Positions 1 through 64,000 of a stretch of DNA of 64,000 bases are shown one piece after another. The stretch is from Microbotryomycetes sp. JL201 (taxonomy: Eukaryota; Basidiomycota; Microbotryomycetes). Each line of letters starts with the position of its first letter. Position 1 is the stretch's first letter. The stretch is from NCBI GenBank assembly GCA_033819885.1, contig JAQYUZ010000028.1, positions 154,853 to 218,852 on the forward strand, given 5' to 3'. The translations under genes were made by a program, and so were the position numbers. Below the pieces are notes generated by a model. The model was not told the origin of the DNA. It did no database searches and was given only the letters and a program-made list of their open reading frames with translations.

Positions 1-1
1 G

Positions 2-1720
2 CAGCTGTACACATTTCCAACCCGCAAGCGTGTTCGTCCGGCGCACGCGCGAGAGCAGCGAGACGACGACGAGACGGCGCAGCAGCCGTCGGCGTACTTT
101 GCAGGCAATAGCCTTGGGTTGATGCCCAAGCAGACGCCGCAACTAATCAAGGAAGAGCTCGACGTGTGGGCGCAGGCGTGAGTCGGATGTTGCCGGCGCC
201 ACATGTGCCTTAGAGCTGGGCTGGCTGACTGTGGCTTGCCTTCTAATCGCGGTATCAGTGGTGTGCTTGGTCACCACGATCACGAGCACGGCAGAGAATG
301 GGTCGAGATCGACGGCAAAGTGCAAGAGACGATGGCAAAAGTCGTCGGTGAGCATCTGAGAAATAGTGACTTGCTGTGACCCTCGTTGACGACGTATACA
401 ATGTTTTTCCGTATACAGGTGCCAAAACTCTCGAAGTAGCTTGCATGGGCACCCTCACGGCTAATCTTCATGCCCTGTTCTCGTCATTCTACCGCCCAAC
501 GGCTCAACGCCACAAGATCATGTTTGAGGGCAAGGCATTCCCATCAGATCAGGTAATGCCTTACGATATCACCACACTGAAACCGGCGGCACTGACTTCG
601 TTGCGCCGCATGTAGTACGCCTTTGCATCGCAGGCAGCCGTCAACGGATTCACAGAAGAGAGCCTGCTGCGCGTGTATCCCCGCGATGGCGAGTTTAATA
701 TCAGGACGGAAGACATTCTGCAAATCATCGAGGAACAGGGAGACTCGATTGCCATCATTTGTTTTGGTGCCATTCAGTTCTATAGCGGCGAATGGTTCGA
801 TATGGAGGCAATCACGAAGGCCGGTCATGCCAAGGTTTGTTCAGGCATTGGCGGGATTTCTGGAGTGCTCGATATATTGACGTCAATGTTGATTTGCAGG
901 GCTGCCTCGTTGCCTTCGACTGCGCGCACGCCGCTGGCAACGTGCCTATCAAGTTGCACGATTGGGGTGTCGATTTCGCCTGCTGGTGCACCTACAAGTA
1001 TCTCAACACTGGCCCAGGAGGCATCGCAGGTATTTTTGTACACGAACGATGGGCTGACAAGAAGCGGTACGTTGTGGTCAAGTGGCGACCAAGCCAGTCC
1101 TCTCTGACTTGGGCTCCATCAGATTGGCTGGATGGTACGGACACAACCGAGAGACCCGATTCCAGATGCCGAACGACTTTGACCCGATGCCTGGAGCTGC
1201 TGGATGGCAAATGTCGAATCCGTCCGTACTAGACGTGATCAGTCTCATCTCGTCGCTCCAGCTGTTTGAAAAGGCCGGTGCCGTGCACAGCAAATCGCTT
1301 ACCAACGGCTCATCGAGCTCGCATGTTTTGGCACCATTGCGTCAAAAGAGCATCGACATGACGCAATATCTCGAGGCGATGCTCATGGCGAACAAACATT
1401 ACGTGTCTGCTGAGAAGTTGTCGTCTTCGTCGTCGGACGGCAAGAAGGTGCATTTCACGATCATCACACCATCAGATCCATCTCGTCGTGGTGCTCAGCT
1501 GTCACTCTTGTTCCACCCGGTCGAGTGCATGGACCCGATATTCGAGTCGATGCGTGCAAAGGGCGTTCTTGGGGACGAGCGCCGACCCGGTGTGATTCGA
1601 TTGGCGCCTGTTCCGATGTACAACAATTGGGACGATTGCTGGCAAGCAGCTACTGCGCTTGAGCAAGCTGTGCAAGAGTACGAGTCGGGATTGATCAAGG
1701 CGAGCGCGAACGGTCATTGA
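2..1720 (+). CDS. BNA5: Kynureninase, 5' end cut by the window edge
   Basis: PLP enzyme of the kynurenine pathway that cleaves kynurenine/3-hydroxykynurenine to (hydroxy)anthranilate on the way to NAD+. Exons 2-177, 259-347, 419-552, 616-834, 900-1066 and 1123-1720 keep one open frame of 460 codons before the stop. Visible motifs: YFAGNSLGL near the N-terminus, FDCAHAAGN, the PLP-lysine motif [15 protein letters not shown] and [16 protein letters not shown]. The last two are joined correctly only by removing a 56-nt intron (1067-1122). The frame is open to base 2 with no start codon, so the N-terminus lies left of the window. Identification is firm from the family signatures. Confidence 0.95.
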
Positions 1721-2320
1721 TAGATGTGCTCGGATGAAAGAGGCATTTCACCTAAAGGACCGTTATCATAACATGATCATCATTTGCTTCACTGTACAAA
1801 TTCTTTGGGTAAAGACGTCTTTGTATTTCAGAAGGGAAAAAACGCTCGTTCGTGCTCTTGCCCTCTCGCCAACGTTTCCGCCTGTGCAATCGCAACCACT
1901 CTTCCGACTCCACCTTGGCTCACGTTCGACCGACTGTTCCACCTCCCAATTTTCCAACATTTGAACCCTCCTGCTTGTGCAGCGTCGAATTATTTGAGTC
2001 GCCCGATTCGTCTCTCAGCAGCGGTGCGGCTCAACGGAACGACGCGAGATTCCCCTTCATGGCTTCAGCTTGTATTGGTCGTTCGATTCTTTGACTACGT
2101 CCTCTGCGTCTCCGTGTGGTGTGCAATGGCACGACGGGTTTGCGTGTCAATGTCGCGGGACAACAGAAAGGATGTGTGTTACAGAAGTCGAGCCAAGAAC
2201 TACATGCAAGCAAAGCTCCAGAAATAGATAACGAGGCAGGCAACGACAGGACGGGTTCATTGCGTAGGAAAGATGTCGGTGAAATTGTGCTGTCGCGGCC
2301 AAAGTTTTAGCTTCAGAGGG
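1721..2320. other. Intergenic region between convergent genes
   Basis: This 600-bp stretch separates the 3' ends of the kynureninase and RPA3 genes. It contains a 147-codon open frame (1784-2227, plus strand), but its product looks like random translation with no domain. I see no RNA gene or repeat. It probably holds the two 3' UTRs and terminators. Confidence 0.5.
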
Positions 2321-2992
2321 TCATTCCAAGAACGAAAGAGGCAGACGTACAGTCAATTCGACGACTCTGTCCATCAAGTCCATGTCTGCGCGAGAATGTA
2401 GTATCAGCTAATCGAGAACGAACGACGCGTCGCGGCACTGTCGCCGACTGACCGATTTGATCACCCATGTTGCAGCTACAAAGCAGAGAACGATTGATCA
2501 GTAGGCGCGGAGGCGACTTTGAGTGCACGGTCGAACAGCGCACCTTGTCAGCTCTTGCACGAGGTCGAGTCGCTCGACTCTGCCGATGACTTCAACGTAC
2601 GCGTCGCGGTGGTTCGAGTCCTGCATAGAAGGCGACAGGTCCGTCAACATGAGGCTGAATTCTGAGTCTCAACACAGAGCCTCGCTCGACGCACGCGGTT
2701 GAGTTTGACTTGGACTTGGCCCTTGTCGCTCAGCTCGAGCGTCACCGTGTCGCCATCTCGCTGCACACAAAAGTGATGACGGCCTCAGTTTCGATGGAGA
2801 GAGTGCATGTCTGCTCTCTCAAGGACTGACGCTGATGACTTTACCGACGATGCGGACGTTGCGGCCGACTGCGCAATTCGCGACGACGGAGCATCATGGT
2901 GCAGTCAGCGCAGAGCTACCCGGATCTCGTCATCAGAACTGACTGTAGTCGCCCAGTCGCGCGCTATTGAGCCGCGGAGTTGGTCGATCCAT
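2321..2992 (-). CDS. RPA3: Replication protein A 14-kDa subunit (RPA3/Ssb3)
   Basis: Smallest subunit of the RPA single-stranded DNA-binding trimer, an OB-fold protein of DNA replication and repair. It is made of six very short exons (2992-2944, 2868-2831, 2760-2695, 2620-2544, 2475-2453, 2385-2321), so no single open frame reveals it. Together they give 105 aa, the usual family length of about 110. Visible features: the start MDRPTPRLNSARLGDYIG, then VRIVGKV, GDTVTLELSDKGQVQVKLNR, YVEVIGRV and NMGDQIDMDLMDRVVEL, matching the fungal Rpa3 pattern. The last codons could end in a further intron (a GTACGT follows VVELT), so the C-terminal ten residues are less certain. Confidence 0.87.
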
Positions 2993-3150
2993 GTCGTCCG
3001 AGGGTAAGGACGCGTCGACGCGCGTGTTCGGGTCAAGCGAGACTGGTTTTCCTCAACATTTCAATTGTGCTTGACAACAACAAGGATTCGTACACAGCAA
3101 AGTCCTGGAACGAGTGCATCGAAGAATTATGGAGAGTGCAGAGTCCACTC

Positions 3151-6100
3151 TTATTCTGCTTTGAGGCCGGTCCCTCTCTTGCGAAACTGCCGCCTCGACG
3201 ACCGAAACACCAACCAGATCAAGAACCACATGAAACTCGCAACGCCAAGCGTACCCGCAAGGATCGCACCCCACACGGCGAGACCAACTGGTTCGCCGTT
3301 CGGCTTGACCAGGTCACGATTGCCTTGATGAGGTACTTCGGCATTGAGCGAAAACAGACCTGTGCGCAGACACGATGAGCCTGTCTCTACCATAGACCAA
3401 GATGTTCACCGTGACCCAAGACGCACCCGTAAAAATTTGGATCGGCAAAATCGTCAATGTCACGATCGTGAGTTTGACGACAGACATCGAAATCGTGCCT
3501 TTTGCACTCGTTAGCGTCAGGTGAAGCATGCTGAGGTACGCAGGATGGTCGTGAGACAAGATGACATCGAAAAAGTTGAGCGACTGCTGCATCGCAATGA
3601 TATGGTCTGCCGAAACACACAGGAAAGGGGAATTGTGTCAGTTTTCAAGCGGCAACTCTCTGCAAAAAAGTTTTTCACACGAGACGTACCATACAAGTCA
3701 CCGAGATAGATGGCAATATCTTGTTTTGCGTCATCACTGCGTATCAAACCCAGATTTGACTCGAGCGTTCGCTTGCGTAGACCTCGAACGACGTCGACCT
3801 TTGGTCCCAGCAGCCGGCTGAGACCGGTGACGAGCTTGCGCATGTCGGTGATGCGGACAAGCATGACACCGCGATCAAACTTGGTATCGCCGATGAAAGC
3901 CCCACTGTCTTCACCCCGCACCGCCGGAATGGCTTCCTGATCCGCCAGGCCACTCGAAAGATAGAAATGGTGCTCTGAGCTGTCGATAAGCATCGACGTC
4001 TCATATTGGCGTGTCGTTGTCGTCACCCATGATCGTGGAAAAGCCCGCAGAACCGGCTTTGGGATCTTCAACTTGGGTGCCCACCTTAGCGCTTGCACCG
4101 TCGCAATTCTACGAATAGTGGCACGTTGAACGGACACGCTGGAGTGACTGGGACTCGACTCTTTCTCTTTTTCGACATCCTGGATCCCGTTGACCGAGAT
4201 ACCGACAACGTCTGGTGCCGGTACTTGTACGACACCGGCTGCATTTGTAACGGTCGTGCCGTGGCCAAGCGGGTCGGCCAAGTACGCGTCAACTTCGTTC
4301 GCTTCTGCCTCGATAAAATCAATGATGGGAAAGAACGCATCGACCATGCTGTCCATCAGTCCGTACGCAATCCAGTCTGGGAGCGCAAGACGCGTCAGCG
4401 ATTGCAGACTGCAAGAAACGGCAGCACGACTGACGTGACGACATGCTCTTGGACAACCCAAAAGTTTGCAGCTTGCCTTGCACACGGTCATGGTGTTTCG
4501 AGAAATCTTCGAAATGAAACTGTATCATACGACGCGGTCAGTACAGTGCGCTGAGCTGTCTCTCTCGACAAAGCTTACTGATATGATGCCGTCACTGAAG
4601 ACGCAGAGATACACGTTGACTGCGCCGACGCCGACACCCTCGACACCTTCCTTGCCGCCGACGCCCTCGACAATATCGACTCGGCCTCGCAGACCGGTGC
4701 TAGCACCGGGCACGTGCGAATCTAAGGAACCACGCCTGCCGCGTTCCGCCTGCCCCGCGAGGAGATCGGCAAAGTCTGTCTGAGAGTTTTCAGGCGACGT
4801 GTACTTGAAGTAGCTCTCGTCGAGCGCTCGAAAGATGATAAAGTAGTAACCGAGTGTCGGGAATGATTCTATCTTTTCCCTCGTTTCTTGATGTAGGATG
4901 TCTTCCATTGTCAGTGGATGGAGCGGCAAGTGCTGTCGAATTTTGATCAGTGAATCTGGGATCCTCATTTGGCTGGGCTGCTCACCTTGCGTATCTCGCG
5001 CATGTCGGCAACGGACGGACACATGACGTCAAGCCACCACGCAGGACCGTTTTCGTGTGCTTTCAGTCCTCCGAATCGCTTCTCTTCGGCCATTGCCGCC
5101 TTGCGCTCGCCTTTCAGCATCCGATGGTGTGGCGGGTCCAGCGGCGTCGAGACTTCAGGAGTAGACACTCCACTCGCTTGAGCCAAAGACGGCTCAGCCG
5201 GTCCAAAGTAGTCGCCGTCATCGTTCAGCGGCGCCGCAGACGCGCCCAAGTCGCCACCAACGCCATCTACCTGTCTTCGTTCCTGCCAGAACTGCTGCAA
5301 TCGATCTAGTGCTGGTTCTAGTGTGGCAGAATTGAGGATGTCAAATACAGGCGCACCGAACGGGGTCGTGCCGGGCGTGTTTGGCAACGAGCGATTCGCA
5401 CCAGGGAACAAATGTGGCGGGTACGCGAAATGCGGTCGCGTAAGGTGCGGAGTAAGGAGTGTGAAATGAGGCACTGGAGGATCCCATCCACTATCAGACC
5501 CGGACGACGACGAGGATGTTGATGAGCCCGAGGATGAATTTCGCCAGAAGCGCCATCCGGCCCACGTCGAGCTGGACCTAGTCGACCCAGAGCTGCCTGT
5601 CGAGGAGCCAGTCGTGCCAGACGACGAAGTTGAGCTGGACGACGAGGACGAGGACGAAGAAGAGCCCGACGTGAAAGATTTGCCGCCGATAGATCGAGTC
5701 CGCCGTCTCCGTTTCCTGCGCCGCACAGTGCGCCAAGCAGACTTGACGCGAGACCGGGCCGAGCGACCGGACCGACTTGATCGGCCTGTTCGACTAGAAG
5801 CCAGTGAGCGCGATTTATTCCGCCGACGTCGTCGGCGAGGCGTCGGCGTATACAATGGATGCGGAACTCGATCAGCTCGTGAAGGACCGCCGTGTTCCGG
5901 ATGAGGTTCGTCATCGTCGCGAGGCGCAAAGGCCGGCTCTGGGGACAACTCTGCAAAGTCTCTCTGGATAACGACTTCCGCAATGTCTTGCTCTGGTCGT
6001 GGCGGCTTGGGACACCTCTGATGATGTAAAATTGGCCGTAGTGGGATATTGGTGTTGGGCAATCTGCCCGATGACGCGCTATGAAATCTGTTCGGAGACG

Positions 6101-6425
6101 CGTTGGCAAGTTGCTGGCTCATCGCAAAGGATCTCTTGTCCTGGTCTGTCAGCAGAGAGCCCGTCTCGTCGATGGCCAGGACGGGTGCGGGAAGCGTCAA
6201 ATCTGGTAGATTGGCGTCGACGATTGAGAAGCGGACGTGACTGCGCGTCGAAGCAGGTACAGGCGGCGAAGTTTCATGTGGCGAGGGCATTTGGCCCGGC
6301 TCGACTTCGCGCGCATTTGGCCCGAGCGCGGACGACGGCTCGTGGGCTTGATCATCTGTGGGTCCTGGCCGATGCAGGTCGCTTGTTTCGCGCCAGCTGT
6401 TGTCATTTACCGCGCCGCCTGACAT
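3151..6425 (-). CDS. CorA/Alr-type divalent cation transporter with altered GMN motif
   Basis: Likely membrane Mg2+ (or other divalent cation) channel of the CorA/Mnr2/Alr family. The cytosolic N-terminal part (from the ATG at 6423-6425, about 480 aa) has an Arg-rich patch and a long Ser/Thr-rich run. Then come LPLHPLTMEDILHQETREK and GYYFIIFRALDESY, typical of the CorA soluble domain, then DWIAYGLMDSMVDAFFPII. At the C-terminus are two membrane helices: TIVTLTILPIQIFTG, and the last helix around GLAVWGAILAGTLG. After the first helix, where CorA proteins have GMN, the spliced sequence (intron in the 3360-3425 region) reads TGLFSLN. The splice before DWIAYG is uncertain: GT donors with poor consensus or a GCAAGC donor (about 4476) are possible. 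Confidence 0.82.
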
Positions 6426-6947
6426 CTCGGCGCAGGTCGAGCCATCAGACGTTGTTGCGTCCGGGCAGCACAGCTGTCGTCGAGCAGAGCGTCAAGCGAG
6501 CAAGCTGGGTAGACCTGCACAGGATCGGACGCGTCAGCCACGTTCAGCGGCAGTGTCGTCGTTTGACGACGAGAAGCCTGAGGACGCGAGCACGCCTAAT
6601 CGAAAGCGCGAGCCATCAGATTGCACCCAAAAATTCTGAGGAAAGTGTCCAAGCTGCATACTTGTCGAGTGCTTGTATGCCACTTACGTTGGTCGCGTAT
6701 CTGTGCGTTCAGCTCTGGACCGGCTCAGGTCTTGCCTGGCGCGGATGCCGCTCAAGGCCACGTGAGAAACCCAAGGATAGTAGGGTATTTCCTGCCAGCG
6801 TGAGGAGGCCCTCGGCGCCTGTGAGGGCGGCGCGCACACAGCAAGGGTGGAAAGCGGCGAAGGACTTGTTGCGAGACCGCACGTGCGGTGCGGACTGTTA
6901 TATTTAGGACACGATGCAATCATTACAAGGAGCTAGCAGGCGATCGT
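6426..6947. other. Intergenic region, CorA promoter and mL59 3' end
   Basis: Both neighbours are on the minus strand, so this 522-bp gap holds the promoter and leader of the CorA-type gene and the 3' end of the mL59 gene. Plus-strand open frames here run antisense into the CorA N-terminal exon and look spurious. No repeat or RNA gene is visible. Confidence 0.45.
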
Positions 6948-7657
6948 CTAATAAGGTAGTGCAACCTTCCCTTTCGTCTTCTCGTCGCGCTTCGCCTGCA
7001 AGGTGAATTTCAGTGAGTGGACCCGCCTGCCTGCCTGCCGGCGAAGCTGTCGCTGAAGTACGCCGTGCGCACCTGTTCCCACGCAGCCATCTTGGCATCT
7101 GCCTGCTCGGCTGCACTCTTGAGTTCCTGTTGTCGTTTGTCAAAGTTGCGTTCCCATGCTTTGCCCTTGAACGCGGCGCCCTTGCGCCCGGCATATGGTC
7201 CTTTCTTTTCGAGCTGCACCTCGTCCAAAATACGCGACGAAGGAATTCGGGGATGGGACCTGAGCGTGGACACGACGCTCGGCCGGCCTGCATCATCACG
7301 TAAAGATGCAGAGGCTGATTTGAACGGCGGCGGCAACGCCTCGGTGGGCCATCCGAGCATGTTGGCCTGCCGCCTGAGTGCCTTTTGCCGTCGCAGAGAG
7401 TATTTCGGAGCGGTCCATGACTTGGCACCAGGCGCCTTTGTCGGTGCAAACGGGTTCGAGCTCGATGCAAACGCGCCCGGCACTTCCTCGAACGATGCAG
7501 GCACGCTCGCGGGCGATTCGCGTAACAGGAATGCCCTCAGAGGATCTCTCCGGCCAAGAACTCTGAGCGTCGACGGCGGTATCCGGGATGCCATGGCTTG
7601 AGCGAAACCAATTGAGCGGACCTCGGCGCTGCTGCCGCCATAGTTTTGAAGTGCCAT
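6948..7657 (-). CDS. MRPL25: Mitochondrial large-subunit ribosomal protein mL59 (MRPL25-like)
   Basis: Component of the fungal mitochondrial 54S ribosomal subunit. Two exons (7657-7073 and 6995-6948) give 210 aa. Family features: APKYSLRRQKALRRQA in the middle, then GPYAGRKGAAFKGKAWERNF followed by a long charged helix. The second exon supplies the basic end AKRDEKTKGKVALPY, replacing a meaningless tail that would come from reading through the intron. The N-terminus is Arg/Ser-rich with few acidic residues, compatible with mitochondrial import. The assignment rests on remembered family motifs; the name is less certain than the fold. Confidence 0.75.
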
Positions 7658-7902
7658 TAGACCGAAAGAAAAACATACGATGACATCTGCTTAGAGCTTG
7701 TAGAAATCACGTAAGGTCTACTGGACTACAGTCATCTCGCACGGAGTCTAGCAATTTATGACTTCTTCTGACTGCACTTTGTCTGCGCCGACGGTTGAGA
7801 GGCAGGCCTCGGAGTCGACACCAAAAAGGTAGGGCAATCTAGGAGACAAAAGGGATTCCGCTGGTCGCGCGGATCAGACCAACCACAAAAAGAAACGAGA
7901 TG
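7658..7902. promoter_or_regulatory. Upstream region of the mL59 gene
   Basis: This gap lies between the mL59 start and the tRNA gene and should contain the mL59 promoter. I see no clear TATA box or other defined motif. Confidence 0.3.
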
Positions 7903-7991
7903 GGCCCTTGCCCGGGATCGAACCGGGGACCTCACCCAAATAAGATTGACGAAAACCCTAAGGGTGAATCATACCACTAGACCACAAGGGC
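7903..7991 (-). tRNA. tRNA-Pro (AGG) with an intron
   Basis: The minus strand folds as a cloverleaf. The 5' acceptor strand GCCCTTG pairs with CAAGGGC at the 3' end. The D-arm region GTGGTCTAGTGGTAT is the usual A box of tRNA-Pro. The anticodon stem CACCC/GGGTG encloses loop TTAGGG-T with anticodon AGG, and the T arm carries GGTTCGATCCC. An intron of about 17 nt sits after position 37, the standard place for tRNA introns. No CCA is encoded, as expected in eukaryotes. Confidence 0.93.
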
Positions 7992-8509
7992 GTGTCGGCC
8001 CAAAAACCGTACCACAGTATATATTGTTGTACAACAATTTTCGGGGCGCCAAAATTGCAAATGTATGCTGCCACCGCAGGGTGATACCTTCAGAGCGACC
8101 TCCGAGGCGTTTCGGGCCGTGGCAAAAATTCCCAACGCGAGCTAGCCTATTTCAACGATTGCACAGCCATAACATTACACCTTCCGTGTAAGCACGGCTC
8201 TAGAAGGTCGAACATAATAAAAAAACTGCTGACCGGGGGAAGACGGTGTCGAGCACGATATGAAGCGTTCCGCTAGTAGGAAACCGCTCAAGTTCAAGGC
8301 CATGCGCTGGGCTTGTGAAGCAATTCTGCAGTCCTCCAAGACCCTTCATTGACTCACTGATCTTCTTCCGCGGCGGCTGAGAGCCACGAAGAGGGAAGCG
8401 TTGACACGAGCGATCTGATCCGGGGTAGAGCTCTCCACAATCCTGCGCGATTGACATGCGTTGGTACAAGCAACAACATGCATTTTCAAGCGTCTTTTAC
8501 GGCCATCAT
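7992..8509. other. Intergenic region upstream of the tRNA and downstream of the TFIIIC gene
   Basis: This 518-bp gap holds the 5' flank of the tRNA-Pro gene and the 3' end of the TFIIIC-type gene. Minus-strand open frames at 8200-8469 and 8346-8795 run in a different frame from the zinc-finger exons and are not supported. No repeat is visible. Confidence 0.4.
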
Positions 8510-11500
8510 TCATCTGATACGCATCCATCTCCCTCCGCAATACAAGCAGCAGGTAGCCGCCCTCAAGATCGCGTCCACTACACCGCCGTTGTCGGGCTCG
8601 TCCGCGCCACTTTTCTGAACAGCATGTAGCCGGCCGAGCGCTTTGCGCTCGCAAGAGACGCACGTGCGAACGTCCGTAGAGGAAATGACAGAAAAGGTGA
8701 TCGAGCAGCGTTCTGAGCAGCCGTTGAAAAGAAGGTGAGCTGACTCCGGTATGCAATGATGGACAGACAACATTGCTTACCCCACTTGTGCCCATTGACG
8801 CAACTGGCGTCGCGAATGTTGACTAGTGGTACAGACGCAGAGCAAGCGGGGCAGGATTCGTCCTGATTAAACGCCGATACCAGAGCGTCTGGAGGTAGCA
8901 GCATCACGTCTGCCGGATCGACAGGCGGCAGAGACGCCGACGCGAGCGAAATTCGACCAAGGATGGCCAGTTCTCGCGCTAGTTGCGCCAGTCATCAGCG
9001 GGCGGATGTCAGTGCACGAGACCAGCTCACCTTGCAGATGCCCTGAAGCCCGAGAAAGTACCCCCGCAAGACGTAAAGCAATCTCTCTCGCAATCCTGCG
9101 AGCAATGATTGTATGAACGATCAGAATCTGATGTTGGCAATCTTGCGCCAGATGAGGGTGGCGCTGCAGATCTGTCAGCCGGTGCATCAGCTGATCGACA
9201 TACTCCACCCACCATTGCAAAGCGCACAAGCGTTTCTCTGACGCGAAGGTGCTCGATGGTGGCGTCACGCATTAGCACGTCGCAAAATGCTGCTGCAACG
9301 CTCTCGGGAGACTTGATAGGATCTTGAGCAGCCGCGGGTACGTCCAATTCCATTGCATCGGAGAGTGAGCAGATAAAATCGACTGTCTCTCGGTTGGCAA
9401 TGTCTTGATTTAGAATGTGGAGCGGAAGTAGCACTCTTCGCGCTACAGCCGCGTGATCTGTTCGGCAACAATCATTCTGCGGTGGTCTATCATTGACGAG
9501 CAATGCTCTCACCTTTGGCTGAACCACTCAATTCACTCAAGATGGAGTCGACGCTAGAGCGCAGCGCATTGCTGCCTGAGCTGGTCGTGGCAAGTTGCGC
9601 AACGACAAGGATGGACGCGGTTGACGCATTTGTCTGGTACAAAATAGACGTGGGTCGTGCCACTCTGCAAAGGTCCACAGGCCGTTAATAGAGCGTAGCG
9701 AGCACCGTGCAAACGTTCACGGACGAGTAGTGCCATGCTACGATTTCACCCGCTTGAAGGTCGGCAAATCCGCCGACGCAAGGCCCTTCTCGGATTCTAG
9801 CATTCGTCATATTTTGATCAGCCTTTACGGCAGAAGACGCCGGACGCGACTGCTCGAATATGCTGAGAGCTCTTTCGCTTAAGAGCCTCGTTGATTCAGC
9901 CCCGTCCTCGGTTCGAATCAGGCGCGGTCTCTCTCCTAGAGCGATGACATGAATAGACCCTTCTTCAAGCGCAACCCAAAGCTGATCGCGTGCCGCAGAC
10001 AATGCCAGACCTGCCGATGGTGGTCAGTGAAGATCTTTGCAATCCGTGCTGGCAGCTTACCCGAACATGTGGCGTAGGCCGATGAGCCCATCCAGATCCT
10101 CTCCGTCTCCAGCTCGATTTGCTCGTTGCTATTCATCTCAAAGTTGGATGCCCCTTCGTCGGTACTGGACATCGTCACAATGTTCACGACTCCGAGCTTG
10201 GTGTACGCCAGCCGCGGCTAGAGAAAAAAATCAGAATCTCCGCAAACTATACATCTTTGTTGCTGCGTACCTGAAGCTCTGCGCCAAACCATAGTAACCG
10301 AGTTACCGGTCGACTATCTGGTCGACATAGTAAGCGAGGATTCAACGTCGAGACTCCGGCAGCGGCCGGTCCTTGAGCAGGGTTCTTCGAGGCATCAACA
10401 GTGAGCAGCGTGTGCGAAAAGGGTACATCCTGCGAGACCTCGATGGACCATACGTTGCCCTGGGCATCGCCTACCGCCAAGAGAGCCACGGCTAGCCGTC
10501 GATCTTCTGCGCGCTCAATCAGCACGATATACGCCCTGCCGACTCATATCATATTCACCAGCGCTTTGCACGATGTGCCACCTAGACCAAGCGACGTTGA
10601 CAATGGATCCCGCTTTCTCGTCGACACGGTGGCGCTGCATGATTTCCATTCCCCGACTATTTCTCCTGATGAGCACCAATTGTGATCAGAGCAGAAGTTG
10701 TGACCGCCTGAGTGTCGCCGAGCTCACCTCCAGAGCGCAATGTGGCCGCTGCGGTACCCTACGGCAAGAATTGACCAGTCGCCGTGCGCATCATGAACTG
10801 CTTCAGACCAGGCGACCGCTGTGCAAGCGTGTCAATAACCATCTCATCATATCATCGCATCGGCACGTACACATAGCTTGGCATTCGAGCACCCTGGCAA
10901 CCACGACGAGCCGCTCTTGAAGGGTGTACACGCGGTTCTCGGCAAAGTTCTCGTCTGCGACGAACGCCGTGTCAATAAAATCTAAGTTGCCCACGTTGCA
11001 CTCCCGGTGACTAACCAGGTAGCGCGATCCTGATCAAATGGCTGGTGAGATCGTACGTCTTCGCAGACTACGCGTTAGACAGTGTCATCGGTCTGGGTCA
11101 CACAGGCTTACCTCTGACCATTCGCCTTTGTGAGAATTCTTGCTCGGTTCGAACAAGAGGACCTCGCAATTATTTGTGAGCGTGGCGAGAACGCATCTGT
11201 CGATGAGGTCCTTCAACTGAAGATCACTTTTTGGCGATGTGCAGCGCAGTGCCTACCCTCCAAGGAGCCCGATACCTGACGGTGACCATGAAGCCGACTG
11301 CCAGAAAGGTTCAGCCATACCGGGTGTGGCCACCTGCATTTCTGTGGCGAGAGCAAGTCCGGATCAGAGCCAGCGTCACATCGCCACAGCGCATCATCAG
11401 CCGACTTGCCATTGACCCATTCGGCCCACAAGACAATTTCCTTCTTCTCTATGGGCAGAATTGACCTGAACAGCGGAATCATGCGCTCGCGATCGACTGG

Positions 11501-11828
11501 ATCGACTCTTCGTGCAAGGTCAGGCTGCGAGTCGACGTCTGCTGCCTTGGTCGCGTGCGATGGGGCCTTTTCGACGATATTTGGGGGCTTGTCAACTTGT
11601 ATTCCGAGGGCTGGCGTCTGCGCGCGGCCGCTGTGAGCGTGTGCAGGCGAAGACGCGACTGGTATCGCGCGAGGCAGGACTGACAAACACATTGATCTCG
11701 CCACGCGTGAGCACAAACAATTGTCCGTCTTGGCTGTAGCCGACCGTAGGCTGCGCCGAGGACAAGGGTGTATACGGAAAGAGGCTGGTGGCCAGCACCT
11801 GGCCATGGCAGCCTGGGGACGGTGTCAT
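8510..11828 (-). CDS. TFIIIC 90-kDa-type subunit (Sfc9/GTF3C4-like)
   Basis: Probable subunit of TFIIIC, which binds the A and B boxes of tRNA genes and recruits RNA polymerase III. It has about a dozen exons. The start is MTPSPGCHGQ (11828), followed by WD-type segments: GYSQDGQLFVLTRGEINVF, ASWSPSGIGLLGG, VLATLTNNCEVLLFEPSKN, SVAWSEAV, ILAVGYRSGHIALW and LWVALEEGSIHVIAL. The C-terminus holds the zinc finger of this family: ESCPACSASVPL, SCVNGHKW, ERCSITFSVI and CVSCERKALG, giving paired CxxC motifs. Joins such as VLECQAM-SVAWSEAV fall at good GT-AG sites in the right phase. The middle part (about 9-9.7 kb) was joined less carefully. It is transcribed away from the oxidoreductase gene. Confidence 0.85.
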
Positions 11829-12195
11829 GCAGGCTGCGAGAGGGTCAGCAGGCACGCCCAAGCTGCCAAATTGGGCGAGGAGGCTGTGACGGTTGCGAGC
11901 TTGCAATCGACGGCTAGACAAGCGGCGCCGCCAGAGCGCAAGCCTCAGCGGCCTGAGCGGCGCACCGCAGTTTACTGTTATGTCATGCGTTTGAGCTTTC
12001 GGAACGGCCCCTGTGAGACTCGAACCTCTCCGTGCTGCATCCAAGCACTGCTTGCCACTTTTGCACATCTCACGTGACCTTGATCGATGGGTTCGGTCTA
12101 TTTCCCCCCACGCACGTTGCTGACGCATCCATCTCGCTTCTTGGCACCAGAGACATCAAGCACAAGTTTCGAGTGGACTTGACTCTGCTGTGACC
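11829..12195. promoter_or_regulatory. Divergent promoter between the TFIIIC subunit and oxidoreductase genes
   Basis: The two genes are transcribed outward from this 367-bp region. On its minus strand, 12016-12026 matches the tRNA B box (GGTTCGAGTCT, one base off the GGTTCGANTCC consensus). A sequence resembling an A box lies about 40 bases upstream of it, but no tRNA cloverleaf can be built. No TATA box is obvious. Confidence 0.4.
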
Positions 12196-13605
12196 ATGGC
12201 ACCGCAACCCATCAACGTGGCCGTGCTCGGTGTCGGCATGTCCGCGACCGTGTTTCACATCCCTTTCATCCAGGCTCTGCCTGACCAATTCAAGCTCGTG
12301 ACCATCTTTGAACGCTCGGCAACAGCTGACCGATCGCGAGCGCGAGAGCTGTTTCCGACCGTCAAAGTGGTCAACAAGCTCGAGGACGTGATTTCTGATC
12401 AGACTATCCAGCTCGTATTCGTCTCTACGGTGAATGACACGCATTACGAGTACTCGAAGCTTGCACTGGAAGCCGGCAAACACGTCGTATGCGAGAAACC
12501 TCTTACGCCGACGTCAAAAGCAGCCTACGAATTGGCAGAGCTTGCAAAAGATCGCAACCTCGTTCTCGCGGTGTATCAGAACAGACGGCAAGTTTTGGCA
12601 CATAGGTAATTATACTGCGACAAAGGGCTTACTTTGAGCTGGAGAAACAGATGGGATGCAGACTTCTTGACCATCAAAAAGCTCATTGGCGAAGGCGCGT
12701 TCGGACATCTGTCAGAGTTTCAGGTGAGCTGTTCCGGCGAGGTTTCAGAAGCCTGTCGACACTGACAGGAAAACCGCTTGCAGTCGAACTTTGACCGGTA
12801 CAAGAATGAGGCGGCAACGACAAAATTGTGGAAAGAGGAAGATCGACCAGGCTCCGGCATGCACTATGACCTAGGATCGCATCTTGTACGTCTCTTGCAG
12901 ACATGTACCAACAGTCGATTTAGCTTTTAATTTGAGAAATGACGATCGTGTTTTTTCCGCAGGTTGATCAGATTCTTGATCTTTTTGGAAAACCGGACAG
13001 CGTGACTGCAATCCTTCGCAATTCGCGCAGCATCGGCAACCCTAACGTGCCAGACAACTTCATCATTCACTGTAAGCACCGATGCGAACGTAGATTCAAT
13101 TGTTTTGACCTAGAGCTCGCACAGTGCACTACAACGCCACGAACGAGAGAAAGCTGCCCCTTCTCGCCACAGCAAGGCAATCCATTCTGTCCTTGCAATC
13201 TCCCCAACTACGCTTCACGATAAAAGGAACAGATGCAGCATTCATCAAGCATGGTCTTGACGTGCAGGAAGACCAGCTCAAAGCAGGCGCGCACGAGGCC
13301 GTCGCAAGGTCCGACTTTGGCGTCGAGCCTGAGAACCTCCAAGGCCAGCTTTATACTAGCGAGGGCATGCGAAAGTTCGTTGATATACAGATTGTGTAAT
13401 TTCTGTACCTGAGACTAACTCGCCGTGCGCCAGTGTTAAATCCGAGCGCGGCTCTTACATCTCTTGGTTCAAGAATGTCGCCGACGCCATTCAGTCAGGA
13501 GACCGTAACAAGCTCATCGTCACTCCCGAGCAGGCAGCACTCGTCATTGAGATTATTGAAGCAGCAACGGTCTCGAGCAAAGAGGAACGGACAGTGCAAC
13601 TGTGA
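12196..13605 (+). CDS. Gfo/Idh/MocA-family NAD(P)-dependent oxidoreductase
   Basis: Probable cytosolic dehydrogenase acting on a sugar, inositol or related polyol; the substrate cannot be told from sequence. The N-terminal Rossmann region begins at the ATG at 12196 with NVAVLGVGMSATVFHIPF. It continues with VFVSTVNDTHYEY and AGKHVVCEKPLTP, where EKP holds the family catalytic lysine. After a GC-AG intron (12588-12650) the protein reads QNRRWDADFLTIKKLI, then GSGMHYDLGSHLVDQ and LFGKPDSV. The stop is at 13603-13605. A GT donor at 12605 would also keep the frame but would insert QVLAH into the conserved QNRRWD motif. Similar to bacterial YdgJ-type proteins. Confidence 0.88.
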
Positions 13606-13703
13606 GGTCATGACTCCAAACTGACTGTCATATTGTAGCGTGCTTGCATTGCAATTGCTCCATGTCTCGACTATGCTTTTTAACCGTTATACGCCGCTCG
13701 GAA

Positions 13704-16700
13704 TCACTCGATATCGTCCAACCTGACGTCAACAACCTCGTCTTCGAGCGTGGTCGAATCGTTGTCAAGCGGGAACGGCGTAGCGTTGGCAACTTGCAGA
13801 TCCGGCGACAGATCGCGAACGGGACTTCTAGCCTGAGCGTCATTGTCAGACTCGCCGGCCGAGCTATCGGCGTGACCGGCTGGGAACAAGCCTGCAAAAT
13901 CTCGACGAGAGAATCGGTCGGGCGTGTAAGTAGAGCCATACAGATCTTCGTCGTCAGGCGTGTTGGTGAATGATGCGGTACCAGTGTTTTCTGAGGCTGT
14001 CAAGGACGGCAGGTGCTCGCTCGAGTCGAACGGTGTCACCGGACGCGACAGCGATGGCACTGGACCGCCAGCTTCCGAAGCTGCACGTGAAGCATTGCGA
14101 GACTGGATCGCAGAGTCGATCAGTTTGCGCGACTTTGCCCCAATCGGCCTCGCCGTTCGCTGCAATCGTGTTGGTCAGATTCTAAGGTTTCAAGTCTGAG
14201 AAGAGGGCCAGCTCACCCTGCGGTACATGACGAGATATGCCGCTCTGGTGACAACCGAGCTCGGGTCAGTCACCTCGGTCACCCGACTCTATTCAGCGGC
14301 AAACCAGATCAGCGTGGGCTTGCGTGGGATCGCGTCGCAGCCAGTCACTTACATCGTCAAAATCGTACCACTTGGCGTTCTCATAGTTCTTCGCATAGGC
14401 GGTGTAATGTCCGCCTCCGAGGCCGCCAAAGTGGTTATCGACGGCGTACAGGTCATAGATGAGTGATTCACCGTCTTCGCCTTCGCTCTCGCCTGCCAGA
14501 CGTTTCTTGACACGATCGCCTTCAACGTATGGCGTCATGTCGAAATGTTCCAATGGAAATTCGATGAAGTCATCAATCTTGTCGCGCGAATACCTGTTTG
14601 AGCTAAATCGCTTGAAGGCAAACACGAGGATGTCGGGCACTTTCCAAAGCTCGACCTTTTTCGTCGCCTGTTGATGCTTTTTGCACGCTGAGCAATACCA
14701 CGTGTCGTTCTCTCCGAGTTTCTCTTCCTTTGTAAACTCGGCCAGGCAGTCTTGGATCGTTAGGGTTTTTTTAGGCGCATTCTTGGGCCGATTACGTTGC
14801 TCCTGCAACGCTGGGTCGACAAAGTTCTCAACTTGCGACCATGTCGATCTTTCACCGTCACCGTTCCCCCCAAAGAAATGAGCGAGCGCGGTAGGATCCC
14901 AATCAACAACAAGATAATCGCCCGTATCAACGAGCGGCGACAGTCGTGTTTCTGAGCTGTCGGCAACAACATCCATGCTAGGCTGAGGCGCTTCGACTGC
15001 TGCAGCAGGAGCATCCATCTCTGTTGAAGACTCGTCGTCGTCTTGGACAAACGCGCCGGGAACGGTGGTCTTGCTGAGCAATTGCACAGGAGGTTCCACA
15101 GGTGCGTCTCGGGGTCGGCGGCTGGTGAGTGGCATGGGAGGCATAGACCTGAACTGGTCCTTCTCGATCGGGATGAGACCCGACGCTTTGCGAATGCGGG
15201 GAACCTGTACTGAAAAGAGCTTGCGAACCGACGACGGCGATGATGATGATGACGACGCCACAGGAGCAGTGGTGGAGTCAGGCGCGGTCGAAACTGCCAA
15301 TGAGGACGGTACGAAGGCAGGTGGCTCGATCGACGCAGAGTCGGCAGCGCTGACGATTGGTGCCCTCGGCGTGTCGTCTACGCCATCGACCTCCATGCCG
15401 GTCTCGTTAGGCGGCGTGGCAGGCAGCATTGACGAGTCTTGCGACGCTGGAGGAACCGTCAAATCGAGAGCGGCGTCTTCTTCCAACGTGTTGACTGCAT
15501 CGACGAGTTCCGCACCTATGGTCGAAACGCGCGCGTACTGCTCGGCAAGCGCTTTGTGAATGCCCGACGTCGTCGAAGCCTGCTCCGGCGTGAGAGACAT
15601 GATGAAAGGCGTGCCAAACAAGTCATCTAGGAGTGATGAGCCTGCGCCAAACGAGCCACGTCCCGTCCTAGCGTTGGCAGAGCATTTGTGAAAGACGGAC
15701 ACCAAAATTGCAGCGTCTTCGCCGGCTTCTGGCGTGGCGGTGCCCTTCTGTTTGAAGTATCGAGCTGCCCGACTTTGCGTGTACGGTGCCGCAGTCTCAT
15801 AAAAAATGAGCTCGTCATTAGAAGTGCTGACGTCTGCAATCGGATCATCGTCAACCCATTCCTTGTAGAAAGAGCTCTTCCAGTGTTCGCCAACGACGAG
15901 CTGAGCGCGACAATCACTTCAGCTCTCTCTGTCGGATGTGCTTCCGGTCAGACCGACTCACATGTTTTGCATCGCATCCCATAAGCTTTGCAACAATCGT
16001 CTTGGCAGTCTGGATGGTGCCCGTCTTTGGCGCCTCAATCTCGAGTGCGACTCTCGGTTTGGCCGAATCGAGCGGCACGAAAAAAACTTTGCCGATCCAC
16101 TTTTTGGTCGTCGGCAAGCCAAGCATGACATACATGAACGGGTCGAAAGTGATCGACACCTAAGGGTGACGAGATTGAGCATGAACAACTTTGATGAACC
16201 AAACGATTGCTTACCTTGTTGCAATCCGGACAAACCACGGTACTGCGCAGCTGGCCTTGGAATAGGTCCACAATGACACTGTCATTTCGACTCCTGTACT
16301 GATCCCAGCACGTTTGTGCCAGCTCGACGAGTTCTTTGTCCCCGCCGCCTTCCCAGTCTGGTGCGCTCGTCGCTGGCTTCTTCTTGATCCTGTTCAAGTC
16401 TTCGTGCACGCCGTCGAGTAAGAAAGCCAGCAGCTCTTGGGTGTCTTGTTGACCATAGCCAGAAAATTGAGGAGCAAAACGAGACAGAGCTTGCTTGAAC
16501 TCTCGAGGTGCGACTGACGAACCGGACTGGGACCACAAACGTTCGATAAGCTGACCGAAAGCCTCCGCCACTTGCCCGCGCATGCCAAGAGGGTTTTCCC
16601 GGTTCAACTCGTCATGGTACACTCCAGCTGCAGATGCCAACATGAGTACAACGGTCACGATTTCAAGTTTGCAAGTTTGCGAGAGAAGACTTGCAAGTAA

Positions 16701-18388
16701 AGTATTCCTGCAGCTCTTGCGTATTGCTCATGCACTGAAGGGCCGAGTTCATAAAGCAAGTGCTGCGATGACCTCGTCCCGTCAGCGGCTGGTTCGAGCA
16801 AGCGTACATCACGTTGAAAGCCACTCACTTTCCAAGGTTGACAAGACCGGTAAGGCCTCGTTGTTTGCTTTTTCCTTCAGCTGCTGCCAAACGCTGACGG
16901 GTAAGAGCGCCTGCAGCTGCCGGGGCCGAGGCTGCAGACGTTGATGCGACTCCGCTTGCGCTAGTGCTCGACTTGTTCGATTTTGCACTATCTCGGCTCC
17001 TGCTGCGCGTCAAAGAGCTGATCGGCCGGTGTGAGGCGAGCTTGTCAAAGAAGTGGCCAGCGCCAAATAGATTGTGGTGCTTGTGATGCTTCTTTTCCTC
17101 GTCGGCGCTGGTTGCGATCGGAGTCGGCGGCATGACAGGGGCCAGAGTGGGCATATTGTCGATGGCTTCGGCATCAATAATCCAGTTGCCGAGTCGTGAC
17201 TGTTCTTCGACTGCGAGCCTCGTCTCTGGATCGGTCAGCAAGGCGTCGTTCAAAGTCGAATTGTCAGACATGTCGTCTTTGCTGATCAGCTCAGCTCCAC
17301 CAGCCTGGATACGCTCTGCAAAGATGTATGCCGGCCCGACCAAGTCCGGCTTTGACCCTGCAGGAGCTGCATCGAGTGATGGGTCGGCGTCAGGCATGCG
17401 CCAGAAGCGGATTTCGCGCTGCATGCCGAATTGCTTGACAGCAAAGTCTTTGAGACGGCGCAGCGATGAGTCAGAAGGTAATGCTAGGCTAGGAGCGGCA
17501 TCGAATGTTGGCACTGAGACGTTGTGCTCGCTAGAGCTCGTGGAGGGCAGCAATTTATAGAGCTTGAACACGGGCGGGTAGAACTCGACCATTTCACTGC
17601 CGGAACCTCCATGTGCAACGACAGATCTTTTGATTGGGGCTTGTTGAACACCATACCTGTATGCGCTCGACTTGGTCAGCGTGCGTGCGACCTCCCGAGA
17701 CGGGCGGTGCGGCCCACCAGTCCACGAGCATTTCCCAGGCCTGCGGGGGCAGTATCTCGACATGCTGTCCAATCTGCAACGCGGGCTTGAGCGCGTGGCC
17801 GTCTGCCTCGAGCAAGTCTGCATTGTCGATTGGTCCGAGCTGGTCGAGCGTCAAGTCAACCGCACCGTCGTCCTTGCTGCTGGAGCTGCCCACTCCCATA
17901 CACGCCGTCTGCCATTTTCTGAACCAGTTGCGACTGACGAGCATAAACTCGTCGCCGCTGACCATCTCGCGCTCTTGAGCCTGCTTGAGCTCCAAGATGA
18001 TCTGTAGCTGCGTCTGACCGTCTTCTGGCGGCGAGCGGGTCGGTCCACATGGGTACGTCATTGTCGACGGGTCATTCGTGTCTGTGCCTTGGCTCATGGC
18101 TGCGTCGTCGTCCTCTTCGTCCCCGTCGTTTGCGTCCGCAGCAGCGCCTGTGCTCGACGCGGGCGGAGACGAGTCCAAGTCCAAACGACTAGCTCCAAGC
18201 GAGCCTTCCGGGTCAGAGACCGCGCCTTCGTCGACTGAAGGGGCGCGGCGCTTTGAGGACGAATCGCTCGTCGCTGGCGAGAGCGCGCGCTTTTGCTGCT
18301 GCTGCTGCACAATACTCGCGCGCACACCACTCGCAGCCGGAATTGGAGGACTGGAAGATGACGCTGGCGGGCCGCGACCCGTCGACAT
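13704..18388 (-). CDS. UBP12: Ubiquitin carboxyl-terminal hydrolase, UBP12/USP4 type
   Basis: Cysteine protease that removes ubiquitin from proteins. From MSTGRGPPASS (18388) a low-complexity Ser/Asp-rich region leads to a DUSP domain (GDEFMLVSRNWFRKWQ), then a ubiquitin-like segment. The catalytic domain begins with the Cys box GLVNLG-NTCFMNSALQCMSN, which is split by an intron after NLG. It continues with SGVYHDELNRENPLG (reached through a GC-AG intron, 16628-16694), FSGYGQQDTQELLAFLLDG and the finger CPDCNK. The CSACKKHQQATKK finger, ILVFAFKRFS, the His box GGLGGGHYTAYAKN and KWYDFDD follow. DPSSVVTRAAYLVMYRR closes the domain before a disordered tail ending at 13704. Domain order matches yeast Ubp12 and human USP4/11/15. 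Confidence 0.92.
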
Positions 18389-18651
18389 GCGCGTCCGCTT
18401 GATTGCGCGTCAAGTGACGACGCAGGGGTGCACGCAATTCCGAGTTCGGTCACGTGCTCTCATACACACAAATACAAAGTTAAGAAGACTGCAGAGCAGC
18501 ATTGCAACACATTGTACACACAGGCAACGTCCCTTTTCCTTTGATGCCTGCGACACCGTTTTAGTATGCTTTTGAACCAACCCTCTGTCTATGAGGTGGT
18601 GACGGCGCAAGGGCGCCGTCTTCAGGAAGTGCTGCGCTACAGTCGTGCGAG
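18389..18651. other. Gap between two minus-strand genes
   Basis: This region holds the UBP12-type promoter and the 3' end of the aminotransferase gene. No further feature is visible. Confidence 0.3.
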
Positions 18652-20505
18652 TCAAACGCTCTTTTGACCGCCCGAAACCTCAGCGAACGCAGATTCGACA
18701 CCCTTGATCAACGTTTCGAGGTCATTGCGTTCGGCCGGGTCGGACGTGACAGAGACACCCATGTGACCGAAACGGACGTACTGTAGAGGCAACAATAGCT
18801 GAGAATCCGCTACATTGGCGCCCGACATCGAAGCAAACTCACTTTGGCCTTGATATCCTTGTGCAAACCGCCAGCGATGACGATGCCTTGACGACAGCTC
18901 CGTCAGTAAGAGAAGGAGGGTGCAAGCGCCAACAGGCTCACCTCGTTCGGACAAGGCCTTGATCAAGGCAGGTGGCGCGACGCCCTCAGGCACGTACACG
19001 GCCGTCATGCCGTTGGCAGCCTCCTCGGGGTTCAAAGCAACCTGCAAAAGGGCGACCCGTTAGTCGATGCGCTCATTGGACAGGCACGCGTAACGCGACA
19101 GACCTGCTTGAAGCCGAGCTTGGTCACGGCGGCCTTGAATTTCTTCGATGCCTCGCGATGCAGCTTGAAACGTTCTTCGAGCGAGACACGCCCTTCCAGA
19201 ATCTGCTTCAACGACGCGTCCAATGCGTAAATCAAGTTCTTGGCAATGTAATACAGGATGATCAGCAGAGGAAAAGAAATAATGGACCAGACCGACTAAC
19301 CACCGGCGGTGTGGCAAAATACTGAGGTGCACCGGCCTCGTACGATTGCATAATAGGCAGCCATCTGTACGCAGACGAGCACGTCAGCTTCGTCTCGCTC
19401 GAGAACCGAGGTATATTCATCACCTCTTGTACGACGCAAAGTAGGATCCGACGGGAGCCTTGCGGTTGTCGAGCACGGTCAACGCCTTCTTTGACACGCA
19501 AGTGATGGACAAGCCGGCCGGGGTCGACAGGCCCTTTTGTGACGCGCCGACGACAACGTCCATGTGCCAATCATCGAAGCGAATTTCTTCGGATGCGACA
19601 GAGCACACGCCGTCGAGGACGACGAGGGTCTCTGGGCTGACGCGCTGAACGAGCTCGCCGATCGCCTTGGCATCAGACAAGACACCCGTAGCTGCAGCGC
19701 ACTAGATCAGTGTCCCGCACAGGTGGGCGTGAGAGGTGGCACCGGTGCTCACAAGTATCGACATGGGTAAACGTCAAAACGGCATACTTATCCTTCTTGA
19801 GTGCTGCCTCGACCTCGTCCAGGCTTGGTCGGCCGCCAACAGGTGCGCGGATTTGATCGACCTTGGCGCCATACGTCTCCAAGCAGTCGGCAAAGCTGAA
19901 GGCGGAGGATGTCAGCAGTTGACTCGGCAATTCTTGTCGGGAATAGCACAAGGCGACTTGCGCATCTCCAAAGTAACCAGAGTTGAGCACGAGGGCCTTC
20001 TGTCCTGGTTCGACGAGGTTGGCAGCGACGAGGTCCCTGTGATCGAGGCAGAGGACGTGAGCGACTAATTGACCGGCCGCGGATGTGGCCCGCGCAATCG
20101 CGGGGTAAAGGCGACTGGAGCACTGCTCACCAGCCGAGCGTGCCAGAACCGGCAATGATAAATGGTTGGCCGGTCTGCGTGAATAAGACCTGGCGCATGC
20201 GCTTGATGCACGAGCCAAAGACAGGTGCAAACACGGGCGAGACGTGCGACATGGACGGGTGCGCGTTCGCAAGCAGCACTGCGGTATCACAACAAGCGCA
20301 GCGCCTGGGTCAGCAAGCCATACTGAGCGTCCGCAGGCAGCTGTCCTGCTCAGTCCACTGACCGTCATCGTGCACTTCGACCGGGCCGGGAATCACGAGC
20401 AACGAATGCTCCGCTTGCTTGAATGCTGCAGGCGAGCGAGCGCAATCAAGTCAGTCAAGGTACTCCAGCAATTGGGATGTTGCGCAGCGCGAGCTCACTC
20501 GACAT
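18652..20505 (-). CDS. AGX1: Alanine-glyoxylate aminotransferase
   Basis: PLP-dependent class V aminotransferase that makes glycine from glyoxylate and alanine. The ATG at 20505 is followed after two codons by an intron. The joined N-terminus reads MSTFKQAEHSLLVIPGPVEV, which matches the family start. Other motifs: HPSMSHVSPVF, FIIAGSGTLGW, LVVLDGVCSVASEEI, the PLP-lysine motif VVVGASQKGLSTPAG and the C-terminal IVIAGGLHKDIKAKYVRFGH. Many short introns interrupt it. The C-terminus is QKSV, so no SKL-type peroxisome signal is present. A cytosolic or mitochondrial location is possible, but no clear presequence is seen. Confidence 0.92.
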
Positions 20506-20670
20506 GGTGCAATGGCGAGAAGCAGCGGTAAGGGCGAACCTCCACTCGGGTCAAACACCGGGCGCATACATTCAGCTCTCCGCTCGGCGAAATCCACTGC
20601 ATTGACAGGCGTGACCCTCGCACCCCGCGCATTCTATCTTTTGTCTTCTCCACTTTTCTGATCTAAGCAG

Positions 20671-22884
20671 CTACACCCATCGTGGTCCCTCTGACACTTT
20701 ATCCTTCGTCTCCTGAGCCTTGTCCTTGACTTGGCCAAACGCTTCTGCCACTTGCTCTTTCGCCTTTTCTTGACCTTGCTTCTCCGGTTGCTGTAGGCCG
20801 GCGTCAACTTGCGCCTTGCCGACATCGAGCAGCGCGGCAATCTCCTTGTCACCAAGCAGCGCTTGTGGAGGCACCGCTAGAGGCGACTCGTCGATTCTCG
20901 GCAGACGAGATGAGGCTGCAGCAGGCATGTCGACGTCATCCACACCCGAAACTGTCTTACTAGTTGCAGATTGAGTGTCCATTGTCGGTTGAGTTGCCGG
21001 CTCATTCTTGCTCTGCACCTGATGCGAGTCGAAAGCTGCGAGCTGAGCCAACAAGTCTTCAAGTTCGCTCTTGGCTTCAGCCAAAGATGCCTTGAACTGA
21101 TCTCCCGTCATTGGTGAAATCTGCTCCTTTCCGTCTTGTTCCTTCTTTTGCTCGAGCGCACTCTCTGCCTTGTTCGCGACCACAGCGACCTTCTTTGGTC
21201 GTGCGCTACCGACTATCTGCGACCACGTCTTGCGCTCAGATTGGAGAATGTCTGAAATCTCGTCCTTGATTCTCCTTGGCAAACCAACTCCGCCGTAAAT
21301 GAAAGAAGTATACAATTGGACGAGCGACGCGCCGGCTTTGGCAAAATCGACCGCGTCCTGACCCGATGAGATGCCCCCGCAACCAACGAGCGGCACCTTC
21401 CCGTCTGTGGCCTCGTACAATGTGTTCAATGCCTTCAGAGCCAGTGGCTTGACAGGCGGACCAGATAGGCCACCGGTCTCTGACAGGTACGGCACGTCGA
21501 CGTTCTCCGGCCGCGAGATGGTCGTATTGGACACGATGATGCCATCGATTTTAGACTCGAGCACTGCCGCGGCGATATCGTTCAATTGCTCTTCATCATT
21601 ATCTGGCGCAATCTTGACAAGCACGGGCGGCTTTACCGTCGAGCCGAGTTCGTTACGGGCTGCAACAACGCCTTGCAAGAGCTCCGTGAGGATGCCTTTG
21701 CGTTGCAAGTTGCGCAAGCCAGGGGTGTTGGGAGAAGATACGTTGACGACAAGCACGTCGGCATAAGGACCGAGCGTTTTGATGCCTACGACGAAATCGT
21801 CGATCGAATCTGGGTCGCTCGACTTGTTCTTGCCGAGGTTGACACCGAGAACTCGGCCTTCGGCTAGACTCCGAGGGAGGCCCAGCTCGTCCACCATATG
21901 AGCGTCTGAGCCTGCCGGAGATGATAACAGCTCATTGACCGGGTCATATCCTGGCCCTGCGTCGGCAGGAGTTTCAGGGAACAGCGAAGGCGGAAGCGCG
22001 CCAGAGTGCTGCGTGACGAAGCGACGTAGCCGGTCTCTCAGGCGGTCCAAGACGTTGGCATGCCCTTCCGAGTTGAAGCCGTATCGATTGACGACCGCTT
22101 CGAGTTCTGGGACCCTGAACAGGCGCGGTCGCGGGTTGCCAGGCTGCCAACACACGCAGGGGTTCAGCCATCAGACTGGTTGTACGATGTGGTTAATTGA
22201 AGCGCACCTGAGGCTCTGGCGTTGCGCTCCCAACTTCAACGTAACCGAATCCGAGGTTGAACAAGCCGTCAATGGCGGCGGCGTGCTTGTCCCAGCCCGC
22301 TGCCATGCCGAGAGGGTTGCTGAATTGGCGGCCCCAGACCTGCAGTTCACAAGCAATTCAGTACTCGTAGAGAAGCTTGTCGCGCGGTGCGGGCGTGCTG
22401 ACCTCGACGGCAAGCGCGTCATCGTCCACTCCGCAATCCACCGGCGCCAACCCGCTCGCAACAAAGTCGACGGCCATTTCGTGAGCCCGTTCAGGGTCAT
22501 CCGCTGTCAGAGCCATCAACGTGGGCACGACGACCCATCTGCAGCCAACGATGTTAGTTGGCGCCGGTTGTCGGCGAGCAGTTTCTGGTCACACACACAC
22601 CTCCACACGCCGGCTCTCGAGTCGTGCGCGTACACGAGGAATGCTCCAGTGCCCAATAGCAAGACGCTCGACCATACGAACGACTTGAAGCGACGTGCGC
22701 CGGCCTTTGCTGCGGCCTGAGTGGACTGAGCGGCCCTCGCGGCTTGTTGCGATGCTTGCTGTGCGGCCTGCTGAGCTTGCGCTGCTGCCTCTGTGGTCGT
22801 TGAGGTTAATCTGAGGCCTTGCACGCGCGGCCGCGGCACGAGCCGTGGCTTGAGTGCGCCCCTGAGCATTTGGTGAGCCGTCAA
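20671..22884 (-). CDS. Dihydroorotate dehydrogenase, class 2, with a C-terminal extension
   Basis: FMN enzyme of pyrimidine synthesis (dihydroorotate to orotate), of the membrane-bound, quinone-linked mitochondrial class. The N-terminus ([15 protein letters not shown] or from the second Met) is basic, then Ala/Gln-rich, then has one membrane helix ([15 protein letters not shown]). After two introns: [47 protein letters not shown], the catalytic-Ser motif [39 protein letters not shown] and [11 protein letters not shown]. The family normally ends near RRIKDEI; here about 150 residues follow, rich in Ala, Glu, Lys and Gln, ending in a repeat-like amphipathic tail ([20 protein letters not shown]). 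Confidence 0.94.
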
Positions 22885-23360
22885 GAGCGCGCGAGCGGAC
22901 GAGCCACGGCTTGACCTTTAACTGATATAACCGCCTCCTCTTCTGCCTGCAGTTGCTTCGCTCGCACCACAGCCTGCAGTTCTGGTAGGAGGCAGATCAA
23001 CTGCTGTGCGCGACTATTCTTTTCGCTTGCTCTCTTGCAGCGCCCTCTTTTTCCTTTCCGTGTCGCGATTCAGCGATGGAAGGCAAAAGAGCCGCTGGCG
23101 ACACTGGCGTGCTTCTTCTGAGCAAACGTCTAGTGTTGCAGAGCAAATGAACGTGTCGCCACGCACATCTTCTTGTCCGCGAGTAGCGAGCTTGTTGCAC
23201 AGGGCTCTGGTCTGCTGTAGCTCGAATTTGCAATGCGAGGTTCTTCATGCTCTATCGTAAATGATGAAATACATGCCTCGATCGCTTCTCGCCTCGTGGC
23301 CCCATAGAAGTTGACTCCGCTGAGTTCGAGCTGCGAAGCTTGTTCTTTCAACTACCGCCA
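22885..23360. promoter_or_regulatory. Divergent promoter between the DHODH and NASP-like genes
   Basis: The two genes point away from each other, so this 476-bp region should hold both promoters and leaders. It is pyrimidine-rich in places on the plus strand (for example CCTCCTCTTCTGCC near 22935). No defined binding site can be named. Confidence 0.35.
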
Positions 23361-24874
23361 ATGGCTGCGTGAGCCACACAAATCATAGACGCCCGTGCAA
23401 AATCGACTGACCTGAGAGATCTTTCTTCGGGCACAGACTACCGACGCCCGATGGCACTCCTGCTCCCGACGAGCAGCAGCTGGATGTTGAAACGCTCTTG
23501 GCCCAAGGTGTCCGGTCATTGGCGCTCAAGAAGTGGCCAGAAGCATGTGAAGACCTAAGTAGAGCCGTCGAAGCCTTGTCAGTTGTCACCTCAAGCTCGC
23601 CGCTGCGTCATATTGACCTTTTGACGCGTCGCGTCGCCGTATTCACTTTTGGCTGTCAACTTTGGGTTCTGACATTCGCAACAACGTGTTCTCAGGGCTG
23701 AAAAGTATGGAGAGTTTGCACCAGAGTGCGCAGAGCCACTCGTGCTGTATGGCAGGGCGCTCCTCAACAACGCAATCGCACAAAGCGCAGTCCTGGGCGG
23801 CGGACCTGACGGACATTCGAAAGAAGAGACGGAAGAGGCAGCACGTAAGCTCTGAACCGTCTCGAGATGTCTTTGGTACCTTTCGCTGACAGTGCTGCGC
23901 TGTAGAGAATGCCGCTGGCTCGTCATCAGCTGCGGCAGGACCGAGCTCGAATCGCAACTTTTCGTTCGGTGGCGATGGACCCGACGACGAAGATGAGAAC
24001 GAAGACGAGGAAGGCGATGACGAGCAAGAAGAAGAAGCCGCAGCTGTTGACCGTGACGACGAGCTCGAAGCGGCGTTCGGTGTACTCGACATGGCAAGAA
24101 CAATCTACGAAAAGATGGACACTGAAGATGCAAAAGTCAAGCGCGCTGACGTCCACAAGCTGCTAGGAGAAGTGGCACAAGAGTCGGGTCAGTCGGCGCG
24201 CAATCATTGCAACCAACAGGCGCTGACCAGCATTGCAGCGCAATTCGAGAATGCTGTGGAGGAATATACATCCGCGCTGGACATTCTTCAGAACGTGCTG
24301 CCACCTTACGACCGCGCATTATCAGAGCTCCATATGCTTTGCGCGTTGGCACTCGATTTTTTGCCCGACTCGGTCTCGAGAGCGGTCAAGCACGCAGAGC
24401 GAGCCAAAGACGTCTTGCTTCTCAAGCTGGCACAACTTGAAAAGGCGGAGCACAAGACTGAAAGGGATAACAAGGAAATAGCAGACATTAAAGACTTGCT
24501 CGGCGACGTCGACATGAAGGCGAGTTTCAACCGAATTGACCACTGAAGGCTCGTGCTGACGAGAACATCCTCAGATCGAGGACCTCAAGGTCGTACCAGA
24601 GGAATTGCCAAAAACTGAAGCGGAAAGGCGGCTGGACGAGTTGCTCAAAGGCTCTGGTGCCGGTAGTGCGTCTGGCGCCGTCAACAATCTGAATTCGCTC
24701 GTCAAGAAGAAGGCAAAGAGCACCGCTCCACCCCCAGCGCCTATCATTGAAGAAGCAAAGCTTGAGAATGCTGCGGCTGCTGGTCACAGCTCGGCAGGTT
24801 CTGCTGCAGGCAAGCGCAAGGCCGCAGATGAGGTCGAGGAAGCAAAAGATAAGAAGGTCAGGACGGATGCATAG
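23361..24874 (+). CDS. NASP/Sim3/Hif1-like histone H3-H4 chaperone
   Basis: SHNi-TPR protein that escorts histone H3 (including the centromeric form in fission yeast). The ATG at 23361 is followed by a first intron inside codon 3, giving MAALPTPDGTPAPDEQQLD. TPR-like helices follow: LALKKWPEACEDLSRAVEAL, YGEFAPECAEPLVLYGRALL, then a long acidic insertion (many Glu/Asp between about 23970 and 24060). The SHNi-TPR core reads LLGEVAQESAQFENAVEEY and then DRALSELHMLCALALDF. The C-terminus is Lys-rich (GKRKAADEVEEAKDKKVRTDA), a likely nuclear signal. The acidic loop inside the TPR is the hallmark of the family. Confidence 0.9.
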
Positions 24875-25045
24875 CATAGCTTTCCTTTCTGCCGTTTCGA
24901 TCTCCTTATGCTGCAACATTGTCGTGCCTTGCTTGTATCTCATCCTCCAAAATTAGTCGCGCTCACGTCGCGACGCGGTTCTCAGCCTAAGCCTGGTGAC
25001 GCGGCAGGGCCCAGCTAGCCCAGCCAGTCTCGGACGTAGCATTCG

Positions 25046-26974
25046 ATGTCTTCAGGTCAGCTGCTGTTCAGCACTCGACCGTTCTGGCTTGCAGGCAACG
25101 TCGTCATCGTCGGCTGACGCCTGTCTCGCATGCTGACACAGTGTCATGTCCCGTCTGTCAAGCCCAAGTTCCTTCGTTCTGGATCAACAGTCACCTCGAC
25201 GGCCCGGATTGCGCCGTCAACGCCAAGCAAGCGACTTCGAGTCCAAGTACAACGCCATCATTGTCCGCAACGAGCAAAGGCAAGCAGAAAGCACGTTCCG
25301 TTGACTCGGATTCGCGCAAAAATGTCATTCAGGTTGATATGGATCAAGATAAAGTCCTCAAGCTAGAGACTCAGTCGATCAATCGGCCTGCCAAGAGGTT
25401 CAAGAGCTCGCAAGCGTTGCAGGACGTCAAACCGTTGGCAGAACGCATGAGGCCAACCAAGATGGAGGAACTCGTTGGACAGCGAGATTTGCTGGGCGAA
25501 GGCGCCTTGCTTCGACGTTTGATTGAACAAGATCGGCTAGGCAGTTTGATCCTGTGGGGACCGCCAGGTTCAGGCAAGACGACCTTGGCTCGAGTTATTG
25601 CTCAGAAGACTTCGAGCGTCTTCAAGGAGCTGTCGGCCACGAGTGCGAGCGTTGGTGACTTGCGCAAGCTGTTTGACGAAGCTAGGAACTTGATCACACT
25701 GACGGGACGCAAGACGATCGTTTTTATCGACGAGATCCAACGATTTACAAAAGCTCAGCAAGATCACCTCTTGCCTGTCGTAGAGTCGGGTGTGATCTCG
25801 TTGATTGCTTCAACGACGGAGAACCCGAGCTTCCGAGTCAATAACGCCCTACTCTCAAGGTGTCGAGTATTCGTCCTGCACAAACTTGAACCGGATGACC
25901 TCTACAAACTTCTCGTCCGCGCATTACGGGCGTCAATAGCCGACGATGAAGGCCGACCGAGCACGAGCAGCTCCGACCCCGATGCGGTCCCTCCAGGATT
26001 GATCGACCAAACTCTGCTACAATTCCTCGCTTCTGCAGCAGACGGCGACGCTCGCGTCGCATTGTCATCGCTAGAGCTGGCCATGGCTGCTACGAAGGAC
26101 ACAGGTCGCTCAATCACTCGGGACGAGCTCAAGGCACAACTACGAAAGGCGCATTTGCAGTACGACAGGACTGGAGATCACCATTACGACACAATATCCG
26201 CGCTGCACAAGAGCGTTCGCGGCAGCGACGCCGACGCGAGTCTGTTCTGGTTGGCTCGTATGCTTGAAGGTGGCGACGATCCGCTTTACGTTGCACGGCG
26301 ACTGATCCGCATTGTGAGCATTTCATCGCATGCGCACTTGATCTCGAGTGCTCGTATGTTGACTTGCAAGCCTTAGGCCAGCGAGGACGTCGGCTTGGCT
26401 AATCCGCAGGCGCTGCCACAAGCCGTAGCAGCGTACCAAGCGTGTCTACTTGTCGGCATGCCAGAGTGCGACGTCGCTTTGGCTCAGACCGTCGTCATGC
26501 TAGCCGAATCTCCAAAATCGGTTCGGGTGTACCAAGCCTACAAAAAGGCGAAAACGCTCGTCAGGGAGCAAGAGCAGTATCCCGTACCGATGCATTTGCG
26601 CAATGCGCCTACAAAGCTGATGAAGGACCTCGGAGTGCGTTCATACGTCTGTTTTTTGTTGAGTTCGGGTGAGGAGCTGATGGGGATTTTTTGACAAGCA
26701 GTACGGCAGATCGTATCGATGGGATCCCGCTTACGCACATCCCGTGTACCAGCCTTTCTTGCCCGAACAACTCGAAGGCACAAAGCTATTGCAAGAAGAA
26801 TCGGACATTCAAGGCAAAGAAATCGACTTTGCGGCGCTTGAAGAATGGGAGGCAAAGCGAAACCGAGGCAATCGTTGGCAAGGTCGGGACGCGTTACTTG
26901 AGCGACTAGAGGAACGCAGCCTACTTGCGGATGACAGCGCGGGAGTAGGTCCATCGGCGGCAGGCGCTGGCTGA
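25046..26974 (+). CDS. MGS1: Mgs1/WRNIP1-type AAA+ ATPase with ubiquitin-binding zinc finger
   Basis: DNA-damage tolerance ATPase related to RarA. The start is the short exon at 25046 (ATG TCT TCA G); an intron 25056-25141 joins it to [11 protein letters not shown]. The first 30 residues form a UBZ-type finger (CPVC ... HLDGPDC). The AAA+ core follows: [18 protein letters not shown], Walker [19 protein letters not shown], Walker [11 protein letters not shown] and sensor [20 protein letters not shown]. The C-terminal tetramerisation part has [49 protein letters not shown] and [11 protein letters not shown]. All are conserved in MgsA/WRNIP1. The longest open frame begins with GTG at 25141, which is why the upstream exon is needed for a start. 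Confidence 0.93.
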
Positions 26975-27103
26975 AGGCTGGTGTCACAGCCTTAGACCGT
27001 TGAATTCGGTAAAAACGTCGTGAAGGCAACATTGATGCAAAACTACAGCGAACACAGACCAATCCCCGGACCCGCTCTCATTAATCGTCATCAAAAGACG
27101 TGG

Positions 27104-28576
27104 TCATTCTGTAGGTGTGAACTTGAGATGAATCTGTGTTAAAAGGTCGCTTGAGCTCGCACAGCCGAATGCTGCGCTGAAAAAGTCTACTCGCCTCATA
27201 AAAATCAATGACCTGCTCAACATTTGACAAAAGGTTAGCGCGCGTTCAAGACTAGCCAGGAACAGACTCGCCTGTTGGGGGCACTTGTGCCGTACAATGT
27301 CTGAAGACACCCACGATCCAGTGCCATCCTCTTTCCTGTTGTCGAGTGCACGGCTTCGTTAGAGCATTTCGGCGCCAGCATATTTACAGAACGGGACGCA
27401 CCAAACGACGAGAAACTTCAGCTGGCCCTCTTTCGATTTCTCGATCGTGTCGATGCGCTCGACCAAGTCCTAACGCGATGCAAAAACATATCAGAATGAT
27501 GCGAGCCTGTACGGACATGGTGACATGCCTCCCAGCTCTTTTCGTCTTTGTACGTCTTGTCGAGGTCAGAGGTTTCCCGGCCGGTCAAGTAGCCGTCCAC
27601 GTTGACGGCGTCGTCGTCCGAGTCGGATGTGTCGTCGATATCTTCCGAGGGGAAGCGGCTTTTTTTGACGGCGACCAATTGCGGACTGTCTGCCCGCTTG
27701 CTCACCTTTGACGGACGTTCATCTTTGGACGGGGTCGTGGCTCTGTTGTTCTTGCCAATCGAATTCGGCTTTTCGCCACTATTGTCGTTCGAATCTTCGT
27801 TTGACCGCTTCTTTGACTGTGCCTTGCTTCGTGGCTTGGACGATGACGATGTGGGTTGATGTTCGTCGCCATTAACAGACTTTCTCTTGTTCGCGGCCGC
27901 CTTCTTTGCTGCCAGCGCTTCCTTGGATCCTGGCGCATAGCGTTCGTGCCGCTTGTCTGCAGGGGCTTTCTTGGTCCAGTAGTTTTCAATGATTGCGGGC
28001 ATTCCGCTGGGACATGGGGGGAGATAAGGAGGTGGCAAGAGCGTACGTCGGTCAGTACATGTTGTCCGGCGCCTCCAGGATGCAAGGTTTGTGATTTGTC
28101 AGGGACACAATGTTTGACGCACACCGCATTCTCCTCGGGAATCCATGTTATTTCGTTAGGGTACCCGACCCATGAGACGCGATATTCGAGCAGCTCGCCC
28201 TGCGCCCCAGTGGCAGCGGCACACGTTGCCGGCACAAGATGGCCATTCGGTCAGATGCATGGTGAACATGTCCAGGTTGGATATTTATCGCTCACGGTGC
28301 GTTGGTGAGCCAGAATGTCTTTGACCTCGACTGCAATGAATGTCAAGAGACGTCGTCAGCGTCCTTCTCCAGTCAATTGATACCAAGTAGGCTGGGCGTG
28401 CTGTTGATGACCGCAGAGTCGCGAAGGCTCCTGTGCGTCGGCCAACGACGACACCCGACCAAAACAGAAGCCGCACAAGTGTCTGGATCCTGTTCAGATT
28501 CGTCGGATGTGACCGATTCGGGCACTTTTGCCTTCTTCTGTTTGCCATACGTCTTGTCTGCGCCGATGCGGGCCAT
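27104..28576 (-). CDS. HP1-type protein: chromodomain plus chromo shadow domain
   Basis: Heterochromatin protein of the HP1/Swi6 family. The chromodomain reads EVKDILAHQRT then GELLEYRVSWVGYPNEITW and IPEENA; it would bind methylated H3K9. A long Lys/Ser/Asp-rich hinge follows. The chromo shadow domain reads LVERIDTIEKSKEGQLKFL, DGTGSWVSSDIVRHKCPQQ, VIDFYE and IHLKFTPTE. The last three pieces join only through two consecutive introns with GC donors (27213-27271 and 27134-27194); the result FYEIHLKF fits the family consensus. If the last intron were not removed, the protein would end at 27081 instead. Start at MARIGADKTYGK (28576); the exons between it and the chromodomain are not settled. Confidence 0.85.
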
Positions 28577-28823
28577 ATTTGTCGAGCAGGACCTCGCTGG
28601 ACGTTGCGTCGACGAGCACTGAGGCCGCTCGGGCCGCTGCTTGAGGATAGGGGCAGGTTAGGGTTGGCGATCGTCCCGGTGACGTGGCCGGGAGTGGGCA
28701 AGTCAGCTCTACTTCTCGTCGACACAGATGTGCCGGCCTCGTATGTCATGTCCCCCGGGCCGATCATGCCGCGTCTGCGAGCGAGCCTGCGCGCCAACCA
28801 AACTTTGGCCGTTCGACGCCAGC

Positions 28824-30919
28824 ATGGCCGCAAAAACATACACGGCCGACCAAGTCGCTGGTCACAATGTCGACGGTGACCTGTGGACAATCATCAATGG
28901 CGACGTGTACGACTTGTCTAGGTTCGCGGCCATGCACCCCGGAGGCGAAGGCGTGTTGCTCGACAAGGACGTCGCCGGCAAGGACAGCACAGATTTGTTT
29001 TTCAGTATGCACCGTTCAGAGGTCAGTCGCACTCGTGGCGTCTCGCACTCACTCGCGCGCGCCACTCTCTCCCTCACTTGGGTTGTGGAGACCCCGGATA
29101 ATTCGAGCGCTCGAGCCGGAGACGATCACTGACGAAACTAGTGCAGGTCCTCCAAAAGTACGCCAGATACAAAATCGGCACAGTCGCAGACTACAAAGGA
29201 CAGACATACATCATCCCCGAGCCAGGAGCACTCAGCGTCGTGCCATATGGCGAGCCGACCTGGCTGACTGAGCCGTTCAAGACTCCGTTCTTTGACGACT
29301 CGCACAGAGCATTGCAGAAGCAAATGCGCTTCTTTTTCGACACGTTTATCAAAGCAGAAGCGCGCGAGCGAGAAATTAGTGCAGAAAGGCCTTCAAAGGA
29401 AGTATACGAGCTACTCGGCAGCGAAAAGTGGGAGATCAGTCAGTCGAACAAAGTCACTACTCATGCACGACACACCATCTTACCCTTTCGTTTCGACAGA
29501 CGCGATGCGAATGGGACCTGGAAAGCATCTCGAAGGACGTAAACTGCCCGGTGGCGTCGACCCCGCAAAGTTCAACTATTTCCACGAGCTCGTCGTTGTC
29601 CAAGAACTCGTTCGGATCGGGTCACCCGGCTACATGGCCGGTATCAATGCAGGCATGGTTATTGGCTTGCCTCCTGTGCTGAATTTTGGCACGCCAAAGA
29701 TGAAAAGCGAGGTCCTGCCTGATATTCTCAGGCGAGTACTGTCCTGCTGGGCAGAGACCGACTTTGCATTGACGCTGTCTCTCCGCACTGCTCCAGAGGA
29801 AAGAAATTCATCAGTCTCGCGATATCGGAAGCGTTCGCCGGCAGTGACGTGCAGGGCATGACAACGACGGGAGTCAAGTCGGCCTGTGGCAAATACTATA
29901 CAATCACAGGATCTAAAAAATGGATCACTTGCGGCCACTACTCTGATTGGTTCATGACGGGCGTTCGAACGGGAAACAACAAGCTTTCCATGTTTTTGAT
30001 TCCAAGGACGGAAGGCGTAGAGACAAAGATCATCAAGACTTCATGTGCGTGTCTGCTAGTCAAGCAAAAAGAATGTCATTTCGCTCACTGTTGCACACTA
30101 CAGACTCATCTGCTGCTGGTACGGCATATGTCTTTTTTGAAAACGTCAAAGTTCCAGTCGAAAACATTCTCGGTGGCGAAGGCAACGGCCTCAAGGTGAT
30201 TCTATCCAATTTCAATGTGAGTGCACTCAGAGATGATGCATGAAGCAAAGCACTGAATTCTGAGCCCATCTCAGCACGAGCGCTGGGTCATCTGTGCCCG
30301 CATTGCCCGCTTCCAACGTTTCATTGTCGAAGAATGTATGAAATGGGTTCACCTGCGCAAAGTTGCAGGCAAACGTTTGATCGACAATGCCGTCATTCGT
30401 CAGAAACTCGGCAAAATGATTGCCCGAGTCGAAGGAGGGCAGGCGTGGCTCGAACAGTTGACGTTTCAAATGTGCTCTATGCCTTATGAGCAACAGTCGA
30501 AACATTTGGCGGGACCTATGGCTTTGCTCAAACTGTACTTGTCACGCTCGCAAGGCGAGATTTGTGACGAGGCGGTTCAGATCTTTGGAGGTCGTGGCAT
30601 CACGCAGGGTGGAATGGGTGTTTACATCGAGTAAGCTTGGTCGAGGTTTCAAGCGCTCCCGAGCTGAGAATAAATTCGTCGCCCATGCAGGCAAGCGCAA
30701 AGGACATTTAAATTTGATTCAATCGTGAGTCGTAACGCAACCCTAGTCCGTCTTGTCCGACTCGTACTGACCTTGTTCTGTTAGTTGGGCGGTTCAGAGG
30801 AGGGTAAGAAGCAGCGACAAAGTGTCGCATCTCTTGTACTGATTGTCCAATTGTTTACAGTGTTGGCGGATCTTGGCGTCAGGCAAGCGTCGAAGCAGAT
30901 GCCAAAGGCAGTCTTGTGA
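28824..30919 (+). CDS. Cytochrome b5-acyl-CoA dehydrogenase fusion
   Basis: Flavoprotein that oxidises an acyl-CoA, with its own N-terminal heme domain. Residues 1-65 are a cytochrome b5 domain with the heme motif MHPGGEGVLL. The ACAD part has MGPGKHLEGRKLPGGVDP, QELVRIGSPGYMAGINAGM, LAISEAFAGSDVQGMTT, YYTITGSKKWITCGHYSDWF, GTAYVFFENVKVP, NHERWVICARIARF and IFGGRGITQGGMGVYIEQ. The end QRTFKFDSI-LGGSEEV-LADLGVRQASKQM is assembled through a 19-nt exon (30785-30803). A GC-AG intron (29732-29796) joins PDILR to GKKFISLAI. Fungal proteins of this build are known; the substrate is not evident. There is no SKL-type ending. Confidence 0.92.
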
Positions 30920-31021
30920 ATACACTGTGCAGATTTCAGGCACACATGACAATGCAAGCGCAATTCGTGTTACAACAAAATGTCCCATCTATTTTCGCGC
31001 AAATTCAGACCCTCATGCGTT

Positions 31022-32081
31022 CTATTGCCCTTTCGCCAATGTTGTGTTTGGTCCCAATATTGTCGCGTCTGTCGACGATGTCGAGAAGCGTCTCGCAGCG
31101 GCCGTGCTGACGTGTCCGGCCTCTTCTTCGTCTCGTTTTTCTTTTGCTTCGACGCGGTCTTTCGCATTGCTACCTTGCCGCTCGGCCATCGCTTCCTCTG
31201 TTCTCTTTCTTCGATAGTAGGGCGGATTCAAGATTGGCGCAAGTACGAAAATGCCGAGTTCTACCGCAACAAGAGCCGAGTACGAGATTGACGCGAGCAC
31301 GTCGAAGGGTGGCGGAGCGTACACGATGCTCAAAAGAGAAAACACGCCGCCGAGCAAGTCGACTGTCAGAAAGATAAAGCTGATGCCGATGACCGCTCGA
31401 AGTTTGTACACCTCCCAGTATTGTGGCAAGAGGCCTGCGACGATGAAGATGGCGGCGAGGACGCCCCAAGCTTGGCGCGCTCGATCTGACGAATATGCCG
31501 CAAAGACGAGGCCAACTTCGACTCCGCCAGCAAAGGCCGATGCGACCACAAGAAATGCCCACGCGAAGAATGAGCTCCATTTGTAATCGTAATGAAGTCC
31601 TTGAGCGGTTGTGATTGCAGCGAGAAACGTAAAGCATTGGGGCCTGAGCGTTTCCAAATGTGTTAGCGGTGGATCAGCCTCACCGAACGCGCGCGATTGA
31701 CGCTCACTGGATCTGCAATGGAATAGACAGGCCTTGAGCAACGTTGTATGCGCCAAGAAAGATTCCGCTCGTGTACCAGATGAGCCTGCCAGGAGGAGCA
31801 AAGGAGATCGTTGATAAGCAATTTCGTGCACATCCGTTGTCCTCGAAGCGTAAACGCACATCATTGTAGTTGACAGACCTTCAGTTGAGCTACGTCTCCA
31901 TGTCTTCCACTGAAGAGAGGTAGAGTGTGACGCTAATTAGCTTGCGCAGATTCGCGATCGTTCGCTTTGGCGACGCAAAAGAGCAGGTAGTGCTCACAAT
32001 CTGGGGAATTAGTTGGATGCTCCAAAAGACGGCGCCGAGCGTGCCAAAGGCGTTCTCGAGCGCATGGCTGGCCTTGACCAT
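31022..32081 (-). CDS. PQ-loop repeat membrane protein
   Basis: Seven-helix membrane protein of the PQ-loop family, whose fungal members include vacuolar amino-acid exporters (Ypq1-3). The start at 32081 gives MVKASHALENAFGTLGAVFW. PQ-loop 1 is SIQLIPQI followed, across an intron, by WKTWRRSSTEGLST; PQ-loop 2 is GLLPQYWEVYKLRAVIGISF. Other helices: MLIWYTSGIFLGAYNVAQGL, WSSFFAWAFLVVASAFAGG, IFLTVDLLGGVFSLLSI and ALVAVELGIFVLAPIL. The last 65 residues are charged and cytosolic. In this family the paired prolines form hinges for transport. The substrate cannot be told from sequence. Confidence 0.88.
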
Positions 32082-32298
32082 GGCATGTGCGAGCGAAAGC
32101 TTGAATGCTCGATTGTTGTTGAAATGGCGAAGATCTCGGGCTTGAAATGTAGCGGGTGAGCAAGGAGGGATGTCTCGATCACCAAGCAGGAGTGTGTGAT
32201 GTGCGAGAGAGTAGATCGGGTGGCGTGGCGTTGTCGGAGATCAACCAACGCTTGCGCTCTGCTTTCAGTCGAACCATCGGCCGTCACCTGATGGCACG

Positions 32299-35063
32299 AT
32301 GAGCTCGGGCGTGCCATACGCCGTCTATCAGGCTCCTAAGCGACCTCCGCGAGCGCACATTGAGCAGCCAGCAGCGCCAGCGCCGGCGTCGTTGGTCATG
32401 GCAGTGACGCCATCGAACCGCGCCCGCGCGCTCGCCAAAGTCACGCGCGCCGCCCAATCAACGAGCGAAATTGTCGGTCCAAAGCTCGACAGCGCCAAAG
32501 CGAGGCTGCACGAGTGGAAGGATCGTCAGCAGCAGCAGCAGCCGAACTCGGCACGGCTCCGCAGCGCCACACCATCTCGTCAGAGCAGCTGGTCGTCTCT
32601 GTTTGCAGCTCAGAACGGCACTGCAGACCCGAGACGGCGCTCGGACTTTGCAGACCCGACCAGGCTCGCTTCGACAAGCGCACGAGCCGACAACGCCAAC
32701 ACCGCTCGCACAAATTCGCGCTCAGATTCGACCGGCACGAGCAAATGGGCAGGCTGGTCAAACTACTTTTCATCAAACTCGGCCCGCAAAGAGTCTGTCA
32801 ACACCTGGGGCGAAGAAAAGCTCGTGGCGTTCCCTGGCGTGAGCTCTGCTTCTAAATGACTCAGTAGCATGCACACGGACCACGACCCGCTGACACGCTC
32901 TCGTTCGGTTCCTCAGTGGGCAACTTTGTGTCCATCAAAGCATGCGACAACAGAGCCAGCACTCGTCTTGCACGTGCTCGCACACGGATACGCCTATCGA
33001 CTCCGACCGCTCGACCAGGCATCTCGCTCACAAAGAATATTCTACTCTCTCGCAAAAAGCTTTGCGTCACTGCCAAGAGTGCCAGCACATCTGCTCAACA
33101 GCGACGCGGCAAAGGAAGAAGCGCTCGCCGACGAAGAGGCAGAGTCGCTCGAGGCATCAAAAGAAGAAGCGCTTCTCAACGGCAACGTGTTTGAGCAGCT
33201 GCTCGAAATTGGCGGGAGGGACGGAGAGGCGCCAGAGAAGCAAGAGCTAGCGCGCGCGACAGCTCTAGCGAGCGAGCCAGAAGAAATGTCAGAGGCAGAG
33301 ATGCTGGCTAGACCTCAGGCAGGATCCACAAAACGTGAAAAGTCGCCACTGGCGCGGTCCGCAGCAGCTAACAGGCAGAGACCGCATGTCGACACCAATT
33401 TGATCGGCCCAAACGGCAAATCGGATCCGAACCGACGGAACGCGACGGCGCCGGTCTCGTCGTCCCAGCCGCAACATGCTTCGAGCATGCCGTCGTCTCA
33501 GTCAACTTCAAGAGCGGCATCACCTTCGCCCGTGCCCACAAACTTCGCATCCCCCGTTGGCGACGAGTGGCCGAAACCGTTTTCGTTCGCCGAAGAAGAT
33601 CTTCCTCGTTTGCATCGGACCCTGCAATCTCGACTGCTCCCTTTCTGGGGCTTCAAGTTGACGAGTCGCAAGATAAGACTATCTGTGTATCCTGTCATGC
33701 CCGATGGTGTGTCTCGACCGCTCCCGATTGCCACAAAGGTCGTCACGACCAGCAATGGTGGCGGGTTCCGTTCGAAAATCGAGATTTCGTCAAACGAGCT
33801 TCGACGGCTTCTAGATGAGACCGGACAAGGAGTCGAGTTGCTCCTCGATCACTTGCAGGTCAGAGTCGTGGCCGAATTGCTTGAGCAAGAGAGTGCGCTC
33901 GACGAGCTGTTGCCGACGCGTGATGGTGCCAAAGTTGCTGCATGCGACGAGACGGATCTCAAAGTCGCACAAGACGGTGGCGTTAGAGTTATTTCGGATA
34001 TAGACGACACCATCAAGGTCGGCCTCATCCCTGGTGACAAGCGTCGGTGCACTCTTGACTGACTCGTGCTTTTACAGTGGACCCAGGTGCTGCATGGAAC
34101 AAAGACGATATTTCGCAACGTCTTTGTCCGCGAGGTCGGCGAGGTTGTCGTGAGTCGCCTCGCTCTCTTTGTCCACAGCCTCCAATCTCACGTGAACGCA
34201 CGCAGGTGCCTGGCATGGCCTCGTGGTATGAGCACATGAGAGCAGCGGGCGCTCACTTTCATTACGTATCCAACTCGCCGTGGGAATTATGGCCAGTCAT
34301 ACGCGACTTTATCGAGCACAGCTTCCCTTCAGGTTCCGTCACATTGAAAGAGTATGGCGGGGCCGGGTCTGCGATTGCCAAATTGTGGGAAGACCCCGGG
34401 AACCGGAAGCGCGCCGGTGTAGAGTCCATCATTAAAGAATTTCCCCACTCGCGCTTCATCCTCGTTGGCGATTCTGGCGAACAGGATCTGGCATTGTATG
34501 TATCGTTGGCGGCGGAATATCCTGACAACGTGCTCGCGGTTTACATTCGCGACGTGACGACGCCTTTTCACCCGAACGCGCACCCAGACCTTGACAGAGA
34601 CTCGGCCCACACTGCGTCTTCGATGGGTTCGTCCAAATCTTCGCCCGCGCCATCGCGGAGCAGTACGCTCGACACTCGTTCGTCTGCATCTTCCAGACTT
34701 GCAGCGTCATTCAGACGTGGCACGACCCTTTCTTCCTCGACGTCGTCCACCACGTCGACGCCATCATCACCCATCTTGTTTGACCAAGACGCAGACGCCT
34801 TGTCGCCCAACAACTCGTTTCGTCCTGGTACACTCAGACCGACTCAGAGTGAACAGGAAGCTGCACTTGTGGAACAATTTTACCAACGCGTGTTGGAGGC
34901 TGAAAAAGTGTTGCCTCGTCACGTGCCGCTTCGTCTGTTTCGTCACGGAGCCGAGTGCAGTAAGTTTTCCGTCACGAGCACAGTATTGGTGTTGATTGCT
35001 TTGCTGTGGACAGCTGAAGAGGCTACGGGCATCGTCAAGAGAGCTTTGGGTTGGTCTGCATAG
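32299..35063 (+). CDS. APP1: App1-type phosphatidate phosphatase
   Basis: Mg2+-dependent phosphatidate phosphatase of the actin-patch App1 family, with the HAD-like motif SDIDDTIKVG (DxDxT) at about 34000. Exon 1 is 32299-32838. A 78-nt intron (32839-32916) gives VAFPG-WATLCPSKH, then LHVLAHGYAYRLRP and RSQRIFYSLAKSFASLPRVP. After the DxDxT motif come PGMASWYEHMRAAGAHFHYV, SNSPWELWPVIRDFIEHSFP, ILVGDSGEQDLALYVSLA and YIRDVTTPF, all typical of DUF2183. The middle and C-terminal regions are Ser-rich and disordered. The last exon ends KRALGWSA at 35063. A four-codon upstream frame overlaps the start codon (see findings). Confidence 0.92.
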
Positions 35064-35219
35064 TTTCCGAGTCGAGTTGCGCACATGTTGTTGAGTCTAG
35101 GACAAGGATCCATTGGAATTGTATCAATACAACATGTGAGACAGTAGCAAAAGCGTCTCTCTGTGTCCAAAACGGCTGTAATGGTGGTCGCGGTGGTGGT
35201 AATGACGGTCGGTGGCCGG

Positions 35220-35987
35220 TCAGGCCTTTTCTGGCAGTGGCGGCGCCTGTTGTCGCTCTAGCAGTTGTCGCTCGACGTCTCTTGTCGCAGCAATCAGATC
35301 CTATGAGCGTCAACAAACAAAAAGGAAAAAAGTCAGTTCCAGCCAGCGCCCCCCAAGTGCAAAGTATCTTTTTTTTTGCCGCCGCTTGCCAGCCAAACTC
35401 GCCTCGGCCGTTGGATCGAATTGCAACCCAAGCAAATAAGCTTCACGAGCTTCTTCGAGCCTGCCCAATCCGATCAACGCTTTTCCTTTTCTAAAGTAAC
35501 CTTTGATCCAAGTCTTTTTGATCTCAATAACGGCGTCTGCGTCGACCAACGCGTTGATCCACTCGCCCGCGCCAGCGTACGCGGCCGACCTGTTGCTCAA
35601 GCTCAAGGCCAACTCGTCTTGGGCGTACACGCTCGCTTCGAATACTGGTCTTGACGCTGCCAAATCGCAAGAGAGCGTGTACAACTTGATGGCGTCTTGA
35701 AAGTGACCTTGCCTGAACGCCTTGTTGCCTTGCTCTTTCGCAGCGTTGATCCGAGTCGAACGCTCGTTCGGTTGAGGTCTTGGTACAGGTGGAAAGACGA
35801 CGTCCGGGTTTGAAGCGCTCAACAAGACGCGCGCGAGCTCGTTCAAGCCTTTGAGGTCGGACGACACGAACGGCGCAGGCGGTGCTTGTCCGACAAACGA
35901 TACAATCTCGCCAGTCTCTTTCCAGTTTGTGTCGACTTTGAGGTCGAGCAGGGTCACGTCGTCGACGACGTCTTCGGCGGCGGCCAT
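35220..35987 (-). CDS. SEC72: Sec72-like TPR subunit of the ER Sec63 complex
   Basis: Cytosolic TPR protein of the Sec62/63 post-translational translocon, which in yeast docks Hsp70. Two exons (35987-35403 and 35300-35220) give 221 aa. Visible: RPQPNERSTRINAAKEQGN, three TPR helix pairs (AFRQGHFQDAIKLYTLSCDL, ALSLSNRSAAYAGAGEW, GYFRKGKALIGLGRLEEARE) and the final helix DLIAATRDVERQLLERQQ. The N-terminal SDLKGLNELARVLL also fits fungal Sec72. The second exon is reached through a 102-nt GC-AG intron (35301-35402). The assignment to Sec72 rather than another small TPR protein is by overall build and the QPNER motif. Confidence 0.78.
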
Positions 35988-36178
35988 TCGTGTCAAGCAG
36001 ATGAGCGGGACAAGAGATGAACCAGTCGGACACTACAAGCACGTGGCAATACTCATAACAGCACGAGTCACGCTCTCACACACCCGCATTCATCATGAAT
36101 AATATTGCACCACCTGAAGCAAATTTGCGTTTCAAAAAACTAAAAAAGTCAAAATCCGCCAAGACGCAGTGGGACCCT

Positions 36179-38761
36179 CTACAGCGCAAACGTCGGCAGC
36201 TCTGATTTGGACATTGCTTTTACCACGTCCATAACAGCCCTCGCTGAAGCGTCACCCGCACTCTCACATCCTGCAAACGCGTCACTGAACGATACGCGCG
36301 GCAAGGTCAACTTTTGCGCGACTAGCGCAGCCTTTCGGCCGTCATCCACCAAAACACCCAAAGATTGGGCAGGCTGCGAAGAGGACGGAGACGCTGCGTC
36401 CGTCTTGGAGTCCGAGAACGGCTTGGACGGCGGTAGCGCTGTTGTTGCCGCGCCCGTCGGGACCGAGAAGGAGAAAGCAGACGTCGGCGCCGATGCCGGT
36501 GCCGGCTTTACAGTTGGCTCGGGTTCGACAGCCTTTGAGCTGAACGTAAACGATGAAGAAACTGTTTTTGGAGTGGTCTCGGCAGTAGTCGTCGGTAATG
36601 GATTCGAGGCAGAGCTCTCTTCCGACTTTGCCAACGATGCAAACGGATTGGCTGCCGGCGCAGGAGCGCCGCCAGAGCCGAAAGCCGAGGATGCGCCAAA
36701 CCCTGTCGCATTTGCGGCAATTGACGATCGATCCGTCGAGTTATTCGCCTTCTTATGATCCGGTGGCGTAGCCGAGGGCATGAACGAAAACGCGGAAGCC
36801 TTTTTCGGTGCTGGCGAGTCGACCTGTGCAGGAGTCATTGGCTTGGGCGCGTCTGCTTTCGCTTTCGTTGCTTTTGTGTTCGGATCAGCGAGAGGCGACT
36901 CGGACTCATGTTCATCCTCCACATCTTGCTCATCGCTGTCAGACAGCTCCATCACGTCGATAGGAGCTTTTGATTTCGATTTCGGCTTTGGTTTTGGCTT
37001 GTCTGTCTGTTTCGTCGATTTCTTGAAAACAGGCAGCGGTGCATCATCGGGCTCTGGCGTTGGCTCATACGACTCCTGCTCGGGCACCTTTGTGCGTTTC
37101 GTATCTTTTCGCCTCAACTCCTGCGGCATTGTCTTCTCAAGCTGCTCTGAAGCGGACAGCTCGCGCGCCGGCGTTGCCGCTGGTGTCTGCGCAGCTTTTC
37201 TCGCCGGTGTCCGCCGAGGGGTCGCCTGCAACAGCTCGTCAACTTCAGCAAACGACCTTTGACATCGCATCGAAAGGCTCACAGGCTTAGCCGGTCTGCT
37301 TCTCGGTATCCGGGGCATCGGGCTGTCGATGCTGTCGTAAGGATTCAAGACTTCTTGTCGAATCACCTAAAGAATCGTTTGGCGCAGCGAGTAAGTATGT
37401 CTCTCGCATCCAGTCAGAACCAGAAAACTTGCCGTTTTTGGTTTGAGATCGTCTTTGATGACGCCCATGACGATATCCGCCGCTCTGGTCGGTGCTTTAA
37501 CGGGCGTAGGTTGCTCTTGAATTTGCAATGACTCGTTCTTGGCGGGAGAAGGTAACGGCGTGGCAGCTTTGCTGACTTGCCACAGAGGCGATGGCTTGAC
37601 AGGCGTGCTTTGCGATGTCAGTCGCGAGAACGTCGCCGGGATGGCTGGTTTTGGGCTTGTGACGGATGTCGATTGGACCGGACTTGGAGGCGGCAAAGTT
37701 GACAAGCTGGTCGTTGGAGGAGCGACAGATGCGTCATCGTGTTCGTCGTTGTCCATGCGACGACGCTTGCCGTCTGCGACTGGCGACCCTAGAGACATGT
37801 CGCTGTGGCTCCGCGATAGCGCCTCGGATGCATTGCCTGCTGTCCGTCTTCGTCTGGCGCTCGCTGAAGAGTATCCGGCACCGACATAGATGGGTCTTCT
37901 TCGTCGGAACCCGTTGGCCGGTGATTGACTGGATGGCGCAGGCGAGCCATATGCGGAGCCGGTTGACGGGAACATCTGCAAGGACGAAGAGCGTGGAAGG
38001 GACTGACGTTGTAGGCTATGAGTCAGTTGCCAACGCGCATGACTGCGACCAGCGCGACTCACGGCCATGGATTGGCTACCCGACAAAGCTTTGAACTGTG
38101 GCGTGAACGCCGTCGATACATTATTTTCGGCTTGAGCTGCACTCGAATGTCAACTCAGCTTTGGAGAAATACCGTCTTTCGTTTCGCAACGCACCTTGTT
38201 GCATGAGGTGCAGCACGCCCGCTTGTTCAATCGGCGTCAGTGGCTCGCCGCCGCGCTGTGCTTTCTCCCTGAAAAAGTTGGCGAGCTCTTCATTCGCTCG
38301 TTGAGGTGAGGTTCTGATCGACTCTTCTGACTGCGCGTCAAAGTTTGATTGCCGTTGCTCTTCGGTGACTAGCAATCGCGATGTTGAAGCGGACAAGTTT
38401 GGCATCGAGAACGACGGCGACATGACTGGCAAGCTTGGATACACCCTCGGCGCTCGTGTGGATGCGAGAGTGTGCGAGTGCTGCAAGACGACGCGTTGGG
38501 TGCGTCAGTGTGCGAGACTCCTCAAACGTACGGAGCCTTTGAGCGCACCTCTTGCTCGCGCACCGGCTCGTCTGGCGCCGAGTCTTGGTCCATTTGCGAG
38601 TGTTGATCATCGACGACGTCGTCATCGTCGTCGTTGTCATCGTCGTGGACCGCGGGTGCAAGCGGCGACGGCTGCCGAGCTGCAGGACTGGCGTGCCCTT
38701 GCTGCTGCTGCTGCTGCTGCTGCTGTTGTCGCCGTCGAAAAGGCGACAAGAACGACAACAT
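36179..38761 (-). CDS. FG/FxF-type nucleoporin-like protein (Nup1/Nup60/Nup124-like)
   Basis: Probable nuclear-pore basket protein. It starts MLSFLSPFRRRQ (38761), a short amphipathic and basic start, then ten Gln (a CAG/CAA run) and a run of Asp. Next is an ordered motif, NEELANFFREKAQ and LTPIEQAGVLHLMQQ, and a GAGYSSASARRRR segment. The C-terminal half is disordered and carries spaced FSF, FGASSAFGSGG, NPFASLA, FTF and FSFSVP motifs typical of FG nucleoporins. It ends at PTFAL (36179). The exon joins are reasonable but not fixed by strong conserved motifs. Another disordered nuclear protein is possible. Confidence 0.6.
38699..38726 (-). repeat. CAG/CTG trinucleotide run encoding polyglutamine
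   Basis: GCT repeated eight times, followed by GTT, on the plus strand encodes part of a ten-Gln tract near the N-terminus of the nucleoporin-like protein. Such runs vary in length between strains. Confidence 0.8.
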
Positions 38762-39170
38762 TGCTCCTAAGCGAGACTGTGCGCAAACGTTCAAATCAGC
38801 CAGTGCGCTCCGAGATGATGCAGAACTCGTGAGTGTAGGGCAGGGCAGACTGACGGGCGTGGCAGGCGCTCGCTGTGCAGTTGACGCAGCCGGACGAGCA
38901 TATGGCGATGCAGCTTCCTTGCGAGCTTGCCGCTGAGACGATAACGGTCGACGCCCGTCCATATCGCCGCAGAGGGGGAGCGCAAACGATCTAGCGGCGT
39001 CAAACCTCTCGTAATGTACCATGTCTGTGTTCACCTGTTCGTACCACGTCAATGATCTGTTGATACTCGTATGAAGATCTTGAATACAGGGGATTTCGAA
39101 GGACCGTCTAAAACGAAAAATGCCAAAATTGTATATACCGGTATGCCATTTATTCCTTCTCAAACTGCTC
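38762..39170. other. Gap upstream of the nucleoporin-like gene
   Basis: This 409-bp region holds the promoter of the nucleoporin-like gene and the 3' end of the permease. An AT-rich stretch with TATATACC occurs near 39130. A minus-strand open frame extends through it into the nucleoporin exon, but shows no domain. Confidence 0.4.
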
Positions 39171-41103
39171 TTATGCAACAGTGACTTGACCCTTCTCGTC
39201 CTGCAGCCGCCTTGACTGACCACGATCAATCTCTGTGCGCGCCAACTCGAGCAGACCGCCCAAATCTCTCGGGCCAATGAAATGTTTTCGACCGTCAAAG
39301 ACCCAAGTGACGGCTGCGACAATGACAATGATGCCAAGGACGACAACGGTATAGTTCATAGAAGATGCCGTCGTCGGGTACTCGGGAGGGAACAAGAACA
39401 AGATGGTTGTCAAACTCGTAAACGCGAGCGCAACAACGTTGGTCACCGGACCGAATCGACCAAGTGTGAACGTAGGCTCGGGGAACGATTCTGGACGAAG
39501 AGCGCCACGGCCGCGAATCAACAGCAACGCGACCGGGATCGAATATGAAATGTTGAGAAACACGATCGAGCTCGAAATAATGGCGTTGAATGCGGACGAG
39601 CTTGGGATGTAGAGCACACCAAAGATGACGACAATGACTGACACGAGCACGACACTGCGCTCAGGAACGCCGTTGCGCGGGTTCAAACGCGCAAAGAATT
39701 TCGAAAACGGCAGGCCACCATCGCGTGCGAACGAGAACGTCATGCGCGACGATCCAGTCAAGATACCTTGTGCCGTGAACAGCATAGAGCCAATCGGGAA
39801 CACGGCGAGCAAAATCGTGCCGACCACGCTGCTTGTCGCTTGGAAGATGGTGGCGAGCAACGCGCCTGCGGTCGACTCGATGACTTCGGTCAGATCGCTG
39901 ATCGAAAACAAAAGGCAAACAAGGAAGACGAATGACGCGCCAGCACCAATGACAACGGCGAGGATCATTGCGATGGGTGCGTTGCGATGGGGTCTTGGCA
40001 TTTCTTCGACCATATGCGAGACGGCATCGACACCGATGAGCGAGAACGAAGCCTGCAACAAGCCGAGCAACCATGCGAAACCATCCGGCCAGCCTGTCGT
40101 GTTTGTGAACCCGCCAAAGACGTCTGCTCCCGAGGCAAAGTTGGGGGCGGCCACAGACAAGCATGTGACGGCAATGACGACCACTCCGAGCAGAGACCAC
40201 AGAATAGCGGCTTGGTTGAGGTACGGCAGGACGCGGTATGCGTAGAGGTTGAGCAAGCACGCGATCACGGTGTAGCCGATATAGATGATGTATGTCTGCC
40301 ATCGCTCTGGCTCAAAATTGTCGTGGGCGACAGCGTACGCTCCCAGAATGAGCGAGCCAGCAAGTGACGGGGCAGTGGCGAACAAGGCCCACCAGCCTGC
40401 TGAGGCGAACCAGCCAGTGCAGAATGAGATGAACGGTGCCCACTCGACAGGTGCGAGAATGCTCGTCCAGTGGTACGGTCCGCCATTCGTAGGGTAAACT
40501 GCGCACATTTCTGCCAGAGACAAGGCCATGCACAAATTGCCGACGAAAGCGACGACGAGACCCCACAGAACGACCGTGTTGCCACCGGATGGCAACGCAA
40601 CACTCAAAGACGTCGAACCTGCCGTTGGCGAGTTGAGTGTTGCGTATGCGAGACCCTGCAAACACGTGCCGAACAGTCGGAAGAGACGGTCAGCAGGTCC
40701 GTTTTCGGATCCGAGGCTGGACGGCAGACACGGGTGTTCGGGTGTGCACGACGCTGCCGTTGCAAGGAACTGACAATGATGGACAACAAGTTGAAGTTGC
40801 GCGGACCGACGCCATGTTGCGCTTCTCTGAAGTGATACGGCGTTGGTCAGCCATCGCGTCGAAAGAAAACACCGCGCTCGGACCCTCGGGCTCGGGCAAA
40901 TCGTCAACCAAGCTCGGCTGGTTCGCGCTACTCGGCAACAAAGCTGCACAGCCCGACTGGTATACGAGCGCAATGTACTGCACCTTTGCGACTGACTTTG
41001 TGGCTTCCGTGATCGTTTCTCGGGCATAGACTTTCGAGTCGTCGGCTTGAGCAGCGCCTTGCGAAGAGCGCGACCGAGTCGCCGTGACGTCCGAGCCGCT
41101 CAT
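39171..41103 (-). CDS. APC-family amino acid/GABA/choline permease
   Basis: Twelve-helix plasma-membrane or vacuolar transporter of the amino acid-polyamine-organocation family, of the Uga4/Hnm1 type. The main exon encodes GLAYATLNSPTAGSTSLSVA, SLAEMCAVYPTNGGPYHW, SLIGVDAVSHMVEEMPRPHR, SSRMTFSFARDGGLPFS and many hydrophobic helices. The C-terminus is a short charged tail ending VTVA. The upstream exon reads HGVGPRNFNLLSII and joins at a GTCAGT donor. The first exon probably starts MSGSDVTATRSRSSQ (41103), but the joins between 40850 and 41000 are not settled. Substrate cannot be given. Confidence 0.88.
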
Positions 41104-41468
41104 TCCCAAGCTTCTGTGCACGACACCACGCGCGACTTTTGGGACCTTGGTCTCGGGAACAAGTAGCAGTAATGCGGAAAGACGCGAAAGATAACGAGTT
41201 GGGACCTGTTGAAGGCTTTTCTGTGCTGCTGTGGGGCCTCTCGCCTGACTTTTTTTAGCGAGCGCTGCGAGCGGAGACTCGTCTACGAAAAGTCCGAACA
41301 AGAAAACCCTGGTCACGGGGTCCAAGCCTCATCAATAAGCATTCGAAAATAGACTGCAGACGCGGCCGGGCCTACTTATCATCGCCTGGGGGGCCTGTCT
41401 TTTATGTAAGCCGAAAGATTTCAACGACTTCAGACCAGAAAATGTTGGCAACGATATTGCAGCATGTT
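41104..41468. other. Gap between permease start and NDUFAF7 stop
   Basis: Promoter region of the permease and 3' flank of the methyltransferase, both on the minus strand. I see no defined motif or RNA gene. Confidence 0.35.
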
Positions 41469-43437
41469 TCAAAGAACGAAAGACTGGTTTCGGTAACTGT
41501 CAAGCATGGGATTGCTGCCATCGCGCACGCGCGTCATGTCGACTTCAGCCCACCGCTCCAAAAATTCGGCGTGGTCCATAACGGTCAGAGCTCTGATGCC
41601 GGCACCCGTCTTGCTCGCGCCCCATGTCGACACGGCGTCGCGTCGGAGCGTATATGGCAAGAAAAAGTCCGTCGACACGCGAGGCGACGCCGCGGCCGAA
41701 GTGGCGGTTGGCGAACGCCCTTGCGACGTCGAAGCGGGTGGCGACATGACAAGCGAGTACAAGTCGCGGAGCAAGTGAAAATCCGTGGGGAAGAAAATGT
41801 CGAAAAAGCCTGGTTGAACGAGATATGTCCCGCAAGCAACAGTCTGCTCCGCTAGAGTCAGACATTCAGGACGCTCTACAGGACAACAAGGAAGGGACTG
41901 ACCTCGCCTTCGTACCGTGTCTGTACGACCGGTGCCATCCTTCCCGGTATCGCATCTGGCAACGAGGAAAAGTCTGAAAATAATAATCGATGGGCTGGAA
42001 ACTTGTCTCTCAAAATGTCCAACAGCATCAACTGCTTTGTTGGAATAAACTCAGGCTGCGTTAGATTTGGAGCGAACGGAATGGTTGCGTAAATCTTGCG
42101 AAGCAGAGGCGACATGTCTAGGAACCTGTTGACGGCTGGCGACCGCCTATTGCTTGGCGTCGGTGCCCTTGCGCGCAGGTCGAGGTATCGCTTGATCAAT
42201 GGGTCCGATACAGGCTCGTACAACTCGGTGTAGTCACCGGTCGAATCAACGGAAACGATGCACTGATACGGCTCGTGGTCCATCGTCGTGTATCGCACAA
42301 TATCATGGGCAAAATTGTCCTAATTCGCGTGCCTAGTGTCAGTATCAGAGGCCTGAACTGGCCACAGTCTGACTGACGAGCACCTCCATCGCAAGGAAGA
42401 AGCACGGTTCGGGCACGACCTTGTCGAAATCAAAAATGCTGCTGTGCAACACTTCGACTTTATCCGCGTGTCCCTTTCTCGGTGCAGGACCCTTGAGAGC
42501 GGCTCGACCATCGCCTCCCGTGGCCCGATCTCGCTGCATCTCGCCAAGCCGCTCGCTGATTTCGACGATCCGGTACCGGGTGCGCTCGTACACTTCTGGC
42601 TCGCATTCGGCTATGTAGTCGAGAACGTCTCCCATGAGTGTTCCATTACCGGCGCCGATCTCGTAAATAATCAAATCTTCGTAAGGATACAGACTGAGTT
42701 TGTATTCCGACACGAGGAAGCGGGCAATAGCTCGTCCGTACCAAGGCTGCGAGATATCGTTCTTGGTCAACGCAGAGCACAACCAGGGAGAGCGTGTCTG
42801 TGAACGGAGGCAGCACCTTGAAAAGCTCCGTCGGCGTGTGCCAAACCTGTCTGCCGGGGCCTTTGCCCTTGCCCTGATTGTCGATGCCTTCAAATTCGCC
42901 GTACCGCCTCGCGACCTCGAACTCAAACTCTGATGTGTTTTTCATTTTGTGGAACATGAAGCCTTCGGCCCTCGACGTCAGCGTTGGGGCGTGCTCTCGA
43001 GTTGGTGGCGAATCTGTTATTCCCGCCACTGGCTTTGTCTCGTCCGGATCAAAGATGACGGCTTGGGTCGAAAAGTAGCCATAGTGCGGATTGTACAAGC
43101 AGTCGTCAATAAAGTCTCTTGCGAGCATCTTGACTCTGCGCGGCGGCGTCTTGTGCCTGCTCAGCTCGCGCGCCGTCACCATTCGGTACGTGTGACTGTC
43201 TGGGTCCGGCGTAGAGTCGAAGGGATTCGAGTTGTAGTTGAACCGAGGTTCACGGCCCTTTGGGCGTGACGATGCCCCTTCGCGTGCAGGTTGGCGGCGC
43301 CGAGTCGCAGTCGTTGGAGCGCCCGTCGCGCTGCTCGATGACACGCACGCAGCCGTGCACGACAGCTGTCGCAATGGCGTTTCAGTCCTCAGCGACCGGC
43401 TCACCAGCCGCGGGGTCGACGCCAGGCATGCTCGCAT
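41469..43437 (-). CDS. NDUFAF7: NDUFAF7/MidA-type mitochondrial protein arginine methyltransferase
   Basis: SAM-dependent methyltransferase needed for complex I assembly (it methylates the NDUFS2 subunit in animals). The start MRACLASTPRLVSRSLR (43437) is a clear mitochondrial presequence. Conserved parts: MLARDFIDDCLYNPHYGYFS, EFEVARRYGEFEG, VWHTPTELFKVLPPF, the SAM-binding motif LIIYEIGAGNGTLMGDVL, YRIVEISERLGEMQ, CFFLAMEVLDNFAHD, MSPLLRKIYATIPFAPN and LFSDFSSLPD. The last exons include TVACGTYLVQPGFFDIFFPT and SVLLS-like DAVSTWGASKTG. Several introns lie between these segments. It sits two genes from a complex I subunit gene (45847-46741). Confidence 0.9.
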
Positions 43438-43548
43438 CGTTGCGCCGCCTGTTGAAAGACGAGGACGGAAGCAAAGACAATAGTAATGGCAACAATGCAA
43501 GCAAAGAGAGGCGAGAAAGAGTGCGTGTATATCAGACGGACCCCAGAA

Positions 43549-45737
43549 TCAAGCGTCGTCCATTTTGATTTTTTTGCCATGGCCTTCATCAGACTCGACC
43601 TCTGGCGAACGCGGTCTCGAAGAGGGCTTGACTACGGGCGCAGGCACGTCAAGGCTGGCCGGCACGGACTGATCTGGCTTGTCAGATATGCTTTCAACAT
43701 CGAGTGCGATCCCAGTCTCTCCGTCCGCGCTTGCCAGGTTCTGGTCGTCATTCTCGTCCTCGTCTTCTTCAAAAGCCTCACGCACGAGCTGCACCCACCG
43801 GTGATCTCTGTTTGCACCTGGGTACAGCCACACGTGACTATCGGCGACTCGCTCGGGTTCGAGCATTGCGACGGCAGTCTCATCGGCCAAGTCTTGCGCG
43901 GGTTTATTCTTGAAATGACGAGGAACAGGAAGTGACCATTCCGGACCCAGCTGGTGGACGAGATGCTTGACGACCGTGTCACCATCACCGAGCAAGACGA
44001 CGTCAAAGTTGTGGTGCGAAACGGGGTCGCGATTGATGAGGATCTGGGGTACAGAGTGCGGCAGATGGGACACGAGTTGCGAGACCGGCGCGACCTGGCG
44101 TGAAAGGCATCAGCAGAACGCCTTTCGCTGATTTGCTAGCACTCACCCTGAGTGAGGTCCCGATGACGATGAGTAAATCGACCTGCTCGCGATCATGCAG
44201 CAAACAACGATCGAACTCGTCCGAGAGCATCTCTCTGTGACTTGACGTTAGTAGCTGAACAACTGCTAGACCACTTGTCGGCGGAACGTACCCAAAAAAG
44301 ACAATGTCTGGCTTGATCAGGGGCTTGCCTTCCCACTCGCTGACCGGCGGCCTCTCGTCTTCCGGATCGTCTTCGAACCCTTTGCCGCTCGCTGTCCATT
44401 TTGCAGGAGGTTGACGCGCAGGCGGTGCCAATTTGGCCTGCTCTTCGTCCCTGCCTGAGCACAACGGACATAACGGAACTCTGGAAGCGAATACATCGGC
44501 CTCAATTGCCGAGCCGGGAAACCGTGTTCGACACCGCAGGCACGAAGCAGTGGCGAATGAGCCGTGACAGTTGAGGAGGCGCTCGACGCCTACAGACTCA
44601 AACAGGCCGTCGATATTTTGCGCTGCACAACGGCAAACGGGTCAGTCCACCGATCCGTGGGACATTAGCGGCAGAACCTGAACTTGCTGTAGTTGCGCAG
44701 CAATCGATTCTGATCCTCCATCATCTTGACAAAACGGTGGCAGGGCGAAGGAATGAAGTTGCTGGGATAGATTTCCTGTAGCAGTGAATTGTGTTCATCC
44801 TGTGACCCGACGAAACGGATGACGCGACTAACCTTGGCGAATGAATAAAACACATTTGGCTTCTCCTTGAAGTAGGAGAGGTCAAACATCTGAGTTTACG
44901 AGTCAGCATGATGGCATTACGCCCTCGACCACATGATCACATGGTGACTTACCTGCTGAGGGTCGTCTAGTTCCCAGTGCTCCTCCTTGAGCCTGGCGTA
45001 TAGACCCGTCGGACTGCGAAAATCAGGGATGCCACAAGACGTCTGGAACAGAAGCCGAGCGTAAGACGTATGAGCAGGAGCTGTTCACGGGCGCGTGTGG
45101 CGCACCGAAACGCCTGCGCCGGTCAACAGTACAATGTTTTTGGACTTGCGAATGAGGTCAACAACATCGTCGACCGAGTTGAGGTCCTGCCTCCTTTCAC
45201 GTTGCCGCAGAACCCTCGAAAGCGTGATTTTGAGTATCCTCACTTGATTTTCTGCAGTTGCTTCGGGCGGCTTCAGTGTGGGGCGACCAGGGCAAGGTGT
45301 CAGTGCAGTCTCGTTCGCCACCGATCTGGTTCGAGCACACAATGAGCACGCCAAACGCAAGCAGCAAGCGCGGCAAGGGGATGTCGAGCTCCTGAACGTA
45401 TTTCCTGACGAATGCAAACAGGCCTCGTTCCTTGAGGTAGTGTACCATGTCGTCGACCTCTTGCTCAGAGAACGGTTCGACTGTGAGCGTGATTGTCAGG
45501 ACGGATCGACGGCCGAAAGCGTCCAGCTTGGTGATACACACGTGCGTCGATCATCTCTTGCAACCGCCTGTCGTCGTCCGAGTCTGCGTCTGGCCCGCTG
45601 TCGTCGCCGCCGTCGTCCTCGTCCTCGTCGTCGTCGCTCGAGGGCAAGTCCTGGAACGACTGCCCGGGCGGCAGAGCAGGAAACACGTGAGCTGGAGGCA
45701 CAGTCTCGACGACCTGGCGCGAGGCCAGCTCGGACAT
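43549..45737 (-). CDS. SIR2: Sir2-family NAD-dependent protein deacetylase (SIRT1-like)
   Basis: Class I sirtuin, probably a nuclear histone deacetylase. It starts MSELASRQVVETV (45737), followed by an acidic stretch and a conserved fungal N-terminal region (EQEVDDMVHYLKERG). The catalytic core: NIVLLTGAGVSTSCGIPDFR, PSPCHRFVKMMEDQNRLLRN, YTQNIDGLF, the catalytic-His motif NCHGS, zinc cysteines CLRC and CPLC, KPDIVFFG, LLIVIGTSLRVAPVSQL and PQILINRDPV. The NYT-QNID join needs a GC-donor intron (44623-44687). The C-terminal tail is acidic and ends in a Lys-rich segment (GKKIKMDDA), a possible nuclear signal. Confidence 0.94.
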
Positions 45738-45846
45738 GTTGGCACCGGTGGACGTGCTGAGCACAACCGAGCACGGTCGCCGACTCTCTCGCACCGGCCA
45801 CACGCACACCCACCAGGCCCCGCCCCGCCCCGCCTCCGTCCCAAAC
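45738..45846. promoter_or_regulatory. Short divergent promoter shared by the sirtuin and complex I genes
   Basis: Only 109 bp separate the two start codons, which point away from each other. The plus strand contains GGCCCCGCCCCGCCCCGCC (45816-45834), a GC-box-like run. No TATA box is seen. The genes are likely to share regulatory DNA. Confidence 0.5.
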
Positions 45847-46741
45847 ATGTCGACTGACAAGATCAACCAGCTCAGCCAGCCGTACCCTGTCGTCGACGCG
45901 GATCCTCACGCTGCGCGCGTGATCCGCTACATGCGCCCGTCCGATTATACGCTCTGGGCCGCAGGCACCGCCGCCGCTCCCGGCGCACTCTACTTTTTAC
46001 GTCAGTCGCGAGTAATGCACTCTCTCCCGCAGAGCTAACCATCGAAGTGCTCTTCCTTTCTGCCCGTGTGCCCGTGACCCGCGTTCTCGCAACGCATCCC
46101 GCAACACGGCTCTCGTGGACCCGCGTTACGCTCACCGAAACACTCGCGCAAACAGAAATGGCCGATCCTGCGCCGCTACCACGGGCCGGCTTGAGACCGT
46201 CACTCAAGCTTGCAACTTGGATCGGCTTCTGCGGCGGATTTCTGCTCGCGTATCAGTCATCATCACGTGCGTACACTGCCACGACAATATTTCCAGCCGC
46301 TCATGCCGACTCTCTCTCATCGCAGTCCGCCTGTGGGGATGGAGGGAGAACGAGGCCGAGGTCCAGCGCGACCAACAAGAGTTGTCGGCGCTTGCTCAAG
46401 CCGGCAAGCCTCTGTACGGCGAGTCAGACTTGCCCCCTTACATTCAAGGTGTCGCACATCGCAACAGCTTGTGGAGTCAGGTCAGTGTCCTCTCTCGCCG
46501 AAACGAGATTCTTGACTAAAGAGTACCTCACGCTAACAACGGTCAATCTCCCTGTTACGCGCGCAAATCTCAAACTATCTGCCGCATGTGCAGCTCAAGT
46601 TTGGCGCGCTGCCTTGGTACGTGCCCTGTTTCTCGACAGCTCGCGTTCGCTCGAGGCTGATCGAAACTTGTTCGTGGCAGGTTCAACTTGGTCAACCACC
46701 CACACCACGGAGTTGACACATCAAAATACAAGGAAGAGTAG
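45847..46741 (+). CDS. Mitochondrial complex I 21-kDa subunit (fungal NUXM type)
   Basis: Accessory membrane subunit of NADH:ubiquinone oxidoreductase found in fungi. It starts MSTDKINQLSQPYPVVDADP (45847), then VIRYMRPSDYTLWAAGTAAA. After an intron comes PLPRAGLRPSLKLATWIG with the membrane helix FCGGFLLAYQSSS, then LRLWGWRENEAEVQRDQQEL and GKPLYGESDLPPYIQGVAHR. The last exons read ISNYLPHVQLKFGALPW and FNLVNHPHHGVDTSKYKEE (stop 46739-46741). All pieces match the two-domain family (N-terminal and C-terminal 21-kDa domains). The splice between 45997 and 46160 is not fully settled and a small exon could be missing there. Confidence 0.88.
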
Positions 46742-46877
46742 ACGCATCTTTGTGTCTCTCTCTCACTTCTGACGTAGCTCTCCTCTCGCTGCAATCTGTA
46801 CATCGTTCATCTCTGGTTGAATGATTGCACAAACGAGAAACCGGTTTGGCACACACATTCCTGCTCATCTCTTGTCC

Positions 46878-48431
46878 TCAAGCAATGAACGGGAACATGG
46901 CTTTGCGGTTTCTTGGATAATCCGAACCAAACTCTTTGCGGTACCTCTTGTGTTTCTTAACAGCCCATACGTACATTTGACCGACAGCAGCGACGATGAA
47001 CACGAGCGCTTTTCACAGGGGGAAACGAGGCAGTGCTTAGCGTCAACCTGTACCAGTCATGCAGTCGAATTCTCATCAACAGACTCACTGCCAGGGTCGA
47101 GCGTCAAGCCAAAGAACGCGGCCCAGCTGACGGTTTCGAAAAAGTAATTCGCGCACGAAACCAAATTGAAACCGTAGCCACGAGGAATGTTGCGTTGACG
47201 CGTACCGGCTGGGCGCAAAGAGCTCAAGTTGAGGTGAGTGATAAAGTTGCTCACTTCGCCGTACTGTGTCGAGATCAGCGTGAGTACAGAGATCGTCAGC
47301 TCGAACGCGCGCTGTTCAGTGGCCAAAGCTGGAACGCAAAAAAAAGCGACTGACGAGCCAGAGTGCGGCCCAACCGTAAATCCAGTTGTCTTGATTGCGA
47401 ACAGAAGTACCGAGGGCCTTGGCGCCGTTCCAAGGACCGTACAGAGGCGCGGCGATCAGTAGTCCGCTCAGACCCCAGTAGTGCGCCGAACTGGACAGCG
47501 CGAACCGTCTCAGCGCCACTCGGATGAATAAGAGCTCGCTACCACTATCTTACTTTTTGTACACGTTGAACATTGGCATCGTCGCCGACGAGAACTTGTG
47601 CACACTGTCGGATAAATCGTATGAGGAAAGATGGGTAATCGCTCTCTCTGAAGCACGTACAACAGAGTCTCGAGCTCTCGCTTGACAAAGTGAGCAACGA
47701 CCAAAGCCATGGCAACCCTGTACGTGAGTGAGATGAGCGAAAGAACGAGCCCAAAATCTCGAGTCGTGCTCACTGCTGCATGCGGGAATGTTCGAATGTC
47801 TTGCGGTAGAATAGTTTCTGTGCATAGTAGAAAGCAGGGTGGATGAAGATTGGGCCCGCCTATGTCGAAGGCTCATGTTAGAATGGGCTTCGTTCGGTGG
47901 CGCGAGTACGAATGCTCACGTATTCGATCAGAAACTGCCCGGAAGAATGCAAAATGTCAGTCCTAGGCGTAACAGACAAGTTGAGCAGGCGCAGAGCCAC
48001 TTACGACCGTCTTCCATGCTGAGCGAGTTGCCGGAATATCAGGTTTCACGCAGGTCAGCTCGGTCGAACGTGGATGCTCAGTTACGTGGCGCAATTTGAT
48101 ATTCTTACAGATTTGTGGCCCCAGATCCTTGATTTCAAGCGACGCATTGTGCTGCACCCCGTACTCGCTCAACTCTTTTGAATCGTCTTCCAACACTTGC
48201 TTGTCATCCGTCGTCAGGCGCTGACGATAAAAGTCGAGCTGACGAAGCATGTAAGCTCATTCAACCATGGTGTACAGCGATCGCTTGGCCATTCTGGCGG
48301 CGCACCTTTGTCTGACGCGCGATCGCGCGCTTGAGTTCGGCGACGGTCGGCTTTGAAGTCTCGAGCTTGATGGTGCAGGGGAACTTCTTGCTCTGTTTGC
48401 CGGCGCGCGGCTTGATCGTGACCGACACCAT
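46878..48431 (-). CDS. TSC13: Very-long-chain enoyl-CoA reductase Tsc13
   Basis: ER membrane enzyme for the last step of very-long-chain fatty acid elongation (reduction of trans-2-enoyl-CoA). The N-terminus (start 48431, MVSVTIKPRAGKQSKKFPC) forms the ubiquitin-like domain of the TECR family, with YRQRLTTDDKQVLEDDSKEL. Membrane part: EYIGGPIFIHPAFYYAQKLF, ALVVAHFVKRELETL, LVHKFSSATMPMFNV, SAHYWGLSGLLIAAPLYGP, LSSLRPAGTRQRNIPRGYGF and LVSCANYFFETVSWAAFFGL. The C-terminus, VKKHKRYRKEFGSDYPRNR then MFPFIA, is the steroid 5-alpha-reductase-type end. The small intron near 47350 is not precisely placed. Confidence 0.92.
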
Positions 48432-48625
48432 GGCTTGAGCGCAAAGCCCAAAGCTGCGATGCTGGGCTGTTCGATCAAATAAAGACAAGAAAAGGCAAGA
48501 CGAGTGCAGAGCAGGGAGCATTGTTTACTTGTGATTCAAGATCAAGCTCCACTTGTGCGAACGCATTCAAAAATATGGTCCATGTCGTCGCATGCGCAGC
48601 GTGTCTTGCTTCTCCGTCTTTGGCC
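48432..48625. promoter_or_regulatory. Divergent promoter between TSC13 and the CDK7/KIN28 gene
   Basis: 194 bp separate the two outward-pointing start codons. No named motif is evident. A tract AAATAAAGACAAGAAAAGG lies near 48477-48495. Confidence 0.35.
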
Positions 48626-50231
48626 ATGCAGGCCGCCGAAGAGGCCAATGAGCGCATTCAAAGCAAATACAGCAAGGACAGAAAGGTCAGCCATGATGTG
48701 CAAGCCTTGTATAACTCTAGCTGCCGCGAGCTAGCTCATATCGACAAGCGAGCGCGCGCTGACTCTCGTGTTGGCCATCGAACCCGGCGCACAGGTCGGT
48801 GAAGGTACATATGCCGTCGTGTATCTAGGGAAAGAAAAGGCCACCGACCGCAAAATTGCCATCAAAAAGGTTCGTCGGCCGAGTGGAAGGCGCCAAACTC
48901 TCGGACGAGCGCTCAACGCTGTTTGTCACTCTCGAGCAGATCAAAGTCGGCCAATTCAAGGATGGTTTAGACATGAGTGCGATCCGAGAAGTCAAGTTTC
49001 TGCAAGAGTTGCGCCATCCGAACGTTATTGAAGTACGGACCCTGATCCAATTGAGCATCACTCTACACTTCTAACCGGTCCTGACCTCAGCTGCTCGACG
49101 TCTTTTCAAACAAGTCCAACTTGAACCTCGTTCTCGAGTTTCTCGACACGGATCTCGAAGCCGTCATCAAAGATAATTCGCTCGTATTCCAAGGCGCAGA
49201 CATTAAAAGTTGGATGCTCATGACGATGAAGGGCCTCGAGTTTTGCCACCGCAACTGGATACTTCATCGCGTACATGTGTCATGCGCCTCAACGCATGAT
49301 TCGGGACGCTGAACGTTACGTTTCCCGCAGGATATGAAGCCAAACAACTTGTTGATCGCGCCTGATGGCACGCTCAAGATTGCAGATTTCGGCCTTGCGC
49401 GAGAATATGCGGATGAGAACGCCAAAATGACTTGTCAAGTTGTCACGAGGCAGGCTCTGACGGGAGCCACTGAAGAAATTTGAACGTGTAGCTGACTGAT
49501 ACTCCATCCATAGGTGGTATCGACCGCCAGAGCTACTCATGGGTGCACGATCGTACAGCACAGGGGTCGACAATTGGGCGGCAGGGTGTATCTTTGCTGA
49601 ACTCATGTTACGCGTGCCCTACATGGCTGGAGAGAGCGACTTTGAGCAGCTCAACGTCATTTTCTCTGCTCTTGGTAGTCCGACAGATGCAGACTGGCCG
49701 GTCCGTCGCCCTTGCACTGCCAAGACCTTTTCTTTGTTCAATACAACTGACATCTTCTTCACGCTACCACCTGCAGGGCATGCGGAAACTGCCCGAATTT
49801 GTCGAGTTTGAAAAAAAGCCGAAACAAGACCTCAGAATGCTGTTCAGCGCCGCGTCCGCCGACGCCATCGATTTACTACAAAAATTGTTGACGTATGATC
49901 CCCGGAAACGGATAACGGCTAGACAAGTGAGTTGATGTGACGCCTTCGACCCTTATTTGATAAACGGAAATAAGGCTGACGACGAACGTGTCAATCTCAG
50001 GCATTAGATCATCCTTGGTTCCATGCTGTTCCTCGTCCGACTGCACCATCAAAACTGCCCAAACCGACGGCCGAACTTAAACCAAGGCCGCTCCCTCCAG
50101 CAGAGTCGGCCGCCGGCGCAAAAGGTTCGACTGACACGGCAACCAACAAGAAACGTAAAGTGCGAGACGACTTGGTCAAAGAAGAGTCTGGCCAAAAAGT
50201 TGCTAGAAAGCTCGACTTTTTCAAGGCGTAA
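48626..50231 (+). CDS. KIN28: Cyclin-dependent kinase Cdk7/Kin28 (TFIIH kinase)
   Basis: Serine/threonine kinase of TFIIH that phosphorylates the RNA polymerase II CTD. The start at 48626 gives [20 protein letters not shown], then across an intron the Gly loop [32 protein letters not shown] (the PSTAIRE-equivalent helix), [47 protein letters not shown] and the T-loop [20 protein letters not shown]. The last join requires a GC-donor intron (49450-49513). [18 protein letters not shown]-type wording and HRNWILHR separate Cdk7 from other CDKs. The C-terminal tail is Pro/Lys-rich (NKKRKVRDD) and ends at 50231. At least eight introns. Confidence 0.94.
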
Positions 50232-50323
50232 GAGTATACTGAGTAGAGTGAAACGGTATTGTATTCGAACGAGTTGCTTGTTGTAACAAAATGTGACTGC
50301 ACTGCATACACAGACAAGTACGT

Positions 50324-52024
50324 TCACACAAGGTCGACCCAGCCCGCTCCTCGACAAGGTTCCGACGCCCAGTAACCTTCACCTGTCCTCCTTTCATTTT
50401 CTTTGCCGAGCGCATACATCCTCCATTGCTCGCCAAAGAACAAGCTCTTGCTGCGTTTGCGGTGCATTGTTGCTGCCGTCCAATCTGGAGAAGTCGACAC
50501 GAGCGCCAGAGATTTAGCGGGTGGCGGTGACGGGCTGGTGAGCGATGTACAAGCGAGACAGGTGAGTGCATGAGAGCTGCGCTGTCTCCGTATCGCTCGT
50601 ATGTCGACGAAGCGTTCGTCGGTTGCCAGCGCTTCACCGCTCAGCTCGTCTTCACTGTCGCTGACAATGGCGCAATCGGCATCGTTCGATTCGTGCAATG
50701 GGAGTGGATGACTCCGTGGCGATTCGGGTCGAGGGGGAGACCTTCGCCTGCCGGGCCTGATCCGTGCGCATGCGTCCGACTTTGGTGACCGGCCCCGACT
50801 ATTGTCAGAACAGGTGAGCGGATTCGTTTGCCGCCGTGATGGCAATGTCGGCCGCTGGCGAATGTTTGGAAATGTAGAATGCAAAAATCCGTGTCTCGGC
50901 GTCGAAGGCGGCGGAGGAGGCGAGGTCCACAGTGGTGAGCCTGGTCCGGAAGCAAAGGTTGGCGGAGTTGAAAAGTACTCGTCGTCATCGTCTTCCTCGT
51001 CTTCGAAACACGCGGCCATGTTTGACCAGGTGACTGGTGGAGTTGGTGTACTGCTGCCGACTTGGGGCGACGGTGGCGTCGGAGGCAGCTCGTCCGTCTC
51101 GGGTGGCGGACTTTGGCGGGATGAGTGTGCACTGGATTGTGAAACGGCGATCGGCGGCGAAAAGCGTGGATCAAATGGATTTAGTGATTCGGCTGCGGCT
51201 CGTCTGCCATGAGTGTCGCGCGAGTACACAATCGTTGCGGCCGGTTGCCACGTCGGCACCGACAGCGGTCGCGATCGCCTGCGCTTTGCCAGTGCACTCC
51301 CGTCAATTGGTTGTGTGACTGTCGCTGTATCGAACACGAGCCCGAGAGCATTTTCGTGAGCAGGTGGCGTCGGCGGTGGAGTCCTGTCACCGGCCTGGGG
51401 CGAGCGATGTGTCGTCGATCGACGAGGCCCGAGCGAGACGTCAAGTTTGAGCGACGGTGAAACACCGAAATTGGTCGGAGCTTCGCATGCAGGTGAGGCA
51501 GCAGCGGTGTCGACCCGAGTACATGGTAAAGAATGTTGTATTTGATTCATTGTCGTCGTCGTCGTTTCAGTCTCGAGGTCATTGTCGCCGAGCTGCGGCT
51601 GCCATCGTTCGCGAACGATGCTAGGCAGCCATGCGCTGCCGGCGCGGAGCACACTTTGGGCCAGGGGCAGTTGTGCCAGATTGGAGACGACGTACACGAG
51701 CGCGTCCGTCATTGATGACGCAGCAGTCGCGCCAGTGCGGTCGTTTGTCGCAAGTGTCGCGTGAAACTGGCGCCTAACCTGTCGAGTTACAATAGTTATG
51801 CTGACGATGAGGCAGGGGAAGGGCATGCAGGTTTCTCTTGTTTGGCTCACCTGCTCTGGGCAGACTGACAGCACGGACATTCGCGAGCGGAAGAGGGACG
51901 AGTTCGCCCACGCGAGTTTCATCATGACCACGCTATGGACGCGCAGCCGGCCCTGCCATTCGATATACAGCGATCTGCCAACCTTGATAGCAAAGTACAA
52001 GTCTAGAAAATCACTCGACTGCAT
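50324..52024 (-). CDS. Proline/serine-rich protein of unknown function
   Basis: One open frame of 566 codons. I do not recognise it. Residues 1-60 are fairly hydrophobic (MQSSDFLDLYFAIKVGRSLY). Then DALVYVVSNLAQLPLAQSVL could be a helix. Most of the rest is disordered: TPPPTPPAHE, PSPQVGSSTPTPPVTW, an acidic patch EDEEDDDDEYF, and Arg/Pro-rich repeats. The C-terminus has an ordered motif, MHRKRSKSLFFGEQWRMYAL, and ends WVDLV at 50324. A canonical intron (GTGAGC ... CGACAG, 72 nt, in frame and stop-free) may lie around 51780-51851. Its stop is only 92 bp from that of the kinase gene. Confidence 0.6.
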   Translation of the reverse strand: MQSSDFLDLYFAIKVGRSLYIEWQGRLRVHSVVMMKLAWANSSLFRSRMSVLSVCPEQVSQTRETCMPFPCLIVSITIVTRQVRRQFHATLATNDRTGATAASSMTDALVYVVSNLAQLPLAQSVLRAGSAWLPSIVRERWQPQLGDNDLETETTTTTMNQIQHSLPCTRVDTAAASPACEAPTNFGVSPSLKLDVSLGPRRSTTHRSPQAGDRTPPPTPPAHENALGLVFDTATVTQPIDGSALAKRRRSRPLSVPTWQPAATIVYSRDTHGRRAAAESLNPFDPRFSPPIAVSQSSAHSSRQSPPPETDELPPTPPSPQVGSSTPTPPVTWSNMAACFEDEEDDDDEYFSTPPTFASGPGSPLWTSPPPPPSTPRHGFLHSTFPNIRQRPTLPSRRQTNPLTCSDNSRGRSPKSDACARIRPGRRRSPPRPESPRSHPLPLHESNDADCAIVSDSEDELSGEALATDERFVDIRAIRRQRSSHALTCLACTSLTSPSPPPAKSLALVSTSPDWTAATMHRKRSKSLFFGEQWRMYALGKENERRTGEGYWASEPCRGAGWVDLV

Positions 52025-52286
52025 CTTGCATGTTTCAGCTTCCAGTGCCCTGCACTGAAGCAGAGCACATTTATACGCAGACTCGCCAGACCCTGCACTC
52101 GACGCGCTTTATCCAATCTAAAATTACTGTTTGCAACTCCTGCGTGAATTGAAGTAGACGATGCCGTGCGTCATCCTGAGCCCCTTGCGCGTGAAAGCGC
52201 TGAGGCCTCTTTGCTGTCTCCTCACACCAGACAGCAACCGGGCTAAAGCGGCAGCCCCATTCACAAAGTCTCTCTCGAATCTCGAG
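52025..52286. promoter_or_regulatory. Divergent gap between two unknown genes
   Basis: 262 bp between outward-pointing starts; expected to hold both promoters. The plus-strand frame upstream of 52287 is also open from 52161 (ATG), so the membrane protein could start earlier. Confidence 0.35.
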
Positions 52287-54134
52287 ATGAGCTCGACTAT
52301 GCTCGTGCTTGTCACGAGCCTCGTCGCGCTTGTCGCTGGCATCGCGCTCGTCCTCAGGCCAGCGTCAACGCCCGTGACGATTGAGACGACAGCGCGTCAG
52401 TTCAAGCTCAACGGACAGCCACTGGAGCACCCTGGACCGGTCGCAGCCAGCGTGTGCCGCGACTTGGACCTGTCGGGCCTGACCATCATCCCTTTGTGCG
52501 CAGTCGCCAGCTTGTGAATGTTTGAACTCCATGAATTGACACTGCTGGACCACTGGAACAGGGTGAAACTACCTTCAATCAAAGTCAGAATTGCCGTCCC
52601 ATTCGTCAAGTCCAAGCGCATCAAAATCACAGTCGCGTCAACCGCGAGCGAAGTCGTCTTTAGCGACTTGCGCATTCGCGAATTGACACACAAGGCCGCC
52701 GATGTCGGCCGAAAACCCATGGCAATCAGAATCACGGACGTCGATTCTGACTTGAGAGGCTTGTTTGGGACAAGAGTGACCGTGGCGCTCGAAACCGTCG
52801 AGGCTGGCAAAGCAGCGCACGTCAGTAAAGGTTGGCGCTGGTCAGGGTCTGGTCGGGTCGACACCAAATTGGAAAAGAGCAACGTTGCGCTGCAAGTGCA
52901 GTTCGTTCAGTCAGAGACCGAAGGCGAGCCAGCGCAGCTCGAAGTGCTCGACTGCGTCATTGACGAAGGCAACATTGACCGGCTCATTGTCGAAGGCTTT
53001 GGCGTCTGGGGCGGACTCGCAACACGATTCACGCCCGCATTAAAGTCGACTTGGCTCGTCAAACGCTCCATTCAACTCATCGGCGACTACCTCGTTAGAG
53101 AAATTGTCGAGCGCGAAGTTGTCAGCGACATTGTGAGGTCCGCATGGCCCCCGATCAGCAAGCACATTGACCCGAGTACGTTTGAGGCGATCAAAGACGA
53201 CGAAAGAGACGGTGCGGCTGCAGAAGAGATCAAGGCGCCGAACCTGTTGGCGCGTCCAAATTCGCCACTTGGCCCCGGTCGCAAATCGCCCGAACCGAAA
53301 AGAAACAGCGCTGCCGTCAGCGCTTTTCGCTTCAGGGCATCTTTGGTCGGTCCAACGATCTTGAAAGGCTTTGCCTTGCCTGATTATAGCCCGCCGCTAT
53401 ACCCAGCGGGCGGGACCCGCGCAGCCCTGCAATCCCTCAACCCATTGACGTCCGAGCTCAAGATTGACATCACCGACTCTGTACTAAGTAAGATTGCGTT
53501 CAATCGCTCGACAGTCTCGTTTGACCCGTCGCGGGTCGGCGCGGGCGATTTCGTGGTAACAGTCGAAGATTTGGCCGTTACGCTCACATCGCGCTTCTCG
53601 TTTCACGCCGACACGAGCAACTTGATTGCATGGACGACGGGTATCAAGAGGCTAGGAGAGTCTGGTACTGCAACGACAAAGATTGATGCGAGATCGCTCG
53701 AGATTCGGTTCATCCTCGTGCCCGCCAAAGACCGAGTCGAACGAGAAGGTCACGGCGCGCCGTTCGTTTTGAAAGACAGCTCGATCAGTCCGTTCAACAC
53801 GTTCGAACCCGTCATAGAGTTTGACAGGGCGTTTCTCAAATTTGGTGCCGATATTGCCAATGCCGTTTCTGCGAGCCTCAAGGTGAGTGAGCGGTGACAC
53901 ACGGTTTGCTCGACTCGGTCAAGGCTGATCAAGCGCTGGTCTCTTCAGGTTCAAATCGCTCAAGCAGCATCGTTTGTTGTGCAACGAGGCATCTCGCGCG
54001 CCTTGCGCAAGTATTTGCAAAAGGGGATGGACGGCGTCGAGGACAAGTTGCGCGAGGCTGGCGTCGAATTGCCACTCGAGCTCAGGGCCAAGGTGTCTGC
54101 AACAGCAGGGGTACAGAATGGTCAAGCCCATTGA
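52287..54134 (+). CDS. Single-pass membrane protein of unknown function
   Basis: Three exons (52287-52495, 52562-53882, 53949-54134) give 571 aa in one frame. The intron 52496-52561 was chosen because it joins LTIIPL to VKLPSIKVRIAVPFVKS in phase and removes stop codons. Residues 1-25 are a membrane anchor (LVLVTSLVALVAGIALVL). The rest is mostly beta-rich and amphipathic (KRIKITVASTASEVVFSDLR, VTVALETVEAG, NVALQVQFVQ), with ALKSTWLVKRSIQLIGDYLV in the middle and a helix FVVQRGISRALRKYLQKGMD near the end. This build recalls lipid-transfer proteins of the TULIP type, but no signature proves it. Unrecognised. Confidence 0.7.
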
Positions 54135-54681
54135 CTTGGAATGCTTTCTTGTTGTTGTTGAGTGTACGATGCAAGCCTGGAAATGCACAGCCCGCGATCT
54201 ATTGTTGTACGTATTCCTATGCACTGGAGGAGCTATCGAAGTAGCCACCTCCGAAATGATGAAGACGTATCGCTTGTCGAAGACCCAGACGAGACGGTGG
54301 CGTCGGAATGGGAAACGTCGGAAGGTTTTCAGCAGAGTAGCGCTATGTGAAAATGCCGTGAATGTCACTTACGAGATGACATGTGAAGTGGCCTGACTGA
54401 CGCTCGTCCATACTGGCACCTTGGACGCCGGGAAGCGGGGGGCACAAAATGATCGTTCCCGCGACGACGCTCTTCTGGAGAATAATCGTGCTGGGTGAAT
54501 ACGATGTTCATGGTGCTCAGTACAAATTGGCTTGCCATTATATCAAACGATTTCAAACGATTTACGAGGGATCGTTTTGCGCACCCAGGCATACGGCGGC
54601 GGGACTCGATTGTAGATTCCTCCATTCCACGGAGGGGTCTTTCAGCCGAGACTCGACTTGCAGATTAACAGCTCAAGTAGT
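54135..54681. other. Intergenic region between two unknown genes
   Basis: 547 bp with short open frames on both strands and no domain. A direct doublet ATTATATCAAACGATTTCAAACGATTT near 54537 (CAAACGATTT twice) is the only repetition seen. It should contain the 3' end of the membrane-protein gene and the promoter of the next. Confidence 0.4.
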
Positions 54682-56093
54682 ATGCCCAGTCAGCCGAGAG
54701 ATAGTGCCGCTGATGTGCGTGTCCGCACGGACCCCTCAGAGGTCGGAGGCGCCGCGACGCCGCTCGACACGCGCCGGAGTCTGCAGTCACTGTCGAATAG
54801 TGTTGAATTGGCAAGCTACCTTGACCAGACGACGAGCGGTGCCGTCTGCGCGGGCTCGCACTGGTCAGTCGTCACGTGCTTCTGACTGCGCAAACGAGAC
54901 TGATTTCACGCGCGTCCGCAAGGCTCCTCCTGCCTAGGACGTCTTCTGCCCGAAAGCAGTCTGCGCGGGTAGCCGAACGATCTACAATCAATCAAGAGAA
55001 AACGGAACGGCGCTTCACAGCCGAGGGAACGCATTTTGTCCAGTCGCTCGTCGAGAGCACGACCGTTGATCATGAGGTCAGCTTGATGATTTACTTGCGC
55101 TCAATGGTTTCGCGGATGATTTACCACTTCATCACTATGGCTCTTAAAGGGATGGATGTTTGGGGACAAAAGAAATGCGAAGAAACAAAAGCAGGCGGCC
55201 GCGAGCCTTGCAAAAGGTGAGTGGGCAATTGCAAGTGTTCCCAACCGATACGCTAGCGCTGACGCGCCAGAGTATTCGTTGTTTGCAGCGCGTGATGAGT
55301 TCCGGAACGATGTCCAACAACTCGCTACACGACTTGGCGTCAGGCAGGGACGCTGGGCGTTGTATCCTAAACCTAAAAAGCTCAAGATGATTTGGGAACG
55401 GCTCGTCAAGGCCTTCGCTTCGCCTCAAACCGCCTTGTCAAAGACAAACTTTGTTGACAAGCTCGAGCTCGTCAGGCATCGAAACGCTCAAGGGTGAGTA
55501 CTTTGCGACTATCAGACTGGAGATGATGCTGAGACGCAATGGCTTTCACTTTGAGTCTCGGCATGATCAATGTGCACTGCCTCGACTCGTACGACAAATC
55601 CAGAGTGCTCGAAGTCGGTCGGCTGCTGTACGACGTCGTGAATGACCAGCAGCAGACATTTTACGCACGCGCCAATGTCAGTCGTCACCATTTTGTGCAC
55701 AGCCATCTCTGACGTCGAAGAACGTGCAGGATCTTTTGGGCATCAACGACAAGCACGTGTCAGGCATCGACCCGTGGATGTACACAATGAGTCAGTCTTG
55801 CAATCTCAGTAGGCTGTCAAATCTCCCTGACGGACCGTATGAAAGAGGACATCAAAGAAGGTTGTGACCAGGTGTGGACGGCGATCGACGAGGCGGCGAT
55901 TGGATCGTCGACGGGGATGACGATGCTCACAGAGGGTTTCAAGCTGGTCAAAAAGCCCCCGCGGCAGCGCATAAAGAAACCCCGGGAGCTCAAGGCACCA
56001 TCGTCGCCGAACGTTCGAAAGCGCAAGGCACCCTCTTCATCGCAAAAAGGTTCAAATCGCCCTCCGAGCCGGCCCAAGACCTCGAGAAAATAA
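54682..56093 (+). CDS. Protein of unknown function, multi-exon
   Basis: Start ATG 54682. Exons 54682-54863, 54923-55076, 55150-55216 and 55271-55493 join in phase; further exons near 55560-56093 complete it. I do not recognise a domain. Segments: an N-terminal TPLDTRRSLQSLSNSVELAS, ERRFTAEGTHFVQSLVES, GWMFGDKRNAKKQKQAAASL, DEFRNDVQQLATRLGV, ALYPKPKKLKMIWERLVKAF and GMINVHCLDSYDKSRVLEVG. Helix-rich DRMKEDIKEGCDQVWTAIDE precedes a strongly basic tail (KKPPRQRIKKPREL ... RPKTSRK) that could bind nucleic acid. The conserved look and proper splicing argue that it is a real nuclear protein. Confidence 0.6.
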
Positions 56094-56559
56094 TCATTCG
56101 CAAGTGCTGCTGTGCTTCAAAAGATGTTCAATCGCATGTTTGTTCTTTGTTGCTTGTTTTTGCAATGAAAAGGTACGGCTTGTAAAACGTTGCCGAAGCG
56201 CTATCCATCGCATCTGACGGAGATCACAAGGCAACCCGCTTCACACAGATCTTCATGTGTTTTCTGAGAGACTGAGCTAGCCAGTGGCAATTAGTCCACA
56301 ATCGTTTAACCTTTCGTGTCGCCGAGGTAACACTTTGGTAAGGGCTGTAAAAACGGATTTTACTAGTGCTTAGAAGCACGTTCCTATTCATCTGTGTTGG
56401 TGCCCCTCGCAATTACTTTCACTGTCAGACTCGTCCTCTAGGCGCCGAGCTGCTCCCGTCGATTGAGCTGTTCCAAACCAGCTGCAGCAACCTGTAATGC
56501 GGCACTGACAGGCCGCATATCCTCCCGGACCCAGTCAATCAACTGCGTTGAAGCATGCA
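56094..56559. other. Intergenic region between convergent unknown genes
   Basis: 466 bp between the 3' ends of the two unknown genes. AT-richer than the surroundings (for example 56100-56175). No repeat or RNA gene recognised. Confidence 0.4.
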
Positions 56560-57741
56560 CTAGTTAGCCTGATTTCTGAACGTCTGGTCCCGGATGTCAC
56601 GACTTGCAAATGCCCGTGCCTCGATCAGTTGTTCGGCGCGCTGAAATTCTCGCTCCGTTGCCGCGCGCGATCCGAACCTCTCGTACAGAGTCTCGATGGG
56701 ATATACTGTCAGTGCACTAGTACCGAGGTCCGCGATATCGTCGACGTCCCCGTTACCGCGGGCAAACTGGCCCTGAACGTTGAGCTGATCAAAGAAGAAA
56801 TTGAAGTCACTAGCACGCAGGTTCTGTGCCCAATGTGCGGCGATACGGTCAGAAACCCCAGGGTGCAGTTGCCTTTCTTCCGGCACGGTTTTTGTCGAGT
56901 GTCGTCCTGCGGCCGTTCCAGGGTTCTTGTAAAACTTGTGCCCGTCTGCAACGACATGCATGAGCTTGATCGCAGCTTTGCGCCGTGCCTCGGGAATCGA
57001 GTTCAAGGGGGGCAACAATTGAAGCAATGAAACCGAAAAAGTAGTTCGTCGGGCTCGCTTGACGAGCACCTCCAAGTTTCGCGAAGGCCAATCTTGCCGT
57101 CGCACCAGGCGATAGATACTCCGATCCAACCTTTTCTTTTCCTCCCTCGACAGCTGATGAAATACGGTCCAACCCATGCGGTACTCTGCAGCAGGTACAC
57201 GAAAAGCCGACAAGTGCCAGCCCTGCAGGCGTTCTGGGTCATGTCGCGTACGATACAGGTAGTAGCGGAGCGTCGCAAAAATTGACGCCGAAGTGGAAAT
57301 AATATCGAGCGCTAGTAGCAAGAGCTCGTTCGTGCAAAGTCTCCAAGCAGCTGATGTACGAGGCTCACCTCTTGCCGGATCGTAGCTGGCGCCTAGATGG
57401 TGAACCATGTCCAAAACGTCGACCCCGAGGTCGACATTTGCATTCACTACGACCGGCCTCGAGTGGTTTGGCAGCAAAATCATTTGCTTGTTCTCGGCGT
57501 CGATAATCTGAACAGCCTGGGGTGTATGCAGGCGAAACACCCACAGGATGGCTGGGAGTTCCAGTCCGAAGAGCACTCTCATGACAAAGTTGGCAATCTC
57601 GACGCTTTTTGGCATGGCGCGGGAACGGGCAGCAACAGAAAGCAAAGAAGCAGCGCCTGGAAAAATGTGCATGGATGCGGCATTCTTCTGAAGGTGGGGA
57701 GACCGTTTGACTCCTATGGCAGCACAGCACCTTGTCATCAA
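56560..57741 (-). CDS. Single-frame protein of unknown function
   Basis: A 393-codon open frame without obligatory introns. I cannot name it. The N-terminal third has a hydrophobic segment (VMRVLFGLELPAILWVF) and ILLPNHSRPVVVNANVDLGV. A GTGAGC donor after DPARG and an in-frame CTGCAG about 144 nt downstream allow an intron. The middle is basic and helical (QLSREEKKRLDRSIYRLVRR, EVLVKRARRTTFSVSLLQLL). The last third has AIKLMHVVADGHKFYKNPG, RIAAHWAQNLRASDFNFFFD and AEQLIEARAFASRDIRDQ. It could belong to the accessory segment with the nucleases that follow. The start could be any of several Met codons between 57615 and 57741. Confidence 0.5.
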   Translation of the reverse strand: MMTRCCAAIGVKRSPHLQKNAASMHIFPGAASLLSVAARSRAMPKSVEIANFVMRVLFGLELPAILWVFRLHTPQAVQIIDAENKQMILLPNHSRPVVVNANVDLGVDVLDMVHHLGASYDPARGEPRTSAAWRLCTNELLLLALDIISTSASIFATLRYYLYRTRHDPERLQGWHLSAFRVPAAEYRMGWTVFHQLSREEKKRLDRSIYRLVRRQDWPSRNLEVLVKRARRTTFSVSLLQLLPPLNSIPEARRKAAIKLMHVVADGHKFYKNPGTAAGRHSTKTVPEERQLHPGVSDRIAAHWAQNLRASDFNFFFDQLNVQGQFARGNGDVDDIADLGTSALTVYPIETLYERFGSRAATEREFQRAEQLIEARAFASRDIRDQTFRNQAN

Positions 57742-58220
57742 CAGACTCCTGACATTCGCGCACAGCAGTCATCTTGCTGGACGGACGGTATACGTACTTG
57801 AGCTCGCTCAGGCTGGATCAGACACATATGTGCCCAATGCAATATTCATGCTCGGCGCACGGCAGCATACTTTTCCAGCACCACAAGCCCGTGAAAAAAG
57901 CAGTGATTTCTCACGGGATGGCACCAGCACGGCAATGCAACGCGCTCGACCAGTTATTCTGCTGTCGAGTTTACCCTGCATCTGATTGGACTGCTCGGCA
58001 AGTGTGAAGTAGTCCCATAGGAGCTTTTCTCAAAGTCCGAGGGAAAAAAGACGAACGCTTGAGGCAGTGCCGCCGCCGTTAGAAAACGCTTTCTTTCCTA
58101 CACGCACGCTTGAGAGAGCTATCTACATCTCCATCAAGGACTTCTGTACGCTTTGTCAAAGCTGTTGCCACGCCAAACTCTCGATCGCCCCAAGGAAACT
58201 GCTGAACAGCGCCTCTGACT
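57742..58220. other. Divergent gap upstream of the FEN1-like gene, with a hairpin
   Basis: 479 bp that should contain the promoter of the FEN1-like gene. An exact inverted repeat CCCGTGA (57888-57894) / TCACGGG (57911-57917) with a 16-nt loop lies here. I compared this region by eye with the right end of the window and found no matching terminal repeat. Confidence 0.4.
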
Positions 58221-61200
58221 ATGGGCGTCAAAGGCATTATCAAAATGTTCTTTCAATTTTCCGAGCGGGTCGACATCCCGATACCTGCGCGGGACCTCGA
58301 CACTCCTATCCAAGAAATACTAATGGAGCACTTGGATTGGCGGCACGAGCAAGATCGAACCAAGCTCGCCGCAGGCACGAGTATGTTTCGTGCTGTCTAT
58401 CTGTTCCGGACTAGCAACTGATCCGTCCAACCCTAAAAGCTCTTGTATACGAGTGTGGAGCCGGCAAGCGTGATATCTGGGACGCCGCGATGAGGTCCGT
58501 GCCCCGACCGCGCAAGCTCGACGGCCTCACCCGAACCGGTCCAGGTCAACACGAGACGGACGCTCGACTGAGCCTGGACGAAGCGGGGCGCACGTACACT
58601 AATTTGATGAGGTCCTTCGGGCGCAAGATCAAAACAATGCTCGATAACTTCAGCCTCAACCCTAACGACGTATCGTTGAGAATGGCTCACGACGGCCCTC
58701 TGCGCTCGCCACTCAAGCTCGAAGAGATGACCCGTCGCGCCCGGGCTGCCGAAGAACGTGCGGTACGTCAAGCAGGTCGTGATCAGACGCCTTTGAACGC
58801 TTGGCACACAATCGCTCGGCTCCAAGGCGCCGTCGTCTTCGGATGGGAGCAAGGGGATGGCCCCATCCATATCGTCCCGCATAACGAAGGTGACCTCGCG
58901 CTGTATGCGCACCTTCGCCGTCTCCGTGCCCAGAACATTCCAGCGTCCCAAATCGCCATGTGGATTGGCGAGTCTGACCAGCTCGTTTTCGTCGACCCGG
59001 CGGACTGTCGGTGGGCTCTATTGGCGTATCGCAAAACAGCCTCGTCGCCAAAGATGGTATACGTCCTGGACTTGGAAGCCATCTGTGGCCATCCGGAGTG
59101 GCCCTTCGCCTCGCATCAGCAACTCTGCGCCGCGGCAACCTTAGTAGGGCATGACTACTTTAAGGGTGTTCAAGGCATCGGCATGACAACAGCGCAGCGC
59201 CCCGCAGGACTCGCTTTAGCCGACGCCCTTGTTGCAGCTGACGTCGACGCTGCTGTGCGAATGTTCGCCGATTTGAGGGACAAAGACATGCAACGCTGCC
59301 ATCGGCTCGACGAGCGCTCGCCAGAGGTAAAAGCCCGCGAAGTCATACAAGCCTTTCAGGCTACAATGCAACTTGTGACTGGCGCAGATCAGAGAGCAGT
59401 CGTCGTTCAACGAGGCGAGCTCGCTGTTGGCCACGTAAGGCTAGCTTCAGACGAATTAGTGCTCCGGAACCCTGTCGTCCCAGGCTTGCAGCCAATCGTC
59501 CGTGGACAAGTCGCCGAGGAAGCGCAACGTTTCACCTTTGGTGGCCCAGCGGCAACAGTCAACACGTTCCGCCACGCGCGCTCAAAGGTCCAGGAAAGCC
59601 TCGTCGAAGGTGGTATCGTCGCGCGCACGTTCCGCCGTCGGCCGCCGGCGCCTGCAAATGACGAGGAAGGCATAGCCCGTCGCAGGGCGGCGCAACCTCC
59701 TCGAGCCGCTCGTCTAGCCGGCGTCCGTGGACGACTGCAGGACGTCCTCGAGTCCGAAAGCGATGACGACCTTCCCAGCAACGTCGACAGGCTGCCACGC
59801 GCCAAAATCACAAGTACGCTGCTTCTCGTCGGAAAGAAGGCGCTTGCACACGGCGCTCTCCACACACTGTCCGAGGAAGAAGGTGAGTAACATTAACCGC
59901 ACATGACAGCTAACGTGGACTGACTGTTCTCCTACGTAATCAGTCAATCAGCCGGCAGGTCGTCGCTCGGCATTAGAGGCCATGTTCGAATTCCTGCGAG
60001 AAACATTTGCATTCGCTCTAGGTCAAGCTTTGACGGCAGTCCTCACAGAAGTTCGCAATGTTTTAGCCGCGCCAGAGTACAATCTCACCATGTACCATCA
60101 TCGATGGACCAGCCCTGCTCGGCTGAGACAACTTATCAGTGCTGTACTCTGCCTGCTTGGCACTGCAGACGACCTGCAGAAGCTGAACGCCACCGAGGAG
60201 CGCATGCCTCGCCAGTGGCTATCATGGCACTGGTCTTTAGAGCCAGGTCGCATCCTCGAGCGCGCCGAGATGGAACGGTATTGGAGAGGGCTATCTCACG
60301 CAGAACAAAGTTTTTTGGCCGGAACAAGTCTCGTGAGTCTGGCTCTGTATGCTAGTCTTGTGCTGCTTCTGACCAAATTTTAACAGTCGGACTATGTCGT
60401 AGCTCGGGCCGTTCTCATCGTCATCCGTCGCGGCAAGTCGCTGCCTCGCGTGCCAAACCTGACGTCGCACTTGGACGAAGTGTCTGCAGTGAGCGCAACG
60501 GCAATCATCAACGCTACCAAGACAAACGCAATCGAGTGTATCAAGAAGTACGCCGCAATGTTCACGGAAATGGCCGGTTACGAAGCCCTCTCGGCCAACG
60601 AGCGCAAAGCTCTCAAGGACTTGTACTACAAAGTCATAGTCAACTCGCCACTGTCGACGGTTGGCGCTGCGCGCGCTCCTCAGATTTTGAACGAACACAT
60701 TCAGGCTCTCGGAGAGTTGAACCTCGGCGACATTTTCGAGAACGAGGTGCTGGCAACCATGGAAGCCTTGATCGACGAGCTGAATCAGCATGTGCTCACT
60801 CCAGTCAAACCAAACCCAGAAAAAGCATCCTTTCAGGCGGACCCTCGTCAGCAATTGGGCTCTTTTGCTGCAGGCCGAGACGGCAAGACGTTCGAAAGCC
60901 TCTTGAAGACATCTCCGGGTTGTTTGATGTCCTATCTCCATTTCGTCAAATCACAAGTTCAACGTCACCATTGGTTGAACGAACAGCGTCAAGGTCGGAT
61001 GCTCGAGCGTTTGCCCCTGGACGGCATAGTCGCCGTAAGTTTGATAACATCCTGTGACGCGTCGGGTTGCTGAATGCGGAAGAACGCAGAATTTCAAATG
61101 GCAGAGCCAACCATTCAATCTTCAACGGTTGACCGCGGTTCTTATCGATCCCGTCGCCCATGCTGAAGCGTGCCTCGTGTGGCAAGTTGACAATATTTTG

Positions 61201-61956
61201 CCGGTGATCCAAGACGTTTGGCAACGTCTGCTCGCAAGGATCGATCCCGATGGATTGCAAACCCGGGAACAAAAGATCGATCTCCTCAAAAATGAGCCGT
61301 TCCTGCGTCAGTTTGGCAGCCTCTCGTCATCATTCGTTGTCGAGCACGTCTTGGAAAATACGTGGCTCGACGTCGTCGAGGAACGCGTCGAACCTCGTCT
61401 CTCTTCTCTTTTCGTACGCTTGATCAATGCTGTGGTGCGCTCACTCGACAACACGTTCCCGCACATCACGCAGAGCGAGTTGGACCTTCGCGAAGCCAAG
61501 CTCGTGCGTGGCAAGGACTTTAAGAACAGCGGCAGGAGAGGTGCGAGCGAGGGACTCGACACTAGAACGGATGAATACGGTCGCCAAGTTCAGAGCTTGC
61601 GAGGCGGCGTAAAGCGATTCCAAGGCTATGGACTGGCTTTGGCTGCGCTGCTCGGCCGAGCCCGCATGGACCATCACTTGCCCTATCCGAGGTTCATCTT
61701 TTGTCCAGGTCATACAGTCACCTTTCTTTTGAAGGCCAGCCGGGTACATCTTACAGAGCGCACTCGTGAGATCGTCGGACGTACAAAAAGCGTCGAAGGA
61801 CTGGTCACGGCGCTGCTGTTGCGTACCGAGATGACGGCGGCAAGTCGTCTCAAGGCCGATTGTCTTGGACCTCTAGTTGTATATGAGCGTCAAGAAGCGC
61901 CACGGGAAGGATTGAACGCAGAAGAAGTCCCAATGGACGTTGACGAGGCCGGTTGA
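58221..61956 (+). CDS. FEN1/XPG-type nuclease fused to a long uncharacterised helical region
   Basis: Probable structure-specific 5' nuclease with a novel tail. Five exons (58221-58380, 58440-59882, 59944-60332, 60387-61034, 61090-61956) give 1168 aa in one frame. It starts MGVKGIIK like FEN1/XPG. It follows the FEN1 order of acidic motifs: HDGPLRSPLKLEEM (like FDGKPP), PHNEGDLALYAHLRRL (like SEAEASCAAL), WIGESDQLVF (like TEDMDCLTF) and LVGHDYFKGVQGIGMTTA (like LLGSDYCESIRGIGPKRA, the helix-two-turn-helix). Some metal ligands differ: EAE is EGD and EDMD is ESD. Residues after about 500 include an Arg/acidic linker and 600 helical residues (for example KALKDLYYKVIVNSPLST, FVVEHVLENTWLDVVEERVE) that I cannot assign. 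It lies 229 bp upstream of the Fanzor-like gene on the same strand. Confidence 0.72.
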
Positions 61957-62185
61957 GCGCCTGGACGATCAGTAAACTTTGTAATCCATCTTGCTGTACA
62001 TGTTCTCGTATAAAGCAGCTACCAAACACTGTGGCCGTCATAGACATTTTGAGCACGCTCGACAGACAAGGTCGCGTGCTTGACATGGCGAGGCAGTGCA
62101 TGCCATCGGTCAGGAGGCTTTTGCTCTGAGCCCAACTCTCGTCCGCGGGCACTCTTGCGCTCCTTCTGTAACCTTGTCACGAGCG
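61957..62185. promoter_or_regulatory. Gap between the two nuclease genes
   Basis: 229 bp that must hold the end of the FEN1-like transcript and the promoter of the Fanzor-like gene. The plus strand has stops in all frames near 62010. No motif recognised. Confidence 0.35.
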
Positions 62186-63733
62186 ATGGATGACCATCAT
62201 GACCACCTCCGGAATGGAGTGACAGCAGAACGTAAAATTCTCCCGCCACCTGTCGACCTCAAAGCGCGTATGATCGCAAAGAAGAACGGTCTCGGCGACC
62301 GGGCGGAGCTGTCGACCTACTTGCACATGAGACTGGCGCGTTCGAGGACGTGGACTGGCTCGCCTTTCAGCGCAAAGAATCAGAGTCGCTACCGGTTGAC
62401 ATTGAGAATCTGGGTCCCAACCGCGACGCAACCTTGCGGCAGCTGACGAAAGCCGTGTGGGATTGCTGGATGCGTGGCGGTTTGCGGGCTCGAGTGGAGA
62501 CGCTCACTTGCGAGGATCAGTCGGGGGACCCTGTACGTTGATGCTCTAGACATCTAGCATTATTATTGCCTGACATTGTTTGAATATAGTACAATATTCG
62601 AATGCAGCGCCACTTGCCCGTCGATCCTGCCATCTTTGCGCCGGACGACGCTCGTCACGTCTCGCGAACCGTCGATCTGATTGCCATTCTCACCATTGAT
62701 CCGGGCCAGAGATTTCCAATTGCGTGCAATCTCCGAACCCCAAATTTGCAAGGCGTCCTGGTAGAGCGCCAGTTCCTTGTGTCGGAAATGGCCCTCCAAG
62801 AGATCAAGGGCAACGCCACGTCTCAAAGTCAGGAACGACGTCAACTGATTACAAGCGCCTTCGGGGACGGCGAAGGTCCTCCGGCCGACATAGTCGACGT
62901 TGTTGCAGCATCTGGCACGATGGCAAGTGGGCAGAAAGCTATGCGCTTCTTGTCGACGGGTGCACAGCTTGACCGTCTCGTACAAGAAGTCATAGATTTT
63001 GCGGGATTGTTTGGGCACAAGGAGCAGCGCGATGCTGTCAAAGCCAGTTCGCGCACCCGCGTTTTTGACGAAGCAAACCCGGTCACGGCTCGAATGTTTT
63101 ATCCAGAAGTGCCAGCGCCGGTTCTCGTGGCTGTGGGGGATGCAGGCCCCAAAGGCGCCCAAGGCATGTCGATTTTGCGCCGGCTGGTGGACCGGTGTCG
63201 TGGCTCAGGCGCCAGTGTCACCTTTGTACGATTAGACGAGTTTCGGACGTCACAGTTGTGCCCTTTTCCTAGTTGTATGGACGAGCACGGGCGCTCACCT
63301 CGGTCAGTCGATGAAAGTATATCCTATTGAATGAACGCTGACCATGCACGACAGAATGGCACGCGTTCAAAAGCGAGTGGCAGGGGGACCACCGCTGCCC
63401 AATTATCGCTTGTTGCAGTGCCCGCAATGTCGATTTGTCCTCCACCGAGACAAGCTGGCTGCGATGAACATGACCGAGGTGGCCGATCACGTGCTCAGGT
63501 ACAACGAGCACCCCTTCAAGGGCGATGTTGTCCAAGGCGAGGGCGGCGACGCAGACAATGGCAGACACCATGGAGCCCCAGATCAGTTAGGCGGCGGAAA
63601 CGGAGGAGAAGGAGCGGCAATGGACCTTGACGACGCGGACGGACTTGAGGAAGACCTTGAGATGGAAGATGTACTGGAAGACGGCTTCCTTGACGCTGGT
63701 GGCAATATGCACAACCAATTTGGTATCGTATAA
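62186..63733 (+). CDS. Fanzor-like RuvC nuclease (eukaryotic TnpB relative)
   Basis: Candidate RNA-guided DNA endonuclease. Four exons (62186-62231, 62282-62532, 62590-63302, 63355-63733) give 462 aa in one frame. RuvC-I: ILTIDPGQRFPIACN, Asp136. RuvC-II region: VAVGDAGPKGAQG (282-285 GDAG where TnpB has Glu), then the Fanzor-type LDEFRTSQLC with Glu316. Zinc finger: C323, C328 and C359, C362 (CPQC). RuvC-III: HRDKLAAMNM, Asp369. This order, DEFRTS before the finger and RD..AA.NM after it, is the TnpB/Fanzor signature. The displaced Glu is a known feature of Fanzors. The N-terminal 130 residues are short for the family and unrecognised. The C-terminus is a Gly/acidic tail. All key catalytic residues are present. 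Confidence 0.83.
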
Positions 63734-64000
63734 CTCTTCTGTGGCTGCAATGAATCTTGATTTGGCATTGACCTCGTCGTTTGATTCGATGACCGTGAGA
63801 GCCAGTTTTCCAATACCAATGAACAACCGTGTAGCGCGAGATAGATGATCGACCTTGTTGCAATACTAGCCAAACTAACTTGCTGCACGAGATAGATTGA
63901 TGTTTGACGCAGGAAAAGCCCGCGTCGGAACTCGCGTGGCCTAGGGCCCAGTGCCTCTTGTCCTGTTGACGCCTGCTCATGCCGTGTCTTTTAACTATAC
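63734..64000. other. 3' flank of the Fanzor-like gene up to the window edge
   Basis: 267 bp with no convincing protein. In known Fanzor loci the guide (omega) RNA is encoded at or beyond the 3' end of the gene, so this is the first place to look for it. A palindrome-like GGCCTAGGGCCC occurs near 63940-63951. No terminal repeat can be confirmed because the window stops here. Confidence 0.35.

Follow-up and report, generated by a model that had tools for sequence, protein, structure and literature searches.

Organisation of the locus

The window, by which we mean the whole 64,000-nucleotide stretch analysed here, spans the initial 64 kb of contig C21, on the minus strand, in the genome of the basidiomycete fungus Microbotryomycetes sp. 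JL201 (Pucciniomycotina), which is assembled as 17.15 Mb on 92 contigs. Towards its end lies a Fanzor-like frame on the + strand (62186-63733), encoding 465 aa once spliced in our model, preceded on the same strand by a five-exon frame of 1168 aa (58221-61956) which ends 229 bp before it and which went unmentioned in the preliminary description of this DNA (Table 1). Profiling of six other frames in the window assigned three of them, to dihydroorotate dehydrogenase, ubiquitin hydrolase, and an amino-acid permease, with the remaining three lacking any family match. A tRNA-Arg (cct) of 90 bases is called by ARAGORN on the minus strand at 7902-7991, a position at which Rfam at its gathering threshold reports none; this is perhaps a chance call or an intron-bearing tRNA.

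Table 1. Features of the two-frame locus, in window positions. C15 and C26 are contigs that carry relics of the frames.
Feature	Position	Strand	Remarks
5' flank common to the C26 relic	57792..58220	+	similarity begins at ~57792, 430 bp before the start of the FEN-like frame; may mark the left boundary of a repeated unit
FEN1/XPG-like frame, exons	58221-58380, 58440-59882, 59944-60332, 60387-61034, 61090-61956	+	profile, hhalign, dN/dS
Spacer between the frames	61957..62185	+	in the NCBI model, 61952-62281 (coordinates deduced) is spliced out as an intron of 330 nt; its donor is GTTGAG, and it lacks a branch-like site
Possible Fanzor-like exon 1 (MDDHHD...PPPVDLKA)	62186..62267	+	shares PPVDL with the C15 relic; connection to exon 2 doubtful, with no good splice site
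Fanzor-like exon 2 (VDLLAHETG...SGDP)	62309..62532	+	similar to the C15 relic; also in the NCBI model
Intron 2 (GTACGT...TATAG), 57 nt	62533..62589	+	CTGAC at -20
Fanzor-like exon 3	62590..63302	+	RuvC-I, RuvC-II, displaced Glu, first Cys pair CPFPSC
Intron 3 (GTCAGT...GACAG), 52 nt	63303..63354	+	CTGAC at -17
Fanzor-like exon 4	63355..63733	+	second Cys pair CPQC, RuvC-III Asp, Gly/acidic tail, stop
Retrotransposon LTR (core 63839-63997)	63804..64000	+	3' flank, reaching the contig end

Contig C21 (218,852 bases) is a palindrome wherever it was checked, with a centre near 109.4 kb and window 1-64000 forming its left arm. The pieces L026, L029, and L031 are identical to the window at 9853 of 9853, 9148 of 9148, and 9001 of 9001 bases respectively, and the arms at the centre of the contig are 99.94-99.98% identical. 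The palindrome is probably an assembly artefact, and copy counts on C21 are therefore doubled. What appeared to be an intact second copy of the Fanzor-like gene (C21:217442-218158) is not independent, being the mirror arm of this palindrome. No telomere was found at the end of C21, which is absent from the contigs bearing TTAGGG arrays.

Exon structure and catalytic residues of the Fanzor-like frame

Introns 2 and 3 of the Fanzor-like frame look real, and from exon 2 to the stop ~438 codons are open, with no stop between. The candidate for intron 1 (62268-62308) is only 41 nt long, with the acceptor GCGGAG and no branch-like site, although the missing site alone is not decisive, one accepted intron of the upstream frame also lacking it. 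Between PPVDL and VDLLA the window has 50 nt, in place of which the C15 relic has ~16 residues (counted by eye, in one diverged relic), and because of this spacing an exon with a frame break is favoured over an intron. "Intron 1" is thus probably not real, with the sequence there more readily read as a continuous exon broken in frame by an indel or an assembly error. Of the model proposed in the preliminary description (four exons, 462 aa), the position of the frame and introns 2 and 3, with their CTGAC sites, are confirmed, whilst the first intron, with its poor acceptor, is not.

The codons of the RuvC-I Asp (62698-62700, in TIDPGQRF), the displaced Glu (63238-63240, in LDEFRTS), and the RuvC-III Asp (63449-63451, in HRDKL) are all present, corresponding to residues 139, 319, and 372 of the 465-aa model, three above the 136, 316, and 369 given previously. 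The zinc finger, with a first pair spaced C-x4-C and a second pair CxxC, and the Gly/acidic tail were likewise found in the spliced frame as described.

Relationship to Fanzor and TnpB nucleases

The spliced protein passes the profile check against PF07282 (TNB / OrfB zinc ribbon) that had been proposed for it, scoring 31.5 bits against a cut-off of 26.3 (E 2.1e-7), with exon 4 alone falling under the cut-off at 20.1; the NCBI record of the locus also carries PF07282. The NCBIfam TnpB model gives an E value of 0.16 only. An hhalign comparison with two TnpBs reached a score of 56.4 and a probability of 93.7 (maximum score of 20.3 in 100 shuffles) over 75 C-terminal columns only, the score being somewhat flattered since both TnpBs came from tblastn with the same query.

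The order and spacing of the core motifs are far from chance, the signature DPG-x177-E-x6-C-x4-C-x30-CxxC-x6-D being matched, in a loosened form, by none of 200,000 shuffled cores. Fanzors are set apart from TnpBs by a DPG at RuvC-I, described as near exclusive to Fanzors, together with a Glu six residues ahead of the zinc finger (Ealt), a pair reported in <1% of TnpB-family proteins (PMC10711439). Both are seen here, as TIDPGQRF and E-FRTSQL-C. The motif of Bao and Jurka for Fanzors, D-X(125,275)-[TS][TS]-XX-C4 finger-X(5,50)-RD, also describes the protein, in which 182 residues separate D from TS, provided that the first Cys pair is permitted to be C-x2-4-C (criterion from PMC3627910). The search expression given in PMC10711439 (CxxC/CxxC with a spacer of 12-18) does not match, with C-x4-C, a spacer of 30, and 177 residues from DPG to Glu against 120-160; as presented there, that expression was designed to find TnpBs sharing Fanzor features, and we do not take it as absolute.

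The stretch LDEFRTSQLCP aligns with IDEFRTSSFCP of PpFz1 and LLDEYKTSSVCP of SpuFz1, the motif of the latter being LLDEYKTS. The catalytic set reported for SpuFz1 is D383, E541, and D606 (PMC11423790), and we infer E541 to be the Glu found within LLDEYKTS. Over a 65-residue segment, shuffles scored as well in 0 of 2000 cases for PpFz1, 1 of 2000 for SpuFz1, and 3 of 2000 for a Citrobacter TnpB, with the same test not significant for the L79 protein (102 of 2000) or ISDra2 TnpB (209 of 2000). Over the longer segment 1421-1545, the highest score, 83, was that of the Citrobacter TnpB, followed by PpFz1 at 49, SpuFz1 at 46, ISDra2 at 44, and L79 at 40, the Fanzor pieces being shorter. The local DEFRTS motif is thus Fanzor1-like, but these scores do not put the protein closer to Fanzor1 than to TnpB.

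Compared with the Fanzor1 enzymes of known structure (SpuFz1, PDB 8gkh; PpFz1, PDB 9cf0), the protein shares the displaced Glu in DE(F/Y)(R/K)TS, the zinc finger, and the RD of RuvC-III. In contrast, the first Cys pair here is C-x4-C, no overall sequence match was found, a FEN-like frame adjoins, and 138 residues precede the RuvC-I Asp compared with 382 in SpuFz1, as counted from the reported D383 (PMC11423790). PDB searches with the protein, including phmmer, returned no Fanzor. The TDG motif, named in the Fanzor1 WED domain (PMC10711439), is absent throughout the NCBI model of 1614 aa. With TnpBs of IS200/IS605 and IS607 (ISDra2 TnpB, PDB 8bf8), the protein shares a C-terminal zinc ribbon and an RD-xx-AAxN end. 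However, the canonical Glu of TnpB lies ~50 residues ahead of the finger (PMC10711439), whereas the present gene has the alternative Glu, and introns.

The protein could instead be no Fanzor at all, the zinc ribbon of TnpB type belonging to some other protein, or the sequence being contamination with a bacterial TnpB. Profile significance is reached by the C-terminal part only, the Citrobacter TnpB scores well in the segment test, and weak tblastn matches to TnpB or IS605 OrfB occur in one of three plasmid records (E 0.4) and three of seven phage records (E 3), the rest being unrelated. Such an origin is nevertheless very improbable, as DPG, Ealt, and RD follow in the correct order, the introns are of spliceosomal type, DEFRTS is the same as in a solved Fanzor1, and the usual TnpB Glu position, by eye, is without a Glu. 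Membership of the Fanzors in the broad sense we hold with considerable confidence, and the earlier view that this is a divergent Fanzor whose RuvC triad is intact is supported by the PF07282 score, the DPG and displaced Glu, and the Fanzor1-type DEFRTS. Our overall verdict is that the gene represents a new and divergent variant of Fanzor, possibly accompanied by a FEN-like partner.

The upstream FEN1/XPG-like frame

The most unusual part of the locus is the frame upstream. It begins with MGVKGIIK, followed by NEGD (202), GESDQLVF (230), and GHDYFKGVQGIG (290), an order which by eye appears to match that of FEN1/XPG nucleases, and we take its MGVKGI start to be XPG-like. Two of its four introns contain CTGAC and one CTGAT, with no such site in the fourth. 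The likeness to FEN1/XPG lies in GESDQLVF and GHDYFKGVQGIG, which occur in order with the host pieces that we presume to be FEN1, EXO1, and RAD2; an hhalign comparison of residues 211-307 with these pieces gave a score of 37.2 and a probability of 64.5, with 100 shuffles reaching maxima of 24.6 and 5.6. The difference lies in the size, 1168 aa, and in the lack of any match to Pfam XPG (XPG_N / XPG_I), with a genome search for XPG_I listing eight places, this frame not among them. The archaeal FEN1 model of NCBIfam (TIGR03674) scores 14 bits (E 0.02) over residues 278-305, far under its cut-off of 351.95, and the N-terminal part of the FEN-like region does not reach significance by itself (81 of 2000 shuffles). 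We regard the FEN-like core as weak but probably non-random, with modest confidence.

Beyond this core, no solved structure convincingly matched residues 535-1154, and a profile search of the C-terminal half returned nothing. Compared with the relics on C26, the frame has a dN/dS of 0.36 (392 codons) and of 0.50 (510 codons, some counted twice owing to overlapping pieces), with single pieces ranging over 0.14-0.75; given these low ratios, the frame was probably under selection as a protein.

A literature search for a pairing of FEN/XPG with Fanzor found no paper naming such a pair. The phrase "candidate Fanzor flap endonuclease homologs" does occur in a preprint, where it is worded for viral genes (PMC11071296).

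One gene or two

The NCBI protein OIV83_004358, annotated as a "hypothetical protein" of 1614 aa, joins both frames into a single product, which would comprise a FEN1-like domain, a Fanzor WED/REC part, RuvC, and a zinc finger. Besides this annotation, the shared strand, the 229 bp between the frames, and the short stretch before RuvC-I in the Fanzor-like frame alone speak for a fusion. However, the intron needed for the join is 330 nt long against 52-61 nt in the six trusted introns, its donor is GTTGAG, and it has no branch-like site, although this is also true of one of the six. Furthermore, the join removes the PPPVDL stretch that is common to the C15 relic. A fused protein is plausible but less likely than not, and the splice signals make two genes the more likely arrangement. 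A TATAAAG at 62009-62015 in the spacer, ~170 bases ahead of the ATG at 62186, is a candidate promoter of the second frame.

The remark in the preliminary description that the N-terminus is short is accurate for the Fanzor-like frame alone, with its 138 residues before the Asp, and does not carry over to the NCBI model, in which that frame is fused to the upstream one. Fanzor1 N-termini bear helical stretches, which NATKTNAIECIKKY of the upstream frame may resemble, and the C-terminal half of that frame could therefore be the missing WED/REC part. The lack of the WED motif TDG throughout the NCBI model speaks against this. The guide-binding WED/REC part would be either the short, possibly damaged N-terminus or, as we suspect, the upstream C-terminal half, acting fused or in trans. 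A two-nuclease system, in which the Fanzor is physically fused to a FEN1-like flap nuclease or forms with it an obligately split pair, the C-terminal half of that nuclease providing the guide-binding WED/REC part, is rather unlikely.

Relics, relatives, and mobility

Pieces of both frames occur elsewhere in the genome, those of the Fanzor-like frame on C15 and those of the FEN-like frame on C26 and C45, all of them broken. The C15 relic matches the Fanzor-like frame at 44% over 52 residues, 27% over 82, 38% over 42, and 34% over 44, with stops, and as DNA the window stretch scores 188 against it (maximum of 137 in 60 shuffles). The two frames occur together in none of the relic stretches examined, C15 having only the Fanzor-like and C26 and C45 only the FEN-like pieces. 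Spacerless inverted duplications with arms 76-85% identical are present at L032 4861-6987, L033 4094-4303, L058 5207-6404, and C15:247488-247826, those in L032 (C26) and L033 (C45) being made of FEN-like relic sequence; an assembly error is unlikely because the arms are so diverged, and they may represent hairpin loci involved in RNA silencing, or else products of fold-back repair.

The start of similarity to the C26 relic near 57792 hints at a mobile unit, the right end of which may lie beyond the contig. Neither a transposase nor terminal repeats were found, with 11 inverted pairs in 57500-64000, none convincing. The neighbouring frame at the left edge of the unit (56563-57768, minus strand, 402 aa) was considered as a transposase and rejected, having no Pfam domain; apart from its palindrome copy, the genome contains a single, weak match to it, of 82 residues at 36%.

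Searches of ~5.8 billion proteins found no other relative, with 0 of 8000, 1 of 8000 (the protein itself), and 1 of 2346 (the protein itself) retrieved among the candidates scored; these searches need shared 5-residue words and a similar size, so distant relatives may escape, and the length limits of the first exclude even the 1614-aa record. No viral relative was found in IMG/VR by protein or by two motif patterns. An E-x6-zinc-D motif was found nowhere in the unspliced six frames of the window, a search that also misses the gene itself, in which the motif is split by intron 3. A match on C67, presumably a myosin by its motif, was taken as chance.

The 3' flank

LTR sequence starts ~70-105 bp after the stop of the Fanzor-like frame. 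The final 160-200 bases of the window recur at five other places and in one partial copy, with a common right edge. Ghost guide-RNA loci have been described for SpuFz1 (PMC10432273). The repeated tail was considered as such a ghost omega-RNA or as a transposon right end and rejected, as it is an LTR, two 97% identical copies of which flank a 1754-aa frame on C15. This retrotransposon (C15:241118-246836, L056/L057) has 187-bp repeats, and the first 1553 residues of its open frame match RVT_2 (reverse transcriptase, by a wide margin), SH3_retrovirus, and Pol_BBD over their cut-offs, with integrase and GAG-pre-integrase below theirs; RVT_2 marks the element as Copia type. Relatives of the LTR are present on C22, C48, and C67, as well as at the window end.

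For a guide RNA at the 3' end, Rfam gave no match and three folds had unremarkable z values of 0.35, 0.10, and 0.48 against shuffles, the last being that of the LTR tail. A guide RNA, if one exists, would lie within the coding end or have been cut off by the LTR.

State of this copy and proposed activity

The preliminary description considered the lineage active or recently active, a view that the doubtful N-terminal frame, the origin of the extra copy in a palindrome arm, the broken relics, the LTR in the 3' flank, and the lack of a visible guide RNA do not favour. This copy may instead be dead, a decayed Fanzor element whose catalytic core survives by chance, with the reading frame of its N-terminus broken and the guide region at its 3' end lost or replaced by an LTR. 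The doubtful intron 1 and the relic spacing, the LTR shortly after the stop, and the broken state of the pieces at the other places found in the genome are all consistent with such decay. However, this copy retains all three catalytic residues, the four Cys, and two good introns, with the long open frame uninterrupted, and the frame break would also be explained by an indel error at the end of a palindromic contig. Decay is accordingly a serious contender, somewhat short of an even chance, and whether this copy encodes a functional enzyme we judge to be about evenly balanced.

We interpret the locus, with a probability of about 0.6, as part of a highly divergent nuclease of Fanzor1 type, namely its RuvC and zinc-finger (NUC) half, placed head-to-tail behind a FEN1/XPG-like frame, the two probably forming one unit of mobile origin. 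On this interpretation, the protein would bind a non-coding RNA that derives from its own element, at the 3' end, and, so bound, would open matching DNA, with a single RuvC site formed by the Asp of DPG, the displaced Glu of DEFRTS, and the Asp of HRD predicted to cut it. Such cutting would favour the spread or retention of the element, and the FEN-like partner could trim flaps or branched DNA in the ensuing repair. The motifs and profile match, the splice signals at introns 2 and 3, the adjoining FEN-like frame with its low dN/dS against relics, and the relics themselves are observed; guidance by RNA, cleavage, any cooperation between the frames, and mobility are inferred, and that the Fanzor-like protein cooperates with, or is fused to, the FEN-like one is plausible yet tentative.

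Fanzors are eukaryotic RNA-guided nucleases whose natural role is described as unknown (PMC10432273), and none of the papers searched linked Fanzor with basidiomycetes. The present gene would widen the known range of Fanzor N-terminal layouts, and, if the two-nuclease reading is true, a single mobile unit would supply both the RNA-guided cut and the processing of flaps. A lineage with hardly any detectable relatives, adjoining a frame that resembles a flap nuclease, would offer a concrete hypothesis on the role of Fanzors in transposition or repair.
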